Notes under the pieces: model-generated
The model's input: the letters and a program-made list of their open reading frames with translations, nothing else
What the model was told of the DNA's origin: nothing
Databases searched by the model: none
DNA from: Salegentibacter salinarum
GTDB taxonomy: Bacteria > Bacteroidota > Bacteroidia > Flavobacteriales > Flavobacteriaceae
Assembly: GCF_900168115.1 (NCBI RefSeq)
Contig: NZ_FUZC01000001.1
Coordinates: forward strand, 1 to 64,000
DNA length: 64,000 bases
Direction: 5' to 3'
Made by a program: the position numbers and the translations under genes
Part shown: positions 1-64,000 of the stretch, piece after piece
How the letters are laid out: each line of letters begins with the position of its first letter
Numbering within the stretch: the first letter of the stretch is position 1

Positions 1-84
1 ACCCTTGCCTTTGGCTAATGATAGGTAGCTATAAACCCCCATAACGGACTTGCACCGTCAAGTGATATGCCATGCACGGCACAC
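1..84 (-). mobile_element. Group II intron (class IIC-like), 5' end only
   Basis: Read on the minus strand, the sequence from 84 begins GTGTG, the group II intron 5' splice-site consensus, and continues with ACGGTGCAAGTCCGT and then GGCAAGGGT near position 1. These are conserved domain I features of bacterial group II introns, and the opening closely resembles class IIC introns such as B.h.I1 (from memory, not aligned). The element starts just after the infB terminator hairpin, which is the known target of class IIC introns. The rest, including any reverse transcriptase, lies left of the window. Whether the intron is complete cannot be seen here. Confidence 0.8.
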
Positions 85-87
85 CAT

Positions 88-118
88 AAAAAAAAGCGGC
101 CCTAAAGCCGCTTTTTTT
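88..118 (-). terminator. Intrinsic terminator of the rimP-nusA-infB operon
   Basis: A GCGGC/GCCGC stem with a 6-nt loop is flanked by an A-run and a T-run, so it can work in both directions. It lies 23 bases past the infB stop and directly before the intron 5' end. Confidence 0.85.
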
Positions 119-141
119 GTATTTAACAGGAAACTTAATTA

Positions 142-2895
142 CTACTTAAGTTTCTTTTTCACTTCTACTTCACGGAAAGACTCTATAACATCCCCTTCTT
201 TAATATCGTTGTAATTCTTTACCTGGATACCACAATCGTAACCTTTGGCAACTTCTTTCACATCGTCTTTAAAACGTTTCAGTGAAGCAAGTTCGCCGGT
301 ATAAACCACAACGCCTTCGCGGATTAAACGTATTCCAGAACTTCTATAGATCTTACCAGAAGTAACCATACAACCTGCAATGGTTCCAACTTTAGAAATC
401 TTAAAGGTTTCTCTTATCTCTGCAGTACCAGTGATTTCTTCTTTAAGCTCCGGTGAAAGCATTCCTTCCATCGCATCTTTAAGATCGTTGATCGCATCAT
501 AGATAATAGAATAAGTTCTGATATCAATTTCTTCTTTATCGGCTACCTGTCTTGCATTTCCTGCAGGACGAACGTTAAATCCAATAATTACCGCATCTGA
601 AGCCGAAGCTAGTAACACATCACTTTCTGTAATGGCTCCCACTCCTTTGTGAATTATATTCACCTGAATTTCTTCAGTAGATAATTTAAGGAAACTATCG
701 GTTAATGCTTCTACCGAACCATCAACATCACCTTTAAGAATAATATTAAGTTCTTTAAAGTCACCTAAAGCAATTCTACGTCCAATTTCATCCAGGGTAA
801 TGTGGCGTTGAGTTCTAACACTCTGCTCACGTTGTAACTGAGTTCGTTTAGCCGCAATATCCTTGGCTTCACGCTCATCTGTCATTACCTTAAATTTATC
901 ACCCGCTTGTGGCGCACCGTCAAGACCAAGAATTGAAACCGGAGTTGCCGGTCCTGCTTCTTTAACCTCGTGCCCTCTTTCGTCGTGCATTGCCTTTACC
1001 TTACCACTATGGCGTCCCGCTAATACGTAATCTCCAATTTTAAGAGTTCCGGTTTGCACAAGGATAGTCGCGATATAACCTCTACCTTTATCAAGGAAGG
1101 CTTCCACAACTGTTCCCGTAGCTACTTTAGAAGGATTGGCTTTTAATTCAAGAATTTCAGATTCCAGTAAAACTTTCTCCAGAAGTTCTTCAACTCCTAA
1201 TCCTGTTTTAGCTGAAATATCGTGCGACTGAACTTTACCACCCCAGTCTTCTACCAACAGGTTCATTCCTGCAAGTTTCTCTTTAATCTTTTCTGGATTT
1301 GCGGTTGGCAAATCAGATTTATTAATCGCAAATACAATTGGTACACCGGCAGCCTGGGCGTGAGAAATAGCCTCTTTGGTTTGTGGCATCACATCATCAT
1401 CTGCAGCGATTACAATAATCGCGATATCTGTTACCTGAGCTCCACGAGCACGCATCGCCGTAAAGGCTTCGTGACCAGGAGTATCAAGGAAGGTCATTTT
1501 TTCACCATTCTTAAGCTTTACGCTATAAGCTCCAATATGCTGGGTAATACCACCACTCTCACCGGCAATTACATTCTCTTTACGAATATAATCCAGTAAA
1601 GATGTTTTACCGTGGTCTACGTGACCCATTACCGTTACAATTGGCGCTCTGTCTTCAAGATCTTCAGGATTTTCAGGAACTTCTTCTACTGTTTCTTCAA
1701 TGTCTGCAGTTACAAAATCTACTTCGTAACCAAATTCATCTGCAACAATAGAAAGTGTTTCAGCATCTAAACGCTGATTCATCGTCACCATCATTCCCAG
1801 AGACATACAGGCAGAAATTACTTTCGTTACCGGCACATCCATCATTGTAGCAACCTCACTTACAGTTACAAATTCTGTAACCTTAAGGATTTTACTATCA
1901 GTTTCCTGCTGCGCAAGATCATCTTCTGATCGTTGACGGTGTTGATCTCTCTTATCTCTTCTATATTTAGCTCCTTTACCTTTACCAGATTTACCCTGAA
2001 GTTTTTCAAGGGTCTCTCTAACCTGCTTTTGAACTTCTTCTTCGCTAGGCTCTTCTTTAGTAATAGGTTTAGCTCTTTTTCTCGCAGCTCCTCCTTTTTT
2101 AGGACCCTGATTTGAAGCACCCGGCTTCACATCTTTACTAATTCTACGACGACGCTTCTTACGTTTCTCTTTCTCCTTCTTCTCGTCGGCAGCTTTCTTC
2201 TCGTCTTTCTTCTTTTCCGGCTTTTTAAATTGAGAAAGGTCAATTTTCTTTCCAGTAAAGTTAGGGCCGTTAAGCTTGGTATAATTAGTTTTATGAGTCA
2301 TTGACTCAGGATCTTTGGGCTCCTCTTCTTTTTCTGAAGGAGTTTCCTCTTTCTTAGAAACTTCTTCAGGCTCTTTCTCTTCTTTAGAAGGTGCTTCTTC
2401 TGCAGGTTTTTGAGATTCAGGCTTTTCTTTTTCGGCTTCAGGCTTTTTAGCTTCTTCTGGCTGCTTAGATTCGGCTGGCGCTGGTTGCTCCTCTTCTTTT
2501 TCGGCTTTTTTCTCTGGCTTTTTATCCAGATCTATTTTACCTACTTTTTTAGGACCGGCTAATTTAGCTCTGGCAGTAACTGCCTCTTCCTTGCGCTTCT
2601 CATCCTCTTTCTTCTCCTCGACTTTGCGCTTTTCTTCAAGCTCTCTTTCCCTTGCTAAACGCAATTCTTCCTTCTCCTTTCTTTTTTCTTCACCAACCTC
2701 TTTAGACTCGACTTTTTTAGACTTGTCGGTCTCAAATTCATCAGAAAGCACCTGATAAACTTCGGATGAGATTTTGGTAGTAGGACGCGCCTCAATATCG
2801 TGACCCTTAGAATTTAAAAATTCTACAGCCCGATCTAACGAAATATTGAATTCACGTAATACTTTGTTTAGTCGCATTGTTTTTGCTTCAGCCAT
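142..2895 (-). CDS. infB: Translation initiation factor IF-2
   Basis: IF-2 is the GTPase that places initiator tRNA on the 30S subunit and promotes subunit joining. Residues 1-55 form an IF2 N-terminal domain. Residues about 60-330 are a long Lys/Glu-rich low-complexity linker typical of Bacteroidota IF-2, followed by a second IF2-N-like segment (about 335-395). The G domain starts at about 417 with GHVDHGKT (424-431), then DTPGHEAF and NKSD. The C-terminal domains 2-4 follow, so the 917-residue protein is complete. It is the last gene of rimP-nusA-infB, 55 bases after nusA. A second in-frame Met at residue 7 is an alternative start. Confidence 0.97.
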
Positions 2896-2950
2896 AAATT
2901 GCCCTCTAAATTAACCTCTTTTAATTATTATATATTCAATGAGTCTTTTA

Positions 2951-4183
2951 CTACTCTTCAAATTCTTCTCTTAAAACCTTCACTACTTCGCGAATGGTTT
3001 CTTCTTCTAAATCGGTAAGCCTAATAAGGTCTTCCAATTCCTGTTCCAAAACACTTTTTGCAGTGTCCAGTCCAACTCTTGAAAATTCCTTAATCACCCA
3101 ATCTTCAATTTCATCAGAGAATTCTTTTAATTCTACATCTTCTTCAACACCTTCTCTGAAAACATCAATTTCGTAACCGGTTAATTGCCCGGCAAGCCTA
3201 ATATTATGACCTCCACGGCCAATTGCTTTAGAAACTTCTTCCGGCTTCAGCATAACCTCGGCCGTTTTATTTTCTTCATCTAATTTAATAGATGTAATTT
3301 TTGCAGGACTCAACGCCCTGGTAATATATAACTGGTCGTTATTGGTGAAATTAATCACATCTATATTCTCATTCCCCAATTCACGAACAATACTATGAAT
3401 TCTTGAACCTTTCATACCTACACAGGCACCAACAGGATCAATTCTATCATCATAAGTATCTACCGCTACTTTAGCTTTCTCACCAGGAACACGAACCACT
3501 TTTTGAATAGTAATTAAACCATCAAAAACTTCAGGAATCTCCTGTTCAAACAGTTTTTCAAGAAAAACCGGAGCGGTACGTGAAAGAATAATCGTAGGCT
3601 TATTTCCTTTAAGCTCTACACTCTCAATTATTCCTTTTACGTTATCTCCTTTTCTGAAAAAATCTGAAGGAATCTGGCGGTCCTTTGGTAAAACGATCTC
3701 GTTGCCTTCGTCGTCTAACAAAATAATTGCCCTGTGCCTAATATGATGAACTTCTGCGGTATAAATTTCGCCTTCAAGCTCCTTAAAGTGCTTGAAAATA
3801 TTGGTGTTATCATGTTCGTGAATTTTTGATATAAGATTTTGTCTTAAAGCCAAAATAGCACGACGCCCCAAATCTACAAGTTTTACTTCTTCTGATACAT
3901 CTTCACCAACTTCAAAATCAGGTTCAATTTTTCTGGCTTCAGTAAGAGAAATTTCCTGGTTAGGATCTTCTACCTCACCATCGGCCACAACAACCCGGTT
4001 TCTCCAAATTTCTAAATCTCCCTTATCTGGGTTTACAATAATATCAAAATTATCGTCTTCACCATATTTCTTCTTTAACGCACTTCTAAACACATCCTCA
4101 AGGATGGCCATAAGCGTTACACGATCTATCAATTTGTCATCTTTAAACTCTGAAAATGACTCAATCAAGGCGATATTTTCCAT
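2951..4183 (-). CDS. nusA: Transcription termination/antitermination factor NusA
   Basis: NusA binds RNA polymerase and nascent RNA and modulates pausing, termination and antitermination. The 410 residues show the NusA N-terminal domain, an S1 segment (about 130-200) and two KH domains, with the KH loops GMKGSR and IGRGGHN. The protein ends shortly after the KH2 region with an acidic tail and lacks the long acidic repeats of E. coli NusA, as is usual outside Proteobacteria. It lies 12 bases after rimP and 55 bases before infB, so the three genes form one operon. Confidence 0.96.
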   Translation of the reverse strand: MENIALIESFSEFKDDKLIDRVTLMAILEDVFRSALKKKYGEDDNFDIIVNPDKGDLEIWRNRVVVADGEVEDPNQEISLTEARKIEPDFEVGEDVSEEVKLVDLGRRAILALRQNLISKIHEHDNTNIFKHFKELEGEIYTAEVHHIRHRAIILLDDEGNEIVLPKDRQIPSDFFRKGDNVKGIIESVELKGNKPTIILSRTAPVFLEKLFEQEIPEVFDGLITIQKVVRVPGEKAKVAVDTYDDRIDPVGACVGMKGSRIHSIVRELGNENIDVINFTNNDQLYITRALSPAKITSIKLDEENKTAEVMLKPEEVSKAIGRGGHNIRLAGQLTGYEIDVFREGVEEDVELKEFSDEIEDWVIKEFSRVGLDTAKSVLEQELEDLIRLTDLEEETIREVVKVLREEFEE

Positions 4184-4195
4184 ATCAATTTGAGG

Positions 4196-4657
4196 TTAAA
4201 ATGTTATCATAACTTTAGCGTCTGTAATCTCAGAATATGGCAATACCGCTTCTTTTTCTACAGTATGCTTTCCTTTTCCTACCGGTTTTGGCTCCCTGGC
4301 TTTCCAGTTTAGCTTAATCCCGTCCTGATCTACTTCGGTTAAAGTTGCTTCAATTTTTTCGTTATTAGTAGTCACCTGTAGTTTTCTACCCAGGTTTTTC
4401 CTGTATTGCCGCTCCAGGCGTAAAGGCTCAGAAACTCCAGCCGAACTAACCTCCAAAGAAAAATCTTCTTCTTCCCTGTCTAGATTGTGTTCAATTTTGC
4501 GACTTACCGCAATACAATCGTTAACAGAAACCCCGCTATCACCATCTATCACAACAGAAATCTTGTTGTCGTTGGTAATGTTTAGGTCTATTAAAAATAG
4601 TGAATTATTTTCCTGGAAAGCTTCCTTCAACAAATTTTCTACTTTATCCTGCAACAT
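4196..4657 (-). CDS. rimP: Ribosome maturation factor RimP
   Basis: RimP is needed for 30S subunit maturation. The 153-residue length, the [16 protein letters not shown]-type strand near the N terminus, the [16 protein letters not shown] segment (family motif ...LEVSSPG...) and the position directly before nusA all support this. It is the first gene of the rimP-nusA-infB operon. A terminator-like hairpin sits 12 bases before the start codon, so expression may be controlled by attenuation (see the 4665-4690 entry). Confidence 0.95.
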
Positions 4658-4664
4658 AGCTTAT

Positions 4665-4690
4665 AAAAAGAGGGGACTTTATGTCCCCTC
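4665..4690 (-). promoter_or_regulatory. Terminator-like hairpin in the rimP leader
   Basis: On the minus strand an 8-bp perfect stem (GAGGGGAC/GTCCCCTC, 5-nt loop) is followed directly by five T residues, then 7 bases, then the rimP ATG. It lies between the predicted promoter (4717-4724) and the first gene, so it could act as an attenuator for the operon that encodes NusA. The hairpin could alternatively block ribosome access to the start codon. A role as plus-strand terminator is unlikely because no plus-strand gene ends here. Confidence 0.55.
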
Positions 4691-4716
4691 GCTGTACTTT
4701 TTTAGTTTCAACGCTG

Positions 4717-4724
4717 CAAATATA
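4717..4724 (-). promoter_or_regulatory. Promoter -7 box of the rimP operon
   Basis: TATATTTG on the minus strand matches the Bacteroidota -7 consensus TAnnTTTG. No good -33 TTG is seen at the usual distance. Transcription would start near 4710, giving a leader of about 50 bases that contains the hairpin. Confidence 0.6.
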
Positions 4725-4816
4725 ATAATAATTTCAGAGAAAGAAAACCAGACTTTAAATGAAATTTTATTCTTAACTTTAATAAAGCAATCATTTTTAA
4801 TCTTTTAGAGGAATTA

Positions 4817-5647
4817 ATGAAAAAGATACTCGTTCCAACCGACTTTTCTGATACCGCTGAATACGCACTCAAAATTGCTGCGCAATTAGCTAAAAAACAT
4901 AATAGTGAGATCTATCTTCTACATATGCTGGAGCTACCTTTGCAGCTTATAGATCCTGTAGCCGGGGGCAATAGCCAAAATTTACCTGAATCTATTTTCT
5001 TTATGAAACTGGCTCACCAGCGGTTTGCCAAACTTATGGAAAGACCTTTTTTAAAAGATATTAAAGTTCATGAAACTGTAATGTTCCACCAGGCCTTTGA
5101 CGGAATTATGGAAGTAAGCGAAGAATATAATTGCGATATAATTATCATGGGCTCTCACGGCGCCAGTGGTTTTAAAGAAATGTTTATTGGCAGTAATACC
5201 GAAAAAGTGGTGCGTTCATCCCATATTCCCGTCCTTGTAATTAAAAATGAACATGAGAATTTTGAAGTGGAGAATTTTATTTTCGCCACAGATGCCGATG
5301 CCAGCAATAAACACACCCTGGAGAAAGCTTACAATTTTGCGAAATTATTAGATGCAAAATTTCACATACTTTTTATAAACACCCCTAATAACTTTATTAC
5401 CAGCACCGAAGTACGAGAGCGTATAGAGAATTTTGTTTCAGGTTTTAATATACACGATTACAAAATGCATATTTATAATGATGTTAGTGTAGAAAAGGGA
5501 ATTTTAAATTTCGCTATGAAACAGAAAAAAGCTTTGATTGGTATTAGCACCCATGGACGCAAAGGTCTGGCTCATTTTTTTAACGGTAGTATTAGTGAAG
5601 ATTTAGTAAATCACGCCAACATGCCGGTTGTGACTTTCAAAATTTAA
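4817..5647 (+). CDS. Universal stress protein, two Usp domains
   Basis: This 276-residue cytoplasmic protein has two tandem UspA domains. The first opens with ILVPTDFSDTAEYALK and ends with the ATP-binding pattern MGSHGASGF...GSNTEKV. The second ends with ISTHGRKGL...GSISEDL, so both halves keep the G-x2-G-x9-G(S/T) nucleotide motif. The exact role is unknown; such proteins act in stress survival. The gene is transcribed divergently from rimP and its stop overlaps by 4 bases the stop of the convergent gene at 5644. Confidence 0.9.
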   Translation: MKKILVPTDFSDTAEYALKIAAQLAKKHNSEIYLLHMLELPLQLIDPVAGGNSQNLPESIFFMKLAHQRFAKLMERPFLKDIKVHETVMFHQAFDGIMEVSEEYNCDIIIMGSHGASGFKEMFIGSNTEKVVRSSHIPVLVIKNEHENFEVENFIFATDADASNKHTLEKAYNFAKLLDAKFHILFINTPNNFITSTEVRERIENFVSGFNIHDYKMHIYNDVSVEKGILNFAMKQKKALIGISTHGRKGLAHFFNGSISEDLVNHANMPVVTFKI

Positions 5648-7161
5648 AGAAAGGATTTTAGAGCGCCATTTCTTACATTTTTCCAAAGGTAATTCCAGAA
5701 AGATTTATTTTGAGTGCGTTCGGTTTGTATATCTTTCTGTTCTTTTTCTGCAGAAGTAGCATCGTTATTTATAAAAAGGTTTGCTATGGCAGAAAACAAC
5801 TTATTCTCCTCTTCTCCGTCACTCTGAAGCACTTCTACTTTAAAATCTTTATAAACCAGTTTCATATCACCGGAAGAATTCTGATTGTTTCCTGTAAAAT
5901 TAAATCGCATATCTCTAATTCCACCTTCAGCTTTCACGTTTAAAGCCGGCTCCATAAACTGGTTAATTCCTTCGCTGGAAATCTTATCCATTTGCCCGGA
6001 AATTGAGAATACATCAGCTTTATTTGAAATATCAAAATTCCAGTTTACATTAAGACTTGCTTCCCCCATAAACTGGGTTTGCACATCAATATCTGTTCTG
6101 GGGAAATCTTCAGCGTCCATGTTCACATTACTAATATTATAAATACTGGCGTTAAGATTCTTAAAAGTTACTTTCCCAGGGCCTCTTTTTGGCTTAACCA
6201 GCTCTTCATATTGTATTGCAAGATTATCAACCTTGAGCGTATCCACTTTTAGCTTAAAAGGCAATTCCCTTATCATTTTACTGTACATAGGTTTTTGCCG
6301 CGGATCGTCCTTCACTTGTTTATCGCGATATATTTTAATATCGCCATTGGTAATTTCCGTATTTTCACTTTCAATGCTAAGCGAATCGTTTTTGAAACTC
6401 CAGTTAAAAGATTGGAGAGTCAATTCTCCCAGACTTAAATCAAACCTGTCTTTTTCATAAGGAATATGTTTTTGAAATTCCTGCTTATCGTAAAGTGGTT
6501 TCATTTTAATGTTGCTGAAGACAAGAGAGCTCCCTTTCATTTCCATCTTTTCAACATACATATCATGCAAATCGTTGAGATTGAAAAACAAACTGTCTGA
6601 AGTCATCTGTAAATCCTTATAATTAAACGGAAGTCCGTTTTTTAAAGATTTCTGGTCTACACTAACGTCTTTTAAATTAAGGGATGGAATGTTGACTAAA
6701 AGCTGCTCTTTAACCGAATCGCTTTTAGCCATTTTAAAATCCCCATCAACTACCTCAACCGATTTAATCAAAAGGTCTATTTCAGTAGAATTTTCTCCTT
6801 CTGAAGTATCTTTTTCTTTTTCAGCTTCAGTATAAATTGCCACTTCAGGTTTAGTGAGTTTTAAGGTGCGAATCTCAATATTATTATTACTTAAATATTC
6901 AAAAATATCAATCCCGTCGAGTTTAATTTCTTCCGCATTAATTTGCATTCCGTTCTTTTTATAAACGGGATTACTAATTGATACACTTCTGCCCAACAGG
7001 CTCGCATTAAGGTCTTCATATTTAAATTCGGCCTTTTTAAGATTTTCTTCCAGCGCGGTTTCCATTTTGCTTTCAATAAACATATTGCCGCCAATAATAG
7101 CGATAGCTAAAACAATAAGAATAACAATAAAACTCAGGAATAATTTGGATTTTTTCTTCAA
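5644..7161 (-). CDS. AsmA-like membrane-anchored protein of unknown function
   Basis: A single hydrophobic segment (residues about 7-29) anchors 505 residues that appear to face the periplasm. The remainder is rich in short beta-strand-like stretches (for example VEVVDGDFKM and KVDTLKVDNLAIQYE), as in the AsmA/DUF748 group of proteins linked to outer-membrane lipid transport or assembly. The family is inferred from pattern and composition only. It stands alone between two convergent or divergent neighbours and no catalytic motif was found. Confidence 0.6.
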   Translation of the reverse strand: MKKKSKLFLSFIVILIVLAIAIIGGNMFIESKMETALEENLKKAEFKYEDLNASLLGRSVSISNPVYKKNGMQINAEEIKLDGIDIFEYLSNNNIEIRTLKLTKPEVAIYTEAEKEKDTSEGENSTEIDLLIKSVEVVDGDFKMAKSDSVKEQLLVNIPSLNLKDVSVDQKSLKNGLPFNYKDLQMTSDSLFFNLNDLHDMYVEKMEMKGSSLVFSNIKMKPLYDKQEFQKHIPYEKDRFDLSLGELTLQSFNWSFKNDSLSIESENTEITNGDIKIYRDKQVKDDPRQKPMYSKMIRELPFKLKVDTLKVDNLAIQYEELVKPKRGPGKVTFKNLNASIYNISNVNMDAEDFPRTDIDVQTQFMGEASLNVNWNFDISNKADVFSISGQMDKISSEGINQFMEPALNVKAEGGIRDMRFNFTGNNQNSSGDMKLVYKDFKVEVLQSDGEEENKLFSAIANLFINNDATSAEKEQKDIQTERTQNKSFWNYLWKNVRNGALKSFL

Positions 7162-7313
7162 ATTCGCATTTTTTATGACCGAAATTTACAATTTCAAAAC
7201 ACTTAGCCTCACTGTTTAAGAGTTTTTAACTTAAAAAATTAACCCCAAAGTTTTCTTTGCGTTAAATTTTAGCAAAAGCCTATAAGTATCAAATTTTCAA
7301 TGGTTTTTGATTG

Positions 7314-7321
7314 TATATTTG
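7314..7321 (+). promoter_or_regulatory. Promoter -7 box for the small membrane protein
   Basis: TATATTTG fits TAnnTTTG. Because it lies inside the first codons of the longest reading frame (from 7307), it argues that translation starts at the ATG at 7343. Confidence 0.6.
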
Positions 7322-7342
7322 CCTCATAATCTAATAGAAATT

Positions 7343-7561
7343 ATGATTCTTAAGCTTAGTATAAAAATAGTATTTATTACCGTAGAAATTTTTCTTGCGG
7401 TATACAGTTTTGCGCTAAGTGACAGTCTTCTTATTAAATTTCTATTTTTTGCAGTTACTGCCGTAATTGTTGCATTTTCTGTAACTAAAATAACCAATAA
7501 ATTACTACCAATAGATAAGGACTTTATTTCTTCGGAGGAAGAAGAAGCTGAAGAAAAATAA
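7343..7561 (+). CDS. Small two-helix membrane protein, unknown
   Basis: This 72-residue protein has two hydrophobic segments (about 5-23 and 27-45), followed by a short tail ending in an acidic run (SSEEEEAEEK). The frame is open from 7307, but a promoter box at 7314-7321 and a following ATG at 7343 make the shorter form more likely. A strong terminator follows at 7583, so it is probably transcribed alone. No family was recognised. Confidence 0.6.
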   Translation: MILKLSIKIVFITVEIFLAVYSFALSDSLLIKFLFFAVTAVIVAFSVTKITNKLLPIDKDFISSEEEEAEEK

Positions 7562-7582
7562 AGGTCAAAGTTTTGAAAGCGT

Positions 7583-7616
7583 AAAATCCGAAGAATTCGT
7601 TCTTTCGGATTTTTTT
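7583..7616 (+). terminator. Intrinsic terminator
   Basis: A 10-bp stem AAAATCCGAA/TTCGGATTTT with an 11-nt loop runs into a T-run. It ends the transcript of the small membrane protein. Confidence 0.8.
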
Positions 7617-7633
7617 ATATTTTGCCGTTACAT

Positions 7634-8263
7634 ATGAAGCTAATTTGCATTTCAGACACTCACAATAAGCACCAACAAATTCCTATTCCCGGGGGAGATG
7701 TTTTAATTCACGCGGGAGATATTACCGAAGGGGGCACTAAAAGGGAAGTGGTAGATTTTCTAAACTGGTTTGCCGCGCAACCCCATGAGTACAAAATTTT
7801 TATCGCCGGAAATCACGATTTCTATTTTGAGAAATTTAGCGAAGAAGAAATTCAGGAAATTATTCCAGAGAATATTCATTATTTAAAGGAAAGCGAAATT
7901 ACGATTAACGGAATTAAATTTTGGGGGTCACCGGTAACTCCAGGCGATGGCACCTGGGCTTTTAACCAGAAACCGCCCCAGGAAATAGATGCGCACTGGG
8001 AAAAAATTCCCGAAGATACTAAAGTGCTTATCTCACACACACCTCCCTACAAGATTAAGGATGTTTTGAATAATGGAAGGCATATTGGCTGCGCTTCGCT
8101 TTTTAAAACCATAGAAAATCGTGAAATCGAATTCCATATTTTTGGTCACGTCCACGATTCTTATGGAATTACTAGAGTAGGCGGAACAAAATTTATAAAT
8201 GCTTCCTGTTTAGATAATAAATACCGATACCTTCATCCCCCCCTGGAATTAGAGATTAATTAG
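7634..8263 (+). CDS. Calcineurin-like metallophosphoesterase
   Basis: The 209 residues carry the phosphoesterase blocks in order: ISDTHNKH (D-x-H), GDVLIHAGDIT (GD), IAGNHDFY (GNHD), LISHTPP and FGHVHDSYG (GHxH). These bind two metals and cleave phosphoesters. It resembles the YfcE/UPF0046 (MPPED)-type group; the substrate is unknown. The frame is open from a TTG at 7622, but the ATG at 7634 directly before KLICISDTH is the natural start. It stands alone, with a terminator before it. Confidence 0.85.
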   Translation: MKLICISDTHNKHQQIPIPGGDVLIHAGDITEGGTKREVVDFLNWFAAQPHEYKIFIAGNHDFYFEKFSEEEIQEIIPENIHYLKESEITINGIKFWGSPVTPGDGTWAFNQKPPQEIDAHWEKIPEDTKVLISHTPPYKIKDVLNNGRHIGCASLFKTIENREIEFHIFGHVHDSYGITRVGGTKFINASCLDNKYRYLHPPLELEIN

Positions 8264-8481
8264 ATACGGAAATCTTGTTTTCATCGGTATAAGGGAATAC
8301 CCTCAAACTAGCTGTAGTAATTTTCTCTCGTGAAAATGTCTTATAAGTTTAAAAAAAATACAAAAAGATTATTTAGTCGTTAAATATTTGCTAATCATAG
8401 GATTATTAGAACTTTTTTAACAAAGAAAAGGAAATCATAGTGTAATTTAGCGAGCGCTAACACCTATAAATACCAACACCT

Positions 8482-8817
8482 ATGAATAATAATACTAACC
8501 CAAACACTACATTAGATGAGGTAAAGAACCTGATTTCTTACAGTATTTATAATTTTGATTCTGAAGAGAATTCAAATTATAACCTTATGCATCGAGCTAT
8601 TATCAAGAAATATTTTGATGCAAAAAATGTAAAAATAAATTATAAGGAACAAACGGTAGATTTAAAAATACCGGTTGGTAAACGTAAATACACAGGAATT
8701 ACCTTTGAATGCCAGGACTTAGAACGTTTTCTAAAATCCTGTCTAAAAAAAGACGAAAAAAGCATGGATTTCTACCAGGAAATCCTGAACCACTACAACA
8801 TCTACCACGCTGCTTAA
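8482..8817 (+). CDS. Conserved-looking hypothetical protein, 111 residues
   Basis: This protein has an Asn-rich start and a central charged region with IDLKIPVGKRKYTG-like character, and no signal peptide or membrane segment. It is probably a small soluble protein. A terminator follows 22 bases after the stop and the upstream 218 bases are free of genes, so it is likely a single-gene unit. The family was not recognised and no function is offered. Confidence 0.6.
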   Translation: MNNNTNPNTTLDEVKNLISYSIYNFDSEENSNYNLMHRAIIKKYFDAKNVKINYKEQTVDLKIPVGKRKYTGITFECQDLERFLKSCLKKDEKSMDFYQEILNHYNIYHAA

Positions 8818-8838
8818 AATTTTAAGCCGTTAAAGATT

Positions 8839-8870
8839 AAAGCCATACGCCCTACCGTATGGCTTTTTTA
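8839..8870 (+). terminator. Intrinsic terminator
   Basis: An 11-bp stem AAAGCCATACG/CGTATGGCTTT with a 6-nt loop is followed by more T residues. It closes the hypothetical gene at 8482. Confidence 0.85.
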
Positions 8871-8919
8871 TTATTTTATTTTTAATTATTTCCATACTAC
8901 TGTTTCGACTTAAATTAGT

Positions 8920-8927
8920 TAATTTTG
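8920..8927 (+). promoter_or_regulatory. Promoter -7 box for the DUF3098-uppP-truB unit
   Basis: TAATTTTG fits TAnnTTTG and lies about 50 bases before the DUF3098 start. No clear -33 element is seen. Confidence 0.5.
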
Positions 8928-8977
8928 AACCTTTAACCTGGAAATTAAAATACACGCTTTACACTTTATCGCTTACT

Positions 8978-9229
8978 ATGAGTAAAAAACAGCAACCCAC
9001 AGATCATAAAAAATACTTCATTTTTGAAAAGAAGAATTACCAGTTTATGTTTATTGGGCTGGCGGTAATAGCTTTAGGTTTTATTCTAATGGCCGGTGGT
9101 GGCAGTGACGATCCCAATACTTTTAATCCAGATATTTATAATTTTCAGCGTATTCGCCTGGCTCCAACTTTAGTACTTCTTGGTTTCGCAATAGAAGTTT
9201 ATGCCATTTTATTAAATCCCAAAAAGTAA
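8978..9229 (+). CDS. DUF3098 family membrane protein
   Basis: This 83-residue protein has two membrane segments (about 23-40 and 60-78) around a short loop with SDDPNTFNPDIYNFQRI, which is typical of DUF3098. Its function is unknown. In many flavobacteria it sits between ftsX and uppP; here uppP follows after 6 bases but ftsX is not directly upstream. It is likely cotranscribed with uppP and truB. Confidence 0.85.
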   Translation: MSKKQQPTDHKKYFIFEKKNYQFMFIGLAVIALGFILMAGGGSDDPNTFNPDIYNFQRIRLAPTLVLLGFAIEVYAILLNPKK

Positions 9230-9235
9230 CCTACA

Positions 9236-10030
9236 TTGAACGAATTAGATGCTGCCATTCTGGGGATAATCCAGGGGCTAACCGAATTTCTACCTGTTTC
9301 TTCCAGTGGCCACCTGGAACTTGGTAAAGCCCTGCTGGGAGATAATAGCATTCCCAGTGAATCCCTACTTTTTACAGTTATTCTCCACGCTGCAACGGCC
9401 TTGAGTACCATTGTGGTTTTTAGAAAAGATGTAGCAGAAATTTTTAATGGCTTATTTCAATTTAAATGGAACGATGAATTTAAATTTTCATTGAAAATTA
9501 TTCTTTCCATGATTCCCGCTGCTATTATTGGGGTTTTCTTCGAAGAACAATTGGAAGGTCTCTTTGGCGGAAATATTATTTTTGTAGGTTTTATGCTTAT
9601 CGTCACAGCCCTACTATTATGGCTGGCTGATAAAGCCAAAAATACCGATAAACCTGTAAGTTACAGCAATGCTTTTGTTATTGGAGTAGCCCAGGCTATC
9701 GCAATTTTACCCGGAATTTCCCGTAGCGGAGCTACAATTTCTACTTCAGTATTATTAGGAAACGATAAAACCAAAGCGGCAAGATTTTCATTTTTAATGG
9801 TTGTTCCTTTAATTTTAGGAAAAATAGCCAAAGATCTTTTAGATGGCAATTTAATGGAAAGCACAACTTCTTTCTCTATCTTAGCCATTGGTTTTATTGC
9901 CTCTTTCCTTGCCGGACTTGCTGCCTGTACCTGGATGATTAGTATTGTAAAAAAGAGTAAGCTCTCTTATTTTGCTATTTACTGCTTTATCGCTGGAATA
10001 GTTTCCATAGCGGTTGCTTATTATAATTAA
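9236..10030 (+). CDS. uppP: Undecaprenyl-diphosphate phosphatase
   Basis: UppP (BacA) recycles the lipid carrier for cell-wall synthesis by removing a phosphate from undecaprenyl diphosphate in the inner membrane. The N-terminal block IIQGLTEFLPVSSSGHLE and the second block AILPGISRSGATIS are the two family signatures with the conserved Glu and Arg. The 264 residues form about seven or eight membrane helices. The start codon is TTG; no ATG lies nearby and the N terminus matches the family length. It follows DUF3098 by 6 bases and precedes truB. Confidence 0.95.
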   Translation: MNELDAAILGIIQGLTEFLPVSSSGHLELGKALLGDNSIPSESLLFTVILHAATALSTIVVFRKDVAEIFNGLFQFKWNDEFKFSLKIILSMIPAAIIGVFFEEQLEGLFGGNIIFVGFMLIVTALLLWLADKAKNTDKPVSYSNAFVIGVAQAIAILPGISRSGATISTSVLLGNDKTKAARFSFLMVVPLILGKIAKDLLDGNLMESTTSFSILAIGFIASFLAGLAACTWMISIVKKSKLSYFAIYCFIAGIVSIAVAYYN

Positions 10031-10076
10031 ATTTTCCTTGAAATTACTTTTCTAGGGAGAAACCAAATAAACTTTT

Positions 10077-10790
10077 ATGACCACAGAAATTAAAAAATTC
10101 ACTCCTGAAGATTTTAAAACCGGCCAGATCCTGGTTTTTGATAAGCCATTGGAGTGGACATCCTTTCAGTTGGTTAACAAGGTGCGTTGGTTAATTAGAA
10201 AAAGCTGCGGAATAAAAAAAATAAAAGTAGGACACGCCGGTACTTTAGACCCATTGGCGACCGGAGTTTTGGTAATATGCACGGGGAAATTCACTAAAAA
10301 GATTGCCGAGCTGCAAGGAACCGAAAAAGAATATACAGGGACTTTCACCCTGGGCGCCACTACCCCATCTTACGATATGGAAACTGAAGTAGATAAAACC
10401 TACGACACAGCGCATATTGCTGATGAAGATTTAGATGGCGCCGCGCTTCAGCTTACTGGAGAAATTGAACAAACCCCGCCGGTATTTTCTGCATTAAAAA
10501 AAGATGGAAAACGGCTATATGAATACGCCAGGAAAGGAGAAGACGTAAAATTAGAGAGCAGACCTGTTACCATCCACGAATTCGAAGTTGAAGCTCCCAG
10601 GTTTCCTGAAGTAGATTTTAGAATAGTTTGCAGCAAAGGCACCTATATAAGAAGTGTGGCCAACGATTTTGGAATCGCACTGGGTTCCGGTGCCTACCTT
10701 TCTTCTCTTAAAAGAACGCGCGTTGGCGAATTTACTATAGACGAAGCTTTAGACCTCCAATCTTTTGAAAAATTGCTACCTTCAGCATAA
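10077..10790 (+). CDS. truB: tRNA pseudouridine(55) synthase TruB
   Basis: TruB makes pseudouridine 55 in the T-loop of tRNA. The motif GHAGTLDPLATGVLVICTG holds the catalytic Asp (about residue 60). Later blocks (PPVFSALKKDGKRLYEYAR, CSKGTYIRS) also match the family. At 237 residues it is a short TruB with little or no C-terminal PUA domain, as is usual in this phylum. It lies 46 bases after uppP. Confidence 0.95.
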   Translation: MTTEIKKFTPEDFKTGQILVFDKPLEWTSFQLVNKVRWLIRKSCGIKKIKVGHAGTLDPLATGVLVICTGKFTKKIAELQGTEKEYTGTFTLGATTPSYDMETEVDKTYDTAHIADEDLDGAALQLTGEIEQTPPVFSALKKDGKRLYEYARKGEDVKLESRPVTIHEFEVEAPRFPEVDFRIVCSKGTYIRSVANDFGIALGSGAYLSSLKRTRVGEFTIDEALDLQSFEKLLPSA

Positions 10791-10820
10791 AATAGAACAT
10801 TATACGTTTTATTTTAAAGC

Positions 10821-11525
10821 ATGGATTTTTTCGATAAACATAAAGCCCTCATAATTACCGTACTTTTTTGTTCGGTTTTAATTCTTGGTCTTTATAATTT
10901 TAGCCTTTCCCAGAAACAAAAGTACCAGCAGGAAATGTTGGTAGATTTAGAGGAATATACCCAAACGGAGGAGGAGGAAGAAGAAATTTCGGAAGAACCT
11001 GAAACGCAAACCAACGAAAATTCTCCCGAAACGCATAGGGCATTTAATGAAAATCAGGAAGCGCGGGAAGAAAATTTTAATAGGGAGTTAGATGAAATTT
11101 TAGAACAGAATAGTGCACAACAGGAAGAAAGTTCAGAAAGTGAAAGTGCTACACAAGGCACTGTTCCTACCGCTAATAAATCTGAAACCAAAAAGCAATC
11201 TGATGGCGATAATTCTTCTGAAAATATCTCCACTCAATCGGGAAGTTTAAGAAACAGTTCTATTTCATTTTCACTGCGCGGAAGAAATGCCATCTCCATT
11301 CCGAATCCTATTTATACCTGCGACAGGGCCGGAAAAATTGTAGTGAATATCACTGTAAACGCTGAAGGCCGTGTAATTGAAACCGGAATTAATAAAGCAA
11401 GTTCAACTTCAGATAACGAATGTCTAATTGAAAATGCATTAGAATATTCCTCTGATGCCGTATTTTCACAGCTGGCAGGCCGAAACGAACAACCCGGCAC
11501 CATTACTTACAATTTTAAACCTTAA
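10821..11525 (+). CDS. TonB-like membrane protein
   Basis: A membrane segment near the N terminus (about 10-26) is followed by a long Glu/Ser/Thr-rich region (about 45-145), then a C-terminal domain with IYTCDRAGKIVVNITVNAEG, a form typical of TonB C-terminal-like domains that touch outer-membrane receptors. The acidic linker replaces the usual Pro/Lys-rich one. An energy-transducer role is inferred; no ExbB/ExbD genes lie in the window. It follows truB by 30 bases and precedes tag by 4. Confidence 0.7.
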   Translation: MDFFDKHKALIITVLFCSVLILGLYNFSLSQKQKYQQEMLVDLEEYTQTEEEEEEISEEPETQTNENSPETHRAFNENQEAREENFNRELDEILEQNSAQQEESSESESATQGTVPTANKSETKKQSDGDNSSENISTQSGSLRNSSISFSLRGRNAISIPNPIYTCDRAGKIVVNITVNAEGRVIETGINKASSTSDNECLIENALEYSSDAVFSQLAGRNEQPGTITYNFKP

Positions 11526-11529
11526 AATA

Positions 11530-12108
11530 ATGGCAAAATTACAACGTTGCGGCTGGTGTGAAGGCGATGCACTTTACGAAGCATATCACGATAACGAATG
11601 GGGCGTTCCTGTTTATGATGAGGAAACTATCTTTGAATTTCTAATCCTGGAAACGTTTCAGGCGGGGCTAAGCTGGATTACGGTGTTGCGAAAACGAGAA
11701 AATTTCAAAAAAGCTTTTGATGATTTTGACTACAAAAAAATCGCTAAATATTCCGAAGAAAAAATTCAGGAATTACTTGAAAACCCGGGAATAATTCGTA
11801 ATAAATTAAAAGTAAGAGCTACAGTAACCAACGCTCAAAATTTTATAAAAATTCAGGAAGAATATGGGACTTTTAGCAAGTATATCTGGAGTTTTGTAGA
11901 CGGTGAGCCAATTCAAAACGAGGTAAAAAACTACAAAAAATCTCCTGCGACAACTGCTATTAGTGATAAACTAAGCAAAGATTTAAAGAAAAAGGGATTT
12001 AAGTTTGTAGGTTCTACCGTAATGTATGCTCATATGCAGGCAACAGGAATGGTAAATGATCACGAAGTAACTTGTTTCAGGTATAAAGAAGTTAAAAAAC
12101 TCTCTTAA
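11530..12108 (+). CDS. tag: DNA-3-methyladenine glycosylase I
   Basis: Tag removes 3-methyladenine from alkylated DNA. The N-terminal block RCGWCEGDALYEAYHDNEWG and the C-terminal NDHEVTCFRY supply the Cys/His zinc ligands of the family, and FQAGLSWITVLRKRE carries the helix-hairpin-helix region. The frame is open from 11455, but that start would overlap the previous gene by 71 bases; the ATG at 11530 gives the standard 192-residue protein. It ends 2 bases from the convergent aat gene. Confidence 0.95.
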   Translation: MAKLQRCGWCEGDALYEAYHDNEWGVPVYDEETIFEFLILETFQAGLSWITVLRKRENFKKAFDDFDYKKIAKYSEEKIQELLENPGIIRNKLKVRATVTNAQNFIKIQEEYGTFSKYIWSFVDGEPIQNEVKNYKKSPATTAISDKLSKDLKKKGFKFVGSTVMYAHMQATGMVNDHEVTCFRYKEVKKLS

Positions 12109-12110
12109 TT

Positions 12111-12764
12111 TTAATCTTCAAAAGGAACTTCTAAATACTTTAGAAATCTGGCTCTCGAAATTTCTTCAGCCCCGAGGCTTTCTAAATGTTTGGTATACAC
12201 CTGGCAATCTATAAGCTTGACACCTTCATCTTTTAACTGATCAACAAGGGTAATAAAGCCGTATTTAGATGCATTGCTAACCGTGGTAAACATACTTTCC
12301 CCGCAAAACACCTGTTGTTCTTTCAGATAAATTCCGTAAAGTCCGCCCACCAATTTATCCTCCTGCCAAACCTCTACAGACCGAGCAATATTAAATTCGT
12401 GTAATTCTCTGTAACTTTTAATTATCTCTGGAGTTATCCAGGTTCCATGTTGGCCTTCCCTACGAATTTCTGCGCAAGCTTCTATAACTCCTTCAAAATC
12501 TTCATCAAAAGTTACTGTAAAAGCTTCTTTTTTAAATAATTGCTTCATACTCTTGGAAACTTTTAATTTCTCAGGAAAGAGCACCATCCTGGGATCCGGA
12601 CTCCACCAAAGTACGGGCTGAGAATCGTCATACCAGGGAAAAATACCGTGGTTATAAGCATAAATTAAACGTGGAATACTCAAATCTCCCCCAATAGCCA
12701 ATAGTCCCTGATCATCGGCTTCAGAAATGGGTGGGAATTTTTCGTTATGTTGTAAATAATGCAA
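12111..12764 (-). CDS. aat: Leucyl/phenylalanyl-tRNA--protein transferase
   Basis: Aat adds Leu or Phe to proteins with an N-terminal Arg or Lys and so marks them for the N-degron pathway. The block FPWYDDSQPVLWWSPDPRMV is the family signature, followed by GTWITPEI and LVGGLYGI...FCGESMF. The 217-residue length is standard. It is convergent with tag. No clpS lies in the window. Confidence 0.95.
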   Translation of the reverse strand: MHYLQHNEKFPPISEADDQGLLAIGGDLSIPRLIYAYNHGIFPWYDDSQPVLWWSPDPRMVLFPEKLKVSKSMKQLFKKEAFTVTFDEDFEGVIEACAEIRREGQHGTWITPEIIKSYRELHEFNIARSVEVWQEDKLVGGLYGIYLKEQQVFCGESMFTTVSNASKYGFITLVDQLKDEGVKLIDCQVYTKHLESLGAEEISRARFLKYLEVPFED

Positions 12765-12802
12765 TTGTAGGGATTTTGGATAAATAAGAAAAGTACAAAA
12801 AG

Positions 12803-12840
12803 AAAAAGCTTAGCCCTCTTAATAGGATGCTAAGCTTTTT
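12803..12840. terminator. Bidirectional-looking terminator
   Basis: An 11-bp stem AAAAAGCTTAG/CTAAGCTTTTT with a 16-nt loop lies between the start of aat and the end of DUF3127. It most likely ends the minus-strand DUF3127 transcript. Confidence 0.75.
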
Positions 12841-12882
12841 ATAATATGAAACGAAATTATTTCTAAATCCGGTAAGGATTCT

Positions 12883-13257
12883 CTAGAATGGAAGATCGTC
12901 GTAATCTTCTTCGTTTAAGTTGTTTGCAGGCTCAAAATTATCTGGCGGCGGTACATTTTCCCCACCTGCCGACGGGTCTGCTTGTAAATTTTCTATTCTC
13001 CAACCCTGGATAGAGTTAAAATATTTAGTTTCACCTTGCGGACTTACCCACTCTCTACCTCTAAGATTAATTCCAACTTTTACCGGCTGTCCTACCTGAA
13101 AGTTATTAAGCAAATCTGTTTTATCCTGAACAAATTCTATCATAATATGTTGCGGATATTGCTCCTCTGTAGTTACCACTACTTCTCTCTTTCTAAAACC
13201 ATTATTTCCAAAGGTCTTGGTTTCTCCTATTAACTTAATCTTACCTTGTACTTCCAT
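12883..13257 (-). CDS. DUF3127 protein, SSB-like tail
   Basis: This 124-residue protein begins MEVQGKIKLIGETKTFG, typical of DUF3127, with an OB-fold-like strand pattern up to about residue 90. The last residues, DDLPF, copy the acidic tip of single-stranded DNA-binding protein, compare the ssb gene at 40032 that also ends DDLPF. A role on single-stranded DNA is inferred. It starts 1 base after the flavin reductase-like gene stops, so the two are cotranscribed. Confidence 0.85.
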   Translation of the reverse strand: MEVQGKIKLIGETKTFGNNGFRKREVVVTTEEQYPQHIMIEFVQDKTDLLNNFQVGQPVKVGINLRGREWVSPQGETKYFNSIQGWRIENLQADPSAGGENVPPPDNFEPANNLNEEDYDDLPF

Positions 13258-13258
13258 C

Positions 13259-14137
13259 TTAATCTGTTTTTGCTAATAATAATTTCCAGGCAGCATCGGT
13301 ATTATTTTTCTCCAAAAACAATTGTGCCCGGGTATGAATATCTCTTTTGTTATTTAATTTTACTAATTCGCTTAAATCTTTATTTTCATCAATAAAGCTT
13401 GCAACTTCCTCATCTTTTGGCAGCGCTTCAACATTCCCCAATTTACCAAGATCATTTCCGGTTAAGGTTTTACTTTCCCTAATTTCCGCAGGAATGGCAT
13501 CTATACCGATCCCTAAATTGGAAAGCGGCTTTGGCACCTCGAACATTCCCATATTCGCCCGCGTATACCAGTTACCGCCCATTCTGGCCACCTGATCTAT
13601 TTTATGCTGATCTATAAATCCGTCTTCATCTAAAATGCTTTCATTAATATGCATTTTAAGAACTTCACAAATTACAAGGTTTCCGGCTCCACCTTCCTGG
13701 CCCGTTTCAATTACTTGTTTCACTTTACATTCAAACTGTACCGGCGATTCAGCCACCCGAAATGGTTTTATTAGATCAGATTTTAGCATTGTAAAACCTG
13801 CTTTTTCAAACTCATTTACACCTTCGGCATATTCGGTACTGGAAAGTGACATTTGCTGAACAATATCGTAATTTACAATATTGATCACTACCTCATCAAC
13901 ATTTTTAACATTGGTGTAGGTATGCTTAACCGTATTATCCCGACCTCTTCTCGACGGGGAGAAAATTAAGGTAGGCGGATTAGATCCAAAAACATTAAAA
14001 AAGCTGAAAGGCGATAAATTTGGACGGCCTTCAGTATCTACTGTACTAGCAAAAGCGATAGGCCTGGGCCCAATGGCACCAAGCAAATAACGATGAAGCT
14101 TGCCGGTGCTCACCTCTTTAGGATCTATTGTAAGCAT
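13259..14137 (-). CDS. Flavin reductase-like domain protein
   Basis: The 292 residues start with a flavin reductase-like FMN-binding split barrel: LGAIGPRPIAFASTVD, NLSPFSFFNVFGSNPPTLIF and FECKVKQVIETG are typical of the DIM6/NTAB group. The last 70 or so residues are a helical extension. The enzyme probably binds FMN; its substrate is unknown. It is the first gene of a two-gene unit with DUF3127 and is divergent from the histidine kinase. Confidence 0.85.
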   Translation of the reverse strand: MLTIDPKEVSTGKLHRYLLGAIGPRPIAFASTVDTEGRPNLSPFSFFNVFGSNPPTLIFSPSRRGRDNTVKHTYTNVKNVDEVVINIVNYDIVQQMSLSSTEYAEGVNEFEKAGFTMLKSDLIKPFRVAESPVQFECKVKQVIETGQEGGAGNLVICEVLKMHINESILDEDGFIDQHKIDQVARMGGNWYTRANMGMFEVPKPLSNLGIGIDAIPAEIRESKTLTGNDLGKLGNVEALPKDEEVASFIDENKDLSELVKLNNKRDIHTRAQLFLEKNNTDAAWKLLLAKTD

Positions 14138-14249
14138 ACTTAATTTTTAGCAAAGGTAACGAAACCAATAGGGAATGAAAAGCCGGGGCACGCAATAAAA
14201 TTAGTTTAAAAACGCTTATCTTTAAATCCTTTAAAGCTCAAAGGCCTGT

Positions 14250-15404
14250 ATGAACTTCACAGACGAACGCACTTTTAATCGCTGGTTTATTATTATTTCG
14301 TGTTTTATAGTAGTAGGCCTTGTTTTATGGAATACCAGCATCTTTTTTCAGCGTTTAAAACAAGATGAACGGGCTAAGATGAACATTTGGGCCAAGGCAC
14401 AGGAAGCTTTAGACCGCGATCCGCCACCTGCAGATGCCGATCTTGATCTTATTCTTGAAATTTTAAATAATAATACCACCATCCCAATAATCCATACCGA
14501 TACCGATGGAGATATTGCCTACACCACTAATATTGATCCCGATAAATTAGAAAACGAAAAGCAAGCTGAACAACTTCTTGAAAGTTTAAAAGAAGAAAAT
14601 GCTCCCATAATTATAAATCTGGGAAATGGAGAGCAACAATATATTTATTACGGAAATTCGCCGGTTTTAAATAGTCTTAAGTATTATCCCGTTGGGCTGG
14701 TACTTATAGGTTTTCTGTTTATTGGGGTTGTTTATTTCTTCTACACCACCACCAAAAACAGCGAACAAAATAAACTCTGGGCCGGAATGGCGAAAGAAAC
14801 AGCGCACCAAATTGGCACGCCCTTATCGTCACTTATAGGCTGGACTGAGATTTTAAAACAGGAGAATGTAAAGGAGTCTTATCTCGTGGAAATGGAAAAA
14901 GACATTAACCGTCTTGAAACCATCACCGAGCGTTTTTCTAAAATAGGTTCGTCTCCAATTCTGGAAAAAACAAATATTATTGAAGCAACTCAAAACAGTT
15001 TCGATTATTTAAAAACTAGAAGCTCACGACTTATTGAATTTTCTATTGATGTTCCTAAAGGGTATATCCCGGTAATGTTAAATTCACAACTTTACAGCTG
15101 GACCATAGAAAACCTGGTGAAAAATGCCATAGATGCAATGCGCGGAAAGGGAAAATTACATATTCAAATAAAAGAGGAACAAAAATGGGCACATATCTTT
15201 ATAAAAGACACGGGAAAAGGGCTTGATAAAAGTAAATTTAAGCTCGTTTTTGAGCCTGGGCATACCACCAAAAGACGAGGCTGGGGCCTGGGCTTGTCCT
15301 TAGCAAAACGAATTATTGAAGGTTACCACCACGGAAGAATAAAAGTAGCCGAAAGCGAAATAAAAAAGGGAACAACTTTTAAAATTTCCCTACGGAAAGT
15401 TTAG
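14250..15404 (+). CDS. Sensor histidine kinase
   Basis: Membrane segments at about 12-32 and 146-166 enclose a periplasmic domain of about 110 residues. The phosphoacceptor lies in MAKETAHQIGTPLSSL (His186), followed by a HATPase domain with NLVKNAIDAM, DTGKGL and GWGLGLSL. No HAMP domain or receiver is present. The ligand is unknown and no response regulator gene is adjacent, so it is an orphan kinase. Its end overlaps the convergent thioesterase gene by 4 bases. Confidence 0.93.
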   Translation: MNFTDERTFNRWFIIISCFIVVGLVLWNTSIFFQRLKQDERAKMNIWAKAQEALDRDPPPADADLDLILEILNNNTTIPIIHTDTDGDIAYTTNIDPDKLENEKQAEQLLESLKEENAPIIINLGNGEQQYIYYGNSPVLNSLKYYPVGLVLIGFLFIGVVYFFYTTTKNSEQNKLWAGMAKETAHQIGTPLSSLIGWTEILKQENVKESYLVEMEKDINRLETITERFSKIGSSPILEKTNIIEATQNSFDYLKTRSSRLIEFSIDVPKGYIPVMLNSQLYSWTIENLVKNAIDAMRGKGKLHIQIKEEQKWAHIFIKDTGKGLDKSKFKLVFEPGHTTKRRGWGLGLSLAKRIIEGYHHGRIKVAESEIKKGTTFKISLRKV

Positions 15405-15811
15405 AACTTAGAAAGCTGCTCCCTTAAATCTTCAGGTATTCTGAAGGTTTTATCTTTTTCAAAATCATAACAAACCACTACATCTTTACCTTCAGCGCAA
15501 ACCTCATTCGCCTCATTTAAAATAAGATGTTTTAATCCGAAACTGGAATTTTTAATAAAATCTATTTTGGTTTTTACTATTGCCTTCCCGGGATAATACA
15601 ACGACTTTTTAAAATCGCAATGTGTAGAAACCAACATTGTTCCCATATTGGTATTTTCATACATCTTGTAAATACCTGAAGCTTCCCAGAAATTCACACG
15701 ACCCGACTGCATATAGCGCATAAACGAAATATTGTTTACATGCTTATACATATCTAAATCGCTCCAGTCTATTCTAAGCTTGAGCTGCAGTTTATAAGCT
15801 TCGGTTCCCAT
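15401..15811 (-). CDS. Acyl-CoA thioesterase, hotdog fold (YbgC/FadM-like)
   Basis: The 136 residues have the pattern of 4-hydroxybenzoyl-CoA thioesterase-like proteins: LRIDWSDLDMYKHVNNISFMRYM holds the D-x-x-x-H-V-N-N motif, of which the Asp is the likely catalytic residue. It should cleave acyl-CoA thioesters; the natural substrate is unknown. The start codon overlaps the stop of the HIT gene by one base, so the two are translationally coupled. Confidence 0.88.
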   Translation of the reverse strand: MGTEAYKLQLKLRIDWSDLDMYKHVNNISFMRYMQSGRVNFWEASGIYKMYENTNMGTMLVSTHCDFKKSLYYPGKAIVKTKIDFIKNSSFGLKHLILNEANEVCAEGKDVVVCYDFEKDKTFRIPEDLREQLSKF

Positions 15812-16200
15812 TAAAGGTTAACGTGAATAGATTCTGCCAGTTTCTTCAATTCTTCATCTTTCATTTTTACACTTTTAGAGAAATCCATATCACTCATAGA
15901 ATTCAGCGGAATAAGATGTACGTGAACGTGCGGAACTTCAAGACCTACTACGGCCATTCCCACCCTCTTACAGTCAACCGTCTTTTCTAAAGCGATTGCT
16001 ACTTTTCGGGAAAAACGCATTAGTTCCTGGTACATTTCTTCCTCCAAATCGAAGATTTTATCCACTTCTTTCTTCGGAATACATAAGGTATGTCCTTTCG
16101 AATTTGGGTTAACATCTAAAAAAGCTAAAAACTGGCTATCTTCTGCGATTTTGTAAGCAGGCACTTCTCCCTGAACTATTTTAGTAAATAAACTGGCCAT
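15811..16200 (-). CDS. HIT family protein
   Basis: This 129-residue protein begins ASLFTKIVQGEVPAYK and carries the HIT triad VPHVHVHLIP (H-x-H-x-H), the mark of nucleotide hydrolases of the Hint group. The frame is open from 16245, but that part is an AT-rich leader that overlaps the greA terminator; the ATG at 16200 gives the usual family N terminus. It sits between greA and the thioesterase. Confidence 0.92.
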   Translation of the reverse strand: MASLFTKIVQGEVPAYKIAEDSQFLAFLDVNPNSKGHTLCIPKKEVDKIFDLEEEMYQELMRFSRKVAIALEKTVDCKRVGMAVVGLEVPHVHVHLIPLNSMSDMDFSKSVKMKDEELKKLAESIHVNL

Positions 16201-16231
16201 AATATTTTTGAATTGGTTAGTATATAAATAT

Positions 16232-16279
16232 AAAATCCTTTTCACAGAACCTTAGTTAAAGGTATTGGAAAAGGATTTT
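16232..16279 (-). terminator. Terminator of greA
   Basis: A 12-bp stem AAAATCCTTTTC/GAAAAGGATTTT encloses an inner ACCTT/AAGGT stem. It lies 24 bases after the greA stop; the T-run is within and just after the stem. Confidence 0.7.
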
Positions 16280-16302
16280 ACAAACTGTTAAATACCGGAA
16301 AC

Positions 16303-16779
16303 TTACTCTCTCCAGATCTCTAAAATTTCAAATTTCATCTTACCGCTGGGCACATCAATTTCTGCGGTATCTCCCACTTCTTTTCCCAGTAATCCTTTAC
16401 CTATAGGAGAATCTACCGAGATTTTACCCGTTTTTAAATCGGCTTCACTTTGGGCTACCAGCTTATATTTTACTTCGGCACCACTAGTTTGGTTTTTTAT
16501 CCTCACGTGGGAATGTACAAGAACTTTAGAAGTATCTAATTGAGATTCGTCTATAACTCTGGCATTCGCAACTACTTCTTCTAATTTTGAGATCTTCATT
16601 TCGAGGAGACCCTGAGCTTCCTTGGCAGCATCATATTCTGCATTTTCACTTAAATCTCCTTTATCACGGGCTTCGGCAATAGCTTCTGAAGCCTTTGGCC
16701 GTTCTACATCACGTAGCTGATTAAGTTCATCCCTCAACTTTTTTAATCCCTCTTCAGTATAATAAGATACTTTGCTCAT
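16303..16779 (-). CDS. greA: Transcription elongation factor GreA
   Basis: GreA rescues backtracked RNA polymerase by stimulating cleavage of the transcript 3' end. Residues 1-75 form the coiled coil (YTEEGLKKLRDELNQL, ...GDLSENAEYDAAKE with the acidic tip), and the C-terminal FKBP-like domain ends with SPIGKGLLGKEVGD. The ATG at 16779 gives the standard 158 residues. The longer open frame from 16866 adds an unrelated leader. It is divergent from the Rieske-like lipoprotein. Confidence 0.97.
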   Translation of the reverse strand: MSKVSYYTEEGLKKLRDELNQLRDVERPKASEAIAEARDKGDLSENAEYDAAKEAQGLLEMKISKLEEVVANARVIDESQLDTSKVLVHSHVRIKNQTSGAEVKYKLVAQSEADLKTGKISVDSPIGKGLLGKEVGDTAEIDVPSGKMKFEILEIWRE

Positions 16780-16898
16780 AACTTCATCGTTTATATAAAT
16801 AGAAAAAATCCCATAGCACGACGGGATTTGTTTAACAAATATAATAAATTTACGCCTTGAAAACAATAATAATATTTAGCGAAAAAATTGCCGATATC

Positions 16899-17330
16899 AT
16901 GAAAAAAACTCTTTTTTTGCTTCTATTTTCAGTAATTATTAGCGCTTGCTCCACCAATGATGACAATGACCTTAATAACCCGAATCTAATAGATTTGAAT
17001 TTTAGACTTCAACTAAACCTGGATTTCCCTGAATATAATGATCTTCAATTTCCCGGAAATAGTTTTGTTACTTACAATGAAGGTATAAGAGGAGTTGTTG
17101 TTTACAACATTAATAACTCGCAATACACGGCCTTTGAACTAAGTGATCCCAATCACCCGCCGAGTAATTGTTCTGCGATGACGGTAGAAGGTGTTACCGC
17201 TACCTGTAACTGCGAAGATGCAAATTCTTATAATATTATTACCGGCGAATTGCTTGAAGGGGAGGGCGAATATGCAATGAAACCTTACCGAATTGAACGC
17301 CGCGGCAATATGATAGAAGTTTATAATTAA
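16899..17330 (+). CDS. Rieske-like lipoprotein with altered cluster ligands
   Basis: A lipoprotein signal peptide ends in the lipobox ISAC (Cys17 of a 143-residue product). The C-terminal half has the layout of a Rieske domain, with NCSAM and TCNCEDA at the places where Rieske proteins have C-x-H and C-P-C-H. Both histidines are absent, so a 2Fe-2S cluster of the normal type is unlikely. The frame is open from a TTG at 16857, but the signal peptide starts at 16899. It stands alone and the function is unknown. Confidence 0.7.
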   Translation: MKKTLFLLLFSVIISACSTNDDNDLNNPNLIDLNFRLQLNLDFPEYNDLQFPGNSFVTYNEGIRGVVVYNINNSQYTAFELSDPNHPPSNCSAMTVEGVTATCNCEDANSYNIITGELLEGEGEYAMKPYRIERRGNMIEVYN

Positions 17331-17369
17331 AAAAACCTCCCCCTTCCTATTAAAAAGGAAGAGAGAGGC
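17329..17369 (-). terminator. Terminator of the thiamine-type TonB receptor
   Basis: On the minus strand an interrupted stem CCTC...CTTCCT/AGGAAG...GAGG is followed by seven T residues. It lies 11 bases after the receptor stop, and its T-run reaches the end of the convergent lipoprotein gene. Confidence 0.65.
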
Positions 17370-17379
17370 GACAAACAAA

Positions 17380-19761
17380 TTAAAACTTCAAGGTAATTCC
17401 GGCTAAAAAGTTTGTGGTGGCTTGCGGATAATATCCTGCGCCATCCAGGGTTTGTAAACCTGTAGTGTTATCAGGGTTTTCTACATTAAAAGTATAGTAA
17501 TATCCGTTGGACACATATTCTTCTCCCAGGATATTATTTACCAAACCTGTGAAAACAACTTCTTTAAATAAAGGTGCATTTCTCCAGGTATACTGAATAT
17601 TAAAATCGTTCACAAAATAGGCGTCCAGCTTAGAGTTTTCAGTTTCAATATTGCTCATATACTGTTCTCCTACATATTTTGAAAGCAAACTTAATTCTAA
17701 TCCTTCTACAGGAAGGTAGGTAATTCGGTTTCCTCCTACTATAGATGGTGAAAAAGAGATATCGGTATCCCCAAAATCGACCAGTTCGCCATCCCAGGTA
17801 GAGACAAAATCTACATTTTTATTTCGGCTTAAAGCCAGGTTTGGTCTCACAAATACTTTTTCTGAAAGTCTAATTACCGCATCTATTTCCAGACCTAAAC
17901 GATAGCTATTTCCACTATTTTCACGAATAAACGCACCTACATCATCTATTCCACCGGTTAGCACCAACTGGTTTTGATAACCCATATAATAAAGGTTGGT
18001 GTTTAATTGAACTGATGGTGTATTATGGCGCCATCCTAATTCAAAATCGTTTAATTCTTCGTGTTCCGGCTCTCCGTTTTCGTAATCGCTACGTCGTGGT
18101 TCCCTATTAGCACGGGCGTAGGAAAAATAGAATTGATTTTGATCATTTAAAGCATAGGTTAATCCGGCTTTAGGATTAAAGAAAGTAAATGAATCATCTA
18201 CCAGAAATTCAGTTCCTTCAGATAACATTCCTACGGTTTCATAATCTATGGTTCTTACCTGAAGGTCTAAATAAGCCGCCAGTTTTTCTGAAACTGCATA
18301 AGTTGCTTTTCCGTAGAAATTAAAATCGGTTTTAGCACCTGTATTCTCGTAATAAGGCTCATAGGGATCGTTATTCCTGGCAAATCGTGTGTAAATCACA
18401 TCTCCAAAATGATCTCCAATATATCGGTTCCAGCCACCTCCAACAATCACATCCCAATCCTGATCCTGATAATTCAAGCTGAAAACGCTTCCGTAGAAAT
18501 GATTATCCAGCCATTTGGTTCCAACAAGATCTGAAGTGGTTACTTCTTCACCTTCGGCCTGAAAATTCTCCAGCCCAAATTCATTTAAAGTAGCATCCTC
18601 TTCATATTCTTCGTAATAACCGCGTCCGTAAGTATAATGAAATGCAATGTTTGAAGACCAGTTCTTGTTATACTCCTGGTTCCACAATAATTGATAATGG
18701 TCCTGTTTGTAATTATCGGTTTGATTATCGTAGAATTTAGTATTCCCTTCTTCATCGGTATAAACTCCGGCGGGATTATAAGTCCTGTCATTGGCTAGGG
18801 TTGTAGAATCAATTCCATACCATGCCTGGTAAGTTCTTTCACTTCCGCCAAACGTAATGGCTTTCACTAAAGTGTTTTCGTCTACATAAGTTCCTTGTAG
18901 AAAATAAGACTTTAAATCACTACTGGCCCGATCTATATACCCGTCGCTTTTTATCTGGGAAGCACGGCCGGCAAATTCCCAATGATCGTCTATAAGGCCT
19001 GTACTAAATTTAACCGTATGCTTATGGGTATTAAAAGAACCATAACTATTGGCTACTTCGGCATTGGCTTCTTCGCTGTAACCATCGGTTAAAATGTTTA
19101 AACTGGCACCAAAAGCTCCTCCCCCATTTGTTGAAGTTCCTACACCACGTTGCAATTGCAGGTTTTCTACCGAAGAGGCAAAATCTCCAAGATTAACCCA
19201 AAAAGTTCCAAGACTTTCTGCATCGTTATAAGGAATTCCGTTTATAGTAACATTTGTACTGGTGGGGCCGCTACCTCTTACCCTAATCCCGGTATAACCA
19301 ACTCCTGCTCCCGCATCACTAGTAGTAACCACGTTTGGCATATAATTCATTAACACCGGAATATCCTGACCTAGGTTTCTATCTTCAATTTCTTCGTTAG
19401 TAAGATTACTGTAGGTAATTGGCGATTTTGCACTTACCCTTACCGAAGAAAGAAAAACCTCGTCCAGAACTTCCTGTACATCACTAAGATCTACATCCAG
19501 GGTTTTATCCTGATCAAGGTTTACTTGTATGGTTTTTTGATTCCCGTAAGAAAACACCAGGTTATAATCGCCTTCTTCAAGTTGAAGACTGTACCTACCA
19601 TTCTCGTCGGTAGTAGTGCCATCGGCAGGTTCTACGGCGTAAACGGCAACTCCTTCTACCGGGGTTTCACCACGGGTTACTGTGCCCTGTAAAGTGTGGG
19701 TTTGTGCAACGGCTTGCAAAGAAATTAGGCAGAGGCCGGTAAAAAATAATAAAGATTTCAT
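17380..19761 (-). CDS. TonB-dependent receptor, probably for thiamine
   Basis: A signal peptide (about 1-19, ending AVAQ) is followed by a CarboxypepD_reg-like domain (about 22-90), a plug domain (RVSAKSPITYSNLTNEEIED..., IRVRGSGPTSTNVTINGIP) and a 22-strand-type barrel to the last residue F, 793 residues in all. It should import a substrate across the outer membrane. Thiamine or its phosphates are inferred because a TPP riboswitch with a terminator precedes the gene and it is transcribed alone. This matches the predicted thiamine receptors (omr1/OMthi) of Bacteroidota. Confidence 0.88.
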   Translation of the reverse strand: MKSLLFFTGLCLISLQAVAQTHTLQGTVTRGETPVEGVAVYAVEPADGTTTDENGRYSLQLEEGDYNLVFSYGNQKTIQVNLDQDKTLDVDLSDVQEVLDEVFLSSVRVSAKSPITYSNLTNEEIEDRNLGQDIPVLMNYMPNVVTTSDAGAGVGYTGIRVRGSGPTSTNVTINGIPYNDAESLGTFWVNLGDFASSVENLQLQRGVGTSTNGGGAFGASLNILTDGYSEEANAEVANSYGSFNTHKHTVKFSTGLIDDHWEFAGRASQIKSDGYIDRASSDLKSYFLQGTYVDENTLVKAITFGGSERTYQAWYGIDSTTLANDRTYNPAGVYTDEEGNTKFYDNQTDNYKQDHYQLLWNQEYNKNWSSNIAFHYTYGRGYYEEYEEDATLNEFGLENFQAEGEEVTTSDLVGTKWLDNHFYGSVFSLNYQDQDWDVIVGGGWNRYIGDHFGDVIYTRFARNNDPYEPYYENTGAKTDFNFYGKATYAVSEKLAAYLDLQVRTIDYETVGMLSEGTEFLVDDSFTFFNPKAGLTYALNDQNQFYFSYARANREPRRSDYENGEPEHEELNDFELGWRHNTPSVQLNTNLYYMGYQNQLVLTGGIDDVGAFIRENSGNSYRLGLEIDAVIRLSEKVFVRPNLALSRNKNVDFVSTWDGELVDFGDTDISFSPSIVGGNRITYLPVEGLELSLLSKYVGEQYMSNIETENSKLDAYFVNDFNIQYTWRNAPLFKEVVFTGLVNNILGEEYVSNGYYYTFNVENPDNTTGLQTLDGAGYYPQATTNFLAGITLKF

Positions 19762-19816
19762 TCGTAATAAATTATTTACGAATAAAAGGGGCTATTATTC
19801 TTTGGTTAAAATTAGA

Positions 19817-19862
19817 TAAAAAAAATCCTGAAATTGCCCACCGATGTCTTGGCATTTTCAGG
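19817..19862 (-). terminator. Expression platform of the TPP riboswitch
   Basis: A 12-bp stem with one mismatch (CCTGAAAATGCC/GGCAATTTCAGG on the minus strand) is followed by ATTTTTTT. It lies between the aptamer and the receptor start and fits a switch that stops transcription when TPP is bound. Confidence 0.8.
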
Positions 19863-19891
19863 AGTAACATACGTTTGCGCTATTTGCGCGT

Positions 19892-19964
19892 GTCCCTTGG
19901 CAGCATTACCTGCCCAGGTTCTTTGGGTATGATCTCAGCCACACTTAAGTGGCACCCCTTTGAG
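19892..19964 (-). ncRNA. TPP (thiamine) riboswitch aptamer
   Basis: On the minus strand the conserved THI-box core is present in order: GGGGTGCC, GGCTGAGATCATACCC, GAACCTG, CAGGTAATGCTG and AAGGGA. These form the pyrimidine- and pyrophosphate-binding arms. The closing P1 helix is not obvious by eye. The aptamer begins only a few bases after the predicted transcription start and is followed by a terminator, then the TonB receptor. Confidence 0.95.
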
Positions 19965-19972
19965 ATTTGCGG

Positions 19973-19980
19973 CAAATGTA
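19973..19980 (-). promoter_or_regulatory. Promoter -7 box of the riboswitch-receptor transcript
   Basis: TACATTTG fits TAnnTTTG and lies 9 bases upstream of the aptamer. The implied start near 19966 leaves almost no RNA before the aptamer. Confidence 0.6.
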
Positions 19981-20031
19981 TAACGCTTTTATGGAAATCC
20001 CATAATTTTATTTCATTTCGTTTAAATGGTG

Positions 20032-20039
20032 TAATTTTG
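20032..20039 (+). promoter_or_regulatory. Promoter -7 box of the hybrid kinase gene
   Basis: TAATTTTG fits TAnnTTTG and lies 14 bases before the ATG at 20054, so the leader would be very short. Confidence 0.45.
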
Positions 20040-20053
20040 GTTGCAACAATTTT

Positions 20054-22471
20054 ATGCAAAATACAAAGCAGTCAATAACTTATAAAGTGATTGGCGGATA
20101 TCTCCTGATAGCCGCTCTGGCTGCTATTGCCGTGTGGTTTGTATGGAAACAGGTGGTTGCTTTTAGTGAAGTTTCAGAAAATAACAGCAGTAATAACGAG
20201 CAGTTATTTCTGCTAAGTGATATTACCACCAGCCTTTATGAAACCGAAAATTTAAGCAGGCAGCTTATACAAACCGGAAATGAAGCCGATTTGGATAAAT
20301 ATCAACTTCAGATTGATAGTATTCAACTTGATATACAAAATTTAAAAAGTAGTTATGCTGATAATTCTATGAAAAATGAATTAGACAGTATTGCTGAATT
20401 ACTTTCTGATAAAACTACTAACCTCCAGGAACTTTATGAATTAAGGGAACAACAACGTAACCAAAATTATTATTCACAGGTTTTAAATGAACTTAGAAAA
20501 ATAGACCCTTCTTTTAACGATTATAATTACCAGCAACGTTTCTCTAACCTGGAACCGCACCAGCGCAGATTATTAATTAGTTTGCTGGAATATTCCCGTG
20601 AAGATAATGCCGAACAACTCACCAACCGCACCGCCGATTCTATAATTGGTTCGGTAAGAAATGTTTTAAGCCAGTTGGAAGTTGCTAATAGAAGATTTCA
20701 AAATACAGTAGACGAAAAGGAACAGAAATTTCTTGAAAACGATATGATTATTAACCAGCAACTAAGGCGTTTGTTGGGAAAAATTGAGCATGAAGAACGC
20801 GAAGCATCTATACAGCGCGCTAAAGTCTCTCAAAATATGATTGAAGAAAGTTCGCAAATCTTTCTTATAGCGGGAATTGTGAGTTTCTTAATTATCTTAC
20901 TTTCCCTTATTTTTATAATTCAGGATATTACTAAAAGTCAGCAATACAGAAGAGAATTAGAAGAAGCCAAGGATTTTGCTGAAAGCTTACTGAAGAAACG
21001 AGAGCAATTTATGGCTGCAATTACTCACGATTTACGGTCTCCTCTAAACACGCTTATTGGCTATACAGATCTTATTGAAAAATCTTCACTAAATACCAAG
21101 CAGTCGCATTATATGGATCAGGTGAAGAAATCCTCTAATTTTATACTTCATTTAGTGAACGATTTACTGGATCTTTCTAAGTTGGAAGCAGGTAAAATGA
21201 CTATTGAAAAACTACCATTTAACCCCGCGAAACTTATAAAAGACACAGTTTACAACTCTTTACCGGCTACAAAGAATGAAAATGTTGAGGTGATTTTTGA
21301 AGCTTCAGAAGAAACCGACACCCAGGTACTTAGTGACCCCTTCAGGATAAAACAAATTATCACCAACCTCATCACCAATGCCTGTAAATTTACTCACCAA
21401 GGACAAATAAGAGTGGGAATTCATCTTAAAAAAGAAATTGAAGATAGTTGTTGCCTAATTATTTCGGTTAAAGATACCGGGATTGGAATTTCAAAAGAAA
21501 AACAAGAGGAGATTTTTGAAGAATTCTCCCAGGAAAATACAAAAATTGAAAAGGCATATGGCGGCACCGGATTGGGACTTACTATTACAAAAAGCCTCAC
21601 CGAATTGCTAAAAGGTGATTTGAAACTGGAAAGTGAACCGGGAGAAGGTAGCGAGTTTACAGTTTTTCTTCCGGTTAGAAAACTGCCTGTTGAAGCAGCA
21701 AAAGCCCCCGAAGTATCCGGGATCGCAGAATTGCCAGATCTCACGGGAAAGACAGCACTTATTGTAGACGATGAACCATCGCAACTTTCTTTAACCCGGG
21801 AATTGCTTAAGTCTATAGGAATGCAATGTGACACTGCATTAAATGGAATGGAAGCGCTTAAAAAATTGGGGAACACCAATTATTCATTGGTTTTAACCGA
21901 TATTCAAATGCCAGAAATGGATGGTTTTGACCTTATAAAAAATATCAGAAAAAAGTATAAAGTAAGTCAATTACCGGTTATAGCTTTATCAGGCAGAACT
22001 GATATTGATGCTGAAACTTATAAACTCGCGGGATTTAATAAAAGCCTTTTAAAACCGTATAAACCCGGAAAATTACAACAAAGTATTGCCGAAATATTTA
22101 AACTTAACCTGAAGCAAAAAGTAAATAATAACCTCCAGAATTCTACCAACAATACTTATGATTTGCAGGATATTTATGATTTTTCTGCAGGAGATCAAAA
22201 AGCAGTGCAAACTATTTTAGAAGCTTTTATAGAAAGTTCAAGATCACAAATTGAACTTATTGCCATTGCCAGAGAAGATAATGATGCTAAAGAGGTAGCT
22301 CGCCTGGCTCACAAAATGGTACCTATGTTGAAGCAAATAAATGCACTGCACCAGGCAAAACAATTTGAAAGACTGGAACAGCACGAAGTTTTTTCTAAAG
22401 AAGAATTTAAGCAGCTTAAAGCAGATATTTTAAACTTAATGGAAGAACTGGAGCAGGAAATTAAAGTTTAA
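20054..22471 (+). CDS. Hybrid sensor histidine kinase with receiver and HPt domains
   Basis: The order is: membrane helix (about 14-31), a long helical sensor region facing the periplasm, second helix (about 268-289), HisKA with FMAAITHDLRSPLN (His325), HATPase (NLITNACKFT, DTGIGIS, GGTGLGLTI), receiver with phosphoacceptor Asp616 in LTDIQMPEMDG, and a C-terminal HPt-like domain with LAHKMVPMLK (His753). All parts of a His-Asp-His phosphorelay are in one 805-residue protein. The final Asp could be in the convergent sigma-54 regulator at 22461, whose end overlaps by 11 bases; this is inference from position. Confidence 0.93.
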   Translation: MQNTKQSITYKVIGGYLLIAALAAIAVWFVWKQVVAFSEVSENNSSNNEQLFLLSDITTSLYETENLSRQLIQTGNEADLDKYQLQIDSIQLDIQNLKSSYADNSMKNELDSIAELLSDKTTNLQELYELREQQRNQNYYSQVLNELRKIDPSFNDYNYQQRFSNLEPHQRRLLISLLEYSREDNAEQLTNRTADSIIGSVRNVLSQLEVANRRFQNTVDEKEQKFLENDMIINQQLRRLLGKIEHEEREASIQRAKVSQNMIEESSQIFLIAGIVSFLIILLSLIFIIQDITKSQQYRRELEEAKDFAESLLKKREQFMAAITHDLRSPLNTLIGYTDLIEKSSLNTKQSHYMDQVKKSSNFILHLVNDLLDLSKLEAGKMTIEKLPFNPAKLIKDTVYNSLPATKNENVEVIFEASEETDTQVLSDPFRIKQIITNLITNACKFTHQGQIRVGIHLKKEIEDSCCLIISVKDTGIGISKEKQEEIFEEFSQENTKIEKAYGGTGLGLTITKSLTELLKGDLKLESEPGEGSEFTVFLPVRKLPVEAAKAPEVSGIAELPDLTGKTALIVDDEPSQLSLTRELLKSIGMQCDTALNGMEALKKLGNTNYSLVLTDIQMPEMDGFDLIKNIRKKYKVSQLPVIALSGRTDIDAETYKLAGFNKSLLKPYKPGKLQQSIAEIFKLNLKQKVNNNLQNSTNNTYDLQDIYDFSAGDQKAVQTILEAFIESSRSQIELIAIAREDNDAKEVARLAHKMVPMLKQINALHQAKQFERLEQHEVFSKEEFKQLKADILNLMEELEQEIKV

Positions 22472-23813
22472 TATCGTATTGTTTGAGCTTATTGTAAAGC
22501 GTTTTACGATCTATAGAAAGCAATCTTGCCGCCTTACTTTTATTTCCGCCGGCTTTCTCCAGAGCGTCTAAAATAAGCTGTTCTTCGTTCTTATTTTTAA
22601 ACAAACCGTATTCGGTTTCCGTATTAGATTGTGTAGCGGTCGCTATTTCGTGAGGCAGTACTTTTAGAGGAATCATATCCTCTTGCGTAAGCAATACCGC
22701 ACGTTTAACCATATTCTTCAACTCCCGAAGATTCCCCGGCCAGTTATAGTTTTTAAAAGCTTCAATGGCACTTTCAGTAAAACCAATCACATTTTTTTCC
22801 AATTCGGCATTGGCTTCTTCCAGAAAATACTCTGCAAAAAGCATCAAATCTTCTTTTCGCTCTTTTAAAGCAGGAACTTTTATGGAAAATTCATTCAATC
22901 TGTGATAAAGATCCTCTCTGAATTCCCCATCTTTTACCGCTTGCGCAAGATCTTCGTTAGTAGCTGTAATTACCCGAATATCCACGTGAATTTCATTATT
23001 ACTTCCTACGGGTTTTATTTTTCTCTCCTGCAAAGCACGTAATAATTGTACTTGAAGTTCATAACTTAGGTTCCCAATTTCATCAAGAAAAAGAGTACCA
23101 CCATTTGCAGCTTCAAAATGCCCTGTTTTATCATTTATAGCACCGGTGAAAGATCCTTTTAAATGACCAAAAAATTCACTGGAGGCCAGTTCTCTTGGGA
23201 TAGCACCGCAATCTACCGCGATAAATGGAGCATCAGTACGTTTACTTTGTTTATGAATACTTTTGGCAACCTGTTCTTTTCCGGTTCCACTTTCGCCCAT
23301 AATTAAAACCGACATGTTGGTGGGCGCAACTAACTCTATATAATCACTTAATTTTAGCGCAGCTTCACTAACACCTTTCACAAAACTCGCACCTTGTGAG
23401 GAAACAGATTTTTGTGTTTTTTCAGGTCTTTTTTCAGCAACGGGCTGAACCTGTGTATGGGTTAAAGCATTTTTAATTGTTTGTAAAATAGATTCCGGTC
23501 TAAAAGGTTTCGAAACATAATCGAAAGCACCATTTTTCATAGCCTCTACCGCCATACTAATTTCAGCATAACTGGTCATAATAATAACCTGCGTACCGGC
23601 ATTTTCTAATTTTACTTGTTTTAGAATATCCAGACCACTGGTATCTGGTAATCTTACATCAGAAAGAATAAGGTTAAAGAAATTAGCTTTAAGTTTCTTA
23701 AAAGCTTCTAAGCCAGAAAAAACCAATTCAACCTCATAGTCGCGCTTGATTAAAAATGTTTTCAACATAGTCCCAAACGGGACATCATCTTCAACTATAA
23801 GAATTTTTGTCAT
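22461..23813 (-). CDS. Sigma-54-dependent response regulator (NtrC/AtoC type)
   Basis: A receiver domain (1-115) has phosphoacceptor Asp52 (LILSDVRLPDTSG). The AAA+ domain has Walker A GESGTGKE (173-180), the sigma-54 contact loop GSFTGA (220-225, in place of the common GAFTGA) and GGTLFLDEIG (Walker B). The C-terminal Fis-type helix-turn-helix is GNKSKAARLLSIDRKTLYNK. The 450-residue protein should activate sigma-54 promoters when phosphorylated. The convergent hybrid kinase at 20054 is the obvious candidate partner. Confidence 0.95.
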   Translation of the reverse strand: MTKILIVEDDVPFGTMLKTFLIKRDYEVELVFSGLEAFKKLKANFFNLILSDVRLPDTSGLDILKQVKLENAGTQVIIMTSYAEISMAVEAMKNGAFDYVSKPFRPESILQTIKNALTHTQVQPVAEKRPEKTQKSVSSQGASFVKGVSEAALKLSDYIELVAPTNMSVLIMGESGTGKEQVAKSIHKQSKRTDAPFIAVDCGAIPRELASSEFFGHLKGSFTGAINDKTGHFEAANGGTLFLDEIGNLSYELQVQLLRALQERKIKPVGSNNEIHVDIRVITATNEDLAQAVKDGEFREDLYHRLNEFSIKVPALKERKEDLMLFAEYFLEEANAELEKNVIGFTESAIEAFKNYNWPGNLRELKNMVKRAVLLTQEDMIPLKVLPHEIATATQSNTETEYGLFKNKNEEQLILDALEKAGGNKSKAARLLSIDRKTLYNKLKQYDIKL

Positions 23814-23836
23814 TGATCTTAATTTAAATCGTCTTG

Positions 23837-23844
23837 CAAATTTA
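23837..23844 (-). promoter_or_regulatory. Promoter -7 box of the sigma-54 regulator
   Basis: TAAATTTG on the minus strand fits TAnnTTTG and lies 23 bases before the ATG. No clear -33 box. Confidence 0.5.
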
Positions 23845-23878
23845 ACAATCTTAAATTCATTGGGTTTAAAATAAGCAT

Positions 23879-23906
23879 AAAAAAAGAGACCTCGTTAAAG
23901 GTCTCT
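23879..23906 (-). terminator. Terminator of the candidate small RNA
   Basis: An 8-bp stem AGAGACCT/AGGTCTCT with a 6-nt loop is followed on the minus strand by a run of seven T. The nearest minus-strand gene upstream already has its own terminator at 24158, so this one suggests another transcript. Confidence 0.8.
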
Positions 23907-24066
23907 ATCAATGACAATCTAAATTTTTATTAAAAAGTGTCATTGGGTGGTATCCATTTTCCAGATTGCTTAAAGTAAAATCATCATAAATCTTTCGACT
24001 TAACTCAAACGGTTAAAAGTGTTAGTTAGCAGACCCATTGGTCTTAAACCGTTCAAGTTTCGCATC
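23879..24066 (-). ncRNA. Candidate small RNA or 21-residue leader gene
   Basis: Within the 421-base gap between the regulator and the PepSY-like gene, a minus-strand -7-like box (TATATTTA, 24073-24080) is followed by about 190 bases that end at the terminator at 23879. The 5' part can fold: an outer stem AACGGTT/AACCGTT encloses AGACC/GGTCT with an AATG loop. The same stretch holds a 21-codon frame (24065 to 24000, ending NRLS) that starts almost at the predicted transcription start, so a tiny peptide is possible. Neither is proven. Confidence 0.4.
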
Positions 24067-24157
24067 CTATCCTAAATATACAGAATTTTCTGCTTACTTT
24101 TTGCTATTTTCTGGTGCCGAAGGAGTTGGTTTCTCTTAAATTCCGGCTTAAATTTCT

Positions 24158-24208
24158 TAAAAAAAATTTCCGTTGGAAGTTTGTAGGGTAAATTTATCCA
24201 ACGGAAAT
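24158..24208 (-). terminator. Terminator of the PepSY-like gene
   Basis: A 12-bp perfect stem ATTTCCGTTGGA/TCCAACGGAAAT with a 19-nt loop is followed on the minus strand by a run of T residues. It lies 26 bases after the stop of the gene at 24235. Confidence 0.85.
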
Positions 24209-24234
24209 CTAAGGTTAGTTAGTAGTTAGTCAAT

Positions 24235-24576
24235 CTATTTGTCTTCTTTCTCGATCCAGTTTCCTTCAGCATCGATGTAAGCTTTCTTCTTTTCACCATC
24301 TACATTAAGTGATAGTTTATATACTTTCTTACCCTCTTTTTCTTTTACCCAGGCTTCTTCAGCAACAGCTCCGTTCATATCGGTCATTACTGCATCTTTA
24401 ATTGCTTGCGGAAGTGCAAGGACATCTACTTCTTTATAATCGTCTTTAGTTTCCTGAGCTTCTTCTACACCTTCAATTTGCTCCATTTCTTCCGGCTCTT
24501 CAACCTGAGCTTGTGCATTTTGACTGAATAAAAACATTCCGGCCACAGCCATTAAGGTTAATCCTAACTTTTTCAT
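24235..24576 (-). CDS. Secreted PepSY-like (DUF2874-type) protein
   Basis: A signal peptide (about 1-23, ending AQAQ) is followed by a Glu-rich stretch (about 25-45) and a C-terminal domain of about 65 residues: LPQAIKDAVMTDMNGAVAEE... and KKAYIDAEGNWIEKE. This is the pattern of PepSY-like/DUF2874 periplasmic proteins of Bacteroidota. The function is unknown. The 113-residue gene is a single unit with its own terminator, next to the two-component pair; control by that system is possible but unproven. Confidence 0.75.
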   Translation of the reverse strand: MKKLGLTLMAVAGMFLFSQNAQAQVEEPEEMEQIEGVEEAQETKDDYKEVDVLALPQAIKDAVMTDMNGAVAEEAWVKEKEGKKVYKLSLNVDGEKKKAYIDAEGNWIEKEDK

Positions 24577-25018
24577 AATTATAAGGTTTTAAGTTTGTGG
24601 TTTAAATATGATAGGTACAAAGGAATAATTATACCAAAGTCTCACAAAATAAACTAACCAATTGATTATAAGGTGTTTGATAAATTCATAAGGATTAAAT
24701 TGGGAATTTGTTATGTAGAAAAATGTGGTTTTTAAGAGAACATTATGTAGAAATGTAGAATTACTGCTTTTTTGAAACAAAAAAAAGAGACCCTAAGGTC
24801 TCTTTTTCTCCGAAAATCTAAATTATACAACAGTATCTTAAGCTGCTATATTTAATATTAATTTAGCAATAGGTGTATATAAAAAATTATACCAGTTAAA
24901 CTCCGAGTTTTTAATCTATTGGAAATTAACATTTTAATTATTAAGCATTTTAGATATTCCCCAAAAGCAGGTAAATTAATGTAGAATTTTTCTACACTTC
25001 TGTAGAAAAACATCCCGC
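24577..25018. other. 442-base gene-poor region with TGTAGAA boxes
   Basis: No convincing gene is seen. The region holds six copies of the heptamer TGTAGAA, at 24714, 24746, 24754, 24980, 24990 (inverted) and 25001. The copies at 24980-24986 and 24990-24996 form a perfect inverted repeat with a 3-base spacer, and the one at 25001 is 21 bases from the first, two helix turns. The left group lies 140-180 bases upstream of the PepSY-like start, a usual distance for an activator site; the right group lies in the arfB 3' end region. A strong terminator sits between them. Confidence 0.45.
24782..24807. terminator. Strong bidirectional terminator
   Basis: An 11-bp perfect stem AAAAAGAGACC/GGTCTCTTTTT closes a CTAA tetraloop. 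It most likely ends the minus-strand arfB operon about 210 bases after the arfB stop. Its AGAGACC core is the same as that of the terminator at 23879. Confidence 0.85.
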
Positions 25019-25420
25019 TTATTTTAAAGGATCATTTCTTCTGGCTTTCTTTTCGGCATTGATCTTTTTCGCTTTTAGGCGTTTTAGTTTTGCCGCTTTA
25101 CTAGGTTTTGTTTTCTTTCTTGGTTTTGGTTTCTTAATATTTTCGCGAAGTAAGTCAAAGAATTTAGAAATCACCAGTTCTTTATTTTTATGCTGACTTC
25201 TACTTTCTTCACTATGCAGAATTAATAGGTTCTCTTTAGTTAAACGGGAATCCAGTTTTTTAATTAACCGCTGTTTTTCTTCTTCTGAAACTCCTTCTGA
25301 AGCTTCTAAATCAAAATAAAGTTCAACTTTAGAGGAAGTTTTATTCACGTGTTGGCCGCCGGCACCGGAGCTACGCACGGCTTTAAAACTAAGTTCCCGT
25401 GTTATTTGTTGCTCGTCCAA
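25019..25420 (-). CDS. arfB: Peptidyl-tRNA hydrolase ArfB (ribosome rescue)
   Basis: ArfB frees peptides from ribosomes stalled without a stop codon. The catalytic loop SSGAGGQHVNKTSSKVEL has the GGQ motif near residue 20, and the C-terminal 40 residues are a Lys/Arg-rich tail that enters the mRNA channel (KKPKPRKKTKPSKAAKLKRL). The length of 133 is standard. It follows DUF4301 by 7 bases as the last gene of the operon. Confidence 0.93.
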   Translation of the reverse strand: MDEQQITRELSFKAVRSSGAGGQHVNKTSSKVELYFDLEASEGVSEEEKQRLIKKLDSRLTKENLLILHSEESRSQHKNKELVISKFFDLLRENIKKPKPRKKTKPSKAAKLKRLKAKKINAEKKARRNDPLK

Positions 25421-25427
25421 AACTAAA

Positions 25428-26981
25428 TTATTTGGTCTGGTGAGAAGGTTTTAGAAGATCTGCAACGGTTTTTACCGGGTTAAAGGTTTCTACCGGAACT
25501 TCTACAAAAACCGTATTCCAGTAAGCCATCCCACCATTCCATAAGCCCGGCCGTTCCAGGGCTTTTAAAGGTTTTCCGTCTTTGGTTTTATCAGCGATAA
25601 AACTCATATTTTTATCTACGTAATTATGAAGATCAAAACTTTCTCCTTTGTGGTTCTTGAGACTGCACACAATATCTACCGGATTAAAATGTGTGGAATT
25701 ATTCAAAATCTCTAATTGTTCTGAATTATTTTTATCTATTTGTGCACCTTCAATAATTTGAAGCGAGATTTCGCCATCTTCATTTTTAATCAGGAACGGT
25801 CCACCACCGGGCTCACCTTCGTTCATCACCATTCCGCAAACCCTTAAGGGGCGGTCTAATTTTTTACACAAATATTGGGTTTTTTCTTCCCCGGTGAATT
25901 TGTTGAAAGAAGAAGTTACTTTTACAAAAAGTTCATTCTCCAAAAATTCAGCAATTTCATCTAATTTAGCTTCCGAATTATTCCCGCCATCCAGGTTTTG
26001 CATATATTCAAATACCTGGTTTTGTAATGCTATTAATTTGCCGCCCAGCATTTTTTTCATCTCTACCACTTTAGGCAAATTGGTATTGACCACTACGTTG
26101 TCTATATTCTTCACAAATATAAGATCGGATTCCTGCTTATTCAGGTTTTCTATTAATGCACCATGCCCGCCGGGTCTAAAGAAAATCCTGTTATCTTCAT
26201 CTCTAAAGGGATCATTTTCTTTATCTACCGCAATCGTATCGGTTTTTGGATCCTGGTAAGAATAAGAAATATCAAATTTAGTGTCATGAGCCTCTTCTAC
26301 CCTTTCCTTAATATTTTCAAATTCTTTTTCAAATTTTTCTTTATCACCTTCAGCAACGGTAAAATGTAGTTTTGTTACACCGTTTACCGAAAGATATTTT
26401 GCCGCACTATGTAAATGCTCTTCAAATGCGGTAGCAGTATAATCGCTATATCGGTGGAAAGGAACCAAACCTTTTGGCAAATCGCTTAATCCAAGTCCGT
26501 TTTCATATAACATGGTTTTAACCAAAATTAGTTGTCTCTCGTCGTTAGATTTTTCTGAAAAATCAGGATGGTTCTCGTTCGCTTTTTTAAATGCTGTTTC
26601 GTAAAATGGAAGTTTATCCATTTTTTCAAAAAACAACTGCAGGCTCTTATCTTCTTTCCTGTCTAAATAATCACGTAAGCCTTCATTTCCAGGATCAAAT
26701 TCATTGGCGAAGTTGTGAAACGCCTTAAACATTCGTGTTGCCGCACCGGAAGCGGGTACGAATTTTAGAAGGTCTAAATGTTCTTTTTGATCTTCAAATG
26801 TTTGAATATACTTTTTTTGATCTTCAACAGAATAGGCGAAAATTCCATTACCCACGGTTGCCGCCTTTTGAATATCTACTTTTATATTTCCTCTTTCAAA
26901 TATTTGGATTTGTCTTTCAACCTCCTGGGTTGATAATCCTTTTTCCTCAATTTGCAAAATGTCTATTTCGCTAAACTCCAC
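25428..26981 (-). CDS. DUF4301 family protein
   Basis: This 517-residue cytoplasmic protein has FVPASGAATRMFKAFHNF near residue 85 and a later glycine-rich FFRPGGHGALIENLN, which recall the nucleotide-sugar pyrophosphorylase fold; these blocks are typical of DUF4301. A nucleotidyltransferase-like activity is inferred, and the substrate is unknown. It lies 2 bases after the NadR-like kinase gene and 7 before arfB, so it is in the same operon as the thiamine-binding and PnuC genes. Confidence 0.8.
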   Translation of the reverse strand: MEFSEIDILQIEEKGLSTQEVERQIQIFERGNIKVDIQKAATVGNGIFAYSVEDQKKYIQTFEDQKEHLDLLKFVPASGAATRMFKAFHNFANEFDPGNEGLRDYLDRKEDKSLQLFFEKMDKLPFYETAFKKANENHPDFSEKSNDERQLILVKTMLYENGLGLSDLPKGLVPFHRYSDYTATAFEEHLHSAAKYLSVNGVTKLHFTVAEGDKEKFEKEFENIKERVEEAHDTKFDISYSYQDPKTDTIAVDKENDPFRDEDNRIFFRPGGHGALIENLNKQESDLIFVKNIDNVVVNTNLPKVVEMKKMLGGKLIALQNQVFEYMQNLDGGNNSEAKLDEIAEFLENELFVKVTSSFNKFTGEEKTQYLCKKLDRPLRVCGMVMNEGEPGGGPFLIKNEDGEISLQIIEGAQIDKNNSEQLEILNNSTHFNPVDIVCSLKNHKGESFDLHNYVDKNMSFIADKTKDGKPLKALERPGLWNGGMAYWNTVFVEVPVETFNPVKTVADLLKPSHQTK

Positions 26982-26983
26982 GT

Positions 26984-27550
26984 CTATTTGTTTTTTAAAA
27001 GTTCGTCTATTTTCTTTACCGCAGTTTTAAAACGATCATCTAAATCTCCTTTTAGAATTACGTAAGGTTTTTTACTGTTTTTAAGTGCAGTTTCAAACCT
27101 TTTAAACATCCCAATACGGTCTTCTGGTTTATCCCGAAGGTCATCGGGCGTCCACGGTACGTCAATATACGTTAAAAAGTACAAATCGTAAAGGTTGTTT
27201 AACGCATGTTTAAGAAGTTGAGGATCGCAAAAACCATCGTAATACGCTTCAGAATAGACCTTTAACTCTAAAAGATCGGTATCACTAATTAGTAGTTTAT
27301 TAGCTTTTTGGATGAGTTCATTTTCACGTTTCATTTGGCCTTCAGCAATGGGAATCATATCTTTTGGTTCGCAAACCTTTTGCTCTTTATCCCATTTTTC
27401 CTGAAGATAATCACGCATAAATTCTGCTACCCAAAGTGTATTATAATGCTTTGCCAGCATTTCTGTCAGGGTTGTTTTTCCGGTAGATTCTGGTCCAAAA
27501 AGAACCACTTTTAAGACGGACGAAGGTCGTTGCGCAAGTTTTTCTGCCAT
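26984..27550 (-). CDS. NadR-like P-loop kinase
   Basis: The Walker A motif GPESTGKTTL begins at about residue 19, followed by VAEFMRDYL and SDTDLLELKVYSE, the pattern of the ribosylnicotinamide kinase domain of NadR. At 188 residues it lacks the DNA-binding and NMN adenylyltransferase parts. It overlaps pnuC by 40 bases, so coupling with the transporter is tight. By family it should phosphorylate nicotinamide riboside; because a thiamine-binding protein gene is in the same operon, a thiamine kinase role is an alternative. Confidence 0.8.
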   Translation of the reverse strand: MAEKLAQRPSSVLKVVLFGPESTGKTTLTEMLAKHYNTLWVAEFMRDYLQEKWDKEQKVCEPKDMIPIAEGQMKRENELIQKANKLLISDTDLLELKVYSEAYYDGFCDPQLLKHALNNLYDLYFLTYIDVPWTPDDLRDKPEDRIGMFKRFETALKNSKKPYVILKGDLDDRFKTAVKKIDELLKNK

Positions 27551-28143
27551 GCTTTATAGCCGTAAATAGCGATTATAGTAAAAACAAAATATTGAATAGC
27601 CGTTAAAGTAAAACCTTTATAAAAATAGAGCGGCACCGAAATAACATCACCAATAATCCAGAAAATCCAGTTTTCAATTTTTCTATTGGCCATTTGCCAC
27701 ATTCCCACGAAAAAAATGGCGGTGGTAAACGTGTCTACATAAGCGGTCCAGGTGTTCCATTTGTCAAAAAATTCATACACCGCGAATACAAAAATGAGGG
27801 TGGCAATAAAAATAAATAAACTTTGCCAGTTCTCCTTTCGGGTAGTGTTGGTAATGGGCGTGTAATGTTCCTCATCTACTTTTCGCGTCCAAATATACCA
27901 ACCATAAATACTCATTGAAAAATAATAGATATTAATCATCATATCGCCCAGCAATTCCCATTGCCAGAGCAAATAAACAAAGATGGTGGTGCTTATAATG
28001 CCGGTAGGGTAAACCAGAATGTTGTTTTGCTTGGAATAAATAACCGAAAGAAAACCGAAAATCACCGCAATGACTTCCAGGATAATAAATAAAGTAGAAT
28101 ACCCGTAATACTGATCAAAGAAAAAATCAAAAATCGGCTGCAT
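27511..28143 (-). CDS. PnuC-type vitamin transporter
   Basis: A 210-residue inner-membrane protein with about seven helices. The segments YPTGIISTTIFVYLLWQWEL, YGWYIWTRK and WIFWIIGDVISVPLYFYKG are typical of PnuC. Members import nicotinamide riboside (PnuC), riboflavin (PnuX) or thiamine (PnuT) by facilitated diffusion followed by phosphorylation. The kinase overlap fits that scheme. The gene also overlaps the thiamine-binding gene by 17 bases, so PnuT is as likely as PnuC. Symbol left open for that reason. Confidence 0.85.
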   Translation of the reverse strand: MQPIFDFFFDQYYGYSTLFIILEVIAVIFGFLSVIYSKQNNILVYPTGIISTTIFVYLLWQWELLGDMMINIYYFSMSIYGWYIWTRKVDEEHYTPITNTTRKENWQSLFIFIATLIFVFAVYEFFDKWNTWTAYVDTFTTAIFFVGMWQMANRKIENWIFWIIGDVISVPLYFYKGFTLTAIQYFVFTIIAIYGYKAWQKNLRNDLRPS

Positions 28144-28387
28144 AGTCGCTAAGATCAGATTTTACAATTTTCATATAGACAAGTCCGCGGTCTATAGCTT
28201 CAAATACCTCTTTTATTTCTGAATTCAGTATGCTCATAACCTCATCATAATCTCCATAAACCTGTGTGCTTAGTGGATTTTCCTTGACGATTAATCCGGA
28301 AGCCCTTAACTTTTTAATGAAATCAATGATTTTAGGTTCAAAATCGTCCTGCAACGGACTCAATGTAAGTTCTACTGAAATTTTCAT
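28127..28387 (-). CDS. Thiamine-binding protein (DUF77/YqgV-like)
   Basis: This 86-residue protein has the ferredoxin-like layout MKISVELTLSPL...KLRASGLIVKENPLSTQVYG of the MTH1187/YkoF-type thiamine-binding family. It may bind thiamine in the cytoplasm or the periplasm; no signal peptide is seen. The frame is open from 28429, but the family N terminus starts at the ATG at 28387. It is the first gene of the operon and overlaps the PnuC-type gene by 17 bases. Confidence 0.8.
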   Translation of the reverse strand: MKISVELTLSPLQDDFEPKIIDFIKKLRASGLIVKENPLSTQVYGDYDEVMSILNSEIKEVFEAIDRGLVYMKIVKSDLSDYAADF

Positions 28388-28442
28388 TTTAATTTGATTT
28401 AGGACACGAATGCACGAATAATAATTCAACCCACCGGGAAGC

Positions 28443-28450
28443 CAAATTTA
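28443..28450 (-). promoter_or_regulatory. Promoter -7 box of the thiamine-binding/PnuC operon
   Basis: TAAATTTG on the minus strand fits TAnnTTTG, about 55 bases before the first start. No THI-box was found in the leader, so the operon is not riboswitch-controlled like the receptor. Confidence 0.55.
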
Positions 28451-28543
28451 AAGTTTTGAATTTACTATTATGGAACTTGACATTACAATTTAGCCTTTGT
28501 GTTTTATTTTTCTCACTAAACCATACCCGATTTAAAACAAATT

Positions 28544-28570
28544 AGATTCTGAAATAAATTCAGAATGACG
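28544..28570. repeat. Interspersed hairpin repeat
   Basis: An 8-bp inverted repeat ATTCTGAA/TTCAGAAT with a 5-nt loop is followed by GACG. The sequence CGTCATTCTGAA...TTCAGAATCT (minus strand) resembles a short intergenic repeat common in flavobacterial genomes. A decayed copy lies at 31482-31507. It ends 1 base from the GGGP synthase stop and has no T-run. Confidence 0.45.
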
Positions 28571-28571
28571 C

Positions 28572-29267
28572 TTAATTAGTTTCAAAATGAGTTCCCATCA
28601 CTATCATATCGGCGCCGGCTTTGTAGGCTTTATTTTGTTGCTCCAAACTACGAATTCCGCCACCTACAATTAAAGGAATTGTGAGCGCTTTTTTAGCCTC
28701 GGCAATAATTTCTTCTGAAACCGGGAAATCGGCTCCACTTCCTGCTTCTAAATAAATAAGCTTTTTTCCCGAAAACTCTCCCGCCAAAGCTGTATTCACA
28801 ATGGTTTCAACCTGGGATTGCGGAATTGGTTTTGTACCACTTACCCGTTGCACCGCACATTCTTTCCCGCCATCTATTAATATATAGGCTGTGGGAATAA
28901 TTTCTAATTTACTATTCTTTAATTTTTCTACAGATTTCACCTGCTGCTCGATTAAATATTCAGGGTTTCTTCCGGAAATAAGGCTTAGAAAAAGCAAAGC
29001 GTCTGCTATTTCTGTAATTTGGGAATAATCTCCCGGGAACAGGATTACCGGTAAATCGGTTTCAACTTTAATCGCATGTACAGTTTTTTCGGTTTTAGAT
29101 TTATCAACGGTGCTACCTCCAACGAAAATATGTGTAGTTTCTTTTGGTAATTTTTTTAGATAAAATCCTGTTTCAGCTTCAATAAATTTATCGGGGTCAA
29201 CTAGGATGGCCAGTTGCTTTTTTCCATTGGTGGCAGCCAGGGAAATTTCAGTATAAAATTTCCGCAT
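28572..29267 (-). CDS. Geranylgeranylglyceryl phosphate synthase family protein
   Basis: A 231-residue TIM-barrel prenyltransferase of the PcrB/GGGPS family: LAILVDPDKF, THIFVGGSTV, VILFPGDYSQIT, IYLEAGSGA and IPLIVGGGIRS are the substrate- and phosphate-binding loops. The enzyme joins glycerol-1-phosphate to a prenyl diphosphate to form an ether lipid, best known from archaea but also present in several Bacteroidota. The chain length cannot be read from sequence by eye. It overlaps the phosphopantetheinyl transferase by 1 base. Confidence 0.9.
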   Translation of the reverse strand: MRKFYTEISLAATNGKKQLAILVDPDKFIEAETGFYLKKLPKETTHIFVGGSTVDKSKTEKTVHAIKVETDLPVILFPGDYSQITEIADALLFLSLISGRNPEYLIEQQVKSVEKLKNSKLEIIPTAYILIDGGKECAVQRVSGTKPIPQSQVETIVNTALAGEFSGKKLIYLEAGSGADFPVSEEIIAEAKKALTIPLIVGGGIRSLEQQNKAYKAGADMIVMGTHFETN

Positions 29268-29914
29268 TAATTTTCGGATTTTCGAGATTCTTCCCAGCCA
29301 TAAACGCAGGTAAAACCTTCAAATTCCAGGAATTTCATTTCATAAAAAGATTCTTTCCCCTTAAAGTTAACTTTAGCCGTAGTTTCAGCATCGTCAAAAT
29401 CAAAATCCGTTACATTAATATGCTGCAAAAAACCAAGTCCGGGTTCAGCATACATTTTATAAATAGATTCTTTGGCGCCCCACACAATGGTGAGTTTTCT
29501 TATTAAAGCTTCTTCATTTGCCACGGTATGATATTCGCTAAGCGGCGTAAATTTATTGGCAATTTTGAGGATTTTATCACGGCGCTTCTCAATATCTATC
29601 CCCACTTTTTCATCGCTTAAAACAATAGCGGTAAAATTGAAAGAATGAGTGATTGAAATGTTTTTTCCGTTTTTTAAATGCGGTTTTCCTAAATCGTCAT
29701 AAAACAAATCCTGGTCTACATAACCGGCTTCGGCCATTAAATGGCGAATACTCATAAATCCGCGACGGTGAATTTCAGATTTCATTCCGTTTACGCGGTT
29801 TTTACAATGTTCGGTTAATTCTATCCCTTCGCTTAGTTTTTTAAACGGCTCTTCTACCTTCCAAATGAAGACTTTAGTATGCGGGTTTACTGTTATTGTT
29901 TTGTAAAGTGGCAT
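29267..29914 (-). CDS. 4'-phosphopantetheinyl transferase superfamily protein
   Basis: The 215 residues carry the two motifs of Sfp-type transferases: VGIDIEKRRDKI and WGAKESIYKMY (W-x-x-K-E-S-x-x-K). The enzyme activates acyl or peptidyl carrier proteins by attaching the phosphopantetheine arm. The target is unknown; no carrier protein gene is next to it. It is the first gene of a two-gene unit with the GGGP synthase and is divergent from ahcY. Confidence 0.9.
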   Translation of the reverse strand: MPLYKTITVNPHTKVFIWKVEEPFKKLSEGIELTEHCKNRVNGMKSEIHRRGFMSIRHLMAEAGYVDQDLFYDDLGKPHLKNGKNISITHSFNFTAIVLSDEKVGIDIEKRRDKILKIANKFTPLSEYHTVANEEALIRKLTIVWGAKESIYKMYAEPGLGFLQHINVTDFDFDDAETTAKVNFKGKESFYEMKFLEFEGFTCVYGWEESRKSEN

Positions 29915-29935
29915 GTAGGTTTGTTATAGATTCCT

Positions 29936-29943
29936 TATTTTTG
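29936..29943 (+). promoter_or_regulatory. Promoter -7 box of ahcY
   Basis: TATTTTTG fits TAnnTTTG, 36 bases before the ATG at 29980. No -33 TTG at the usual distance. Confidence 0.5.
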
Positions 29944-29979
29944 TGAGACAAAAAATTGCTAATATTCAAATATAATAAT

Positions 29980-31296
29980 ATGTCGACTAAAACAGTGCCG
30001 TATACCGCTTATAAAGTTAAGGATATTTCCCTGGCCGATTGGGGAAGAAAAGAGATTGAACTCGCCGAAGCTGAAATGCCGGGATTAATGTCCCTGCGTG
30101 AAGAATATAAAAATGAACAACCATTAAAAGGAGCCAGAATTGCCGGATGTCTTCACATGACCGTGCAAACTGCAGTACTTATTGAAACGCTTATTTCTTT
30201 AGGGGCCGATGTAACCTGGAGCTCTTGTAATATTTTTTCTACACAAGATCACGCTGCAGCTGCAATTGCTGCCGCTGGAATTCCCGTTTACGCCTGGAAA
30301 GGAATGACCGAGGAAGAATTTAACTGGTGTATAGAACAAACCCTGTTTTTTGGTGAAGAGCGCGAGCCGTTGAATATGATCCTTGACGATGGTGGCGATC
30401 TTACCAATATGGTTTTTGATAAGTACCCGGAGCTTGCCGAGGGAATCCGCGGACTTTCAGAAGAAACCACTACCGGAGTTCACAGACTTTACGAAAGAAT
30501 GAAAAACGGAACTTTGGTAATGCCGGCTATTAACGTGAACGATTCCGTTACCAAGTCTAAGTTTGACAATAAATATGGATGTCGTGAAAGTGCAGTTGAT
30601 GCTATTCGTCGCGCTACTGATGTTATGCTTGCTGGAAAACGTGTTGTGGTTTGTGGTTATGGAGATGTTGGAAAAGGAACTGCCGCTTCATTCAAAGGCG
30701 CCGGATCTATTGTGACCGTTACAGAAATCGATCCAATTTGTGCTTTACAAGCTGCAATGGACGGGTTCGAAGTGAAAAAACTTGAAACTGTACTTCCAAA
30801 AGCTGATATTGTAATTACTACTACAGGAAATAAAGACATAGTTCGAGGAGAGCATTTTGAAGCGATGAAAGACAAAACCATTGTTTGTAATATTGGGCAT
30901 TTTGATAATGAAATTGATGTTGCCTGGTTGAATAACAATCACGGTAATTCTAAAGATGAAATCAAACCCCAGGTTGATAAATATACTATTGACGGAAAAG
31001 ATATTATTCTATTAGCTGAAGGTCGTTTGGTGAATCTTGGTTGTGCAACAGGCCACCCAAGCTTTGTAATGAGTAATTCTTTTACCAACCAAACTTTGGC
31101 ACAAATTGAACTTTGGAAGTATTCTGAGAAATACGAAAATGAAGTTTATATGCTCCCTAAGCATTTAGATGAAAAGGTTGCTAAACTTCACCTGGAAAAA
31201 ATCGGGGTAGAATTAACCGAACTTAAAGATTACCAGGCTAAATATATTGGAGTTGAAGTACAAGGCCCATATAAGCCTGAATATTACAGATATTAA
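29980..31296 (+). CDS. ahcY: Adenosylhomocysteinase
   Basis: AhcY splits S-adenosylhomocysteine into homocysteine and adenosine and so keeps methylation reactions going. The 438 residues show [32 protein letters not shown], the NAD-binding loop [13 protein letters not shown] and the C-terminal KPEYYRY tail that reaches the neighbouring subunit. The frame is open from 29956; the ATG at 29980 fits the family start and the promoter. Two terminators follow. Confidence 0.97.
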
Positions 31297-31303
31297 TAAG
31301 GTT

Positions 31304-31331
31304 ATTTCCGTGAAGGCGGAAATCTCTTTTT
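31304..31331 (+). terminator. First terminator after ahcY
   Basis: A 7-bp stem ATTTCCG/CGGAAAT with a 6-nt loop precedes CTCTTTTT. Confidence 0.65.
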
Positions 31332-31340
31332 AAAAATTTA

Positions 31341-31376
31341 GACCTCATAGGTTTCCAAAACCTGTGAGGTCTTTTT
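31341..31376 (+). terminator. Second terminator after ahcY
   Basis: An 11-bp stem GACCTCATAGG/CCTGTGAGGTC (one G-T pair) with a 9-nt loop is followed by TTTTT. It acts as a backup to the first one. Confidence 0.75.
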
Positions 31377-31379
31377 ATT

Positions 31380-31510
31380 TAGTAAACTACCTCGGAGCAA
31401 ACTCACGAGGCATTCCTTAGGAACATTGAATAATTTTGGAGGCAAGCGCCCGGAGCATTTAAATCTCGATTATCGAGTAAACGTCATCCTTGTTTCAGAA
31501 TCTAAGCAAG
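31380..31510. repeat. Repeat-like intergenic segment
   Basis: No gene is seen. The segment holds a CCTCG/CGAGG inverted pair (31390-31410), a CTCGAT-TA-TCGAG palindrome (about 31465-31477) and a decayed copy of the hairpin repeat CGTCATCC...TTTCAGAATCT (31482-31507). It looks like remnants of mobile intergenic repeats. Confidence 0.35.
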
Positions 31511-31528
31511 TTTTAACCAATATCTTCT

Positions 31529-31876
31529 CTAATTCCCGCTCATAAACCAGACAAAGAAAATAATAGCAATAAGTACTACCAGCGCGGCGAGCAAGACAAA
31601 TACCCATTTACCTACTTGAGGTTTTGTTCTTTTGGGATTTGATATATTATGACTTTGGCCCAGAAAACCACTTCTTCTAATAATTTCAGTTGCTTTTTCC
31701 CTGTCGCTTTCCGCTACTTCAATTCTAAGTCCGTCGTTACCGAGGGCTCCAATATTGGTGGCATTATCTGTAGCCTCACCGTAAGACCTGTAATCTAATT
31801 TTTCATCATCAAAAAGATTTTTAATGATAGAATGTTCATTGCGGTCTGAGGTGCGAAAAACGTCTATATATTTCAT
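31529..31876 (-). CDS. DUF2007-like protein with C-terminal membrane anchor
   Basis: The first 75 residues match the putative signal-transducing DUF2007 fold: IDVFRTSDRNEHSIIKNLFDDEKLDY... and LRIEVAESDREKATEII. A membrane helix follows at about 90-112 (WVFVLLAALVVLIAIIFFVW). The 115-residue protein is therefore a tail-anchored form. It is a single gene and its function is unknown. A DUF2007 relative with a zinc-ribbon end lies at 51578. Confidence 0.7.
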   Translation of the reverse strand: MKYIDVFRTSDRNEHSIIKNLFDDEKLDYRSYGEATDNATNIGALGNDGLRIEVAESDREKATEIIRRSGFLGQSHNISNPKRTKPQVGKWVFVLLAALVVLIAIIFFVWFMSGN

Positions 31877-31907
31877 AACATAAAACTTAGAGTCTACATT
31901 AAAGATA

Positions 31908-31942
31908 CAAAAAAACCCCTTCCGAATTTCGGAAGGGGTTTT
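31908..31942 (-). terminator. Terminator of rplU-rpmA
   Basis: A 13-bp perfect stem AAAACCCCTTCCG/CGGAAGGGGTTTT with a 5-nt loop, 47 bases after the rpmA stop, followed on the minus strand by a T-run. Confidence 0.9.
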
Positions 31943-31989
31943 AGTATAATTCTAAGAATAATTCTTTGTCTCAATAAAGAGTTTAAGAA

Positions 31990-32250
31990 TTATGCTTCAA
32001 ACGGTTCTATAGAAACGTAAGATTTATTATTCTTTGTCTTAGAAAATTTCACAAGACCGTCAACTTTAGCGTGTAAAGTATGATCTTTCCCGGCATACAC
32101 ATTATCACCTGGATTATGTGCAGTACCTCTTTGTCTAACAATGATGTTTCCGGCTACGGCTGCCTGACCGCCAAAAATTTTCACGCCTAAGCGTTTGGAT
32201 TCTGACTCTCTACCGTTCTTGGAACTACCGACTCCTTTTTTGTGTGCCAT
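31990..32250 (-). CDS. rpmA: 50S ribosomal protein L27
   Basis: The 86-residue protein starts [16 protein letters not shown], with the flexible N-terminal tail that reaches the peptidyl-transferase centre, followed by [20 protein letters not shown]. No cleavable prefix of the Firmicutes type is present. It lies 28 bases after rplU in the usual L21-L27 operon. Confidence 0.98.
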
Positions 32251-32278
32251 TTTACTTTAGTTTTAAGTAGATTAATAT

Positions 32279-32773
32279 TTAACTTAAAGCTTCAATTAAT
32301 TCAGCTTTCTTCATAGAAGAGTAGCCTTCAAGACCTTTCTCCTTAGCCATCTCTTTTAATTCAGCTACGGTGTATTGATTTAAATCTTCCGATTTACTAT
32401 CAGTTTTGGCTTCTTTCTTAGGTGCTTCTTCTTTTTTAGTTGAAGCAGCTTTCTTTCCACCTTTTACATCGATGCTTTCAATTACGATTTCGGTTAAAGA
32501 TTGACGGTGACCGTTTTTCTTTTTGTAACCTTTACGTCTTTTCTTTTTGAAAACAATTACTTTGTCTCCTTTAAGGTGACGGGTGATTTTTGCTCCTACA
32601 AGAGCACCATCTATAGCCGGGGCGCCAAGGTTTATGCTGTCACCATCTCCGGTAAGAAGAACTTTGTCAAAAGAAACGCTGTCTCCTTCTTCTCCGCTTA
32701 GACGGTTAACAAACACCTTCTGGTCTTTTGCAACTTTAAATTGCTGCCCTGCTATCTCTACAATTGCATACAT
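32279..32773 (-). CDS. rplU: 50S ribosomal protein L21 with C-terminal extension
   Basis: Residues 1-105 are a normal L21 (MYAIVEIAGQQFKVAKDQKV, FKKKRRKGYKKKNGHRQSLT). A Lys/Ala/Glu-rich linker (about 108-128) then leads to a separate small domain, YTVAELKEMAKEKGLEGYS and MKKAELIEALS, which looks like a Rho-N/SAP helical domain that binds nucleic acid. The total is 164 residues against about 103 in E. coli. Such tails are known in Bacteroidota. It heads the rplU-rpmA operon behind a full consensus promoter. Confidence 0.95.
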   Translation of the reverse strand: MYAIVEIAGQQFKVAKDQKVFVNRLSGEEGDSVSFDKVLLTGDGDSINLGAPAIDGALVGAKITRHLKGDKVIVFKKKRRKGYKKKNGHRQSLTEIVIESIDVKGGKKAASTKKEEAPKKEAKTDSKSEDLNQYTVAELKEMAKEKGLEGYSSMKKAELIEALS

Positions 32774-32833
32774 AGTGTTGTGATTAATTAATTTATGCTA
32801 AAAATTTACGCTTACTTTTTTCGCAAGCGGGTG

Positions 32834-32864
32834 CAAATATACTTCTAATTAATTAATTCACAAA
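32834..32864 (-). promoter_or_regulatory. Consensus promoter of rplU-rpmA
   Basis: On the minus strand TTTG (32864-32861) is followed by exactly 19 bases and then TATATTTG (32841-32834). This is the full Bacteroidota -33/-7 pattern, the best example in the window. Confidence 0.85.
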
Positions 32865-32876
32865 GCCTAAAAAACT

Positions 32877-33341
32877 TTAATAGGTATGTTCCTGTCCTTC
32901 TTTGGTATTCCAGGATTTTTTAAACAATTGCATGTAAGCTAAAGTAAGCACCAGGCTGGTAGCAAATCCCATAATCGCCACAACAAAAAGTACGATTCCA
33001 ATATCGGTTCCGTAATCCGTACGCCACATATTTATAAGATTATTTAAAAAATCTGGGTTTAACTCTGTAGCATATAAAGCAAAAAAAATGGTAAATAAAA
33101 TAGTGGCATTAAAGCCGGTAAGCAAGCTCGCCATAAAGCCCTTCTGATATTTAAATTTTGCACCTTTGGAACTTCTATATGCTTTTAAAGCCAGCCACAT
33201 TCCTATAGCCATAATCACCCCGTTAAATAAACTGAACAACGGATAAATATGTAAATTAAAGAGTGATAGAATTAAAAAATACACAATAAGCCCTACTGCG
33301 ATTATAAGACTGTATTTAATTGGAACACTAAAATTCTTCAT
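32877..33341 (-). CDS. DUF4199 family membrane protein
   Basis: The 154 residues form four membrane segments (about 8-25, 30-48, 71-90 and 113-136), with the FKYQKGFMASLLTGFNATILF middle part seen in DUF4199 proteins of Bacteroidota. The function is unknown. It is a single gene divergent from the M16 peptidase pair; in other genomes such genes often sit near membrane glycosyltransferases, which are absent here. Confidence 0.75.
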   Translation of the reverse strand: MKNFSVPIKYSLIIAVGLIVYFLILSLFNLHIYPLFSLFNGVIMAIGMWLALKAYRSSKGAKFKYQKGFMASLLTGFNATILFTIFFALYATELNPDFLNNLINMWRTDYGTDIGIVLFVVAIMGFATSLVLTLAYMQLFKKSWNTKEGQEHTY

Positions 33342-33504
33342 AGCTTTTGGTTGGTGTTTATTTATTAAACGATTTGTAGGTTAAAGAACTTTCCTCACAT
33401 TTACCAGTTATAAAATTGATAAATGCCAGTCCCGGTCCCTCAAACCGTATTACTTCAAAAGTAAATTTCTAAAAAAAGTGCCGGTTTTTAGCTTAATAGC
33501 TTGT

Positions 33505-33512
33505 TAATTTTG
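33505..33512 (+). promoter_or_regulatory. Possible promoter of the M16 peptidase pair
   Basis: TAATTTTG fits TAnnTTTG but lies 109 bases before the start, so the leader would be long. No -33 box. Confidence 0.35.
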
Positions 33513-33620
33513 ACACTATTCGCACAAATACTGTAATTTCTTTATTATTATCAATTTATCCGTAACAAAATACGATATTCAAATACTAATACAATGCATT
33601 AATGAAAAATCTATTAAAAA

Positions 33621-34946
33621 ATGATTAAAAACTTAAAGATGGCTGCCTTTGCATTAGTTTGTAGCGCAGCAGGAATTGCCCAGGAGGTAGAATTTACCGA
33701 ATACGACCTGGACAACGGATTACACGTAATTTTACATCAGGATAACACGGCGCCTGTAGCTACTGTGGGAGTGATGTATCACGTAGGAGCTAAAGACGAA
33801 GAAGATGGTCGTTCTGGCTTTGCTCACTTTTTTGAACACCTTTTATTTGAAGGTACCGAGAACATTGAGCGTGGAAAATGGTTTGATATTGTGGCCGCAA
33901 ATGGTGGCAGCAATAATGCCAACACCACTCAAGACCGTACTTATTACTACGAAACCTTCCCTTCTAACAACCTAGAATTGGGTTTATGGATGGAATCGGA
34001 AAGGATGTTACACCCAGTTATTAATGATATCGGGGTAGAAACTCAAAACGAAGTAGTAAAAGAAGAGAAACGTTCTCGTATAGATAACGCTCCTTACGGA
34101 AAGATTATTTATTCTACAGGCATCAATAAATACGTTTTTGATAAACATCCTTACAAAAATTCAGTTATTGGTACAATGGAAGACCTTGATGCTGCCGAGT
34201 TGGACGAATTTAAAGCTTTCTTTGATAAATATTACGGCCCAAACAACGCTACTTTAGTTGTGGCTGGTGATATTGAAATTGATGAAACCAAAGAAATGAT
34301 TGAAAAGTATTTTGCTGAAATTCCTGAAGGAAACGAGGTGGAAAGAGTTTCAGTCGAAGAGGATCCAATTACCGAAACCATTACCGCAACTGAATATGAT
34401 AGCAATATTCAAATTCCGGCAAAATTATTTGTTTACCGTACTCCTTCTATGAAAGAAAAAGATGCTTATATTCTTGATATGATCTCTTCTATTCTTACAG
34501 ATGGAAGAAGTTCCAGAATGTACAAAAAGATGGTAGATGAAGAAAAAACAGCGCTTCAGGTATTGGCATTCCCAAGATCCCAGGAAGATTACGGAACTTA
34601 TGTAATGGGTGCGCTTGCTTTAGGCGAAACTCCTTTAGATACTCTTGCAGTTTCAATGGATGAAGAAATCGACAAACTTCAAAACGAATTAATTTCTGAA
34701 AAAGAATATCAAAAACTTCAAAACAAATTTGAAAACCGTTTTGTAAATTCTAACAGTAGTATTCAGGGAATCGCTGCTTCACTTGCTACATACAATGTAC
34801 TTTACGGGGATACAGATCTTATTAACGAAGAGATTGAAATCTACCGAGACATTACAAGAGAAGATATTAAAAGGGTAGCCAATGAATATCTTAACGAAAA
34901 CCAACGTTTAGAGTTAGATTACCTTCCAGAAAGCGAAAAGGAATAA
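33621..34946 (+). CDS. M16 family zinc peptidase, active subunit
   Basis: A signal peptide (about 1-20) is followed by the M16 domain with the inverted zinc motif HFFEH (His69-x-x-Glu72-His73) in SGFAHFFEHLLFEGT, and the third ligand in the NEVVKEEKR helix. The second M16 half runs to the end at residue 441. It should cleave peptides in the periplasm. It is followed after 17 bases by a second M16 gene lacking the motif, the common active/inactive pair that forms a heterodimer. Confidence 0.92.
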   Translation: MIKNLKMAAFALVCSAAGIAQEVEFTEYDLDNGLHVILHQDNTAPVATVGVMYHVGAKDEEDGRSGFAHFFEHLLFEGTENIERGKWFDIVAANGGSNNANTTQDRTYYYETFPSNNLELGLWMESERMLHPVINDIGVETQNEVVKEEKRSRIDNAPYGKIIYSTGINKYVFDKHPYKNSVIGTMEDLDAAELDEFKAFFDKYYGPNNATLVVAGDIEIDETKEMIEKYFAEIPEGNEVERVSVEEDPITETITATEYDSNIQIPAKLFVYRTPSMKEKDAYILDMISSILTDGRSSRMYKKMVDEEKTALQVLAFPRSQEDYGTYVMGALALGETPLDTLAVSMDEEIDKLQNELISEKEYQKLQNKFENRFVNSNSSIQGIAASLATYNVLYGDTDLINEEIEIYRDITREDIKRVANEYLNENQRLELDYLPESEKE

Positions 34947-34963
34947 TATAAAAAACATATAGA

Positions 34964-37024
34964 ATGAAATTTAATATACTCACATTATTTATAGCCTGCT
35001 TTTTGACCACAGCGGCACTTGCGCAGGTAGACCGTTCTAAACAACCGGAAGCGGGACCGGCGCCAAAGATTAACCTGGGGCAGCCAGATGAATTTACGCT
35101 AGATAACGGCTTAAAAGTTTTGGTAGTAGAAAACCATAAATTACCAAGAGTTTCTGCTTCTTTAATTATAGACAACAAACCTCACGCTGAAGAAAAACCG
35201 GCTACCGCAGACCTGGTTTCTTCCCTAATGGGAACGGGTTCAGAGAATATGTCTAAAGATGATTTTAACGAGGAAATAGACTTCTTAGGAGCCAATATTA
35301 ATTTTGGAGCCGAAAGAGTGTATGCAAGTTCGCTTTCAAAGTTTTTTCCAAGAGTTATGGAGCTTATGGCCGAAGGTGCTCTAAGACCAAAATTCACGCA
35401 GGAAGAATTTGACGCAGAAAAGAATAAACAAATTGAAAGTTTAAAATCTATCAATAAAGATGTAGGCTCTATCGCAAACCGCGTAAGTTCGGCTTTAGCT
35501 TACGGAGCTAATCATCCGTATGGTGAGTTTGCCACTGTAGAAAATACTGAAAAAGTTGGCCTTGAAGATATTGAGAAATTCTACAACAGTTACTTTAAGC
35601 CCGCTAATGCTTACCTTGTTGTTGTGGGAGATGTTGAAACTTCTGAAGTAAAAGACTTAGTTGAAAAAAACTTTGGAAGTTGGGAAGCCGGTTCACCGAA
35701 TGAACAGGATTTGCCAGAAGTTACCAATGTTGATGAAACTCAAATCAACCTGGTAGATATGCCAAATGCGGTACAGAGCGAATTAATACTTCAAAACACG
35801 ATAGATCTGGAAATGTCAGATGAAGATTATTTCCCTGTTTTAGTAGCAAACCAAATTCTTGGAGGTAGCTTTGGAAGTTACCTTAATATGAACCTACGTG
35901 AGGACAAAGGTTATACCTATGGAGCAAGAACAAGCACAGGAGCAGATAAATACGCTTCGAGATTTGTGGCTCAGGCAAGTGTAAGAAATGCAGTAACTGA
36001 CAGTGCCATTGTAGAATCTTTAAAAGAGATAAAAAGAATTAAAACAGAGCCTGTAGATGCTGAAATGCTTGAAAATGCAAAAAGTAAATTTGCTGGAGAT
36101 TTCGTATTAAGATTAGAACAACCATCTACTATCGCAAACTATGCACTTAACATAAAGACGAACGATTTAGATGATAATTTTTATGAAACTTTCCTTGAAA
36201 AAATAAACGCAGTAGCTGCAGAAGATATTCAACGTGTAGCCAACAAATATTATCGAACCGATAATATGAGAATTGTTGTTGCAGGAAAAGCTTCTGAAAT
36301 TGCTGAAAACCTGGAAAAAATAGAATTTGACGGGAAAACAATTCCGGTTAAATATTATAATAAACTAGGCGAAGAAGTTGAAAAACATCAAGCAAAAGAA
36401 GTTGACGCTTCTGTAACTGTAGAAAAAGTTTATTCAGACTATATTGAAGCTATTGGAGGCCGCGATGCAGTTGAAAAGGTAGAAAGTGTGGTTATGAAAG
36501 CTAAAGCCAGCGTACAGGGAATGGCTTTAAACCTTACTTTAAAAAGAACGACGGACAGCAAGTTAAACCAAGAAGTATCTGTAGGCGGAAATGTAATGAG
36601 CAAGCAGGTATTTGATGGTGAATCAGGATTTGTAATGGCACAGGGGCAAAAAATCCCTTATACCGAAGATCAAATTAAAACTGCAAGAATAGACGCCAAT
36701 CCATTTCCGGAATTAGAAGTTGGTGATGCCACTTTAGAAGGAATTGAAAGCGTTGAAGGCACTGATGCTTATGTTGTTGCTCTTAGTAATAATTACAAAG
36801 CTTACTACAATGTAGACAGCGGTCTAAAAATGCAAACTGTTCAAACTATATCCCAGGCTGGACAAACAATGTCTATCCCAACAGGATATAGCGACTACCA
36901 GGAAGTAGAAGGAGTAAAATTTCCTTTTAAAATGACCCAGGCCGCGGGCCCACAAACGTTTGAATTTGATATTACTGAAATCCTTGTTAACGAAGGTGTT
37001 TCAGCTGAAGATTTTCAAGAGTAG
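34964..37024 (+). CDS. M16 family peptidase, inactive partner with LolA-like tail
   Basis: A signal peptide (about 1-20) is followed by an M16 fold, but the zinc motif site reads TADLVSSLMGTGS, so no HxxEH is present. The RxxxxYG-type block REDKGYTYGAR of the second half is kept. Residues about 475-686 form an extra beta-rich domain (VYSDYIEAIGGRDAVEKV..., FPFKMTQ) that looks like the LolA/LppX fold of lipoprotein carriers. It probably pairs with the active subunit encoded just upstream. Confidence 0.88.
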   Translation: MKFNILTLFIACFLTTAALAQVDRSKQPEAGPAPKINLGQPDEFTLDNGLKVLVVENHKLPRVSASLIIDNKPHAEEKPATADLVSSLMGTGSENMSKDDFNEEIDFLGANINFGAERVYASSLSKFFPRVMELMAEGALRPKFTQEEFDAEKNKQIESLKSINKDVGSIANRVSSALAYGANHPYGEFATVENTEKVGLEDIEKFYNSYFKPANAYLVVVGDVETSEVKDLVEKNFGSWEAGSPNEQDLPEVTNVDETQINLVDMPNAVQSELILQNTIDLEMSDEDYFPVLVANQILGGSFGSYLNMNLREDKGYTYGARTSTGADKYASRFVAQASVRNAVTDSAIVESLKEIKRIKTEPVDAEMLENAKSKFAGDFVLRLEQPSTIANYALNIKTNDLDDNFYETFLEKINAVAAEDIQRVANKYYRTDNMRIVVAGKASEIAENLEKIEFDGKTIPVKYYNKLGEEVEKHQAKEVDASVTVEKVYSDYIEAIGGRDAVEKVESVVMKAKASVQGMALNLTLKRTTDSKLNQEVSVGGNVMSKQVFDGESGFVMAQGQKIPYTEDQIKTARIDANPFPELEVGDATLEGIESVEGTDAYVVALSNNYKAYYNVDSGLKMQTVQTISQAGQTMSIPTGYSDYQEVEGVKFPFKMTQAAGPQTFEFDITEILVNEGVSAEDFQE

Positions 37025-37042
37025 ATTTTTTATTAATGTTAG

Positions 37043-37076
37043 AAAGAACCGGCCAGCGACGGTCGGTTCTTTTATT
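37043..37076 (+). terminator. Terminator of the M16 pair
   Basis: A 12-bp stem AAAGAACCGGCC/GGTCGGTTCTTT (one G-T pair) is followed by TTTATTTT. Confidence 0.8.
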
Positions 37077-37097
37077 TTATAAAAGTTCTTACTTAAT

Positions 37098-38003
37098 TTA
37101 AGTAGCCTGTTTTCTGAACTTAGAAAACACTTTTTTAGAACGATTTACAATAAACACGCCTATTAAAATAACAAAGGCTGAGAGCAACTGCCAGGCACTA
37201 AATACTTCCCCATCCAAAATTCCCCAACCTAAAGCTACAACCGGAATGGTATAAGTCACCGAAGTAGTAAAAACCGGATCTGAAATCTGCACCAGTTTAT
37301 TAAAAATTATCATTGCCACTCCTGTTCCAATCACTCCCAAAATAGCAACATAGCCTATAGAATGATGAAGCACGATATTGGAAAGATCTTTTTCAAAAAA
37401 TCCTGAAAATAATAAAATCATCAACGTTGGAATTAGAAGGACGGTAAAACTACCCGCCGCAATACCCAGCGGACTAATACCACTCATATGGGTTTTGAGT
37501 ATATTCACATTCATTGCATAACAGGAAGCCGCTATGATCACTAAAAGCGAATAAAGGTAATTCTGGTCTGGGTTTATACTGGCACCGCTTAAAATAAGTC
37601 CGGCAGTTCCCAATAAACCAACAGCCACCCCAATTATTTTATTCTGATTAAACACTGCCTTAAAGAACATTGCTCCAAAAATAAGTGTCATTAAAGGAGT
37701 CGTTGCATTCAGGATGGAAGCTACTGCGCTGTCAATTTCGGTTTCAGCGAAAGAAAAGAGATAAACCGGAAAGAAATTCCCCAAAAAACCTACTAACAAC
37801 ATCCACTTCCACTGGGATTTCTTAATCTTCATTATAGATTTAAAACCAATAAGTATTAGAAAAACAGCGGCAAATATTATTCTAAAAGAACCTACTTCTA
37901 TGGCAGACAAACCTACCAGGCCCTTTTTTATAAGAATAAAGGAACTTCCCCAAACAATGGATAGCAAAATGAGGTAGACCCATTTTAATTTCTCTAATGG
38001 CAT
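37098..38003 (-). CDS. EamA/DMT family transporter
   Basis: The 301-residue protein has about ten membrane helices in two homologous halves. The first half holds SIVWGSSFILIKKGL and FRIIFAAVFLILIG, typical of the drug/metabolite transporter superfamily. The substrate is unknown. It is a single gene; the terminator of the M16 pair is 22 bases from its stop. Confidence 0.88.
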   Translation of the reverse strand: MPLEKLKWVYLILLSIVWGSSFILIKKGLVGLSAIEVGSFRIIFAAVFLILIGFKSIMKIKKSQWKWMLLVGFLGNFFPVYLFSFAETEIDSAVASILNATTPLMTLIFGAMFFKAVFNQNKIIGVAVGLLGTAGLILSGASINPDQNYLYSLLVIIAASCYAMNVNILKTHMSGISPLGIAAGSFTVLLIPTLMILLFSGFFEKDLSNIVLHHSIGYVAILGVIGTGVAMIIFNKLVQISDPVFTTSVTYTIPVVALGWGILDGEVFSAWQLLSAFVILIGVFIVNRSKKVFSKFRKQAT

Positions 38004-38107
38004 ATTCTATCGATTTTAAGCTGCAAAAATCGTTATTCCTTTAGAGTAGAAAAGAAAAGTAGAGATTAATTTTAATTGATTTTTTTAACCACCCGGTTTC
38101 GCATAGA

Positions 38108-38671
38108 TTAATTTTCCCAGCGGAAGCTTTCAATCATATGTTTCATATCCTTTTTAAGATAATCGGCAGCAGGAATAATAGAATCGTAATTGGGTTTCGT
38201 CCTGAAGTAAGCTGAAGCCGTTACAAAGTGATTTACGCTATCGGTAAGATAAAATTGCGCCTGGGAAGCCGCATCACCCGAAACTTGATAAAACATCCCG
38301 TAGACGTTCTGAATTTCATTGGTATAGACATCCCCTTCAATCGCATCAGCTTTTATGGTATGTTGTAGCGGTAATTTCTGTGCATCAGCCAGCAACGAAT
38401 CCAGGTTATTATTAACCTCCTGATACGTGATAAAAATGGTCCCGTTTAAATCTTTATACTCTAAATCTATCCAACACGGAATATTATTTCGTGAAGCTTT
38501 AACTTCGGCCAGGCTATTAATTTCAAAATTATAAGGGCAATTAAAATTGGTAGCTTCATATTTAGCTTCTGGATAATTAAGCGAAAGAAAGGCACGGGGC
38601 TTGGGAGTGGAATCTTCCTCACCGCAACTTACGAGCATTAAAACCAATATAATTACCAGAAATCCCTTCAT
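38108..38671 (-). CDS. gldD: Gliding motility lipoprotein GldD
   Basis: A lipoprotein signal peptide ends LMLVSCGEE (lipobox Cys16). The body matches GldD: PKPRAFLSLNYPEAKY, FEINSLAEVK, IEYKDLNGTIFITY-like and a C-terminal AYFRTKPNYDSI. GldD is required for gliding motility and associated functions in Flavobacterium johnsoniae. At 187 residues it is full length. It follows gldE by 13 bases, as in relatives. Confidence 0.93.
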   Translation of the reverse strand: MKGFLVIILVLMLVSCGEEDSTPKPRAFLSLNYPEAKYEATNFNCPYNFEINSLAEVKASRNNIPCWIDLEYKDLNGTIFITYQEVNNNLDSLLADAQKLPLQHTIKADAIEGDVYTNEIQNVYGMFYQVSGDAASQAQFYLTDSVNHFVTASAYFRTKPNYDSIIPAADYLKKDMKHMIESFRWEN

Positions 38672-38684
38672 ATCACATTTTACT

Positions 38685-40010
38685 TCAACTAACCGGAGAA
38701 ATATTCATTTTAATCTGTTTAAGACGTTTATTGTCTAAAACTTCTACCGTAAAACTATAATTCAAAAAGTAAATCACATCATTTTTCTTTGGAAAACCGC
38801 CTGAAATTTCCAATAAAAATCCTGCAAGGGTATCGGCTTCGCCTTTTCGCTCTTCAAAAGCAAGAGGATCTTCAATTTTAACAATTCTATAGAAATCTTT
38901 TAACGGAGTTTTTCCTTCAAAAACATAGGTGTTTTCATCAAGTTTGGAGTAGACCAAATCTTCATCATCAAATTCATCGCTAATGTCACCCACTATTTCT
39001 TCAATAATATCTTCCAAAGAGATAAGTCCGCTGGTACCTCCATATTCGTCTACTACGATCGCCAAATGATTCTTTTTGGTTTTAAAATCGTTCAGCAAAT
39101 CGTCCAGCTTTTTATTTTCGGGAACAAAATAAGGCTCGCGTAACAAACTGATCCATTCAAAAGAATTTTCATCTATATAGGGCAACAAATCTTTTACGTA
39201 TAAAATGCCAATTACATTATCTATATTTTCACGATAAACCGGAATCCTAGAATATCCCCGGTCTATAATTTCGGGAATAATTTCTTTATAAGTCTGGTTT
39301 TCATTTAAAGCAAAAATATCCATCCTTGGGCGCATCACCTGTTTGGTATCGGTATTTCCAAAAGACACAATTCCCTGCAGGATTTTTTGCTCTTCCTGCG
39401 TGGTATCTTCTTCACTGGTAAGCTCCAGAGCCTGCGATAATTGATCTATACTTATAAAAGATCTTTGCTTACCAAGACGGCTATGCATAAAAATGGTAAC
39501 CGCTCGCATTGGCCCGCTTAATGGCGTAAAAATAGTATCCAGAAAGTTCAATGGCCGCGCCATAAAGTTTGAAAAAAGCACGTTATTTCTGCTGGCATAA
39601 ACTTTAGGAAGAATTTCACCAAATAGGAGAATAATAAAAGTGATTACCCCAACTTCAATTAAAAATTTGAAGTTAATGCCATAAAGTACGGTATTCATCT
39701 CACCAAAAAGCCTGTCGGCCAGACTGTCAAACAACAATACAATGGCTATGTTTATAAAATTATTTGCAACCAGGATAGTAGCCAGCAACTTTTTTGGTTT
39801 ATCTAAAAGATTAACCACAATTTGTTGAGATTTGCTACGCTTCCCGTCTTCGGTGATTACATCGGCGGGAGTTAATGAAAAGAAAGCAACTTCGGCGCCA
39901 GAAATTAAGGCAGAACAAAGCAAAAGCAGCAATAAAACTAAATAGCTAATTAGCTGCGTAAAATCAAAAGTGGCCCAAAACAAAAGTAAACTGGGAGGTT
40001 CTGAATCCAA
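38685..40010 (-). CDS. gldE: Gliding motility-associated protein GldE
   Basis: A DUF21/CNNM membrane domain (about 15-205) is followed by two CBS domains (about 215-340, MDIFALNENQTYKEIIPEII and NKKLDDLLNDFKTKKNHLAIV) and a CorC/HlyC C-terminal domain. GldE supports GldD in gliding in F. johnsoniae; its fold is that of divalent-metal transporters. It lies between ssb and gldD. The order mutY-ssb-gldE-gldD is well conserved in the family. Confidence 0.93.
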   Translation of the reverse strand: MDSEPPSLLLFWATFDFTQLISYLVLLLLLLCSALISGAEVAFFSLTPADVITEDGKRSKSQQIVVNLLDKPKKLLATILVANNFINIAIVLLFDSLADRLFGEMNTVLYGINFKFLIEVGVITFIILLFGEILPKVYASRNNVLFSNFMARPLNFLDTIFTPLSGPMRAVTIFMHSRLGKQRSFISIDQLSQALELTSEEDTTQEEQKILQGIVSFGNTDTKQVMRPRMDIFALNENQTYKEIIPEIIDRGYSRIPVYRENIDNVIGILYVKDLLPYIDENSFEWISLLREPYFVPENKKLDDLLNDFKTKKNHLAIVVDEYGGTSGLISLEDIIEEIVGDISDEFDDEDLVYSKLDENTYVFEGKTPLKDFYRIVKIEDPLAFEERKGEADTLAGFLLEISGGFPKKNDVIYFLNYSFTVEVLDNKRLKQIKMNISPVS

Positions 40011-40031
40011 ATGACAGGGTTTTAATTAAAC

Positions 40032-40502
40032 TTAAAAAGGCAAATCGTCTTCCTCTTCTTCTTTTGCCATAGACTGATCGGCAAAATTATTATTTTTAGA
40101 CGTGTTTTGTTGATTTTGAACAGGGGAATTTTGCTGTTGCATATTTCCACCGCCTTCGCTCTCTCCTTTTGGAGTTAAAAATGTAAACTCCGTACACTGG
40201 ATTTCTGTGGTGTAACGGTCATTTCCCTGGTCATCCTGCCATTTACGGGTTTTAATTCTACCTTCTATAAAAACCTTGTCGCCTTTTTTAAGGTATTTCT
40301 CGCAAATTTCGGCTGCTTTATTACGCACCACAATATTGTGCCATTCGGTATTGGTAACGCGCTCGTTGGTTGTGCGGTTTGTATAAGTCTCGTTGGTAGC
40401 CAGTGGAAATCGCCCAATAGCGCCACCGCCTTCAAAATAATGCATTTTCACGTCGTCTCCCGTATGCCCAATTAGCATTACTTTGTTTAATGTACCTGTC
40501 AT
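40032..40502 (-). CDS. ssb: Single-stranded DNA-binding protein
   Basis: An OB-fold domain (about 1-110; NKVMLIGHTGDDVKMHYFEG, VFIEGRIKTRKWQDDQG) is followed by a Gln/Asn-rich linker and the acidic tip EEEEDDLPF that binds partner proteins. The 156-residue length is standard. It precedes gldE by 21 bases and follows mutY. Confidence 0.97.
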   Translation of the reverse strand: MTGTLNKVMLIGHTGDDVKMHYFEGGGAIGRFPLATNETYTNRTTNERVTNTEWHNIVVRNKAAEICEKYLKKGDKVFIEGRIKTRKWQDDQGNDRYTTEIQCTEFTFLTPKGESEGGGNMQQQNSPVQNQQNTSKNNNFADQSMAKEEEEDDLPF

Positions 40503-40606
40503 CTCTATTAATTATTTTTGAGCCCAAAATGGCTATTAATTTACACCCTAAAATACTGAAAAATTTATTGCTAAATAAAGCTAAACTCTATAAAACTTTA
40601 AACAAT

Positions 40607-41662
40607 TTATAAGGAATAGGTTTCCAGCGCCGTTTCTTCAAGGAAATTAGCAATTAAAACCGGCACCGGATAATCTTTTACATTTTTTACAGGAATTCCC
40701 TCTTTCCCAACTTTTTCAGCCTTAACCCACCAAAAATGAGTATAAATATGTTGATGGGAAAGTTTATGAACCACCGGTTTTTTGTTGTGAAGTTCTAATG
40801 ACAATTCCTGCTCACCAAGAATTTCATTAATTTTTTCTACGGAAGGAAAAGCGCCTTCGCTTACCGGTTCTTCAGTTTCTATTAAAGGAAATTCATATAA
40901 ACCATTCCAAATTCCCTTTCCTGTTCTTTGCTGAAGTAGCGTTTTATTTTCTTCAGAAAAAACTACTAAATAATTAAAGTAGCGCTTCTTTACTTTGGCT
41001 TTTTTCAGTTTAACCGGTAATTCCTGAATTTTATTTTTCTGCAACGCCAAACAACCCAAACTTAAAGGGCATGTTTCACAAAGCGGGTTTCTGGGTTTAC
41101 ATTGAAGCGCCCCGAATTCCATTGAAGCCTGGTTAAAACTGGATGGATCTTTTTCATCCAACAATTCAGAAGCCAGGGCTTTAAATTCCTTAATTCCTGC
41201 AGAGGAATTTATAGGGGTTTCAATATCAAAAAAACGAGCTAAAACCCTGTAAACATTGCCATCTACCACCGCAACAGGTTCATTATAGCAAATTGAAGCA
41301 ATGGCCGCCGCGGTATAATCGCCAATACCTTTTAGTTTTTTGAGCTCTTTGTATGAGTCTGGGAAAATGCCATTTAAATCTTCCGCAACATATTTAGCGG
41401 TTTCGTGAAGATTACGGGCGCGGGAATAATATCCCAGACCCTGCCATAGTTTTAGCACCTTTTCCTGCGAAGCTTCAGCTAAATCGAAAACGCTGGGAAA
41501 CGCGCTTGTAAAATGCATATAATAAGGCAAACCCTGTTCTATTCTAGTTTGCTGTAACATAATTTCACTCAGCCAAATATGATAAGGATCGCTGGTTTTG
41601 CGCCATGGTAATTCGCGCTTATTTTTTAAATACCAATCAATCAACACTTTAGAGAATACCAT
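40607..41662 (-). CDS. mutY: Adenine DNA glycosylase MutY
   Basis: MutY removes adenine mispaired with 8-oxoguanine. The N-terminal block LPWRKTSDPYHIWLSEIMLQ, the helix-hairpin-helix LKGIGDYTAAAIAS with the following AVVDGNVYRVLAR (catalytic Asp), and the iron-sulphur loop C-x6-C-x2-C-x5-C (CKPRNPLCETCPLSLGC) are all present. The C-terminal part is a Nudix-like 8-oxoG recognition domain. The 351-residue protein is complete. The gene is divergent from HU. Confidence 0.96.
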   Translation of the reverse strand: MVFSKVLIDWYLKNKRELPWRKTSDPYHIWLSEIMLQQTRIEQGLPYYMHFTSAFPSVFDLAEASQEKVLKLWQGLGYYSRARNLHETAKYVAEDLNGIFPDSYKELKKLKGIGDYTAAAIASICYNEPVAVVDGNVYRVLARFFDIETPINSSAGIKEFKALASELLDEKDPSSFNQASMEFGALQCKPRNPLCETCPLSLGCLALQKNKIQELPVKLKKAKVKKRYFNYLVVFSEENKTLLQQRTGKGIWNGLYEFPLIETEEPVSEGAFPSVEKINEILGEQELSLELHNKKPVVHKLSHQHIYTHFWWVKAEKVGKEGIPVKNVKDYPVPVLIANFLEETALETYSL

Positions 41663-41723
41663 ATATAAAATAGACTTGGTGCAATATTAAAAGTTTATTC
41701 CGTTATTATTTAATGAATTAGGC

Positions 41724-41755
41724 TTGAAATATTGTAGATTTAATTCTTATATTTG
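41724..41755 (+). promoter_or_regulatory. Promoter of the HU gene
   Basis: TTG (41724) and TATATTTG (41748-41755) are separated by 21 bases, close to the usual 19. The start near 41762 gives a leader of about 45 bases. Confidence 0.6.
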
Positions 41756-41805
41756 CGCCCTTGAAAAAACAGAAATCCCAATTTATAATATTAAATAGCA
41801 CGAAA

Positions 41806-42096
41806 ATGACGAAAGCAGATATTGTAGCGAACATCTCAGAAAAATTAGGAATGGAAAAAGGTGATGTTCAAGCTACTATTGAAACCTTCATGGATGAGGT
41901 TAAAACTTCATTAGAAAGTGGAGACAACGTATATTTAAGAGGCTTCGGAAGCTTTGTTGTAAAAACAAGAGCCGAAAAAACCGGAAGAAATATCTCTAAA
42001 AACACTACCATTAAGATTCCAGCCCACAACATCCCGGCTTTTAAACCTGCCAAGATTTTTGTTGAAGGAGTTAAAACTAACGTTGAAGTTAAGTAA
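41806..42096 (+). CDS. HU family DNA-binding protein
   Basis: A 96-residue histone-like protein: TKADIVANISEKLG at the N terminus, LRGFGSFVVKTRAEKTGRN in the core and IPAHNIPAFKPAK in the DNA-binding arm. It bends and compacts DNA as a dimer. The frame is open from a TTG at 41761, but that lies at the transcription start; the ATG at 41806 fits the family. It is followed by a 29-codon gene. Confidence 0.95.
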   Translation: MTKADIVANISEKLGMEKGDVQATIETFMDEVKTSLESGDNVYLRGFGSFVVKTRAEKTGRNISKNTTIKIPAHNIPAFKPAKIFVEGVKTNVEVK

Positions 42097-42153
42097 TTTG
42101 AAACTGAAGCCCAGTTTCTTCATAAAATAAATTATTAATTAAAAAGTAACACT

Positions 42154-42243
42154 ATGCCAAGTGGTAAAAAAAGAAAAAGACATAAGGTAGCTACGCACAA
42201 GCGTAAAAAAAGAAACAGAGCTAACCGCCACAAGAAAAAGTAG
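42154..42243 (+). CDS. 29-residue basic protein, AURKAIP1/COX24 (mS38) type
   Basis: The frame ATG to TAG encodes 29 residues, MPSGKKRKRHKVATHKRKKR followed by NRANRHKKK, 20 of them Lys, Arg or His. The spacing of the basic residues matches the C-terminal COX24/DUF1713 domain of mitochondrial ribosomal protein mS38, and Bacteroidota have a conserved protein of this type after HU. A ribosomal role is inferred. The stop codon lies inside the stem of the following terminator. It is too short for normal gene finders. Confidence 0.8.
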   Translation: MPSGKKRKRHKVATHKRKKRNRANRHKKK

Positions 42244-42261
42244 TTTCATACTACTTTTTTT
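42236..42261 (+). terminator. Terminator of HU and the 29-residue gene
   Basis: A 9-bp stem AAAAGTAGT/ACTACTTTT with a TTCAT loop is followed by more T residues. It begins inside the last codons of the small gene. Confidence 0.8.
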
Positions 42262-42393
42262 ATTTAAAACGTTCATTGAAATTGAAACCCTGCTTATTAC
42301 CTAACAAGTTTTAGGGTTTCTTCAGGATTAAAAAACCTGTGATAAAATAATGTTTAATCCATCCCGACTTATTCGGGACAAAAATCTAATAGA

Positions 42394-43932
42394 GTGGACA
42401 AAGAATTAATTATACGGTCCGGAACCTCTGCTGTAGATTTTGCCTTACAAAAAGATGGAAAACTTATTGAACTCAACAAGGAAGAAGACAGCAACAAATT
42501 TAATGTTGGCGATATTTTTATTGCTAAAATTAGAAAAGCTGTACCAGGGTTAAATGCAGCATTTGTAAATGTTGGTTACGAGAAAGATGGTTTTTTACAC
42601 TATCACGATCTTGGCCCCCAGGTATCTTCTATGCTTAAGTTCATAAAACGTGTAAGCACAGGTAAATTAAAAGATTATTCCTTAAAGAATTTTACATTCG
42701 AAAAGGATATTGACAAGGACGGCGTTATAACAGATGTCTTAAAGTCAAATCAGTCGCTATTGGTTCAGGTTGTAAAAGAACCTATTTCTACCAAAGGCCC
42801 CAGGATAAGCTCAGAGCTTTCTATTGCGGGTCGTTATATTGTACTGGTGCCTTTTTCTAATAGAATTTCAGTTTCACAAAAAATTGAAAGCAAAGAAGAA
42901 AAAGACCGGTTAAAAAGATTGGTAAAAAGCATTAAACCCAAAGGTTTTGGGATTATTGTAAGAACCGTAGCCGAAGGCAAAAAAGTAGCAGAACTAGACA
43001 GAGATCTTCAAAATTTGATGGATCGCTGGACAGGAATGTGCAAAAAGATGTATAAGCCACATCATCCCTCTAAAGTTCTGGGAGAATTAAACAGGGCATC
43101 TTCCCTGTTGAGAGACATTTTTAATGACTCTTTTACTTCTATTACTGTAGACGACGAAACGCTTTATACACAAATTAAAGACTATGTGGGCGAAATCGCC
43201 CCGAGTAAAGAATCGATTGTTAAGTTATATCAATCTAATGTTCCAATTTTTGAAAAATACGGTATCGAAAGACAAATAAAAACTTCATTTGGGCGCACCG
43301 TCTCTATGAGCAAAGGCGCCTACCTGGTAATAGAACACACAGAGGCTATGCACGTTATAGACGTAAATAGTGGTAACCGTTCTAACAAATCCAGAAACCA
43401 GGAAGATACTGCATTAGAGGTGAACATGATTAGCGCCACAGAAATAGCCCGGCAATTAAGATTGCGTGATATGGGCGGCATAATCGTGGTAGACTTCATA
43501 GACATGGGTAAAGCCGAAAACCGCAAAACCCTGTTTGATCACCTTAGAAACGAAATGAGTGACGACCGTGCAAAACATAAAATTTTGCCACCGAGTAAAT
43601 TCGGGTTGATACAAATTACAAGACAACGCGTAAGGCCGGAAATGAATATTAAAACCCGGGAGGACAATCCTAACGGAACTGGTGAAATTGAAGCACCAAT
43701 ACTTTTAATAAACAAAATAAAAACCGACCTCGAAAAACTCATAAAGAAAGATCATAAAAAGATCACTTTGAGTGCGCACCCATTTATTGCAGCCTTTTTA
43801 ACTAAAGGCTTTCCATCTCCCCGCTCCCAATGGTTTTTAGACCATAAGCGCTGGGTTAAAATTTTACCAAGAGACGCTTACACGTACATGGAATATCATT
43901 TTCACGATAAAGAAGGAAATGAAATCCTTTAA
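42394..43932 (+). CDS. rng: Ribonuclease G/E family protein
   Basis: An S1 RNA-binding domain (about 40-130) is followed by the RNase E/G catalytic domain with both metal-binding aspartates, in HVIDVNSGNRS and GGIIVVDFIDM. The 512 residues end without the long scaffold tail of RNase E, and the C-P-x-C zinc link is absent, so it is of RNase G type. It processes rRNA and degrades mRNA. The start is GTG at 42394. A short CCCGA hairpin precedes it at 42362. Confidence 0.93.
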   Translation: MDKELIIRSGTSAVDFALQKDGKLIELNKEEDSNKFNVGDIFIAKIRKAVPGLNAAFVNVGYEKDGFLHYHDLGPQVSSMLKFIKRVSTGKLKDYSLKNFTFEKDIDKDGVITDVLKSNQSLLVQVVKEPISTKGPRISSELSIAGRYIVLVPFSNRISVSQKIESKEEKDRLKRLVKSIKPKGFGIIVRTVAEGKKVAELDRDLQNLMDRWTGMCKKMYKPHHPSKVLGELNRASSLLRDIFNDSFTSITVDDETLYTQIKDYVGEIAPSKESIVKLYQSNVPIFEKYGIERQIKTSFGRTVSMSKGAYLVIEHTEAMHVIDVNSGNRSNKSRNQEDTALEVNMISATEIARQLRLRDMGGIIVVDFIDMGKAENRKTLFDHLRNEMSDDRAKHKILPPSKFGLIQITRQRVRPEMNIKTREDNPNGTGEIEAPILLINKIKTDLEKLIKKDHKKITLSAHPFIAAFLTKGFPSPRSQWFLDHKRWVKILPRDAYTYMEYHFHDKEGNEIL

Positions 43933-43936
43933 AATA

Positions 43937-43969
43937 AACGCCTTTCGTTAATTCGGAAGGCGTTTTTTT
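43937..43969 (+). terminator. Terminator of rng
   Basis: A stem AACGCCTT/AAGGCGTT with a 12-nt loop, extendable by one or two weak pairs, is followed by a T-run. Confidence 0.8.
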
Positions 43970-44027
43970 ATGCCCTATTCTGAAATTTTACTCCTTACTC
44001 TTCTAGCAAAATTCCTGATTTTTAAGT

Positions 44028-44035
44028 TATTTTTG
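44028..44035 (+). promoter_or_regulatory. Promoter -7 box of recX
   Basis: TATTTTTG fits TAnnTTTG, 25 bases before the TTG start. Confidence 0.5.
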
Positions 44036-44060
44036 AACCTCAAACTGTGAACTATAGATC

Positions 44061-44537
44061 TTGAAAGAATCTCAACAATCTTATACCGTAAAAGAAGCAA
44101 CCATAAAACTGATGCAGTTTTGCGCGTACCGTGATCGTTGCCATAAAGAAGTAGAAGAAAAACTGAGAGAAATGAATATGATCCCCGCTGCCCAGGAGCA
44201 AATTATTATGGAATTGATGCAGGAAAATTTTTTAAATGAAGAACGGTTCGCGCGTAGTTTTGTTCGGGGGAAATTCAGGATAAAAAAATGGGGAAAGATC
44301 AAGATCAAACAGGAACTGAAATTTAAAGAAATTTCCGCCCCCATTATCAAAATCGCGCTTACCGAAATAGATCAGCAAAAATACACCGCAACTTTATACG
44401 AACAGGCTGAAAAGAAACTCAGGCTCATCACAGAAACCGAAAAATTCAAAAAGAAACGCAAATTAGCCGATTTCCTGCTTCGAAAAGGCTATGAAAGTAA
44501 TTTGGTGTATGAAACAACAAACGAGTTATTAGAGTAG
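44061..44537 (+). CDS. recX: Regulatory protein RecX
   Basis: RecX binds and inhibits RecA filaments. The 158-residue, mostly helical protein has three-helix repeats of the family: FCAYRDRCHKEVEEKL, FLNEERFARSFVRGKFRIKKWG and a third at the C terminus. The start codon is TTG. No recA is adjacent. It is a single gene between the rng terminator and a repeat region. Confidence 0.88.
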   Translation: MKESQQSYTVKEATIKLMQFCAYRDRCHKEVEEKLREMNMIPAAQEQIIMELMQENFLNEERFARSFVRGKFRIKKWGKIKIKQELKFKEISAPIIKIALTEIDQQKYTATLYEQAEKKLRLITETEKFKKKRKLADFLLRKGYESNLVYETTNELLE

Positions 44538-44539
44538 CT

Positions 44540-44700
44540 CAGGTAGATTATTCGAATACATACCTATAGAAACGTAAGCGCGCGTGAAGGAACGAAGCGC
44601 TGCGATCTATTGTTTTAAATAAATTGATTGCATTACTAAAAAAGATTGCCCCGTGGGTTGCCATCTTCTCGCAACGAAGAAAAATCAAGAAATTTTTTTA
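44540..44700. repeat. REP-like inverted pair
   Basis: This 164-base gap holds two related arms in opposite orientation: GCGCGTGAAGGAACGAAGCG...GCGATCTATT (about 44577-44611) and AGATTGCCCCGTGGG...CTCGCAACGAAG (44643-44679). Both resemble the bacterial palindromic unit TTGCGAG...ACGAAGCAATCT found between genes in many Bacteroidota. The element at 50838-50933 is of the same kind. No gene is seen here. Confidence 0.5.
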
Positions 44701-44701
44701 A

Positions 44702-45583
44702 TCAAACCTTATTCCTTTTATGCGTTCGTTTAACAGCCTCTTCATTTTTATAATCTATCCACTTCTGCCCTTTTAATTTCCGCATATAATTATCAAAATT
44801 ACGCATTACCACCAAGTTATAAACCGCTTTAGAGAAATTGGTAATTGTGCGTGGAGTAGCCCTTAAACTCATAGAAAAACCGGGCGTCAGGTAAGTCATT
44901 TGGTGCCAGTAACCTTCGGGCATGTATAAAGCTTCGCCGTGGTTTAATTCGGTTACATAACCTTTTGCTTTTTTAAGCACGGGAAATTTATCAAAATCGG
45001 GTTTATTAAAATCTATATCTTCCCGGGAAATTAAAGCATGCGGAACTTTATAAAGATATTTGGTCTGGGTAGGCGGATAAATTATACAGCGCTTTTTTCC
45101 GTGGAAATGAAAATGAAGAATATTGGCAAAATCAATATCGTAGTGCATAAACACTTTAGAATTCTCTCCACCAAAAAATAAGGTTGGCAGCTGCTTGAGA
45201 AAGCGAATTCCAAGATCTGGAAACTTAAAATCTTTTTGTAAAGAGGGCACTTCTTTCAACAAATGATAGAGAAAAATACGGTAATTGGTAGGCCGGGATT
45301 TGAGCAGATCTATATAATCTGCCATCTTCATTTCGGTATGGGGCTCGTTAAATTTCTGTTTTGAATTTATTGGGCGATCGTCATAAAGCGGCACCACTTT
45401 TTCCCCCGCCACTTCTTTAATATAATCTAAATTCCATCTTTGTTTAGCCGGCCAGTCGTCTGTCAAATTCTCTATTACCACAGGTTTTTGTGGCCTAACA
45501 TAATTTTCTAAAAATTCTTTCTTAGAAATATTCTTGAGCCTTGGTATAGGTTCTAAATGTAAGCTTTCTTCGTTCTTCATCAT
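44702..45583 (-). CDS. Cupin-like (JmjC) protein, second copy of a tandem pair
   Basis: A 293-residue protein of the cupin_8/JmjC group. The iron site H-x-D is in FMHYDIDFANILHF (His147, Asp149), and the third ligand in PEGYWHQMTY (His227). Such proteins use Fe(II) and 2-oxoglutarate to hydroxylate proteins or small molecules. It is about half identical by eye to the next gene, with which it shares a 4-base overlap. The substrate is unknown. Confidence 0.85.
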   Translation of the reverse strand: MMKNEESLHLEPIPRLKNISKKEFLENYVRPQKPVVIENLTDDWPAKQRWNLDYIKEVAGEKVVPLYDDRPINSKQKFNEPHTEMKMADYIDLLKSRPTNYRIFLYHLLKEVPSLQKDFKFPDLGIRFLKQLPTLFFGGENSKVFMHYDIDFANILHFHFHGKKRCIIYPPTQTKYLYKVPHALISREDIDFNKPDFDKFPVLKKAKGYVTELNHGEALYMPEGYWHQMTYLTPGFSMSLRATPRTITNFSKAVYNLVVMRNFDNYMRKLKGQKWIDYKNEEAVKRTHKRNKV

Positions 45584-46449
45584 TCAATTCCGGCACTTCT
45601 GTGCGTGTTTTCAATCGCTTTTCTATTTTTATAATCTATCCAATCCTGACCTTTAATCTTACGCATTAAATTGTCATAATTTCGGGTAATAATTAAATTT
45701 TTAAGCACTTGGGCAATACGGCCAGGCTTTTGAGGTAAAGACCTTAAGGTCATTGATAAACTGGCAGTTTCATATTTTATATAATGCCACCATTTACTGG
45801 GAATATAAAGTGCTTCCCCGTGTTTTAACTGGGCTTCCAAGCCTTTTGCCCCGGCGAGTGCAGGATACTTTTCAAAATCTGGATTGTCCATATTAATTAT
45901 TTCCATACTAACTATGGAATGCGGTACATGATACAAAAATTTCGATTCAGACGGTGGGTATAAAATCACTCTTTTTTCACCTATAAAATTAAAATGAAAA
46001 TTATTAGCGAGATCCATATCATAATGCATCACCACGCTACTGCCTTCACCACCTACAAATAACACTGGCAGTTTTTTAAAGAATTTCACACCAAGGTCAG
46101 GATATTGGAAATCTTCGATAAACTCGGGACAATTTTGCAGCAGATTAAAGAAGAACATCCTAAGATCTGTAGGACCATTTTCAAGAATATCTATGTATTC
46201 CCGCATAGGAATCTTCTTTGCAGGACCGTGAGAACTTTGCCTGCCTTTTGCAGGTGTTCCATCATAAAGCGGCACTACAACATCCCCGGCTTTTTCACGA
46301 AAATAATCAAAATCCCATTTCTTGGTTGCCGGCCAGTCGGCTGAAAGTTCTTCAAAAACAACCGGTTTTTCGGGAATAAAATAATCTTTCAAAAAATCTT
46401 CTTTTGAAAGTGCTTTAACCCGCGGTATGTCTTGCAGATTCAGTTTCAA
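45580..46449 (-). CDS. Cupin-like (JmjC) protein, first copy of a tandem pair
   Basis: A 289-residue paralogue of the previous entry: VVMHYDMDLANNFHF (His142, Asp144) and PSKWWHYIKY (His222) complete the Fe(II) triad. The order of motifs is the same throughout, so the pair arose by duplication. It starts 12 bases after bioB and ends overlapping the second copy, so bioB and both oxygenases form one transcript. A link to biotin is not otherwise supported. Confidence 0.85.
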   Translation of the reverse strand: MKLNLQDIPRVKALSKEDFLKDYFIPEKPVVFEELSADWPATKKWDFDYFREKAGDVVVPLYDGTPAKGRQSSHGPAKKIPMREYIDILENGPTDLRMFFFNLLQNCPEFIEDFQYPDLGVKFFKKLPVLFVGGEGSSVVMHYDMDLANNFHFNFIGEKRVILYPPSESKFLYHVPHSIVSMEIINMDNPDFEKYPALAGAKGLEAQLKHGEALYIPSKWWHYIKYETASLSMTLRSLPQKPGRIAQVLKNLIITRNYDNLMRKIKGQDWIDYKNRKAIENTHRSAGIE

Positions 46450-46461
46450 TATTATGAATTT

Positions 46462-47553
46462 TTACGCCTTGGCTTTTCGCTTTTGCTGTGCCTCTAAATT
46501 ACGCTCAATTTTATGTCCCGGTCTTGACCATTTTGGTTTTTCGCCTAAATTCTGATACTGAGATTCTTCAGCTGAAACACTTTTTGGCTGTTCTTTTTTC
46601 TCAAATGCTTTTTGCGGATTCAAACCTAAAGATTTAAACAATTCCATATCCTCACTTACATCAGGATTTGGAGTGGTAAGCAATTTATCGCCGGCAAAGA
46701 TCGAATTTGCCCCGGCAAAGAAACACATAGCCTGTCCTTCCCTGCTCATTTGCGTTCTTCCGGCAGAAAGTCTTACCTGCGTTTCAGGCATTACAATTCT
46801 GGCGGTTGCTACCATTCTTACCATTTCCCAGATAGAAACCGGCTCCTGCTCTTCCATTGGAGTTCCTTCAACAGGAACTAAAGCATTAATCGGCACAGAT
46901 TCCGGCTGCGGACTTAAAGTAGATAAAGCAACCAACATTCCGGCGCGATCGTCTGCACTTTCGCCCATTCCTATAATTCCGCCGCTACAAACTGTTACGT
47001 TGGTTTTTCTAACGTTTCCGATGGTATCTAATCTATCCTGGTATCCGCGTGTAGAAATCACTTCTTTATAATATTCTTCTGAAGAATCCAAATTATGATT
47101 GTAAGCATACAAACCTGCTTCTGCAAGTCGCTGCGCCTGGTTTTCAGTAATCATTCCCAAGGTGCAACATACTTCCATATCAAGTTTATTAATGGTTCTC
47201 ACCATTTCTAAAACCGAATCAAATTCTTCCCCATCTTTTACATTTCTCCAGGCCGCGCCCATACAAACACGTGAACTTCCAGAGGCTTTTGCGCGCAAAG
47301 CCTGGGCTTTCACCTGGTTTACGCTCATAAGGTCGTTACCTTCTACATTGGTATGGTATCTCGCTGCCTGTGGGCAATAGCCACAATCTTCGGGGCAACC
47401 CCCGGTTTTTATAGAAAGTAAAGTTGAAACCTGTACCGTGTTAGGGTCGTGATGTTCACGGTGAATTGTAGCCGCTTCGTAAAGCAGCTCCATTAAAGGT
47501 TTGTTATATATTTCGAGGATTTCTTCTTTTGTCCAGTTATGTCTTGTAGCCAT
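46462..47553 (-). CDS. bioB: Biotin synthase
   Basis: BioB inserts sulphur into dethiobiotin in the last step of biotin synthesis. The radical-SAM motif is C-x3-C-x2-C (Cys53, Cys57, Cys60, in GGCPEDCGYCPQAARY), with the second-cluster region RVCMGAAWR and VCCTLGM. The C-terminal 45 residues form a charged tail (EKPKWSRPGHKIERN) beyond the usual end. The 363-residue protein is complete. It heads a unit with the two cupin genes. Confidence 0.96.
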   Translation of the reverse strand: MATRHNWTKEEILEIYNKPLMELLYEAATIHREHHDPNTVQVSTLLSIKTGGCPEDCGYCPQAARYHTNVEGNDLMSVNQVKAQALRAKASGSSRVCMGAAWRNVKDGEEFDSVLEMVRTINKLDMEVCCTLGMITENQAQRLAEAGLYAYNHNLDSSEEYYKEVISTRGYQDRLDTIGNVRKTNVTVCSGGIIGMGESADDRAGMLVALSTLSPQPESVPINALVPVEGTPMEEQEPVSIWEMVRMVATARIVMPETQVRLSAGRTQMSREGQAMCFFAGANSIFAGDKLLTTPNPDVSEDMELFKSLGLNPQKAFEKKEQPKSVSAEESQYQNLGEKPKWSRPGHKIERNLEAQQKRKAKA

Positions 47554-47585
47554 AAAATAAGATTTGAATTCAAAAATAAATAAAA

Positions 47586-47612
47586 CTGCGCTTTAATAGG
47601 CCTTCAGCGCAG
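47586..47612 (-). terminator. Terminator after the ketoacyl synthase
   Basis: On the minus strand a CTGCGCT/AGCGCAG stem with a 13-nt loop is followed by TTTTATTT. It separates the ketoacyl synthase from bioB. Confidence 0.65.
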
Positions 47613-47639
47613 AAAGTTTTCAAAGCTTTGTAAAAAGCT

Positions 47640-48797
47640 TTATTTCCTGCTTACCAGTATAGAAACAGCGTTGCCGCCGAAACCTACCGCATTCACCAAA
47701 ATATTCTCAAGTTTTGAAGGTAATTTACTAATTTCTGAAAAAGGAACTTCAATAAATTCCTGATACTGAAACATTAATATTGCCAGCTCCAAATTAAGTA
47801 TTCCCGAAGCGGCAAACGTATGGCCAAGTTTCCATTTATTGCTTGTCATTGCCGGTGTGTGTTCACCAAAAACAGCTTTTATCGCATTAACTTCTGAAAG
47901 ATCTCCTTTTAGAGTTCCTGGGGCGTGCATCACCACTGTATCAATTTCCGAAAGCTCTTTTTCACCAATAGCCATTTTCATTGCTTTTTGCAAGGATTCT
48001 CCTTTTTCTGAAATTGAAACGCTGTGTTTTAAAGTTTCGGTCGCGTAACCAATTCCGGTAATTTTAGCGATTGTTTTTTCTGAATCTTTATTCTGAAGTG
48101 CCAATATTCCTGAAGCTTCTCCCAAAATCATAGAATTTCGCTTTTTAACCATATCTAAAGCACGACATGGAAAGTCAAGTTCTTCTGAAGCATAGATTTT
48201 CATAGCTTTCATTTGGGCGATAGTAAAAGGTGTAAGTGCTGCTTCGCTCCCCCCGGCAAGGAATTTATCGGTAAAACCGGCCTGCATCCAGGCAATCGCG
48301 TTCACAACGGCGTGCAATCCCGTAGAACAGGTGACACTATGCGAAAATTCAGGGCCTTCAGTTTGAAGATCTTGTGAAACCCAGGAAGAGATATTTCCCA
48401 AAGTAGTTGAAGGCGAAGCTTGTGTAACAGCCTTCCCGGTTTCTATAAATTCTTTATGATACTTTTCAAATAAGCCCGTGGCGCCACGTGAACTTCCGAT
48501 ATTGATCCCGATATTATTTTCATTTTCCCAACCTGCATCTTTAATAGCCTTTCTTGCGGAAAAGATGGCGAACAAAACCGAATCGTCTAATTTTCTGTAA
48601 TTGGTATTTTCATTTCTAAGAGATTCAATTTCAGCTTTCAGATTATCGGGTAAAAAAGCGGCAAAAGCTTCGGCTTTACCGAATATTTTTTTGGTAATAA
48701 AATGTTTCTGATTTTTATAATTGCTCCATATTTCTGCCGGGGATTGCCCCAGGGCAGATATAGAACCAAGTGAAGAAATAAATATCGGTGATTTCAA
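47640..48797 (-). CDS. Beta-ketoacyl synthase in the biotin region
   Basis: A 385-residue thiolase-fold condensing enzyme with the Cys-His-His triad of KAS I/II enzymes: Cys157 in VTCSTGLHAV, His291 in VVMHAPGTLKGD and His326 in WKLGHTFAASG. It is shorter than FabF (about 412) and differs in many positions. Its place between bioB and bioA suggests a part in making the pimeloyl precursor, since no bioC, bioH, bioI or bioW is seen here. It could also serve another lipid pathway. Confidence 0.88.
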   Translation of the reverse strand: MKSPIFISSLGSISALGQSPAEIWSNYKNQKHFITKKIFGKAEAFAAFLPDNLKAEIESLRNENTNYRKLDDSVLFAIFSARKAIKDAGWENENNIGINIGSSRGATGLFEKYHKEFIETGKAVTQASPSTTLGNISSWVSQDLQTEGPEFSHSVTCSTGLHAVVNAIAWMQAGFTDKFLAGGSEAALTPFTIAQMKAMKIYASEELDFPCRALDMVKKRNSMILGEASGILALQNKDSEKTIAKITGIGYATETLKHSVSISEKGESLQKAMKMAIGEKELSEIDTVVMHAPGTLKGDLSEVNAIKAVFGEHTPAMTSNKWKLGHTFAASGILNLELAILMFQYQEFIEVPFSEISKLPSKLENILVNAVGFGGNAVSILVSRK

Positions 48798-48815
48798 AAG
48801 CGATTATTTTTCAGC

Positions 48816-48823
48816 AAAAATAC
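48816..48823 (-). promoter_or_regulatory. Promoter -7 box of the ketoacyl synthase
   Basis: TATTTTTG on the minus strand fits TAnnTTTG, 18 bases before the ATG. Its presence and the terminator at 47586 make the gene a separate unit. Confidence 0.5.
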
Positions 48824-48894
48824 GGTCTGTTGAATCAACCGCTAAATATTCAGCTTAAAAATATTCATTGAAATTAGATAAGATTACGGGAAAC

Positions 48895-49479
48895 TTAACG
48901 CTGATAATAAAGATTCAAAATAGAATCCATCTCTTTTTCCCCTAAAAGGATCTTTTGCAGCTCTAACTGAATTCCTTCAGGAACAAGATCTATAAGGGGC
49001 TGATAAACTTTTTCTACTTTTTGAATAGATTTTTGCAAAATCCCATCCCACTCCTGGTGATAATTAACCAGATCGTCTGGATAAACCTTTGTTCTGGAAC
49101 TGTTCTCTGCGTGAGCTTCAAAAGCTTCATCAAGATTGAGATATCCATAATCGTCGGTTAGCTCTTCCCCAACGGCAATATCTCTAACCGCAATTTCAAA
49201 TCCGTAGGCAGTTGAAAAGCAGTTTGAATTAAAACTATGGTTTACGTATTTCGCCAAATCCCAGCAGAGCACCAAATCGCCAAATCGATTGCGAAAAGCA
49301 TATTTTTCCAGCATTTGTAAACTTTTAGGATGAAGTCTTTCTATCTGGGCACTATAAAAAACGTGATCTAGATCGTCTTGAACCCAGGTAATAGTACCTT
49401 CAGGAATAATTTTGGTAGCCACCACGCCATATCCCACTTTTTCATTTATAAAACGCAGCTCTGTATCCGGATGCATCAT
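48895..49479 (-). CDS. SET domain protein
   Basis: The 194 residues follow the SET lysine methyltransferase pattern: GYGVVATKIIPEGTITWVQD at the start, NHSFNSNCFSTAYG (the N-H-S-x-x-x-N-C core) and GEELTDDYGYLN (the D-Y-G-Y motif that closes the active site). The C-terminal part is helical. It would transfer methyl groups from S-adenosylmethionine to a lysine; the target is unknown. It lies between bioA and the ketoacyl synthase. Confidence 0.82.
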   Translation of the reverse strand: MMHPDTELRFINEKVGYGVVATKIIPEGTITWVQDDLDHVFYSAQIERLHPKSLQMLEKYAFRNRFGDLVLCWDLAKYVNHSFNSNCFSTAYGFEIAVRDIAVGEELTDDYGYLNLDEAFEAHAENSSRTKVYPDDLVNYHQEWDGILQKSIQKVEKVYQPLIDLVPEGIQLELQKILLGEKEMDSILNLYYQR

Positions 49480-49548
49480 AATCGCAAAATTTTAATTCTA
49501 ATGTAACTAATTAAAGCTTTGCTTTTAAGCCACTTATAAATTTTATTA

Positions 49549-50814
49549 CTAAAATTTTTCCAGCAGATCTTCGATAACCGAATAGATTATATTCAATTGA
49601 GTTTGCGAAATGGTGAATGGTGCCAAAATATATATAGTATTGCCCAGCGGTCTTAGAAACACGCCGTTATCCATAAAGTGCTTAAAAAGTTGATTCCTAA
49701 GATTGCCGTAACGCTCCATTTTCACATTGAGATCAAAAGCATAGATAACACCCAGCTGCCTGCAATTGGTAACTTTTGGATGATCCCTGATTTTTTTATC
49801 AAAAATCTGGTGCGATTTTATTATTGCTTTTATTTTCTGCTGAATTTCTTTGGAAACCAGCAATTCTATCCCTGCAATCGCTGCAACACAAGCAGGCGGG
49901 TTCGCAGAATAGGTATGACCGTGAAACAATCCTTTTGAAATATCTTCATCATAAAAGGCATCGTAGATTTTTTGCGAGCAGGTGGTCAAACCCATTGGTA
50001 ACAATCCGGCTGTTAGTGCTTTAGAAAGGCACATTACATCGGGTTTGGTTTCCATATAATCTGAAGCGAAATAACTTCCGGTTTTACCAAATCCGGTCAT
50101 CACTTCATCGGCTATACAAACTATGTCATTTTCCTTGCAAACTTTCAGAATTTCATTTAATCCTTCCACGTCGTGCATTTTCATTGCCGCCGCACCTTGC
50201 ACTAAAGGTTCGTAGATAAATCCGGCGATATTATTTTCTAAAATAAGCTTTTTTAACTGCGATATAACTTCTGAATTATTCTCTCCCAGCGGAACCGGAA
50301 TTCGCAATACCTCAATAAAATGTTCTTCAAAAGCACCGTTATAAACCGAAAGTCCGGAAACCGACATCGCGCCAAATGTATCTCCGTGAAAACCCTCTTC
50401 GAACGCCAGCATCACATTTCGATTGTTCCCCCTGTTATGGTGGTACTGCAAAGCCATTTTTATTCCGATCTCGGTAGCCGTGGAACCATTATCATTGAAA
50501 AACAATTTTTGTTGATTCCCCGGTAAAATCTTTATCAATTCTTCTGAAAGTTTTACCGCAGGTTCGTGGGTAAACCCGCTAAAAACTACCTGATCTAGGT
50601 TTTGCATTTGTGCTGCGACTTTCCCGGTAATAAATTCGTTACAATGCCCGTACATCGCGGTGTACCAGGAAGCGATACCATCTATATATTCCCTGCCGTC
50701 TTCGGCGTAAAGAATGCTGCCTTTTGCTTTTACAATGGGTAAAGCTTCAGGAGAAATTTTATGTTGGGTTAGCGGGTGCCAAAGGTGTTTTTGGTCGCGG
50801 ATGGTTAGGTTCAT
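49549..50814 (-). CDS. bioA: Adenosylmethionine--8-amino-7-oxononanoate transaminase
   Basis: BioA makes 7,8-diaminopelargonic acid with S-adenosylmethionine as amino donor and PLP as cofactor. Key blocks are HLWHPLTQHK, DGIASWYTAMYGHC, IADEVMTGFGKTGS and the PLP lysine in CLSKALTAGLLPMG. The 421-residue length is standard. It lies after bioD, separated by a 121-base repeat element. Confidence 0.95.
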   Translation of the reverse strand: MNLTIRDQKHLWHPLTQHKISPEALPIVKAKGSILYAEDGREYIDGIASWYTAMYGHCNEFITGKVAAQMQNLDQVVFSGFTHEPAVKLSEELIKILPGNQQKLFFNDNGSTATEIGIKMALQYHHNRGNNRNVMLAFEEGFHGDTFGAMSVSGLSVYNGAFEEHFIEVLRIPVPLGENNSEVISQLKKLILENNIAGFIYEPLVQGAAAMKMHDVEGLNEILKVCKENDIVCIADEVMTGFGKTGSYFASDYMETKPDVMCLSKALTAGLLPMGLTTCSQKIYDAFYDEDISKGLFHGHTYSANPPACVAAIAGIELLVSKEIQQKIKAIIKSHQIFDKKIRDHPKVTNCRQLGVIYAFDLNVKMERYGNLRNQLFKHFMDNGVFLRPLGNTIYILAPFTISQTQLNIIYSVIEDLLEKF

Positions 50815-50825
50815 TATTTTTATTA

Positions 50826-50933
50826 TGAGGTGTTAAGCATCATTGCGATTCCGATTATGATGGAGAGAAGCAATCTGCCAAATGGTGAAATTCGACTTAG
50901 AGATTACTCACTCCGTTCGTAATGACGAGCTAT
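50826..50933. repeat. REP-like inverted pair between bioD and bioA
   Basis: The gap contains CATTGCGATTCCG...GAAGCAATCTGCC (about 50838-50879) and, inverted, GAGATTACTCACTCCGTTCGTAATGACG (50900-50927). Read together they form an imperfect long hairpin of the same kind as at 44540. It may stabilise or end the bioD message. No gene is seen. Confidence 0.55.
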
Positions 50934-50935
50934 TT

Positions 50936-51553
50936 TTACTTCAATTTCTCTCTAAAAATTTCAGCGTATTCTTTGACTACATTTTGGTCAAAATAAGGTT
51001 CTTGTTCTATTCTTCCAAGAATGGGAAGGCCGCTCATTTTTTCGATAATCGATTCAGTAGATTTATTTTCTTCGCCGGAAAAAATTATTCCGAAGCAATT
51101 CAATCCGCGGGATTTTAGCGCTTCTACCGTGAGCAAAGTATGATTTATACTGCCCAGATAATGTCGGGACACTAGGATAATTCGATCTTCTTTCAGCATT
51201 AAATCGGCTATGGTTTCTTTATCACTGATGGGCACCAGTAAACCTCCGGCGCCTTCAATCACCAAATTATTTTTTGTTTTAGGACGTTTTACTTTTTTTG
51301 AAGTGATCTTAACTTCATCAATTTCAGCCGCTGCGTGCGGACTCATTGGCATATTCAGTGCAAAACTATTCTTATGAAAAACGGTATTTTTATTCGATAC
51401 CAATTTTTGCACTTTATGCCTATCGGAATTATCAAGATCTCCAGCTTGTATAGGCTTCCAGTAATCGGCTTCGATGGCTTCGGTTACGATTGCTGAAACG
51501 ATGGTTTTTCCTACTTCGGTGCCTATTCCGGTAATAAAATAGTTATGCTTCAT
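50936..51553 (-). CDS. bioD: Dethiobiotin synthetase
   Basis: BioD closes the ureido ring of dethiobiotin using ATP and CO2. The P-loop is FITGIGTEVGKTIVSA (G-x-x-T-x-V-G-K-T), followed by YWKPIQAGD and LVIEGAGGLLVPI. At 205 residues it is of normal length. It follows the DUF2007 gene by 24 bases. Confidence 0.94.
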   Translation of the reverse strand: MKHNYFITGIGTEVGKTIVSAIVTEAIEADYWKPIQAGDLDNSDRHKVQKLVSNKNTVFHKNSFALNMPMSPHAAAEIDEVKITSKKVKRPKTKNNLVIEGAGGLLVPISDKETIADLMLKEDRIILVSRHYLGSINHTLLTVEALKSRGLNCFGIIFSGEENKSTESIIEKMSGLPILGRIEQEPYFDQNVVKEYAEIFREKLK

Positions 51554-51577
51554 ATTTTATAAATTCTTTTATTGGGC

Positions 51578-51988
51578 TCATTTTAAAGTAAATTTCTCTT
51601 CACAATTTTCGCAGTGATAATCGTACTTGTAGTGAATTGGAAGAGCGAAGGTGAGAAATGAAAATAAAAAAGCAAAGAAAGAACGCACATCTTTAATATG
51701 CGTGTAAACTTCTACGTGCGTGCTGTCACAGTTAGGACAAACCACCCGGTTTCCATCATCGTCCAGAGAATAATTATGAATTTCGTTTAAAATTGCACGG
51801 GCCCGTTCCTCATCATCTGCACGAACATTAAGTTTTATGCCTCCAATTGCCTGACTCACCATAGGATCGGTATCAATAAGCACCTGATCTACCAGAAATA
51901 CCTCGATACCTTCAGATTGTAATTTTCCTTTTACAATTTGCGCTTCCGATGAATATTGAAACCTGGCAATGTTTACAAACGTGTTCAT
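51578..51988 (-). CDS. DUF2007 protein with zinc-ribbon-like end
   Basis: The first 75 residues have the DUF2007 pattern (FVNIARFQYSSEAQIVKGKLQSEGIEVFL, KLNVRADDEERARAIL). The C-terminal half has two C-x2-C pairs, VVCPNCDSTHV and YHCENCEEKFT, around a hydrophobic stretch, so it looks like a split zinc ribbon with a short membrane hairpin. The 136-residue protein is of unknown function. Its place inside the bio genes may be chance. Confidence 0.75.
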   Translation of the reverse strand: MNTFVNIARFQYSSEAQIVKGKLQSEGIEVFLVDQVLIDTDPMVSQAIGGIKLNVRADDEERARAILNEIHNYSLDDDGNRVVCPNCDSTHVEVYTHIKDVRSFFAFLFSFLTFALPIHYKYDYHCENCEEKFTLK

Positions 51989-52051
51989 TTGATTGTTTTT
52001 TTTATTCCAAAACCGGAAATAGGCATTGCCTTATATCTGATCCTGTTACTG

Positions 52052-53227
52052 CTAATTTTCAACTCTAGCATCATGCAGATTGATTGGCAGTAATTTAGCG
52101 AGATTTTTTAAAACCTCGCTGATATCATTTTCAGAATTAAAAGAATGCAGGCAAAACCTGAGTCGTTCACTGCCTTTTGGAACGGTTGGCGAAAGAATTG
52201 GTTTTACTTCAAAACCTTCTTTTCTCAAACTTTCTGCAATATTCTTCACTTGCTGATTTCCGGGAATTATACAGCTTTGAATTGCTGAATTACTTTCCAG
52301 AAAACTTTTTTGTAGATCATTTTTTATAATCTCTTCTTTAAAAAATCGGATATTACTTTTTAACTGCTGAGTTTCCGGAATTTCGGTTTTAAATTGTTGG
52401 TAAACCGCTAAAATTGTGGCTACCGAATGTGGCGGTAAAGCCGTGGTATAAATAAGACTTCGGGAAAAATTTACCAGGTAATTTTTTAAATCCTTGTTCC
52501 CTAAAATTACCGCGCCATGGCATCCAGGAGCTTTTCCGAAGGTATTTAAACGGGCAAAAACTTTCTCCTGAATTCCCAATTCCTGAACCAGACCTTCTCC
52601 TTTTTCTCCAAAAATTCCGGTAGCGTGAGCTTCATCTATAATTAAAAAAGCGCCGAATTCCTCTAAAATTTTCGCTAATTCTTTTAGCGCCGCCATATCA
52701 CCATCCATTGAAAAGACAGATTCGGTTACGAGATAAATTTCTGAATTTTCAGCTTTTGGAAGTCTATTCAGCCTGGATTTAAGATCTTCAATATTATTAT
52801 GACTGAATTTATAAGCCTTGGCGTTGCTCATTGAAATTCCATCTCTTATGGAAGCGTGAACGAGTTCATCATAGAAAATAAAATCTCCACGTTTCGGCAC
52901 TGAACTGAAAAATCCAATATTAGCATCGTAGCCGGAATTAAAAATAAGTGCAGCTTCAGTTTGATGAAATTCGGCAAGGAAATTTTCTGCTAAATCATAA
53001 AGTTTATGGTTTCCGGAAAGTAACCTGGACCCGGTGGCACCATTTTTAAAAAGATTATTCTCCTTTACTATTTGATGTGCTCCCTGGTAAATTTCTTCAG
53101 ATGAAGCCAAGCCTAAATAATCGTTTGACGAAAAATCTATTAATTGAGCATTCTGCTTTAAACTACGTAGAGCATTCTCCTCTTTTCTCTTCTCTAAACT
53201 TTTCGCTAATTTTAAAGGTAATTGCAT
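52052..53227 (-). CDS. bioF: 8-amino-7-oxononanoate synthase-type aminotransferase
   Basis: BioF condenses pimeloyl-ACP or -CoA with alanine in the first committed step of the biotin rings. The 391 residues hold IDFSSNDYLGLASS, GSRLLSGNHKLY, the DEAHATGIFGEKGEG loop, and the PLP lysine in RLNTFGKAPGCHGAV. A relative such as glycine C-acetyltransferase (kbl) is possible, but the bio neighbours favour BioF. It is divergent from the MgtC gene. Confidence 0.92.
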   Translation of the reverse strand: MQLPLKLAKSLEKRKEENALRSLKQNAQLIDFSSNDYLGLASSEEIYQGAHQIVKENNLFKNGATGSRLLSGNHKLYDLAENFLAEFHQTEAALIFNSGYDANIGFFSSVPKRGDFIFYDELVHASIRDGISMSNAKAYKFSHNNIEDLKSRLNRLPKAENSEIYLVTESVFSMDGDMAALKELAKILEEFGAFLIIDEAHATGIFGEKGEGLVQELGIQEKVFARLNTFGKAPGCHGAVILGNKDLKNYLVNFSRSLIYTTALPPHSVATILAVYQQFKTEIPETQQLKSNIRFFKEEIIKNDLQKSFLESNSAIQSCIIPGNQQVKNIAESLRKEGFEVKPILSPTVPKGSERLRFCLHSFNSENDISEVLKNLAKLLPINLHDARVEN

Positions 53228-53231
53228 ACCT

Positions 53232-53239
53232 CAAAATTA
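53232..53239 (-). promoter_or_regulatory. Possible promoter -7 box directly before bioF
   Basis: TAATTTTG fits TAnnTTTG but ends only 4 bases before the bioF ATG, so the message would be leaderless, or the box is not used. No clear -33 box. Confidence 0.3.
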
Positions 53240-53261
53240 CAACTTTAAGCAAGCAAAATAT

Positions 53262-53705
53262 ATGGAACTGGCAGAATTTAGTCTTAGCATAGGTTTAGCG
53301 GCCATGGCCGGACTTTTTATTGGGATAGAAAGGGAATTCACCGGCAAAAGTGCGGGTTTAAAAACTAATGCTCTCGTTGCCCTGGGAGCTTGTGTTTTTA
53401 TACTACTTTCAATGCAATTTCGGGGAGAAGAATTTGTAGATATTACCAGGGTTTTAGGGCAGGTTGTTACCGGGATTGGCTTTATTGGCGCGGGAACAAT
53501 TCTTCAACACGGAAAAAATGTAAAAGGTTTAACTACGGCTGCGACCATTTGGTGTAGTGCCGGGGCCGGCTGCCTTGCTGCATTGCAGATGTATGCCGAG
53601 CTCCTTATAATTTGTGTAATAATCGTTGTTATAAATATCTTTTTCGGGATGCTGGAAAAGAAACTGATAAGAGGAAATAGAAAAAAGGATGATAAAAAAG
53701 AATGA
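53262..53705 (+). CDS. MgtC/SapB family membrane protein
   Basis: The 147-residue protein has about four or five membrane helices with the MgtC signatures GLFIGIEREFTGKSAGLKTN, GQVVTGIGFIGAGTI and KGLTTAATIWCSAG. Members affect magnesium adaptation and, in some bacteria, inhibit the ATP synthase. It lacks the extra C-terminal ACT-like domain of long MgtC proteins. It ends 3 bases from the convergent Mrp operon. Confidence 0.9.
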   Translation: MELAEFSLSIGLAAMAGLFIGIEREFTGKSAGLKTNALVALGACVFILLSMQFRGEEFVDITRVLGQVVTGIGFIGAGTILQHGKNVKGLTTAATIWCSAGAGCLAALQMYAELLIICVIIVVINIFFGMLEKKLIRGNRKKDDKKE

Positions 53706-53708
53706 AAA

Positions 53709-54122
53709 TTACTTTACAATATCGTCCTCACTTCTTGAATGGTCTACATTATTACGCGGAGTATCATCTATTTCACTTTTTAGTACGTGGGAATTTTTTT
53801 GATACTTCCCTCTAAGATCGTCCATAACAGAACCTTTCCAGAGTTTAACTCCCATAAAATAAGATGCTCTTCCTATTAAATGCGCACTTACCGGGGCGGT
53901 TAGAAAAACAAAAAGAATAATTACGAGCGCGCGTGAAGTTGTAGAAAGATCGTTAAAGAAAACTGCAGTTCCCACTAGGATAAGACCAACCCCCAGCGTT
54001 GCCGCCTTGGTGTTTACCGAAATCCTCATATAAGTATCTGGCATTCTTACAAGACCGATGGCTGAAAGCAGCACGAATAAGGTTCCTAAAGTGACTAATA
54101 TTACTATAATTACTGAACTCAT
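53709..54122 (-). CDS. mrpG: Na+/H+ antiporter subunit G
   Basis: The Mrp complex exchanges cytoplasmic sodium for external protons. MrpG has about three membrane helices; LSAIGLVRMPDTYMRISVNTKAATLG is the family block. The 137-residue protein has a C-terminal hydrophilic tail of about 40 residues beyond the usual end. It overlaps mrpF by 4 bases and is the last gene of the operon. Confidence 0.92.
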   Translation of the reverse strand: MSSVIIVILVTLGTLFVLLSAIGLVRMPDTYMRISVNTKAATLGVGLILVGTAVFFNDLSTTSRALVIILFVFLTAPVSAHLIGRASYFMGVKLWKGSVMDDLRGKYQKNSHVLKSEIDDTPRNNVDHSRSEDDIVK

Positions 54123-54394
54123 TTCTTTCTGTTTCTTTTTTCAAGGTAATATGAGAAAGCTACGGTACTTAAAAATGCAATTAAAGCCAGGATCATTGCG
54201 GTATCTAAAAATGTAGACCTTCCGTGGATAATACTGTAAACTCCAATAATTCCAATACCGGTTGTGATAAGCACATCTAGTGCAATAATTTTATCGGCAA
54301 TACTGGGTCCCTTTATAAATCGGTAAACTATTAGAAGTACCGAAAAGGCCAGGATTGGCAGAATAATATAATATAAATAATCTGTTAGCGTCAT
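54119..54394 (-). CDS. mrpF: Na+/H+ antiporter subunit F
   Basis: A 91-residue three-helix protein: YRFIKGPSIADKIIALDVLI and the following GIGIIGVYSI match MrpF. It is needed for full assembly of the Mrp antiporter. It overlaps both neighbours by 4 bases, a sign of translational coupling. Confidence 0.93.
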   Translation of the reverse strand: MTLTDYLYYIILPILAFSVLLIVYRFIKGPSIADKIIALDVLITTGIGIIGVYSIIHGRSTFLDTAMILALIAFLSTVAFSYYLEKRNRKK

Positions 54395-54867
54395 CTCAAT
54401 ATTTCCAAAATACGTTTTTCAAATCCGTTTTTAATACTATTGATAAATTCTTCTTTATCGGTTACATACATCGCATGAACATATAGCACTTTCTTATCAT
54501 TAGAGACATCCAGGCTAAGGGTTCCCGGGGTAAGGGAGATCATATTGGCCAAAAATGTAATCCCAAGGTTGCTTTTTATGGTAAGCGGTACTTTTACTAT
54601 TCCCGGTTTCATTCCAAAGTTTGGGGTAACAACCTCGTAGGCTACCTGCAGGTTCGCTTTAAAAAGTTCCCAGAGAAAGAAGAAGAAAAAAGCGATTAAT
54701 TTAGGAATAATAGTAAAATAGCGGGCATCACTATTTCCTCTTGTTATCACCCACAGAATAAAGAAATTAACGATGAATCCAAAGATATAGTTCTGGAAAC
54801 TAAAATCTCCGGTAAGGGCTACCCATACAAAGGTGAGTAATAAGTTGGATACAAACCTGCTCTTCAT
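54391..54867 (-). CDS. mrpE: Na+/H+ antiporter subunit E
   Basis: The 158-residue protein matches MrpE: an N-terminal LLLTFVWVALTGDFSFQNY, then LWELFKANLQVAYEVV and the C-terminal TPGTLSLDVSNDKKVLYVHA. Two or three membrane segments are followed by a cytoplasmic domain. It shares one base with mrpD and overlaps mrpF by 4. Confidence 0.94.
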   Translation of the reverse strand: MKSRFVSNLLLTFVWVALTGDFSFQNYIFGFIVNFFILWVITRGNSDARYFTIIPKLIAFFFFFLWELFKANLQVAYEVVTPNFGMKPGIVKVPLTIKSNLGITFLANMISLTPGTLSLDVSNDKKVLYVHAMYVTDKEEFINSIKNGFEKRILEILR

Positions 54868-56387
54868 TATTCGGGTGTTTGTGTATTAAGTACTGCGTCT
54901 ATATATTGTTGGTTATCCATTAATTCTGATGCAATTCTGGCTGAAAGCGTTTGAATATGTTCTGCGCCAAAACCTATATATAAGGATACCAGACTTAAAA
55001 AAACTATAGGTACTATTATCTGAACTCTCTTTATATTTTTGATTGCATGAAAATACCTGAATTTTGGTCTTACAGGAATTTCAGTAGCATCTTTCCAGAA
55101 AACTTCGGCCCAAAGCTTTGCGATTACTACCAAGGTAATAAAACTTGCAAAGATAATTGCGGCCAGGCTCCAATAACTTCCGGATTCAAAACTGGCGGTA
55201 ATTAAAGATATTTTAGGCCAGAATCCAGATAAAGGCGGGATTCCAACCAATGAAAATAACGGGATAAACATCAACAAACTCAACTTAGGATAATTGGCAT
55301 AAAATCCACCTAAAGCCCGCATGCTATTAGAACCCTTTATTCTGTAAATAAGTCCGCTAATCATAAATAGATTCGTCTTCACAATAATATCGTGTACCAG
55401 GTAGAAAATTGTCCCAGCAATAGCTACTTCAGTAAACATTCCCAAACCAATAATCATATAACCAATGTGACAAATGATTAAATAGGAAAATACTTTTTTA
55501 ATATTATTCTGAACCAGAGCACCTAATGCCCCGCTAAACAGGGTGAAAATAGCCAGCACCAACAGAATTTGATCCAAGAAAACATCATCTACAAAAATTA
55601 AAGTAAAGACCCTAACTAAGGCATAGACCCCAACTTTAGTAAGCAAGCCTCCAAAAATAGCCGATACTGCTGAAGGCGGTGTATGATATGAAGCCGGTAA
55701 CCAAAAATATAAAGGAAAAATAGCCGATTTAATCCCGAAACCAATTAGAAATAAAATGGCGGTAATTTCTACCAGAGCCCGGTTCTCTACCGCCGCTACT
55801 TTATTCGCAAGATCGGCCATATTTAGACTTCCGGTTAAACCGTAAAGCACTGCAATTGCCGTTAAAAAGATCATGGACGCGAGAAAATTCAGCGTAAAAT
55901 ATTTTACCGCACCTTCTAACTGCGCTTTTTCGCCACCAATAGTAATTAAAACAAAAGAACTTATAATAATAATTTCAAACCAAACATAGAGATTAAAGAT
56001 ATCCCCGGTTAAAAAGGCTCCTGTAAGTCCTAAAAGTAGGAAATGAAAAATGGGAAAATACCCAAATCTCAGCCTATCACCAATCACTGAGCCCGACGAA
56101 AATATGGAAACAGCTAAACCGGCAATAGAAGTTAGCAGAACCATAGTTGCAGAAAAAGTATCGGCAATAAAGGTGATCCCAAAAGGAGCTTCCCAACTCC
56201 CGGCCTGTACCGTTTGAGTTCCATTATTCCAGATAAAAGCAAAAACAGTAATACTAACTGCGAGATGCGCAAGGCTTCCAAACATACTTATTATGCGTTG
56301 TGCATTTATCTTCCTCCAAAAAAACATTAGGATGATAGCCAAAAGCATTTGCAGCAATAAAGGATATAATATTAATTGTTGTGTCAT
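54867..56387 (-). CDS. mrpD: Na+/H+ antiporter subunit D
   Basis: A 506-residue homologue of complex I NuoM/NuoN subunits with about 14 helices. [19 protein letters not shown], the proton path glutamate region and [20 protein letters not shown] with its conserved lysine are visible. MrpD with MrpA forms the ion-moving part. It overlaps mrpC by 4 bases. Confidence 0.94.
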
Positions 56388-56737
56388 GAATCTTCGTCTG
56401 TTGCGTTCATTTCGTCCAGATCATCGGTTTTCACTACTTTGTGGGCTCTTTTTACAAGAATAATTGCAAAAGATTGTAAACCGAAACTAATTACGATAGC
56501 GGTTAATATTAATGCCTGCGGAACAGGATCTGCATAGGCTTCTAAAAAAACCTCGGAATCTTCAGGAATAATTGGTGGTGCACCTTCTGTAATTCTACCA
56601 AGTAGAAAAATAAGCAGGTTGGCCCCGTTACCTAAAAGAATAATTCCAATAATGAGTTTCACCAAACTCCTGCGCAGAATCATATAAATACCTGCGGCAT
56701 ACAGAACCCCAATAATTATCGCTAAAAGAATTTCCAT
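56384..56737 (-). CDS. mrpC: Na+/H+ antiporter subunit C
   Basis: A 117-residue homologue of NuoK with three helices: [34 protein letters not shown] and [17 protein letters not shown]. The last block is the family signature. It lies 3 bases after mrpB. Confidence 0.95.
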
Positions 56738-56740
56738 AAA

Positions 56741-57154
56741 TTAAGCTGATTCTGAAATTGTAAATATTATTGTAAGTGTGACCCCAATTACCACCAGGTA
56801 AACCCCAATATCAAAAAATAAGGCCGAGCCCACATTTCCAATAACCGGAAAGGGTTCCGGAAACCAAAGACCCGTCATAAAAGGATCGTCTAAACCAATT
56901 ACCGGCGCTAAACCGCTAACAAAAGCAAGTCCCAAACCAACAGGCATTAAAAAGCCAGGGTGGAATCTTAGAAGACCTTTGGTGTTATCCAGTCCATTGG
57001 CAAAAGCATGCAAAACAAAAGCAATTGCAGCTATTAGTCCTCCAACAAACCCACCACCGGGCAAATAATGCCCGCGCAATAAGATAAAAACAGAAAACAC
57101 CAGTAATAACGGCAAAAGGTAATTAGAAGCTGTTTTTAATATTAAGGTTTTCAT
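56741..57154 (-). CDS. mrpB: Na+/H+ antiporter subunit B (MnhB)
   Basis: The 137 residues match the MnhB domain: [39 protein letters not shown] and [18 protein letters not shown]. It has four membrane helices and is a separate gene, as in Bacillus, not fused to MrpA. It lies 47 bases after mrpA. Confidence 0.95.
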
Positions 57155-57201
57155 TTATATAAATTTTTCAGAAGCCGGGAAACACCGACTTGTTTATTCT
57201 T

Positions 57202-59511
57202 TTATTGCGACCTGTCTGTACTTTTTAATCTCAATTTTAGCAATCCAAAAACTCCAATGGCTGAGATAGACAATACTGCAATTTCCATAAGCGTATCAGT
57301 ACCCCTGAAATCTACCAGGATTACATTTACAACATTCTTTCCGTGCGCCAGGATATAGGCATTTTTGGCGTAAAAATCACCAATTTCACTATTTGTAGGT
57401 TCCGCAAGCACCTGTAAGGCCAACAAACATATTACCGTTCCAAGAGCCACGGATAAAACTCCGTCCCTAATTCGCATTTTATAATCTGAAAGGGTAAGAT
57501 ATTTTGGCAATCTATAAAGTACCAATACAAACAGAATAACTGTCAAAGTATCAATTGAAAATTGCGTCATCGCTAAATCGGGTGCACTGTAGAAAACAAA
57601 GATCAAACAGATAGCCAAGCCAACAACTCCCATTGCGGCAACTGCAGCAAGCCTGGATTTTGTGAATACAGTGTAGAAAACTCCGGCAATTAATATAATT
57701 ACTACCGCCAGTTCATAAGCTGTAACTTCAGAAAGTTGACGATAGTCTATTAACACGGTTGGATTTCCAAACATAACATATCCCACTAATACCACGAGGA
57801 ACAAAACGATTGTGGTGACATAGTTTCGTAAATATCCATTCTGAAAAACGTTAGTCCAGAATGCTGAGAAAACGCTGAAATAATGTGTTCCCTTTTCCGT
57901 TAGGCTTTTTGGAGAAATAAATTCCAGCTTTCCTATCCTGTTTTCCAGTTTTACTGAAGGCTTCAGGAAGAAATATAACAGAATTCCAACTGCGATTGTA
58001 ATTCCACTTAATAGCAAAACAGTATTGAAACCGTGCCATAAAGCCAGGTGATATTCTGAAGCATCTGCGCCTAAAGAAGAAACCACCGGTTTGACCAGGG
58101 CCGATTCAATAAGCATTGGGAATATCCCGAAAACAATTCCCAAAACAGCAAGGATAATTGCCGGTCCCCACATTAAAAAGTCGGGCGCCTTTACCTCTTT
58201 ATGCGCTTCGGGAAGTTTACCTACAAAAGGTTTAATTCCGGCTACAAAACCGGCCCAAAGCAATAATATTTTTGTCAAAACAATCGCAATTACAATTATA
58301 ATCGTAAAGGTTTCAGCGTGTGAACTGGCTTCATACGTAAGTTCTTTTCCGAGGAAACCTACCGATGGCGGAATACCTGCACTGGAAATTGCTGCCAGAA
58401 TACCGGCAATCGCTACCGGCATCATGATTTTTCGTAATCCGCTTAATTTTGTAACATCCCGTGTACCGGTTTGGTGATCTATAATTCCCGTTACAAGGAA
58501 TAAGGTGGCTTTATAAAGCGCGTGAACTATGATAAACACAGCTGCCGCAAGAAAAGCCGATTTTGTTCCTAAACCGATTAAAAAAACCAGTATTCCAAGT
58601 GCTGAAATAGTAGAATACGCCAGAACACCTTTAAGATCGGTTCTAAAAAGAGCGTGAATTGCGGAGTAAACCATTGTGATTCCCCCCACAATTATCAATG
58701 TCGTATTCCAGAATTGCGAATCTCCCAAAACCGGAGTAAAACGCATAAGCAGGTAAATTCCCGCTTTTACCATCGTGGCCGAGTGCAAATAAGTCGAAAC
58801 CGGAGTTGGCGCTTTCATCGCCCCTGGCAACCAGAAATGAAATGGAAATTGTGCAGATTTTGTAAATGCAGCCACAAAAATAAAGATAACCGCCAGGATG
58901 TAATATTCACTTCCGGCAATAGTGTCTTTAATACTTAGCATTTCAGAAATGCTGTAAGTACCGGTGATACTACCTAGCAATAAAGCCCCTGCCAACAGGA
59001 AAAACCCTCCAAAACCGGTAATTCCCAAAGCTGTTAGAGCCGATTTTCTTGAAGCCGGATTCGTATTATTAAAACCAATTAAGAAAAACGAACTTATACT
59101 GGTCAATTCCCAAAAAACAAAAAGTGAAATAAGATTGTCTGAAAGCACCAAACCAAGCATCGCAGCCATGAATAGACTGAGATATCCGTAGAAACGGTCA
59201 AGGTATTTGTGGCCTTTTAAATAAGATGCGGTATATGCGAAAACCAGGAAACCAATTCCTGTGATCATTAAGGTGAAAAGTAAGGAGAGCCCGTCTAATT
59301 TAAAACTTAGATCTACTCCAAATGCCGGGACCCATTGATAGGTTTTATGGATTATATCCCCGGAACTTATCTGCGGAATAAAACTTGCAAAATATGCAAA
59401 AAGGCCACCCGGAACAAGTGCGGAAAGAACGGCTAATTTCCCCCTGAAGAACTTTCCTGCAAAAACCAGGAATATTGCGAATAAAAAACCTAAAAGTATT
59501 GCTGCTAGCAT
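57202..59511 (-). CDS. mrpA: Na+/H+ antiporter subunit A
   Basis: This 769-residue NuoL-like protein has some 20 helices. The first two-thirds hold FVFWELTSISSFFLIGFNNT and KSAQFPFHFWLPGAMKAPTP, typical of the antiporter core. The C-terminal third has the DUF4040 and MrpA-end segments (YSAPDLAMTQFSIDTLTVIL, ILVDFRGTDTLMEIAVLSI). It begins the operon ABCDEFG, all on the minus strand. Confidence 0.95.
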   Translation of the reverse strand: MLAAILLGFLFAIFLVFAGKFFRGKLAVLSALVPGGLFAYFASFIPQISSGDIIHKTYQWVPAFGVDLSFKLDGLSLLFTLMITGIGFLVFAYTASYLKGHKYLDRFYGYLSLFMAAMLGLVLSDNLISLFVFWELTSISSFFLIGFNNTNPASRKSALTALGITGFGGFFLLAGALLLGSITGTYSISEMLSIKDTIAGSEYYILAVIFIFVAAFTKSAQFPFHFWLPGAMKAPTPVSTYLHSATMVKAGIYLLMRFTPVLGDSQFWNTTLIIVGGITMVYSAIHALFRTDLKGVLAYSTISALGILVFLIGLGTKSAFLAAAVFIIVHALYKATLFLVTGIIDHQTGTRDVTKLSGLRKIMMPVAIAGILAAISSAGIPPSVGFLGKELTYEASSHAETFTIIIVIAIVLTKILLLWAGFVAGIKPFVGKLPEAHKEVKAPDFLMWGPAIILAVLGIVFGIFPMLIESALVKPVVSSLGADASEYHLALWHGFNTVLLLSGITIAVGILLYFFLKPSVKLENRIGKLEFISPKSLTEKGTHYFSVFSAFWTNVFQNGYLRNYVTTIVLFLVVLVGYVMFGNPTVLIDYRQLSEVTAYELAVVIILIAGVFYTVFTKSRLAAVAAMGVVGLAICLIFVFYSAPDLAMTQFSIDTLTVILFVLVLYRLPKYLTLSDYKMRIRDGVLSVALGTVICLLALQVLAEPTNSEIGDFYAKNAYILAHGKNVVNVILVDFRGTDTLMEIAVLSISAIGVFGLLKLRLKSTDRSQ

Positions 59512-59540
59512 ATATTTTCTCTCAAAAAGTCCGTTCCCCG

Positions 59541-59548
59541 CAAATATA
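59541..59548 (-). promoter_or_regulatory. Promoter -7 box of the mrp operon
   Basis: TATATTTG on the minus strand fits TAnnTTTG, 29 bases before the mrpA ATG. No clear -33 box. Confidence 0.6.
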
Positions 59549-59705
59549 AGAGATATTATTTAAGTTTTACAGCTAAAGCAAGGTTTAACCCCCTAAAGCA
59601 ATCCGATTTAATAGCTTCTTATTTTTAATCATTTTAAAAACCTTGTTTCTTAGCAAACTTCTTAAAATGCTGAAAATAATTTATCAATTTAATCTTATAA
59701 ATTTA

Positions 59706-59751
59706 TTGTTTATCGATAATTTATTATAAGTTTGTTATCGTAAAACGATAA
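59706..59751 (+). promoter_or_regulatory. Promoter and operator-like palindromes of DUF2975-HTH
   Basis: TTG (59706) and TAAGTTTG (59727-59734) are 18 bases apart and form a promoter. The palindrome TTATCGATAA (59710-59719) lies in the spacer, and TTATCGT-AAA-ACGATAA (59735-59751) covers the likely start site. Both share the half-site TTATCG. This is a good place for repression by the HTH protein encoded at 60274, but that is inference. Confidence 0.6.
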
Positions 59752-59761
59752 TTAAATAGGA

Positions 59762-60271
59762 ATGAAATCCTCAGAATGGCTAAAGAACATTTTCAGTATT
59801 GCTTATTATTTAATGATTATAGGTTGGATAATTTTATTTGGTTTTTTACTCTATGCAATCTTTATTAGTCCAGGCGATATCCTGGAAATATTACGAGATG
59901 CGGAAGAATTTAAAATCAAATCTAAAAATGCCCTATACACCTCTTTAGCGTATGAATTATCATCAAGTGGAGTTTGGATCTATATCCTGTATTTATTCAA
60001 GAATTTAATGAAAGATCTAATTTTTAGACCATTATTTACGAGCCTTCAGATTGCAAGTTTCAAATTAATTGGTCAGTTAATCATCTTAATAACTATTGTT
60101 GATGCCCTTTCCATATTTGTTTTCAAAACTATATTTCAGGGTCGTTTGGAGTTAAGTTTTGAACTTTTTGATTTTTGGTTTGTAATAGCTATAGGCTTAT
60201 TTCTAATATTCCTTTCCCAAATTTTTGATCAAGCCAGAATTATAAAAGAAGAAAACGAATTAACCGTTTAG
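59762..60271 (+). CDS. DUF2975 membrane protein
   Basis: The 169 residues have four membrane segments (about 13-33, 63-80, 99-120 and 138-158), with YELSSSGVWIYILYLFKNLM and RPLFTSLQIASFKLIGQLI typical of DUF2975. The function is unknown. The HTH gene follows 2 bases later, the usual YozG-type partner of this family. Promoter and operator-like repeats lie directly upstream. Confidence 0.85.
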   Translation: MKSSEWLKNIFSIAYYLMIIGWIILFGFLLYAIFISPGDILEILRDAEEFKIKSKNALYTSLAYELSSSGVWIYILYLFKNLMKDLIFRPLFTSLQIASFKLIGQLIILITIVDALSIFVFKTIFQGRLELSFELFDFWFVIAIGLFLIFLSQIFDQARIIKEENELTV

Positions 60272-60273
60272 TT

Positions 60274-60480
60274 ATGCCCATCATTATAAATCTGGATAAA
60301 ATACTGGCAGAACGCGGAATGAAGAGCAATGAACTGGCGGATAAAATTGGTATTACTGCCGCCAATCTTTCTATTTTAAAAACCGGGAAGGCAAAAGCAA
60401 TACGGTTTTCTACTTTAGAGGCTATTTGCGAAGTTTTAGACTGTCAACCGGGAGATATTCTGGAATACACGCAAAACTAA
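60274..60480 (+). CDS. XRE-type helix-turn-helix regulator (YozG-like)
   Basis: A 68-residue protein that is little more than a Cro/CI-type HTH: LDKILAERGMKSNELADKIG and ITAANLSILKTGKAKAIRF are the two helices of the motif, followed by LEAICEVLDCQPGDILEY. It likely binds DNA as a dimer and controls its own operon. It is cotranscribed with DUF2975 and ends at the terminator shared with atpC. Confidence 0.9.
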   Translation: MPIIINLDKILAERGMKSNELADKIGITAANLSILKTGKAKAIRFSTLEAICEVLDCQPGDILEYTQN

Positions 60481-60506
60481 ATAGCCGGACAATTGCCCGG
60501 CTATTT
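60479..60506. terminator. Shared terminator between the HTH gene and atpC
   Basis: A 10-bp perfect stem AAATAGCCGG/CCGGCTATTT with an 8-nt loop serves the two convergent genes; it starts within the HTH stop codon. Confidence 0.75.
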
Positions 60507-60527
60507 CTATATTAAATATCCTGAATG

Positions 60528-60821
60528 TTAATCGGCCAGAATAATGGCTTTGTTGTCTTTCATTTCTAACACCCCACCTTTAATGGTATAATAAAGAATA
60601 TTGCTGTTTGCAGAATCCTTTCTGAATTCTTCAGAAAGTTCATCGTCTAATTCTTTATTAGAGGCAGCAAGTTGGATTTTAACTTCACCTTCAACCAATG
60701 TAGAAACTATAGGCGCGTGATTGTTCAGCATTTGAAATTCCCCATCGTGACCGGGAACTTTTACTGCATCAACATCAGCTTTAAAAACTACCGCTTCAGG
60801 AGTTACTATTTCTAAGTACAT
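60528..60821 (-). CDS. atpC: ATP synthase F1 epsilon subunit, short form
   Basis: The 97 residues cover only the N-terminal beta-sandwich (MYLEIVTPEAVVFKADVDAV, VPGHDGEFQMLNNHAPIVS, GGVLEMKDNKAIILAD). The C-terminal two-helix arm that can block rotation in E. coli or Bacillus is missing. A charged insert (about 60-75) lies in a loop. It follows atpD by 83 bases. Confidence 0.93.
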   Translation of the reverse strand: MYLEIVTPEAVVFKADVDAVKVPGHDGEFQMLNNHAPIVSTLVEGEVKIQLAASNKELDDELSEEFRKDSANSNILYYTIKGGVLEMKDNKAIILAD

Positions 60822-60904
60822 ATTTTTTAGTTTGTGTTTACAGTTTTCAGCAACAACACAGAAATTTGTGTATAATGATTACTTAGAACTGTATACTAAA
60901 TAAA

Positions 60905-62422
<1,518 letters not shown>

Positions 62423-62516
62423 TTAATTCTTTAATGTTTTCGTATTTAAAATATCTGAAATACTCAATGTAATAATTCACAATGTGTTAAAATAGTACAA
62501 GGGTATTTTCAGGCTG

Positions 62517-62524
62517 CAAAGATA
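62517..62524 (-). promoter_or_regulatory. Promoter -7 box of atpD-atpC
   Basis: TATCTTTG on the minus strand fits TAnnTTTG. The leader of about 90 bases before atpD is AT-rich with no clear structure. Confidence 0.5.
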
Positions 62525-62617
62525 GTTTTTTCTTAATAAAATCATACCTCTCTTAAAATAACTTTTTTGCTCATTCTCAAAGCCGGTAAAAATAAGTTTT
62601 AAAGCATCATTCTGAAG

Positions 62618-62656
62618 CAAAAAATCCCTTCTGAAAAAATTCAAAAGGGATCTTTT
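62618..62656 (-). terminator. Terminator of glmS
   Basis: A 12-bp stem with a mismatch, ATCCCTTCTGAA/TTCAAAAGGGAT, and a 4-nt loop, followed on the minus strand by a T-run. It lies 25 bases after the glmS stop. Confidence 0.8.
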
Positions 62657-62676
62657 TATTTATTTAATCGGAAAAA

Positions 62677-64000
62677 TTATTCCACCGTAACCGATTTTGC
62701 CAAATTCCTTGGCTGGTCTACATTCTTCCCAAGCATAACCGCAATATGATACGACAATAACTGAAGCGGAATTGTTGTAAGAAGTGGCGTTAATGGTTCT
62801 AAAGTTTCAGGTACTTCAATTACGTGATCGGCAAGGTCGCGTACTTCAGTATCACCTTCAGTAACGATTGCGATAATTTTACCGCTTCTTGATTTTATTT
62901 CCTGAATATTACTTACCACTTTTTCGTAATGTCCTTTTTTGGTTGCAATAACCACCACCGGCATTTCTTCATCTATAAGTGCAATTGGGCCGTGTTTCAT
63001 TTCGGCGGCAGGATAACCTTCAGCGTGTATATAAGAAATCTCTTTCAATTTAAGCGCGCCTTCTAAAGCAACCGGGAAGTTAAATCCTCTCCCCAGGTAC
63101 AAACAGTTTCTGGCGTCTTTATAAATATCGGCAATCATTCTTATATGCTCATCACCTTCCAATGCTTTTTGAATTTTGGAGGGAATACGCTCCATTTCCT
63201 GCAAATAGGTCATGAAATCCGTATTAGAGATCGTACCATTATGTTTTGCAAGTTTTAGAGCCATTAAAGTAAGGACAGTAATTTGCGTAGTAAAAGCCTT
63301 TGTTGAAGCCACCCCTATTTCAGGCCCAGCATGAGTGTAAGCACCCGCGTGGGTTTCCCTGGAAATAGAAGAACCTACCACGTTACAAACTCCAAAAGCA
63401 AAAGCACCTTTTTCTTTGGCGAGTTTTATAGCCGCCATAGTATCGGCAGTTTCCCCACTTTGAGAGATTGCTATAATTACATCTTTTTCTGAAATAATAG
63501 GATTACGGTACCTGAATTCTGAAGCATATTCTACTTCTACAGGAATTCTCGCAAGTTCTTCAAAAATATATTCGGCTACCAAACCGGCGTGCCAGCTGGT
63601 TCCGCAGGCTACGATAAGAATTCGTTTTGCATTGGCAATACGTTCAAGGTTATCATCTACCCCGGCCATTCTTATTAAGCCTTCATCGGGTAACATTCTA
63701 CCACGATAAGTATCTTTAATCGCTGTGGGTTGTTCGTGAATTTCCTTGAGCATAAAGTGTTCGTAACCACCTTTTTCAATCTGTTCAAGATTAAGTTGAA
63801 GTTCCTGAACATATGGATCTACCAGAGTATCATCCTTAATCTTTCTAACCTTAACTTCTTTTCCTCTTCTTACCACAGCCATTTCCCCGTCTTCCAGGTA
63901 AATTGCATTATTGGTATATTCAATAAATGGAGACGCATCTGAAGCGATAAAGAACTCATCTTCTCCAACTCCAATCGCTAGCGGGCTCCCTAAACGGGCT
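62677..64000 (-). CDS. glmS: Glutamine--fructose-6-phosphate transaminase, 3' part
   Basis: GlmS makes glucosamine-6-phosphate for cell-wall and lipopolysaccharide synthesis. The frame stays open to the right window edge: before the Met at 63882 it reads ARLGSPLAIGVGEDEFFIAS and then EYTNNAIYLEDGE, so the gene continues and the Met is internal. The two SIS sugar-isomerase domains are present (ILIVACGTSWHAGL, ISQSGETADTMA, LGRGFNFPVALEGALKLKE) with the C-terminal AKSVTVE. The glutaminase domain is off the window. Confidence 0.96.
   Translation of the reverse strand, partial: ARLGSPLAIGVGEDEFFIASDASPFIEYTNNAIYLEDGEMAVVRRGKEVKVRKIKDDTLVDPYVQELQLNLEQIEKGGYEHFMLKEIHEQPTAIKDTYRGRMLPDEGLIRMAGVDDNLERIANAKRILIVACGTSWHAGLVAEYIFEELARIPVEVEYASEFRYRNPIISEKDVIIAISQSGETADTMAAIKLAKEKGAFAFGVCNVVGSSISRETHAGAYTHAGPEIGVASTKAFTTQITVLTLMALKLAKHNGTISNTDFMTYLQEMERIPSKIQKALEGDEHIRMIADIYKDARNCLYLGRGFNFPVALEGALKLKEISYIHAEGYPAAEMKHGPIALIDEEMPVVVIATKKGHYEKVVSNIQEIKSRSGKIIAIVTEGDTEVRDLADHVIEVPETLEPLTPLLTTIPLQLLSYHIAVMLGKNVDQPRNLAKSVTVE

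Follow-up and report, generated by a model that had tools for sequence, protein, structure and literature searches.

Contig C17 of Salegentibacter salinarum opens with 84 nt from the front of a class IIC group II intron, which runs on the minus strand behind the intrinsic terminator of infB. These 84 nt are almost certainly the 5′ end of a retroelement that has recently spread in Salegentibacter and that would land at terminator hairpins by reverse splicing, guided by EBS1-IBS1 pairing; the position, family, copy number, empty site and EBS1-IBS1 covariation are the parts of this explanation that are read from the sequence. The window (the whole stretch analysed, the first 64 kb of C17 in a genome of 40 contigs and 4.31 Mb) begins at the contig end, and because of this the 3′ part of the intron is missing from it. 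Coordinates are collected in Table 1.

Table 1. Features at the start of the window
Feature	Position	Strand	Basis
Intron 5′ end (GTGTGCC..., first part of domain I)	1-84	-	12 further identical 5′ ends; RF02001 on 12 longer copies
IBS1, TATG (last T of the T-run plus ATG), pairing with intron EBS1 CATA	85-88	-	Covariation; congener empty site TTTTTTTATG
infB intrinsic terminator (A-tract, GCGGC stem, loop, GCCGC, T8), readable both ways	88-118	-	Folding; present in most congeners
infB, encoding translation initiation factor IF-2; host gene, upstream of the intron	142-2895	-	ORF; Pfam IF-2, 144.9 bits

Read from 84 to 1 on the minus strand the sequence is GTGTGCCGTGCATGGC...GGTGCAAGTCC...GGCAAGGGT, with GTGTGCC from 84, GGTGCAAGTCC at 56-46 and GGCAAGGGT at 9-1, so that the GTGTG start and domain I motifs reported in a preliminary description of this DNA are both present. 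The terminator arm GCCGC occupies 100-96, the T8 run 95-88 and an ATG 87-85, so that, in agreement with that description, the first G of the intron is the fourth base beyond the T-run; the intron itself is confined to 1-84 and 85-118 is the terminator region. The matching orientation and the placement behind the infB terminator likewise hold. The ATG was considered as a part of the intron and rejected, since it is present at the empty sites. The terminator folds with -17.8 kcal/mol (window 78-124, z -3.1), and was not flagged by a consensus terminator scanner. An Rfam search of the first 3 kb of the window gave no intron match, returning only sub-threshold matches, mostly to sRNA families over the terminator. 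The 84 nt precede the part of the intron modelled by RF02001.

The genome contains 13 copies of the intron 5′ end, the one in the window included, so the match in the window is not due to chance; searching with the 84 nt also returned one diverged remnant on C34 (104 nt, ~89-91% identical) and two short matches. The 12 other copies match the 84 nt exactly and run on for 270-355 nt to their contig ends with zero differences among them, and each of these 12 scores 153.4 bits against RF02001 (group-II-D1D4-3), for which the window copy is too short. Such identity suggests recent activity of the intron, in so far as this can be judged from sequence. The 3′ ends were found using the full intron of a relative as a DNA query, since domain V was missed by RF00029. 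Ten contig ends carry the 3′ part of the family (ten 3′ ends against 13 5′ ends), identical over 314-665 nt and ending ...CTTTCTACCCGAT (...CCCGAT). They contain the open C-terminus of a reverse transcriptase (RT) and two hairpins, one resembling domain V and interrupted by a 2-nt bulge, the other resembling domain VI. In the S. salinarum genome a central stretch of ~0.9 kb, with the RT N-terminus, is not seen, and the RT is represented by its C-terminal part; an intact RT in these copies is made probable by the relatives and by the open 3′ part of the frame. A PADLOC scan gave general RT matches and nothing beyond them.

The RT encoded on C9 was examined as the protein of this family and rejected, since the C9 intron is unlike the family in its 5′ part and its reading frame is broken (by eye). 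C9 starts inside another group II intron, and C9:1-1590 (L025) holds the 3′ part of that intron, in which the RT appears to be frameshifted. A short ORF-less group II intron near position 80,740 of C13 (L060; D1D4-2 96 bits, domain V 64.5 bits) is 96% identical to the C9 intron over 256 nt.

The window element is a real and typical class IIC intron, and a new member of a class for which landing behind terminators is already known. Full-length relatives measure 1906 and 1940 nt. Their intron-encoded proteins exceed the cut-off of NCBIfam TIGR04416 and have RVT_1 and GIIM domains with no HNH endonuclease domain (three of three scanned; a fourth protein in the scan came from the different intron on C9). 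Against structures in the PDB the RT of a relative scores 425 bits with 7uim and 409 bits with GsI-IIC, compared with 156 for LtrA and 136 for the Thermosynechococcus elongatus RT, which we take to represent classes IIA and IIB. Domain V was recognised by eye and by folding, falling below the RF00029 cut-off; it forms a 10-bp helix, a 2-nt bulge, three basepairs and a 4-nt loop, with CGC at the position of the triad. CGC at this position is typical of class IIC. The preliminary assignment as a class IIC-like intron is upheld by an RT closest to IIC enzymes, by the RF02001 matches of the longer copies and by the terminator sites, and the Rfam group II models that it had recommended as a check do recognise the family in domain I, although not in domain V. 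In class IIC a lone EBS3-IBS3 pair selects the 3′ exon and EBS2 is lacking; in the present family the 3′ exon starts with C in seven of ten 3′ flanks. Matches to the 355-nt 5′ part were found in nine of 149 genomes searched, S. salinarum among them, and RF02001, which also catches other intron families, had matches in 21 of the 149; four of 15 Salegentibacter genomes had no RF02001 match.

Insertion of class C introns behind terminators has been described (PMC4424553, PMC8919778, PMC3522654). Our literature searches found no paper on Salegentibacter group II introns, nor on Bacteroidetes IIC introns and terminators, and for Flavobacteri group II introns with terminators the sole match was, by its title, on a different subject.

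At the infB site the empty sequence in congeners is TTTTTTTATG / CTTTGATTT (the stroke marks the junction), with the variants TTTTTTTATG / CTTTGATTTCC in S. tibetensis and TTTTTTTATG / TTCAAATTT in a further congener (G009). By eye, 13 of 14 congeners are free of an intron in the ~150 nt behind infB. The fourteenth, S. agarivorans, has a different IIC-like intron at its infB terminator, with the junction GCCGCTTTTTT / GTTTGCCC... and an RF02001 score of 63 bits. The comparison of empty sites proposed in the preliminary description therefore gives an insertion, and not a conserved non-intron element. That the segment is an element of the infB 3′ region other than an intron, such as an attenuator or an sRNA, is refuted by these empty sites and has a negligible probability; the weak sub-threshold Rfam sRNA matches over the terminator are what might be said for it, but the identical sequence stands behind 12 other sites with unrelated genes, and its longer copies match RF02001.

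Among the ten 3′ flanks, that on contig C19, CTTTGATTTTAG, is alone in matching the DNA behind infB, and does so in all 11 congeners compared (72-91% identity; the other three of the 14, two with a different flank and one with a contig that runs into a further intron, were left out). We infer from this synteny between two separate contigs that the intron joins C17:1 to C19:1. No target-site duplication is apparent at this joint. The domain V, RT and 3′ end that the preliminary description had suggested seeking are represented on C19, which carries the C-terminal part of the RT together with hairpins resembling domains V and VI. The 84 nt could instead be a truncated or ORF-less relic of an intron at infB and immobile, given that the contig holds no more of it and that such forms do exist (the remnant on C34, an ORF-less intron on contig C27 of S. 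agarivorans, and the 1147-nt first copy on C4 of Salegentibacter sp. 24). We regard this as very improbable, because the 84 nt are identical to copies that continue for hundreds of bases, the syntenic partner starts inside an intact 3′ part, and the cut is accounted for by a contig break at a repeat. On S. agarivorans C27 (L086) the ORF-less intron, of ~385 nt, is directly followed by the RT C-terminal fragment of another copy.

All 13 sites of the class IIC family lie directly behind a hairpin followed by T6-8, the junction being 9-11 nt past the stem. The letters after the T-run are ATG in nine sites, GTG in two, and AATG and AGTG in one each; by comparison [AG]TG follows the T-run in two of 12 other terminator-like hairpins of the window found in our own scan. 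A same-strand stop codon is located 51-63 nt upstream in 12 sites, and the thirteenth is behind tRNA-Asp. The upstream genes by Pfam are infB, tail-specific protease, gyrB, ribosomal protein L31, ndk, HSP20, an OmpA family member, Ppx/GppA, DUF3467, DUF4293, an iron-sulfur protein with Fer2_3 and Fer4 domains, which we read as being of succinate dehydrogenase type, and one gene without a match. This amounts to an outbreak of a IIC intron at no fewer than 13 terminators of this flavobacterium, for the most part behind core genes (infB, gyrB, ribosomal protein L31 and ndk, together with tRNA-Asp).

The ATG or GTG at the end of the target is explained by base pairing. The loop given in Rfam as uGCaaaacAaagC is UGC-CAUA-CAAAGC in this family, and its first four variable letters, EBS1 CAUA, pair with the last four before the junction, TATG or TGTG. 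Over 31 intron rows, 105 of 124 positions pair (allowing G-U) and all four do so in 20 rows. None of 100,000 shuffles was as good, the best giving 91 pairs and the best 12 fully paired rows; the test was designed after the pattern had been noticed, on letters copied by hand and with related introns that are not independent. As a control for register 36 registers were compared, and those of the same helix gave z of 3.9 to 7.8 against 1.9 for the best other. Examples of EBS1 and flank are ACTA-TAGT, CGAA-TTCG, CAGA-TCTG, ATTA-TAAT and AAAA-TTTT. Five of the 31 rows pair poorly (G030_C130 none of four, G013_C123 one of four, and L169, L187 and L191 two of four). The family to which the window copy belongs was entered with TATG, found at nine of its 13 sites; by hand its two TGTG sites make four of four pairs with wobble, and its two AATG or AGTG sites three of four. 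The target code is readable from sequence, four letters of EBS1 against four letters before the junction.

The rows come from Salegentibacter, its relatives and mostly Bacteroidales. Of 73 RF02001 matches, 12 identical own copies and four weak ones (<=43 bits) were set aside and the remaining 57 considered. From these were excluded 26 of a family with a different 5′ end, four degraded 5′ ends and one older intron on C32 with an interrupted 5′ flank; the 26 left gave 14 rows, with sites of one lineage entered once, and the own family one more. A second source of 35 loci gave 16 rows, the others being duplicates, fragments without a 5′ flank, or loci with an unrecognisable 5′ end. The excluded family (L246-L261 and others) begins GTGTGTGCCCAGC and lies at AT-rich sites that by eye are not behind hairpins.

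From the known behaviour of class IIC one would expect the intron RNA, together with an RT/maturase that lacks an endonuclease domain, to reverse-splice into single-stranded or cruciform DNA at the hairpin of an intrinsic terminator. The hairpin would be selected together with the four EBS1-IBS1 basepairs that CAUA forms with TATG or TGTG where the T-run ends, 9-11 nt beyond the stem. The intron would then be copied into cDNA without an endonuclease of its own, with priming at replication forks. Since the infB terminator stays intact, the copy there is expected to be mostly silent and would be spliced only out of read-through transcripts.

The preliminary description had also raised the question of the 3′ end of the infB message. 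The concern is weak, given that the stem and T-run are undamaged by the intron. It is unlikely that the intron alters infB expression, for example through loss or masking of the terminator or through transcription that starts inside the intron. The intron does lie 57 nt behind the infB stop codon with a convergent gene next to it, but stem and T8 are untouched, no promoter was found in window 1-400 (0.9 expected by chance, giving little power), and 13 identical insertions, many behind core genes, would speak for harmlessness. Next to the intron on C19 stands a convergent ORF that encodes a SPOR domain, and this gene is likelier to be affected than infB, as it would now be ~1.9 kb from a terminator reading both ways; transcripts running antisense across the intron might result.

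The intron resembles the known class IIC introns (Bacillus halodurans B.h.I1, GsI-IIC and the intron of 7uim) in its RT/maturase without endonuclease, its RF02001 domain I core, its position behind intrinsic terminators and its short EBS1-IBS1. It differs in belonging to a Bacteroidota branch, in an EBS1 of CAUA in place of the A-rich loop of the Rfam consensus, in a target with ATG or GTG after the T-run, and in a domain V below the RF00029 cut-off.

Another intron, which we term intron B, is present as 11 copies at 11 sites in S. agarivorans (the infB terminator, on G004:C47 at the 3′ end of L134, and ten other terminators) and as one copy in Salegentibacter sp. 24. It shares with the window intron the RF02001 fold, an IIC-like RT and terminator sites including the same infB terminator. 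By contrast it starts GTTTGCCC (the first base being ambiguous) and sits at the T-run itself, with EBS1 AAAA and without ATG or GTG. The RT of its intact copy in sp. 24 is again nearest to IIC RTs, though at a greater distance than that of the window family, with 268 bits (7uim) and 253 bits, against 152 for T. elongatus and 144 for LtrA. That the infB terminator has been taken by a different intron in each of two species suggests that introns have terminators as landing sites in common.

Introns of the family also neighbour other introns. On C32 a copy of the window family has the 3′ junction ...CCCGAT / TGTGCCCGG..., which apparently falls a single base within the 5′ end of an older intron. 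Judged from this 3′ side, the junction would fit IBS1 TATG formed by TAT and the first G of the older intron. On the minus strand of C34 at ~54500-53400 (L021) a degraded intron B and the 104-nt family remnant are stacked behind one terminator (by eye). In Salegentibacter sp. 24 two loci contain head-to-tail pairs of introns with zero bases between them (L089:2274-6119 and L090:2615-5701), the junctions being ...TATCCGAT / GTGCGCC and ...TACTCTAT / GTGCGCC. The second introns are 91.6% identical over 1940 nt and both have EBS1 ATTG, which makes four of four pairs with the 3′ end CGAT of one first intron and three of four with CTAT of the other. The hairpin of domain VI ends 2-3 nt before the tandem junction. 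The loci differ in their first introns and 3′ flanks, so that there were probably two insertion events. The history may be mosaic, given 84% identity between the second intron of one locus and the first intron of the other.

A tentative reading, to which we give somewhat less than an even chance and which rests on these two cases, is that a sister lineage in sp. 24 changed its EBS1 to AUUG, fitting the 3′ CGAT of its own family, and landed twice behind siblings with the domain VI hairpin replacing that of a terminator. IIC introns could then use each other's 3′ ends and grow tandem arrays. Insertion of the first copy in front of the second would leave the same arrangement and fits EBS1-IBS1 worse, with two of four pairs at each terminator tail (TGTG and TTTT, worked out by hand) against four and three pairs behind the first copy. 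If retargeting is correct, it shows how an intron aimed at terminators can come to use its relatives as targets instead. There is a precedent in T. elongatus, whose introns, in the part of PMC2882425 consulted, occur as many close copies, in families that differ in EBS and target, with insertion into other introns. These are class IIB and lie inside the ORF of another intron (a twintron) rather than at its 3′ end, and that part of the paper does not describe terminator targeting.

The terminator tail of infB, TTTTTTTATG, recurs across several genera (L133, L136-L138, L140, L143, L145, L150, L151 and L154-L156). In L143 the sequence CATAAAA...TTTTATG forms a single long palindrome.
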